Source of the DNA: Magnetococcales bacterium
GTDB lineage: Bacteria > Pseudomonadota > Magnetococcia > Magnetococcales > DC0425bin3
Reading direction: 5' to 3'
Length of the DNA stretch: 12,398 nt
Assembly: GCA_015229045.1 (NCBI GenBank)
Contig: JADGCJ010000093.1
Location: 1 to 12,398, forward strand
The notes below the pieces were generated by a model. The model did no database searches. It was not told where the DNA came from and saw nothing but the letters and a program-made list of their open reading frames with translations. Shown here piece by piece: positions 1 to 12,398 of this stretch. Within the stretch, counting starts at the first letter, position 1; each line of letters starts with the position of its first letter. A program made the position numbers and the translations under genes.

Positions 1-88
1 CTCCGATGTACCCCCCATTGACACCCCACCCCCGCACCCCTATCTATTCAGGGAGCCGTTTGACGAGGCATCAAGTGGAGCATGGGGT

Positions 89-1015
89 ATGGATGACGGG
101 GCAAGGATGGGTCTGGAGGATCTGGTCAGGTTGCGGCATCAGGCGGCGGCGTTGGCGTTGCCGGGATCGGTGCGGACGGCCAATCCCTGGGCGGGCCCCT
201 TTCGCTCGTTGTTTCGCGGCAGGGGGATGGAGTTCGAGGAGACGCGCCTCTATCAACCCGGCGATGACATACGCAGCATGGATTGGCAGGTGACAGCCCG
301 CACCGGCAAGCCCCACTCCAAGGTGTTCAGGGAGGAGCGGGAACGACCCGTCTTTCTGGTGGTCGATCTCAACCCGGGAATGGCCTTCGGGACGAAGGTG
401 GCGTTCAAGTCGGTGGTGGCGGTCCGGCTGGCGGGTCTGCTGGGCTGGGTGGCGGCATTGGCCGGGGATCGCATCGGCGGGGTGGTACTGGGAGCGGCGG
501 GTCCGCTCTTGTGTCGCCCGGCAGGGGGGCAGCGCGGCTTGTTGCCTCTGCTGCGTGCTTTGGCCTCGCGGCAACCAGTCCCCGGCGGCAATGGGCCGTC
601 ATCCCCCTGGCTGGCGGATGGCCTGGCCCGCTTGCGCCGCGTGGCACGACCAGGCTCTTTGATGATCCTCTTGAGCGATTTCACCTCCCTGGACGCGACG
701 GCGGAGCGTTTGCTCGGTCTGCTGGCGCCACACAACACCCTGCTGGGGGTGATGATCCACGACCCCCTGGAGGTGACGTTACCGGCGGAGGGCATTTTTT
801 CCTTTACCGATGGCCAACGCATCTTGCGGCTGGAGACCGGCGCGGCAACCCTGCGTGCCCGACACCAGCAACGCTTTCGGGAACGACAAGCGGCGGCGGA
901 GAGATTGTTCGGACGGCTCGCAGCGCCTCTGCTGACGCTGGCGACCGATCAGCCGATAACCGGATTTTTGCGCCGGGAGATGCAGCCGCTCCTCTCGCAC
1001 CGGGGGCAGCGATGA
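89..1015 (+). CDS. DUF58 family protein (VWA-like), first gene of Bat-type operon
   Basis: The 308-residue product matches the DUF58 family, which usually sits beside moxR and bat genes and is thought to act with MoxR AAA+ ATPases on VWA proteins. The diagnostic motif R-x-Y-x-PGDDIR-x-x-DW is at about residues 53-66, followed by the RPVFLVVDLNPGM strand (87-98), a degenerate VWA metal-site region lacking the full DxSxS. The ATG at 89 is preceded by GGAG at 77-80, and the residues after it (LEDLVRLRHQA) are the usual family start. However, the same frame is open back to base 2, so a start upstream of the window cannot be excluded. It overlaps the next gene by ATGA. The family assignment is firm; the molecular function is known only from context. 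Confidence 0.9.
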   Translation: MDDGARMGLEDLVRLRHQAAALALPGSVRTANPWAGPFRSLFRGRGMEFEETRLYQPGDDIRSMDWQVTARTGKPHSKVFREERERPVFLVVDLNPGMAFGTKVAFKSVVAVRLAGLLGWVAALAGDRIGGVVLGAAGPLLCRPAGGQRGLLPLLRALASRQPVPGGNGPSSPWLADGLARLRRVARPGSLMILLSDFTSLDATAERLLGLLAPHNTLLGVMIHDPLEVTLPAEGIFSFTDGQRILRLETGAATLRARHQQRFRERQAAAERLFGRLAAPLLTLATDQPITGFLRREMQPLLSHRGQR

Positions 1016-1503
1016 ACGACACCGATCCTCTGGCCGGACTGCGGGGCTTGCACGACCCGGCACCGATTCCCCTCTGGCCACCGGCCCCGGGGTGGTGGAT
1101 CGTGTCGGGATCGCTGCTCCTGCTCGCCGCCGGACTGGGCGGCTGGGCCTGGTGGCGCCGCCGGAGGGGTCGCGACCCCCGACGCGCCGCCCTGGCCGAG
1201 CTGGCCAACCTCGAAACACGCTTTCGCACAGACGGCGATGCCACGGCGCTGGCAACCGGGGTCTCTGTTGTGCTGAAACGCAGCGCTCTGGTACGCTTTG
1301 AGCGACAGCGGGTGGCCTCGTTGACCGGCGAGGCCTGGCTGCAATTTTTGGACGCGACCGGCCACTGCACGGCTTTCACGCATGGCGCCGGGCGGGTATT
1401 GGCCACGGCTCCTTATCGACCGGGCGTGGCGGTGGATCCCGAACCCCTGCTGGCGGCAGCCAGGGAGTGGATCCAGCAAGCCGGTCGGCAGGCGGGAAGG
1501 TAG
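1012..1503 (+). CDS. DUF4381 domain membrane protein
   Basis: This 163-residue protein has the typical DUF4381 opening: a short Leu/Asp/Pro-rich head ending in LWPPAPGWW (about residues 22-30), one membrane helix (about 31-48) and an Arg-rich cytoplasmic flank (WWRRRRGR). A helical soluble part follows. Such proteins occur almost only between DUF58 and BatA genes and are presumed partners in the same membrane complex. The ATG at 1012 overlaps the DUF58 stop (ATGA), which indicates translational coupling. The reading frame is open further upstream to 283, but that part is out-of-frame sequence inside the DUF58 gene, so 1012 is the natural start. The biochemical role is unknown. Confidence 0.85.
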   Translation: MNDTDPLAGLRGLHDPAPIPLWPPAPGWWIVSGSLLLLAAGLGGWAWWRRRRGRDPRRAALAELANLETRFRTDGDATALATGVSVVLKRSALVRFERQRVASLTGEAWLQFLDATGHCTAFTHGAGRVLATAPYRPGVAVDPEPLLAAAREWIQQAGRQAGR

Positions 1504-1506
1504 ACG

Positions 1507-2520
1507 ATGGAGAGCGGTCTGCACCTCCAATGGCCCTGGATGGGCCTGTTTCTGCCGCTGCCCTGGTTGGTGTGGCGTTTTTTGTCGCCGGGAAGAGTCT
1601 CCGCCGGGCAGGCGTTGCTGGTGCCCTTTTTTCAGGCATTGCTGCGAGGAAGTGGCTCTGCGCCGCCACCTCGCTCACCCTCGTTCAGGATCGGGCTGGG
1701 GCTGGGCGGCGTGATCTGGCTGTTGCTGGTCGCCGGGGCATTGCGGCCCCAATGGCTGGAAAAACCGGCTCTGCAACCCTCGACGGGACGCGATCTGTTG
1801 CTGGCGGTGGATCTCTCCGAGAGCATGTTGATCAAGGACTTTGCCTGGCAGGGGCAGCAGATCAATCGCTTGCAGGCGATCAAGGCGGTGGCGGGGCCAT
1901 TCATCCGGCGACGCACCGGCGACCGCCTGGGCCTGATCCTGTTTGCCGATCACGCCTATCTGCAAACACCGTTGACCTTCGATCTGGAGACCGTGGCCAC
2001 CATGCTGCGCGAGGCGGAAATCGGGCTGGCCGGCAAGATGACGGCCATCGGCGAGGGGATTGGTCTGGCGGTACGCCGTCTGCGCGAACGACCCCAACAA
2101 GGGCGCGCCCTGATCCTGCTGACCGATGGCGCCAACACAGCCGGCACCGTCGATCCGCACAAGGCGGCCCGGTTGGCAGCCCAGGAGGGGGTGCGCATCT
2201 ATCCCATCGGCGTCGGCTCGACCAAGCCCATGGCGGTGGAGACCTTTTTTGGAACGCAGATGGTCAATCCATCAGAGGATCTCGATGAACCCGGCCTGAA
2301 GGAGATGGCCCGCATCACCGGCGGACGCTATTTCCGGGCAGCGGATACCGAGGCCATGGCGGAGATTTATCAGGAGCTTGACCGGCTCGAACCCACCCTC
2401 TCCAAACCCGAACAATACATGGTGCGCACCGAGCTGCATCCCTGGTTGTTGGGACCGGCCCTGGTGCTGTCGATGCTGTTGGCCCTCCTGATCCTCAGAC
2501 GGAGGCGCGGTCGTGGTTGA
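1507..2520 (+). CDS. batA: BatA-like VWA domain membrane protein
   Basis: The 337-residue protein has the BatA layout: an N-terminal hydrophobic helix (about residues 10-25), a second helix (about 63-79), a VWA domain (about 95-290) and a C-terminal helix (about 313-330) followed by an Arg-rich tail. The metal-ion-dependent adhesion site is complete: D102-x-S104-x-S106, T179 in the MTAIGEGI segment, and D207 in LLTDG. A divalent-metal-binding, protein-interacting domain is therefore likely intact and should face the periplasm or cytoplasm between helices 2 and 3. It starts 3 bases after the previous stop, with a GGAAGG ribosome site at 1495-1500. Bat proteins are linked to oxidative or envelope stress tolerance, but their direct targets are poorly known. 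Confidence 0.9.
   Translation: MESGLHLQWPWMGLFLPLPWLVWRFLSPGRVSAGQALLVPFFQALLRGSGSAPPPRSPSFRIGLGLGGVIWLLLVAGALRPQWLEKPALQPSTGRDLLLAVDLSESMLIKDFAWQGQQINRLQAIKAVAGPFIRRRTGDRLGLILFADHAYLQTPLTFDLETVATMLREAEIGLAGKMTAIGEGIGLAVRRLRERPQQGRALILLTDGANTAGTVDPHKAARLAAQEGVRIYPIGVGSTKPMAVETFFGTQMVNPSEDLDEPGLKEMARITGGRYFRAADTEAMAEIYQELDRLEPTLSKPEQYMVRTELHPWLLGPALVLSMLLALLILRRRRGRG
2501..2505 (+). promoter_or_regulatory. Ribosome binding site deciding a GTG start
   Basis: GGAGG lies 7 bases before GTG at 2513, inside the 3' end of the BatA-like gene. No ATG in this frame gives the conserved first membrane helix, so this site supports the GTG start of the VWA-TPR protein. Confidence 0.65.
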
Positions 2521-4372
2521 CAATGGCCTCCATTTTTTGCGTCCCCTGTGGCTGTGGGGCATGGTGCCGCTGCTGGCCATCTTGTGGCAACTGTGGCACA
2601 CCACCCAGGGCGGACAGGAGTGGCGCAGGGTGTGCGATGCCCATTTATTGCCGCATCTGCTGCGAACAGGCGGCGAACGCCAGGAACGCAGCTGGTTCTG
2701 GCTGTTGAGCACGGGAATGCTGGGGTTGCTGCTGGTCCTGGCGGGACCGACCTGGTCGCGGGTGCCGACGCCGCTGTTTCGCCCCCAGGAGGCCCTGGTG
2801 GTGGTCCTCGATCTCTCCCGTTCCATGCTCGTGGCGGATGTGTTGCCTTCGCGCCTGGAGCGGGCCAAACAAAAAGTCCAGGATCTCCTGCAAAGGGTGG
2901 GGCCAGGACAGAGCGGACTGGTGGTCTTTGCCGGCGATGCCTTCATCACCGCGCCACTGACCGATGATGTCCATACCATCCTTGCCCTGCTCGGCTCCCT
3001 GGAACCGGGACTGATGCCGGTTCAGGGGAGTCTGCCGCATCGGGGACTGGAGATGGCCCTCAAGGTGCTGGAACAGACGGTCGTCAATCAAGGCGCCATA
3101 CTCCTGGTCACCGATGGCGATGCCGCCCCCTCCAGCACCCTGGAAGCCGCCCATCGTCTGGCCGCCAAGGGGTATCGACTCTCCGTTCTTGGCGTGGGAA
3201 GCGCTGCGGGCGGTCCCATTCCCGATCCGGGCGGAGGATTTATTCTCGATCGGAAAGGACGGCCTCTTCTGGCCACCTTCTCCGGTGACTCCCTGGCGGC
3301 GCTGGCCCGGGTAGGAGGCGGCATCTACACCGCGTTGACCCCGGATGATCACGATCTCGACCTCCTCCTGGCCGGTTTGGCACATGGGGGTACGCTGGGA
3401 CCGGCCCGGTCGTCGCGCGCCACCACCGACGTGTGGGACGAACAGGCTCCCTGGCTGTTGCTCCTGATTCTGCCCCTGGCAGCGCTGGCCTTTCGTCGCG
3501 GCTGGCTGCCGGGGATGGGATTGGCGCTGCTGTTGACGTTGCCGCGTCCGGTCCTGGCCATGACCTGGGACGACTGGTGGCTGCGCCCTGACCAACAGGC
3601 CGAACGGGCACTGCAAGCCGGCAATCCGGCGCGAGCCGCCGAGCTGTTTCAGGATCCCGGCTGGCGTGGCATGGCGCAACATCAGGCTGGTCGGCAGGAG
3701 CAGGCCGCCGAGTCGTTCGCCCACTGGGGCAGCGCCGATGGCCATTACAACCGAGGCAATCTTTTGGCCCGCCAGGGGCACCTCCAGGAGGCCATTCAAG
3801 CCTACGATCAGGCCCTGCAACTCGATCCCGCCATGCAGGATGCCAAGGCCAACCGGCACCTGGTCGAACAATTGTTGAAGAAAGAAAAAGAGAAAGAACA
3901 ACCCTCCCCTCAACAGTCGCCCAAGAGCGCCGATCAGCCCCAACAAGGTTCATCCTCTGCCGAAAACAAGGAGAATAAAGAGAAAAACGGCGAGAAGGAG
4001 AAAAATCAGGCAGACGAAAAGTCCGGGGAGAAGCCACTCTCAAGCGGGTCAGCTTCCAACGAGAACCAACAGCCGGACACCCAAGAGGGGAAGAGAGAGA
4101 AGGAAAAGGAAAAGGAAAAGGAAAAGGAAAAGGAAAAGGAAAAGGATCAGCACGCAACAACCACCGACAGCAACCAAAAAAATACACCTGACAAAAAAGA
4201 TCTCCCCAGGAAAGAGTTGGCGGACCGTACACCCCTCGATGCGGAGAACCGGCAAGCCCTGGAGCAGTGGTTGCAGCGGATTCCCGACGACCCCGGGGGG
4301 TTGTTGCGACGCAAATTTCTTCTGGAACAACGGCGGCGTGGCCGCCCGACTGAGGTGACGGAGCCATGGTGA
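2513..4372 (+). CDS. VWA and TPR domain protein (BatB-BatC fusion)
   Basis: The 619-residue protein joins a BatB-like half to a BatC-like half. Two N-terminal helices (about 11-28 and 61-78) lead into a VWA domain with MIDAS D100-x-S102-x-S104 and D201 in LLVTDGD. The Thr of the site is replaced by the GSLPH segment, as I recall is common in BatB. Two more helices (about 313-328, 332-350) precede TPR-like helices (about 360-450; the clearest repeat is around YNRGNLLARQGHLQEAIQAYDQALQLDP). A long, charged, low-complexity Lys/Glu/Gln linker (about 455-570) follows, then a conserved C-terminal motif (ALEQWLQRIPDDPGGLLRRKF). The start is GTG at 2513, overlapping batA by 8 bases, with GGAGG at 2501-2505 seven bases upstream. 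Confidence 0.88.
   Translation: MVDNGLHFLRPLWLWGMVPLLAILWQLWHTTQGGQEWRRVCDAHLLPHLLRTGGERQERSWFWLLSTGMLGLLLVLAGPTWSRVPTPLFRPQEALVVVLDLSRSMLVADVLPSRLERAKQKVQDLLQRVGPGQSGLVVFAGDAFITAPLTDDVHTILALLGSLEPGLMPVQGSLPHRGLEMALKVLEQTVVNQGAILLVTDGDAAPSSTLEAAHRLAAKGYRLSVLGVGSAAGGPIPDPGGGFILDRKGRPLLATFSGDSLAALARVGGGIYTALTPDDHDLDLLLAGLAHGGTLGPARSSRATTDVWDEQAPWLLLLILPLAALAFRRGWLPGMGLALLLTLPRPVLAMTWDDWWLRPDQQAERALQAGNPARAAELFQDPGWRGMAQHQAGRQEQAAESFAHWGSADGHYNRGNLLARQGHLQEAIQAYDQALQLDPAMQDAKANRHLVEQLLKKEKEKEQPSPQQSPKSADQPQQGSSSAENKENKEKNGEKEKNQADEKSGEKPLSSGSASNENQQPDTQEGKREKEKEKEKEKEKEKEKDQHATTTDSNQKNTPDKKDLPRKELADRTPLDAENRQALEQWLQRIPDDPGGLLRRKFLLEQRRRGRPTEVTEPW
4101..4146 (+). repeat. Hexanucleotide microsatellite (AGGAAA)n inside the VWA-TPR gene
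   Basis: Seven perfect copies of AGGAAA run from 4101 to 4142, plus a partial eighth. They encode an alternating Glu-Lys tract in the charged linker (about residues 530-544). The unit is 6 bases, so gain or loss of copies keeps the frame and changes only the linker length by two residues each. Purine-only strand asymmetry extends on both sides. Confidence 0.95.
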
Positions 4373-6312
4373 CAGTACGGTCGTTTCTACTCTCTCTGCT
4401 CCTGGCGCTCCTGGTTGGCATGCAACCGGGAGTCGTTGTCGGGGCTGGTGTCATCGCCCGGGTCGATCAGTCGGTCGTTCCCGAAGGGGAGTCTCTGCGT
4501 CTCACCCTGTCGCTCTCCGGCAGTCAGGGCAGGGTGCCGCAACCGGATTTGACCCCCCTGGAGAAGGATTTTCAGGTGCTGGGTACCAGCTCCGAGAGTA
4601 CCATGCACATCATCAACGGGCATATGGAGTCGACGGTCGGCCTGACCATCACCCTGTTGCCCCTGCGACCAGGCAAAGGGGTCATCCCCAGCCTGGAGGT
4701 GGCCGGCATGAAGACCGCGCCGATTGCCATCGAGGTGGTTCCGGCGACCTCCCAAGCCGGAAACAACCGGGCCGGGAACGGAACCCCCGCCGAGGCCGGG
4801 GCCTATTTTCTGGAAACGGAAGTGGACAGCAAAACCCCTTATGTCCAGGGACAGGTGGTGTTGAAGGTGCGTTTTTATCGCGCCGTGACGTTTACGCAGG
4901 GCGAGATCGCCGATCCGGTCATCGAGGATGCCGTGGTGGAGCGCATGGGGGAGGATCGCTCCTTCAGCACCGAAATCAGGGGCCGTACCTACGAGGTTTT
5001 GGAGCGTTCCTACGCAATTTTTCCCCAGAAGAGCGGTCCGGTCATCTTGCCTGGACTGGTCTTTCAGGGACAGGTGCGCCTCTCCCGGCCCCGGCCCCGG
5101 ACACGGGATCCGGGTGGCATCAGCCCCTTTGCCAACGACCCGTTTTTTCAGAATTTCTTTGGGCGCGACCCCTTTGCCGGTCTGCTGGAACAGACCCGCC
5201 CGGTCAAGTTGCGCAGCGATCCGCTTCCGCTGGAGGTACGGCCACGCCCGGCGGAATTCAACGGCCCCTGGTGGTTGCCAGCGGCGCAAGTCACCCTGTC
5301 TGACAGCGGCCTGTCCGATCCGATCGAGGTGCGGGTGGGGGATCCTCTGACGCGCACGGTGGGTCTGCATGCCAAAGGTCTGGCCGCGACACAGCTGCCG
5401 GAGATACCCAAACCGCGTCTGGATGGCCTCAGCATCTATCCTGATCAACCCGTGATCCAATCGCAACCCAAGGGAAAGTGGATTCTCGGGGAGCGCGTGG
5501 AAAAATGGGCCATGGTTCCCTCCCGGCCAGGGAGCTATACCCTGCCCGCCATCGACATTCCCTGGTGGGATGTGACCGAAAATCGCGCCAAGGTGGCCCA
5601 ATTACCCCCTCGGACCCTCACGGTTTTGCCGACCGCCGGTTCGACCTCTCCGGCAACGTCGGGTGTGGCGTCACCGCTCGCACAGGCACCCTCTGTCTCG
5701 GGAGCGACAGGTACACCTGCCGAGCAAAACGCCCCGGTTTCGATCCCCTCGCCAACACCACCCCCCTCTGCCGCTGGAGAGTCTGCCACGACGGTCGGGC
5801 ATGCAAAATATTCCGGCGGTGATGGCGCGGCCTTCCATGGTGCATCGGCTGGTTATTGGCCCTGGGTGGCGGGAGGCATGCTGCTGGTCTGGCTGGCGAC
5901 CCTGGGCGTGTGGTGGAGGCAACGCTCCCGCCTGATGCAATCGGCGGGAGCCGCCTCATCCCCCCTGCCTCACTCTACCAGAAAACCGCGACCCGATGTG
6001 GCACCCGTGGAGAAGGCCTGTGCAACCAACGATCCGCGCCGCATCGCCGAGGCCTTGCTCACCTGGGCAGCCCAGGCTTGGCCGGATAATCCACCCCGTA
6101 CCCTGGGCGCCTTGCAGGCTCGGTTGGACCCGTTCGCCGCCCCGGCCATCATCGGCCGCTTGGAGCAAACTCTCTACGCCCCAGACACTCCCTGGAATGG
6201 AACAAATTTTTGGCAGGCTATACACCCTTTGCTGCACCTGCCTGATGCCGGGGCCTCCACACCACCATCCACGGTGTTGCCCTCCTTGAATCCGGAGCAA
6301 AAACCACAATAG
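4366..6312 (+). CDS. batD: BatD family protein
   Basis: The 648-residue protein begins with a clear signal peptide (hydrophobic core about residues 6-25, likely cleavage near AGA at about 26-28). A large periplasmic beta-rich region follows, starting with the family opening A-x-V-D-Q-S-x-V-x-x-G-E-x-L-x-L-x-L (31-48). A Pro/Ser/Thr/Ala-rich stalk (about 420-475) leads to one membrane helix (about 497-517) and a cytoplasmic helical tail (about 545-630) with the usual TWAAQAWPDNPP-type segment. This is the full BatD layout. The ATG at 4366 overlaps the previous stop (ATGGTGA) and is preceded by a near-ideal GAGGTGA at 4352-4358. It is the last gene of the operon. Role in envelope or oxygen stress is by family association only. 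Confidence 0.9.
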   Translation: MVTVRSFLLSLLLALLVGMQPGVVVGAGVIARVDQSVVPEGESLRLTLSLSGSQGRVPQPDLTPLEKDFQVLGTSSESTMHIINGHMESTVGLTITLLPLRPGKGVIPSLEVAGMKTAPIAIEVVPATSQAGNNRAGNGTPAEAGAYFLETEVDSKTPYVQGQVVLKVRFYRAVTFTQGEIADPVIEDAVVERMGEDRSFSTEIRGRTYEVLERSYAIFPQKSGPVILPGLVFQGQVRLSRPRPRTRDPGGISPFANDPFFQNFFGRDPFAGLLEQTRPVKLRSDPLPLEVRPRPAEFNGPWWLPAAQVTLSDSGLSDPIEVRVGDPLTRTVGLHAKGLAATQLPEIPKPRLDGLSIYPDQPVIQSQPKGKWILGERVEKWAMVPSRPGSYTLPAIDIPWWDVTENRAKVAQLPPRTLTVLPTAGSTSPATSGVASPLAQAPSVSGATGTPAEQNAPVSIPSPTPPPSAAGESATTVGHAKYSGGDGAAFHGASAGYWPWVAGGMLLVWLATLGVWWRQRSRLMQSAGAASSPLPHSTRKPRPDVAPVEKACATNDPRRIAEALLTWAAQAWPDNPPRTLGALQARLDPFAAPAIIGRLEQTLYAPDTPWNGTNFWQAIHPLLHLPDAGASTPPSTVLPSLNPEQKPQ

Positions 6313-6475
6313 AATTTTTTATGCCACAATTTTTTTGATCACGAAACAGGCGTTCTTTTACTTGCGGAACGCATGGTGTTTCGGCTACCAATGCACGGTG
6401 GGGTATCTTGCCGGGGCGTACCCCCTGGCGAACTCTCTTGCCCCTTTGGTTTGTTTTTCCGGAGTGCTTTTGGTG

Positions 6476-6503
6476 TTGACAAATTTTATGGCACGAAAAT
6501 TTG
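6476..6503 (+). promoter_or_regulatory. Possible operator palindrome with -35-like TTGACA
   Basis: TTGACA at 6476-6481 overlaps the left arm of a perfect 8-base inverted repeat, CAAATTTT (6480-6487) and AAAATTTG (6496-6503), separated by 8 bases. This AT-rich symmetric site stands out in GC-rich surroundings and is about 190 bases before mamS. It could be a regulator-binding site over a promoter. No convincing -10 box is found 16-18 bases downstream, so the promoter part is weak. Confidence 0.3.
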
Positions 6504-6510
6504 GGCAAGG

Positions 6511-6600
6511 GCCTGTCGAAAACAGGGTCCGGGAGGCTGGCAATCGGACAGGTCCAGGACAGACTCCTGGTGGAGATTGGGGCAAAACCCCAACAAGACA
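6511..6600 (+). repeat. Dispersed palindromic repeat, diverged copy 1
   Basis: It aligns along its length with the copy inside the ZorA-like gene. It starts with CCTGTCGAAAAC, then a GGGTCCGGGAGGCTGG segment, then hairpin CCAGGA (6554-6559)/TCCTGG (6565-6570), then hairpin TTGGGG (6577-6582)/CCCCAA (6588-6593). It is more diverged than the other copies, but both stems are still paired. Same orientation as the other copies. Confidence 0.85.
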
Positions 6601-6690
6601 GCCTTCAAACAGCCGAAATAACGGTCAAATCCGAAAATCGCTTGAAAATGATGCGACCTCCCCACGGTTGCTCCCTGCCAGGACCGGCCC

Positions 6691-7317
6691 ATGAAAACCG
6701 AAGAGTGGATTGGTCTGGTTGGGGCGATATTTTTGTTGGTCGTCGTTGTTTTGGCGGTGGTGCCTTGGGATGTGCGCAAGAGCTCTTCCCAGTCGGGTGG
6801 TGGGGCTGAGGGTGTCAATCTGCTGGTGCCGCAGCCTGGTTTTGTTGGTGCATTGCCGCCTGGCGGGGGAGCGTCTCTTTTTCCTGGTATGGGGCAGGCG
6901 ATTCCTGTGGCGGCCCAGACCAGTGTGCCCGGGGGTCCGCCGACCCCGACCCTGGCCGAGGGGGCGACGGTCGCCCAACCCGGTCTCATGCCGTTCGAGC
7001 AGGCCCCCATGGTGCGTTTCGATGGTGTCATTCAACAGATGACCGAGTTGCCGCAGCAGGATCGGCAGGTTCACATCTGGATTCACGAGGGGGGTGGGCG
7101 GGAGAGTCATGTCAGCGTCGGTCCGCAATGGTTTTTGAATTACATGGGGTGCGATCTGGTCCACGATCAGCACGTATCCGGCAAGGGGTTTCGCTTTGAT
7201 CGCACCCGTCTCGAGCCGGACCCGGTCATTTATGCCAAGCAGTTGCTGGTCAACGGGCGCTGGTGCCAGCTGCGCAACGATGAAGGGTTCGCCTTGTGGT
7301 CGAACCAATTGCGGTAG
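6691..7317 (+). CDS. mamS: MamS-like magnetosome protein
   Basis: The 208-residue protein has an N-terminal membrane helix (about residues 7-25), a Gly/Pro-rich linker (about 34-106) and a compact beta-rich C-terminal domain (about 107-206). The pattern VxFDGVI...VHIWI...VSVGPQWFLNYMGC...LRNDEGFALW resembles the OB-fold-like domain of MamS. I recognise this from memory and not from an alignment. Support comes from position: it sits 6 bases upstream of a MamT-like gene, as mamS does in alphaproteobacterial magnetosome islands. In magnetotactic model species MamS affects magnetite crystal size and shape. The linker is long compared with the roughly 180 residues I recall for MamS. AGGA at 6680-6683 fits the ATG. 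The C-terminal domain should be in the magnetosome lumen or periplasm. Cys154 and Cys192 are its only cysteines. Confidence 0.7.
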   Translation: MKTEEWIGLVGAIFLLVVVVLAVVPWDVRKSSSQSGGGAEGVNLLVPQPGFVGALPPGGGASLFPGMGQAIPVAAQTSVPGGPPTPTLAEGATVAQPGLMPFEQAPMVRFDGVIQQMTELPQQDRQVHIWIHEGGGRESHVSVGPQWFLNYMGCDLVHDQHVSGKGFRFDRTRLEPDPVIYAKQLLVNGRWCQLRNDEGFALWSNQLR

Positions 7318-7323
7318 ACCGGG

Positions 7324-7830
7324 ATGAAGAGTCGGCGACCGAACCGGGCCAAACCCTTGTCGAGCATGTTGATGGTCCTGGTCATTCTCGGTGCGGGGGC
7401 GCTGTTGTACGAAAAATACAAAGGAACCCTTGCGGAGTGGACGCAAACCCGGCTACCCCGTTTCATTCGCGGGGAGATTTTTGGTTCCATGCCCACCCCG
7501 ACCGAACCGACCATGCCGGATGTGGTGATCGATACGATGCAGGTACAGCCCGCCCGATCCGTGAAGATGGTGGTGAGACGGTTGCCGATCATAGCGCATA
7601 ATGCAAAGATTCCGCATACTTATTGGGGGCCATGTACCAGGTGTCACCTGATCCGGGGCGGCGATCCGCCCGGGAGTCAACCCATCACCCCGGTGGGAAA
7701 GGTTTTGGAGCGGGTGTCGTCGATTTACAAGATCGGTCCCCCCATTCTGCCTGATTCCACGCGTCACCATCCGGCGGCGGGTCGTTGCATCAAGTGCCAT
7801 GACATCGTCGTCCAGATGCCTGCCCGCTGA
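7324..7830 (+). CDS. mamT: MamT-like magnetochrome c-type cytochrome
   Basis: This 168-residue protein has a basic N-terminus (KSRRPNRAK), one membrane helix (about residues 13-29) and two heme c binding motifs: C104-T-R-C107-H108 and C155-I-K-C158-H159. Each heme motif is the end of a magnetochrome-like module: PIIAHNAKIPHTYWGPCTRCH and the second, more diverged PILPDSTRHHPAAGRCIKCH. Magnetochrome domains are known only from magnetosome proteins (MamE, MamP, MamT, MamX) and control iron redox state during magnetite growth. MamT has exactly two, and its usual length (about 174 residues) matches. The heme modules should lie in the lumen or periplasm. Spacing to MamS is 6 bases and to the next gene 12, so it is one operon. 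The ribosome site before 7324 is weak, so translational coupling is likely. Confidence 0.85.
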   Translation: MKSRRPNRAKPLSSMLMVLVILGAGALLYEKYKGTLAEWTQTRLPRFIRGEIFGSMPTPTEPTMPDVVIDTMQVQPARSVKMVVRRLPIIAHNAKIPHTYWGPCTRCHLIRGGDPPGSQPITPVGKVLERVSSIYKIGPPILPDSTRHHPAAGRCIKCHDIVVQMPAR

Positions 7831-7842
7831 CGGGAGAGTGCC

Positions 7843-10800
7843 ATGTCGGAACAGCTTGTCACCCTGATTGTTGCCCCCGCCACGGCCTGGTTTTTGGCCT
7901 TTTTTGTCTTGTTGCTGGGCATTCTGGAGTGGGGCAATCTGATCTATTTTCGTTTGCATGGTGTGCGCCAGCAACTGGATCAGGCCCTGCACTGGCTGGA
8001 GTCGAGTCCCGAGGATGTCGAGGCGTTTGCCGAGGCATTTCGTCCCCTGAACGCCAAATGGGGCGGCATCGCCTTTCTTCAGCTCACCTGGAGTGCGTTT
8101 CGCGGCACGATCGTCATGCCGGCCGGAGGGGGCGGGGTGCGTTCGCTGGTCCGGGCGACGGCCTTTTTCGACCCGGATCTTTTGCTCCCCATGGCGCTGC
8201 CGATGCGCCGCATCCGCGCCGTGCCCTATTTTTTGCTGGGCACGGGCGGCATGGCCTCTCTGGTGATGCTGTTGACCACCCTGCTGGTGTATTTGCGTGG
8301 TGCGACGCCCGACGATGGCGCTGCCGTGCAGGCCATTGTCCAGGATGCATGGCGTTACCTGCCTTTGCAGTTGCTGCCGACGGCGATGGGCGTTTTTGTT
8401 GGCATCTGGGTTGGCCTGGAGAGTCGGCGCCATTTGGCCGGACTCGAGGCGCGCATCCGCCAGTTTGCCCAGGGGGTGGAGAGCCGCATTCACTACATGG
8501 CCGACGCCACCCTGCTGGTCGACCACCTGCGCAGCACGGGCCAGACTGCCGGGGTGGGCCTGCCTGCCGATTGGACGGAACGGCTGGTCGATGCCCTGCG
8601 GGATCTTTTGAAGGAACAGAATATTTCCTCCCACAAGGGCGTCGAAGCGGAGGGGCTGTGGGTGCGAAAAATGGAAGAGATTTTCGCCCCGATGGCGCAG
8701 GAGCTGGAGAGGAACGGGGCGCGTTGGGAGAGCCTGTTGGAACTTCTGGACAAGAGCAACAGCCGTCGCAACGAGGGTCTGGAGCGACTGGGCCAGCGTT
8801 TTGGCGAGATGCAGAAGGTCACGACCCGCGAGCTTGATCAGACGCTGACGGCGGCTGTTCAGGGGGTCGGGATCCAGGTTGGTGCGGCGTTTCAGGAACA
8901 GATGGAACGCCTGGCCAAACGCCAGGAGCAGGGGGAGCGGTGGCGTGGCGACTTGAACACGACGCTGGCCACGCTGGCCCAGGCGAACCAGAGCCAGGCG
9001 GAGCGTCTGGCGCAGGTGCTGGAGGGAGTACGTTCCGCTCTCGAACAGATACGGCAGATTCTGCACTCCGGCTCGACGCAGCAGCAGGCTGAACTGCGCG
9101 AACAGTGGCGCCAGATGCGCACCCTGGTGCAGGAGTTGGCGAAAGATATTCATCAGGGCCTGGATCGGCAACAGGAGAAGATTGTGCCGACGCTGACCCG
9201 TTTCAGTGCCACCCTGGCTGAACTGGAGAGCAGGCAGGCCGTTCATGAGCAGAAGGTGCAGAAAAACATTCTGGAGACGGTGACCTCGACTCTGCACGAC
9301 GAGGGGGAGAGGCTGGTCAAGCGCCAGGGCGAGAGTGCGCAACAGCTGTTGCACGAGGTGCGCCAGCGCATGGCAAGCCTTGTTCCGGACGATGCCCGGC
9401 ATTTGAGCGTTCTGGCGGAGAAGCTGGAGCGGGTGCTGGTCGTGCTGTCGGCCCGGGGCGGGGGGAGTGGCGGGAGCGAGGGGAGCGGCGGGAGTGGCGG
9501 CGAGGGGAATGGTGTATCGCTGGAGCCGGTCATCGCCTGGGTGCAGGAGGAGAGCGCCCGCATGGCCGAACGCCACGAGGCTCTCCTGCGCGGGGTGCTT
9601 GGCGAGTGGCTGGCGGCGATTCCTGATCAGGGCGTGGAGCGGGAGCAGTTGGAGCGGTTCATGCAGCGCATGGAGGCGGCCAGCCACAAGCTCGAAGAGG
9701 GTATCGATTTGCTGACCAGCGTCGGCAGCCTCGATGCACAGAGCGCTCCACCGCAGGGGCACGAGCAGGCCATTGTCGATGGCATGGCCGCAGTCAAGAC
9801 GCTTTTGGAGGGGATCAGGGAGGAGTTGCATCTGCGCGAACAGAGTGCAGCCGACCTGCAGGCCGGTCTCGAACGTCTGGAGCGGGGGCTTGTCGAAAAC
9901 GGGGTCCGGGAGACTGGCGACGATGGGGGCCAGGGGGCTGGCGACAATGGGGTCCAGGGGGCTGGCTCCCTGGCGGGTCCAGGGCAGAGCCCTGGCGGGG
10001 TTTGGGGCGGCGCCCCAACAAACAAAGACGGGGTCCAGGGGACTGGCGACCGGACAGGCCCAGGGCAAAGCCCTGGCGGGGTTTGGGGCGGCGCCCCAAT
10101 GGAGCAGCTCGTTGGGGAGAGTCTGGCGCGTTTTGAGAGGCAACTGCAGGAAAATATTGATCAATTTTTGAACGACCACGGTCGGAAGATGACCGGCAGC
10201 CTGCATGTAGCGGAGGAGGGTTTGCTGTCGCTGCTGACGCGCTTCCAGGAGCAGGTGGCGTCGAGCCAGGAGCGTGACCGGAGCGATCAGCAGGTGCAGG
10301 AGGGACTGCATCAGCTCCAGGAGGCGCTGCTTTGGCAGATGCAGGCGGAGGGCGGCAAGGTTGACGGCATTGGCCAGGCGGTGCGGGAGGGGTTGGCACG
10401 TCTGGAGGAGCGACTGCGTGACCAGCCGGCGGCGTTCTGGGCGGATGGAGGTCAAAAGATCAGCGATCTTGTGCAGGGCCTGGCCCGGGAGCTGGGCGTC
10501 CAGGTGAGTGCGACCCTGACGGCGGATTTGCGCCAACAAACCGATGTTTTGCAAGAGACTTTGCAGGAGATTGGGCGTCGTCCGGTTGCCTTGACCCAGG
10601 CGGCGGTGAGCGAGCTGGCGGAGCGGGTGCGCGGGGGTGTTTCCCAGGCGACCGAGGAGGCCCTGCTGACCCTGATGACGTTGTTTCAGGAGCATCTGGA
10701 GAGGGGCCAGGGGCAGCAGCAGGCAGCATTCCGGGAGCTGTTGAGCGGCATGACCACGCACCTGGAGGGGCTGTTTGCACAGGGCCTGAAACCGGCCGGG

Positions 10801-11331
10801 GAGACCCTGACCTGGTTGCGGGAGGCGTTGACGCACAATACGACCACGGCGCAGCAGGAGTTGTTGGCACAGATGGGCCAGTTGGCGCGTCAGGTCGAAG
10901 CCTCCCATCAGGTCGGCGAGCAGGAGCGCAAGGCGGCGTTTCAGACGGCGCTGGAGGCGTTGTTCGAGCGCATGCGTGGTGTTGTCGATGAGCGCCTGGA
11001 ACCGATCCGGGTTGCACTGGAAGAGGTGCGTGGCACCGTCGGCGACGAGGTTGCGTTGGCCAATCAGGAGCTCATGGAGAAGATGCTCCATCTGACCAAC
11101 CGCATCGAAGAGGTGCAGGAGAACGCAGCCGATATTCTGTCCGAACTGGCCACCCTCGATGAACCCTTCATCCAGCTGGCCGCCGCCATCCGGGAGAGCA
11201 TCACCGGCATGGAACAGACCCAGGATGCGGTCTTTTTCTTCACGGAGAAGTTCCCCGAACTCCTGGCCACCTACCTGGAGGCCATCGAGGATGAAAACGA
11301 CAGATCACAGACCCAAGGAGATCAACCATGA
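7843..11331 (+). CDS. ZorA/MotA/ExbB-like proton channel protein with giant helical tail
   Basis: The 1162-residue protein has three membrane helices at about residues 10-35, 128-152 and 172-194. Between the first two is a cytoplasmic stretch ending in ATAFFDPDLLLP (106-116) and a pre-helix RxxxVPYFLLGTGG (about 123-136). The third helix contains LPTAMGVFVGIWVGL with Thr180, at the place of the conserved Thr of MotA/TolQ/ExbB channels, and runs into a charged helix (RRHLAGLEARIRQF). This layout is that of ZorA from Zorya systems. The tail (about 195-1160) is rich in Gln, Glu, Leu and Arg and is probably coiled coil, broken by a Gly/Ser hinge (about 537-557) and by an in-frame repeat (about 683-752). 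GGGAG at 7832-7836 fits the ATG. It overlaps the next gene by ATGA. Whether it serves magnetosomes or phage defence cannot be told here. Confidence 0.75.
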   Translation: MSEQLVTLIVAPATAWFLAFFVLLLGILEWGNLIYFRLHGVRQQLDQALHWLESSPEDVEAFAEAFRPLNAKWGGIAFLQLTWSAFRGTIVMPAGGGGVRSLVRATAFFDPDLLLPMALPMRRIRAVPYFLLGTGGMASLVMLLTTLLVYLRGATPDDGAAVQAIVQDAWRYLPLQLLPTAMGVFVGIWVGLESRRHLAGLEARIRQFAQGVESRIHYMADATLLVDHLRSTGQTAGVGLPADWTERLVDALRDLLKEQNISSHKGVEAEGLWVRKMEEIFAPMAQELERNGARWESLLELLDKSNSRRNEGLERLGQRFGEMQKVTTRELDQTLTAAVQGVGIQVGAAFQEQMERLAKRQEQGERWRGDLNTTLATLAQANQSQAERLAQVLEGVRSALEQIRQILHSGSTQQQAELREQWRQMRTLVQELAKDIHQGLDRQQEKIVPTLTRFSATLAELESRQAVHEQKVQKNILETVTSTLHDEGERLVKRQGESAQQLLHEVRQRMASLVPDDARHLSVLAEKLERVLVVLSARGGGSGGSEGSGGSGGEGNGVSLEPVIAWVQEESARMAERHEALLRGVLGEWLAAIPDQGVEREQLERFMQRMEAASHKLEEGIDLLTSVGSLDAQSAPPQGHEQAIVDGMAAVKTLLEGIREELHLREQSAADLQAGLERLERGLVENGVRETGDDGGQGAGDNGVQGAGSLAGPGQSPGGVWGGAPTNKDGVQGTGDRTGPGQSPGGVWGGAPMEQLVGESLARFERQLQENIDQFLNDHGRKMTGSLHVAEEGLLSLLTRFQEQVASSQERDRSDQQVQEGLHQLQEALLWQMQAEGGKVDGIGQAVREGLARLEERLRDQPAAFWADGGQKISDLVQGLARELGVQVSATLTADLRQQTDVLQETLQEIGRRPVALTQAAVSELAERVRGGVSQATEEALLTLMTLFQEHLERGQGQQQAAFRELLSGMTTHLEGLFAQGLKPAGETLTWLREALTHNTTTAQQELLAQMGQLARQVEASHQVGEQERKAAFQTALEALFERMRGVVDERLEPIRVALEEVRGTVGDEVALANQELMEKMLHLTNRIEEVQENAADILSELATLDEPFIQLAAAIRESITGMEQTQDAVFFFTEKFPELLATYLEAIEDENDRSQTQGDQP
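9889..10099 (+). repeat. Dispersed palindromic repeat copy 2, tandem units inside the ZorA-like gene
   Basis: After the shared CTTGTCGAAAAC head come two 24-base partial units (9901-9924, 9925-9948), a full unit (9949-about 10029) and a second near-full unit (10030-10099). The full unit has three successive hairpins: 9954-9973 (8 pairs, one G-T), 9979-9995 (CCAGGGC/GCCCTGG) and 10002-10018 (TTGGGGC/GCCCCAA). The last two recur at 10060-10076 and 10083-10099. The element is read through in frame and gives a Gly/Pro-rich insert, about residues 687-752, with a twice-repeated GPGQSPGGVWGGAP, between helical segments. Confidence 0.93.
11315..11320 (+). promoter_or_regulatory. Strong ribosome binding site for the ZorB-like gene
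   Basis: AAGGAG lies 7 bases before the ATG at 11328, within the last codons of the ZorA-like gene. It supports coupled but efficient translation of the second subunit. Confidence 0.75.
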
Positions 11332-12287
11332 AGGGATTCGAGCCGAATCACTTTTCGGTTGTCATTGAGCTGGTGGTGGGATTGATGGTCACGGCCGTTT
11401 TGTTGCTGCTAATCGGCAACGTGGTGGTTTGGGGCAGTCGGCCATCCACCCCCTCGACCAGGCTGGTACCAGCAACGATTGGCCAGGAAACACCTGCCCA
11501 GGGAAGTTCCTCTGCACCAAAGACCAAGACAGGATATGCCCCCACAACCACCGGCCACGTCACCAAAGGTGCAGGCGATCCTCTTGGCGCTCCGCCCCCG
11601 CCAGGCGCCCTGCCAAAACGCACCACCCCTGACGAAACAATAGCCCCGTCCCTCCCCCTGAAGGGTGACCCTACCAGGTCGAACATGCTCCAGATCCCGC
11701 CCCCCACCCCGGAAGAGGAGTCGACCAAGGCGACGGCACCCCATGACAACCCGGTAAAGGCAGCCCGTAGCGACCTTCTGGATCGTTTGGAAACACTTTT
11801 CCACGCCAAAAACATGGTTTTTGAATCTGACCGAGAGACTGGCACCCTGTTTCTGCCGGAACTTTTTCAGTTTTCCCTGGGATCGGCCAAACTGGACTCT
11901 CACAAGCAGGACAAAATCAAGACCGCATTGGACATCCTCGCCGATGTGGTGCCGTGCTTCGTCCCGGAGAGTGCTGCACCGGTGCCCTGTTCGGGTACGG
12001 TAAGCCCGGTCAAACTCAGGGGTATCTTCATCGTCGGCACCTCCAATCACGAAGGGGATCAAGCCCGCCGAATTACCAACATGACCCTGGCCTTTGGTCG
12101 CGCCTCGACGGCCTTCGCGACCATGGTCAGGCTCCATCCGCAGCTTTTCAGTCTGCTGGGAAGCGATGGTCACGGCCTGTTTCGTGTCGAAGCCATGAGC
12201 GTCAAGGCCGATCAACCGGAAGTGTTGCGGCGCGTGGTGTTGCGTTTTTCGCTCGCCGCGCCGACAAAGCCGACCGCTACCAAGTAG
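11328..12287 (+). CDS. ZorB/MotB-like protein with OmpA-like C-terminal domain
   Basis: The 319-residue protein has a short cytoplasmic head, one membrane helix (about residues 11-35), a Pro/Thr-rich linker (about 38-140) and a C-terminal domain (about 150-312) resembling the OmpA/MotB peptidoglycan-binding fold. The match includes FQFSLGSAKLDSHKQDKI (181-198), GTSNHEG (237-243) at the place of the family GHTDxxG, N251-x-x-LAFGRA (R258) at the place of NxxLSxxRA, and RRVVLRF (301-307). In MotB, ExbD and ZorB a membrane Asp carries the proton; here the equivalent place seems to hold Glu14. Cys210 and Cys221 could form a disulfide. It overlaps the ZorA-like gene by ATGA, so the two should form one channel-anchor complex. 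No further gene of a Zorya set is visible before the window ends. Confidence 0.75.
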   Translation: MKGFEPNHFSVVIELVVGLMVTAVLLLLIGNVVVWGSRPSTPSTRLVPATIGQETPAQGSSSAPKTKTGYAPTTTGHVTKGAGDPLGAPPPPGALPKRTTPDETIAPSLPLKGDPTRSNMLQIPPPTPEEESTKATAPHDNPVKAARSDLLDRLETLFHAKNMVFESDRETGTLFLPELFQFSLGSAKLDSHKQDKIKTALDILADVVPCFVPESAAPVPCSGTVSPVKLRGIFIVGTSNHEGDQARRITNMTLAFGRASTAFATMVRLHPQLFSLLGSDGHGLFRVEAMSVKADQPEVLRRVVLRFSLAAPTKPTATK

Positions 12288-12290
12288 CCG

Positions 12291-12312
12291 TGCCCTGGTT
12301 GACAACAGGGCA
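12291..12312 (+). terminator. Probable hairpin terminator after the ZorB-like gene
   Basis: TGCCCTG (12291-12297) and CAGGGCA (12306-12312) form a perfect 7-pair stem starting 4 bases after the stop codon. Two more T-A pairs are possible inside. The stretch after it is only modestly T-rich (ATTTGAGATTTTC), so it may be a weak terminator or a 3' end protecting hairpin. Confidence 0.5.
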
Positions 12313-12357
12313 ATCGCATTTGAGATTTTCGGGGACCATGAACAGTGATTCGGGGAC

Positions 12358-12398
12358 CTGTCAAAACGGGGTCCAGGGGGCTGGCTCCCTGGCGGGTC
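12358..12398 (+). repeat. Dispersed palindromic repeat copy 3, cut by window end
   Basis: It begins CTGTCAAAAC and its bases 12368-12398 are identical to 9949-9979 in the copy inside the ZorA-like gene (31 of 31). The first hairpin (12373-12392) is complete; the rest lies beyond the window. Same orientation as the other two copies. Confidence 0.9.

Follow-up and report, generated by a model that had tools for sequence, protein, structure and literature searches.

The DNA considered here, referred to as the window, is a 12,398 nt stretch of the forward strand of contig JADGCJ010000093.1 (GCA_015229045.1) from a Magnetococcales bacterium. All features described below are on the forward strand. 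The gene mamS (6691..7317; 208 aa) is assigned by NCBIfam NF040991 MamS (201.0 bits, cut-off 200) and mamT (7324..7830; 168 aa) by NF040992 MamT (217.3 bits, cut-off 200), with magnetochrome domains matched by Pfam MCR in two stretches. A zorA-like motor gene (7843..11331; 1162 aa) begins in the same direction after a gap of 12 bases, and a zorB-like motor gene (11328..12287; 319 aa) overlaps its end by ATGA. Reading frames, overlap and spacing agree with a preliminary description of this DNA, which placed a motor pair directly behind mamS-mamT. The contig ends 111 bases past zorB, and therefore zorC, zorD or zorE could not be read in the window itself.

Profiles and folds of the ZorAB-like pair

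ZorAB motors are known from anti-phage defence, where they form the core of the Zorya system. The zorA-like gene is identified by the PDB fold match of residues 1-270 of its product, by PADLOC ZorA and by its relatives behind mamT; the zorB-like gene by PADLOC ZorB, its best PDB fold match and its relatives behind zorA. A Pfam scan of the pair gives no MotA_ExbB and no OmpA/MotB match, and the MotA/MotB family profiles of the flagellar stator are thus unmatched. Taken literally, and for Pfam, this is the outcome that the preliminary description had named as counting against a motor, but PADLOC does recognize both subunits. The ZorA matches are weak (best E 4.2e-11, with a coiled region as the best stretch; another model, E 1.2e-5, best stretch 9-223) and that of ZorB is clearer (E 9.7e-19). 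With NCBIfam ZorA_1 the window ZorA reaches 31.3 bits, far short of the curated cut-off of 190, and the homologue from Magnetococcus marinus MC-1 also stays below it (55.8 bits). PHROGs returns no motor family for the pair, and comparison with PDB sequences gives nothing useful. Profiles A3 (39 rows) and A4 (38 rows, one masked-letter row being excluded), both drawn from larger sets, match ZorA/ZorB among PDB sequences, but they include defence Zorya rows and are therefore not independent. It should be pointed out that the homologue searches scored just the ~8000 candidates with the most shared words.

The AlphaFold model of ZorA residues 1-270 (pLDDT 89.6) finds ZorA chains best in a Foldseek search of the PDB (E 1.7e-8, TM-score 0.56-0.63), and ExbB comes next (E 0.016). 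The ZorB model (pLDDT 78.8) has ZorB 8vvn_B as its best match (E 6.0e-9, TM-score 0.41/0.56) and prefers ZorB over MotB; the alignments used as input contained a small number of defence Zorya rows. The ZorA membrane domain (residues 1-230; 7843..8532) is delimited by the model, by Foldseek and by alignment with relatives. Three hydrophobic helices are present in the relatives from MC-1, PR-3, G040, G003, G004 and others, and the window ZorA aligns with them, in keeping with the three-helix layout proposed earlier. The one-helix OmpA-like partner of that proposal is likewise seen in the ZorB model, where a transmembrane helix (residues 7-36; 11346..11435) stands ahead of a linker and a periplasmic OmpA-like domain (residues 142-309; 11751..12254). 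The fold suggests a complex of five ZorA and two ZorB subunits. MotAB, ExbBD and TolQR have a general 5:2 architecture, with one acid in the partner helix, that the pair would share; the pair differs from them in the missing Pfam matches and in its fold preferences. The OmpA-like domain of the partner and the preference of the fold search for ZorA speak against an ExbBD/TolQR energiser, and this reading was rejected.

Both subunits thus have the folds of Zorya motors, including a cytoplasmic C-terminal extension of ZorA of ~930 residues. The best fold match for both is Type I Zorya ZorAB (8qyd; 8vvn, Shewanella sp. ANA-3), with which the pair shares a long-tailed ZorA, a one-helix ZorB with an OmpA-like domain and adjacent genes, although the tail is longer in the window pair. 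The tail tip (residues 1071-1145; 11053..11277) resembles protein D1, the occupant of the slot between mamT and a gene here called X in 19 other loci (hhalign P 1.3e-4, 75 gapless columns, probability 54%); five control segments give P 0.05-0.54 in the same comparison. The tail also carries, within the zorA frame, a dispersed repeat (9885..10102) found by a repeat search and belonging to repeat families D1 and D2. It has no clear counterpart in two aligned relatives, one of which (P0002) has gaps and the other (P0003) other sequence at this place.

Linkage to magnetosome genes in Magnetococcia

The preliminary description called for a survey of co-occurrence with mamS/mamT, and this bears out the association. 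Of 44 Magnetococcia mamT loci, 9 have a ZorA-like gene behind mamT, that of MC-1 among them; the other 35 have none in this place, and four of these end within 600 bases of mamT. The order mamS-mamT-zorA-zorB-X-Y is found on a single contig in MC-1, PR-3 and G040, and X-Y also stand behind a zorB of this clade in G003 (on a separate contig) and in G004 (behind a second, decayed copy). The pair is thus co-linear with mam genes in several lineages. Protein X has one helix and is encoded downstream of mamT in 28 of the 44 loci and upstream in three; protein Y is ~1400 aa in length, and both clade Y proteins scanned with Pfam (MC-1, G004) contain PilZ. The MC-1 ZorB, Mmc1_2246, is annotated merely as 'hypothetical protein'. 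The arrangement differs in G001, where a gene for a TPR protein follows zorA and the sole ZorB match sits behind a gene for a FliI/YscN-family ATPase.

Class-wide, 47 of 112 ZorA-like genes are within 20 kb of mamT, mamK or mamH (expected, 2.4) and 17 are within 1 kb (expected, 0.33), so a chance neighbourhood can be dismissed; the count does lean towards linkage, as many rows of the ZorA profile come from magnetosome-linked genes and the genomes share ancestry. It is based on 112 of 120 ZorA-like rows (six second gene fragments and the two weakest rows were excluded), on 188 markers (44 long mamT rows, mamK over cut-off plus three shorter, and mamH over cut-off) and on rounded genome sizes. 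In eight genomes a mamK match has a ZorA-like gene at most 450 bases downstream of it.

No Zorya effector gene was found beside the pair in its close relatives. In the five loci read (MC-1, PR-3, G040, G003 and G004) the genes next after zorB are X and Y, not zorC-zorG, and neither zorC/D, zorE nor zorF/G adjoins zorAB. Comparison with Zorya effector models gave no match for X and Y from MC-1 and G004 or for Y from G003, and no EH_Signature gene was found near the pair in the nine genomes with mamT-zorA adjacency. Zorya proper does occur in the class: 21 of 48 genomes have EH_Signature rows, 28 in all, the 12 that score >79 bits lie off mamT contigs, and G004 carries a separate, complete ZorABCD.

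A second ZorAB-type motor is found in other Magnetococcia magnetosome clusters, as a ZorA-ZorB-ZorC-like (EH) trio. Of 15 genomes with the trio, 11 have it on the mamT contig, and it is absent from all nine with mamT-zorA adjacency. One trio locus, L118, was read gene by gene; a response regulator gene and feoB come next there, with no ZorD. At least some trio ZorC-like proteins carry an Hpt domain. An excerpt of PMC6783814 reports the trio in the magnetosome cluster of strain UR-1 as EH-signature, MotB and apolipoprotein-like proteins, and does not use the name Zorya. The literature search found no paper combining magnetosome and Zorya. The pair is not described in the excerpts of PMC3934378 and PMC7453278, nor mentioned in that of PMC7175107, on flagella, and no mutant data on a magnetosome effect of the pair were found in the literature searched.

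Clades and residues at the ion and cell-wall sites

In trees that excluded duplicate loci and matches of <150 residues, the proteins of the window, of MC-1 and of relatives form a core clade (support 100/99 for ZorA, 98/96 for ZorB). The trio groups with defence Zorya (ZorB 97/94, ZorA 91/93). The ZorB data reject core plus defence (p 0.015) and core plus trio (p 0.003) as single clades; with ZorA, AU tests reject neither (p 0.09-0.10).

The ZorB ion site of defence Zorya is an Asp in the helix, and an excerpt of PMC11890865 gives this conserved residue, D24, as crucial for Zorya defence. Asp is present in all seven defence and all 15 trio rows, whereas Glu (Glu14 in the window) takes its place in all seven core-clade rows with the helix. 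Glu is not special to the core clade, as it also occupies the site in 10 of 13 other ZorB rows with the helix that are neither defence nor trio. The ZorB proteins of G007 and G014, both encoded behind mamT, have no acidic residue there. The peptidoglycan-site motif EGHTD is kept in all 22 defence-type rows (seven defence, 15 trio), but the window has VGTSN at this place and the rest of its clade VGKSN, EGHSP or TGQSR. G007 ZorB, likewise behind mamT, retains EGHTD. All 39 aligned ZorB share Arg258, and thus the cell-wall site, as judged from the sequence, appears to be partly retained. The TM3 hydroxyl of defence ZorA rows (TSIAG) is represented by Thr180 in the window but is missing in the other six core rows, which makes ion conduction uncertain.

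A probable motor for the magnetosome cluster

The pair probably forms an ion-driven 5:2 motor of the ZorAB type, which is part of the magnetosome gene cluster in magnetotactic cocci and lies outside Zorya defence. The preliminary description had offered two readings, a motor serving magnetosome function or a defence core placed in a magnetosome island. The conserved mam link, the failure to find effectors beside the close relatives, and the separate clade with its altered residues at the ion and cell-wall sites favour the former, and the latter finds no support for this pair. That an anti-phage core, whole or decayed, landed here is very improbable. In its favour, the closest folds and families are those of ZorA and ZorB, and Zorya systems are present in these genomes, G004's being an example; against this stand the absence of EH_Signature genes nearby and of effector matches in X/Y where scanned, the altered Asp and EGHTD, the mamS-mamT and X/Y link spanning deep branches, and the wide miss of the curated ZorA cut-off. 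Defence was rejected as the best reading on the missing effectors, the changed residues and the mam linkage. The trio shares with the pair a ZorAB-type motor within a magnetosome cluster and differs in its Asp, its EGHTD, its ZorC-like third gene and its grouping with defence Zorya.

Could the cluster simply gather motility and signalling genes, the pair being an envelope, flagellar or chemosensory device with no action on magnetosomes? Other mamT loci have downstream genes for a hybrid histidine kinase, a CheY-like protein and a STAS protein, the ZorC-like protein of the trio can carry an Hpt domain and has a response regulator gene beside it in L118, the G001 zorB stands behind a FliI/YscN-family gene, and PilZ proteins often act on motility. 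This explanation is nevertheless unlikely, as the position close behind mamK in eight genomes fits the chain better than flagella, and the window pair is co-directional with mamS-mamT and starts after a gap of 12 bases. A non-rotating relative, in which ZorB has lost ion conduction and the pair serves as an envelope-cytoplasm tether or a mechanosensor, would account for the missing EGHTD, for the TM3 hydroxyl lost in six of seven core ZorA rows and for G007 and G014; yet an acid is retained in all seven core ZorB rows with the helix, and weak function persists when Asp is replaced by Glu at the MotB site, so that a passive device seems quite unlikely.

For a motor of the magnetosome cluster the following scheme can be proposed. 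Five ZorA would surround two ZorB, in either the cytoplasmic or the magnetosome membrane, with ions passing via Glu14, and the tail would extend into the cytoplasm, where its conserved tip may dock on a partner of the magnetosome system; protein X and MamK are candidates. The PilZ protein Y might let c-di-GMP gate the motor, and the rod, by rotating or changing conformation, could position, tension or anchor the magnetosome chain with respect to the envelope. Chain positioning or anchoring would then be the motor's task. A more specific version is doubtful: that the cocci repeatedly recruited ZorAB-type motors, and that the core-clade motor sits in the magnetosome membrane with ZorB facing the lumen, its c-di-GMP-gated rod pulling or orienting the MamK-borne chain. 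A lumen without peptidoglycan would, in that version, explain the lost cell-wall motif. If true, this would be a powered motor for moving an organelle, of a type without earlier description in the literature searched.

A ZorAB fold with changed key residues in an organelle gene cluster suggests that motors of this class have work other than defence, and that they were taken into the service of the organelle that acts as a bacterial compass. The pair is a genetically testable candidate for the powering or anchoring of the magnetosome chain in magnetotactic cocci. It may also illustrate how a defence-type machine becomes domesticated in evolution, with a second lineage that kept the EH domain of ZorC and, in at least some members, added a phosphotransfer (Hpt) domain.

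Gene order and family of the pair

All genes of the window lie on the + strand. Open reading frames and Pfam give, from left to right, a DUF58 protein, a DUF4381 protein, two VWA proteins and BatD (2–6312), and these are followed by mamS (6691–7317), mamT (7324–7830) and the called reading frames of the zorA-like (7843–11331) and zorB-like (11328–12287) genes. Both mam genes score above their NCBIfam cut-offs, in keeping with the preliminary description, and the coordinates also agree with its claim that the pair starts 12 bases behind mamT in the same direction, with an ATGA overlap joining zorA and zorB. The stretches GGGAG and AGGAG are found 5′ of the zorA and zorB starts. The contig runs out 111 bases past zorB.

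The bat–mamS junction falls on a copy of a dispersed repeat (6503–6596); other copies are inside the zorA tail (9885–10102) and at the contig end (12352–12398). Because the junction coincides with this shared repeat, it could have come about by rearrangement or by a join in the assembly; the repeat may account for the bat–mamS neighbourhood or mark such a join. Among the fetched loci, none yielded a relative of the window's bat genes. The mamT–zorA link is independent of this junction.

The ZorA/MotA/ExbB and OmpA-like identity proposed earlier is confirmed. Pfam finds neither a motor (MotA_ExbB) nor an OmpA domain in the pair, and NCBIfam ZorA_1 gives 31 bits on residues 7–226 against a cut-off of 190, but PADLOC profiles and predicted folds point to ZorA and ZorB. 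The ZorB-like protein matches PADLOC ZorB with E 9.7e-19. The ZorA-like protein matches PADLOC ZorA weakly (best E 4.2e-11), with the coiled region as top-scoring stretch; a second ZorA model (E 1.2e-5) matches best at residues 9–223. AlphaFold2 models, made from alignments of 38–39 rows that include defence Zorya rows (four in alignment A4, six in A3), have a mean pLDDT of 89.6 for ZorA residues 1–270 and of 78.8 for ZorB, where the periplasmic domain is mostly >90 and the linker is of low confidence. In Foldseek searches of the PDB, the six top hits of ZorA 1–270 are ZorA chains (E 1.7e-8 to 5.7e-5; TM-score 0.56–0.63 by query length), followed by ExbB (E 0.016). ZorB chains lead for the ZorB model (E 6.0e-9, 2.4e-7 and 1.7e-6; TM-score 0.37–0.41 by query length), followed by PA0833, YfiB and MotB domains. 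Since Foldseek ranks ZorA chains over ExbB and ZorB chains over MotB domains, the modelled folds assign the pair to the ZorAB family, and the MotAB, ExbBD and TolQR families are rejected.

Relatives and magnetosome gene neighbourhoods

With scoring limited to candidates that share exact words, searches of 5.8 billion proteins gave two relatives for the ZorA N-terminal part and four for ZorB; a profile of eight clade members, under the same limit, matched eight proteins, one of them from the window and the others seven relatives. The seven are labelled Magnetococcales bacteria or Magnetococcus, and include Magnetococcus sp. PR-3, M. massalia MO-1 and Mmc1_2246 of M. marinus MC-1, annotated as ‘hypothetical protein’.

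A long MamT match is present in 44 of 48 Magnetococcia genomes, above cut-off in 28 of these. A survey for co-occurrence of the pair with mamS/mamT had been proposed, and it places a ZorA-like gene beside mamT, in the same orientation, at 9/44 loci (genomes G001, G003, G004, G007, G013, G014, G040, MC-1 and PR-3). Contigs surveyed are mostly short and from draft genomes, and at four of the 35 loci with no adjoining ZorA-like gene the contig stops ≤600 bases from mamT. The gene 5′ of mamS is mamB (NCBIfam) in G001, G004 and MC-1. In G001, a FliI/YscN-family ATPase gene precedes the sole ZorB match (locus L001, 171–2619), and the gene following the zorA tail (L112) encodes a TPR/sulfotransferase protein.

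Of the 112 ZorA-like genes found by a 38-row profile, 47 share a contig with mamT, mamK or mamH at a distance of ≤20 kb, where the fraction of the genome this near a marker predicts 2.4, and 17 are ≤1 kb away (0.33 expected). One or more such genes within 20 kb occur in 33 of the 48 genomes. The excess is genuine, but its size tends to be too high, since related genomes were counted and many of the profile rows are themselves linked to magnetosome genes. Eight genomes carry a ZorA-like gene with a weak match that starts ≤450 bases 3′ of a mamK match (genome and contig: G027 C143, G028 C56, G029 C272, G030 C39, G031 C12, G033 C52, G034 C472, G037 C161); two of the mamK concerned are end fragments, and the weakly matching ZorA-like genes may represent other motor branches. 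ZorA-like open frames of >4000 residues also occur (L139, 7778–19999; G011 C262, G044 C164 and G046 C159).

Relation to Zorya defence

EH_Signature, the ZorC domain, is found in 28 rows spread over 21/48 genomes. Twelve rows exceed 79 bits and none of these is on a mamT contig; in G004, PADLOC identifies the neighbourhood as ZorA, ZorB, ZorC and ZorD (ZorD 1115 bits). A weak EH match is present in a protein of 418–447 aa encoded directly 3′ of a zorAB pair in 15 genomes (L115–L129), and this trio is on a mamT contig in 11 of the 15 and on a mamH contig in a twelfth. The trio represents a second, Zorya-derived device. The weak EH type is absent from all nine genomes with mamT–zorA adjacency; the strong type occurs in G003 and G004, at other sites in the genome. 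For strain UR-1, the members of the trio have been described (PMC6783814) as proteins without known function: EH-signature, MotB and apolipoprotein-like. An Hpt domain was detected in 12 of 18 scanned proteins, 15 of the 18 being trio ZorC-like proteins; among individual proteins, that of L118 has it at E 5.3e-7 and that of L116 at E 0.0049, which misses the cut-off. At least some trio ZorC-like proteins end in this domain. A response regulator and feoB come after the L118 trio.

Seven core ZorA proteins (window, G001, G003, G004, MC-1, PR-3 and G040) form one clade with support 100/99, and eight core ZorB proteins another (98/96). Trio and defence rows, the latter from Magnetococcia only, join with support 97/94 (ZorB) and 91/93 (ZorA). 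A single clade of core and defence rows is rejected by the ZorB data (p 0.015), as is one of core and trio (p 0.003); the ZorA data reject neither (p 0.09 and 0.10). Placement of the G007, G014 and G013 pairs differs between the two trees.

Published Zorya work attributes an important part in defence to each of three features: the Asp of ZorB, binding of peptidoglycan and the tail of ZorA (PMC11890865). The ZorB helix acid is Asp in 7/7 defence and 15/15 trio rows; it is Glu in all seven core rows that span the helix, in G013 and in 10/13 other Magnetococcia rows. The motif EGHTD occurs in 22/22 defence and trio ZorB rows, in no core row, and in the ZorB of G007. Arg258 of ZorB is invariant (39/39 aligned). 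Core ZorA rows always have Ser or Thr as the TM2 hydroxyl; at TM3, where defence rows have the Ser of TSIAG, a hydroxyl is present in the window row only (1/7). The ZorB proteins behind mamT in G007 and G014 (L108, L109) have no acid at the ion site, and therefore may be non-conducting.

Genes behind zorB and a proposed mechanism

In MC-1, PR-3 and G040, zorB is followed by gene X (193–214 aa, one hydrophobic helix) and gene Y (~1400 aa; truncated in G040 by the end of the fetched stretch). In G003 a partial clade zorB opens another contig and X and Y follow. G004 has a readable zorB–X–Y (L110, C65) after a decayed second copy of mamS and zorA; its intact mamT–zorA copy was read only into zorA. 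Pfam finds PilZ in Y of MC-1 and G004, none in the more distant Y of G010, and no family in X of MC-1, G004 and one other genome. Zorya effector models match neither X nor Y in MC-1 and G004, nor Y in G003.

The family of the pair, its clade, the order of its genes and its altered residues are observed; we infer ion flow, rotation, a docking partner, a membrane (cytoplasmic or magnetosome) and a task. In the favoured reading the pair would form an ion-driven 5:2 complex, in which the long rod of ZorA would act on the magnetosome system in the cytoplasm and the PilZ protein would serve as gate.

X is located 3′ of mamT in 28/44 loci and 5′ in three, and in 19 loci the mamT–X slot is filled by D1, a protein of ~300 aa that has no hydrophobic helix in the ten examples listed. 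The ~75 C-terminal columns of the ZorA tail give a gapless hhalign match to the D1 C-terminus (P 1.3e-4, identity 17%, probability 54%), compared with P 0.05 to 0.54 for five control stretches from the tail. With a plain HMM of the tail, D1 rows score between E 3e-8 and insignificance, and the tails of other ZorA-like genes are matched as well. A relationship between the tail tip and the D1 C-terminus is thus a lead, not proof. Upstream of position 9697 in L110, the mamS- and zorA-like remnants 5′ of intact zorB, X and Y make up the second, decayed copy of the block.
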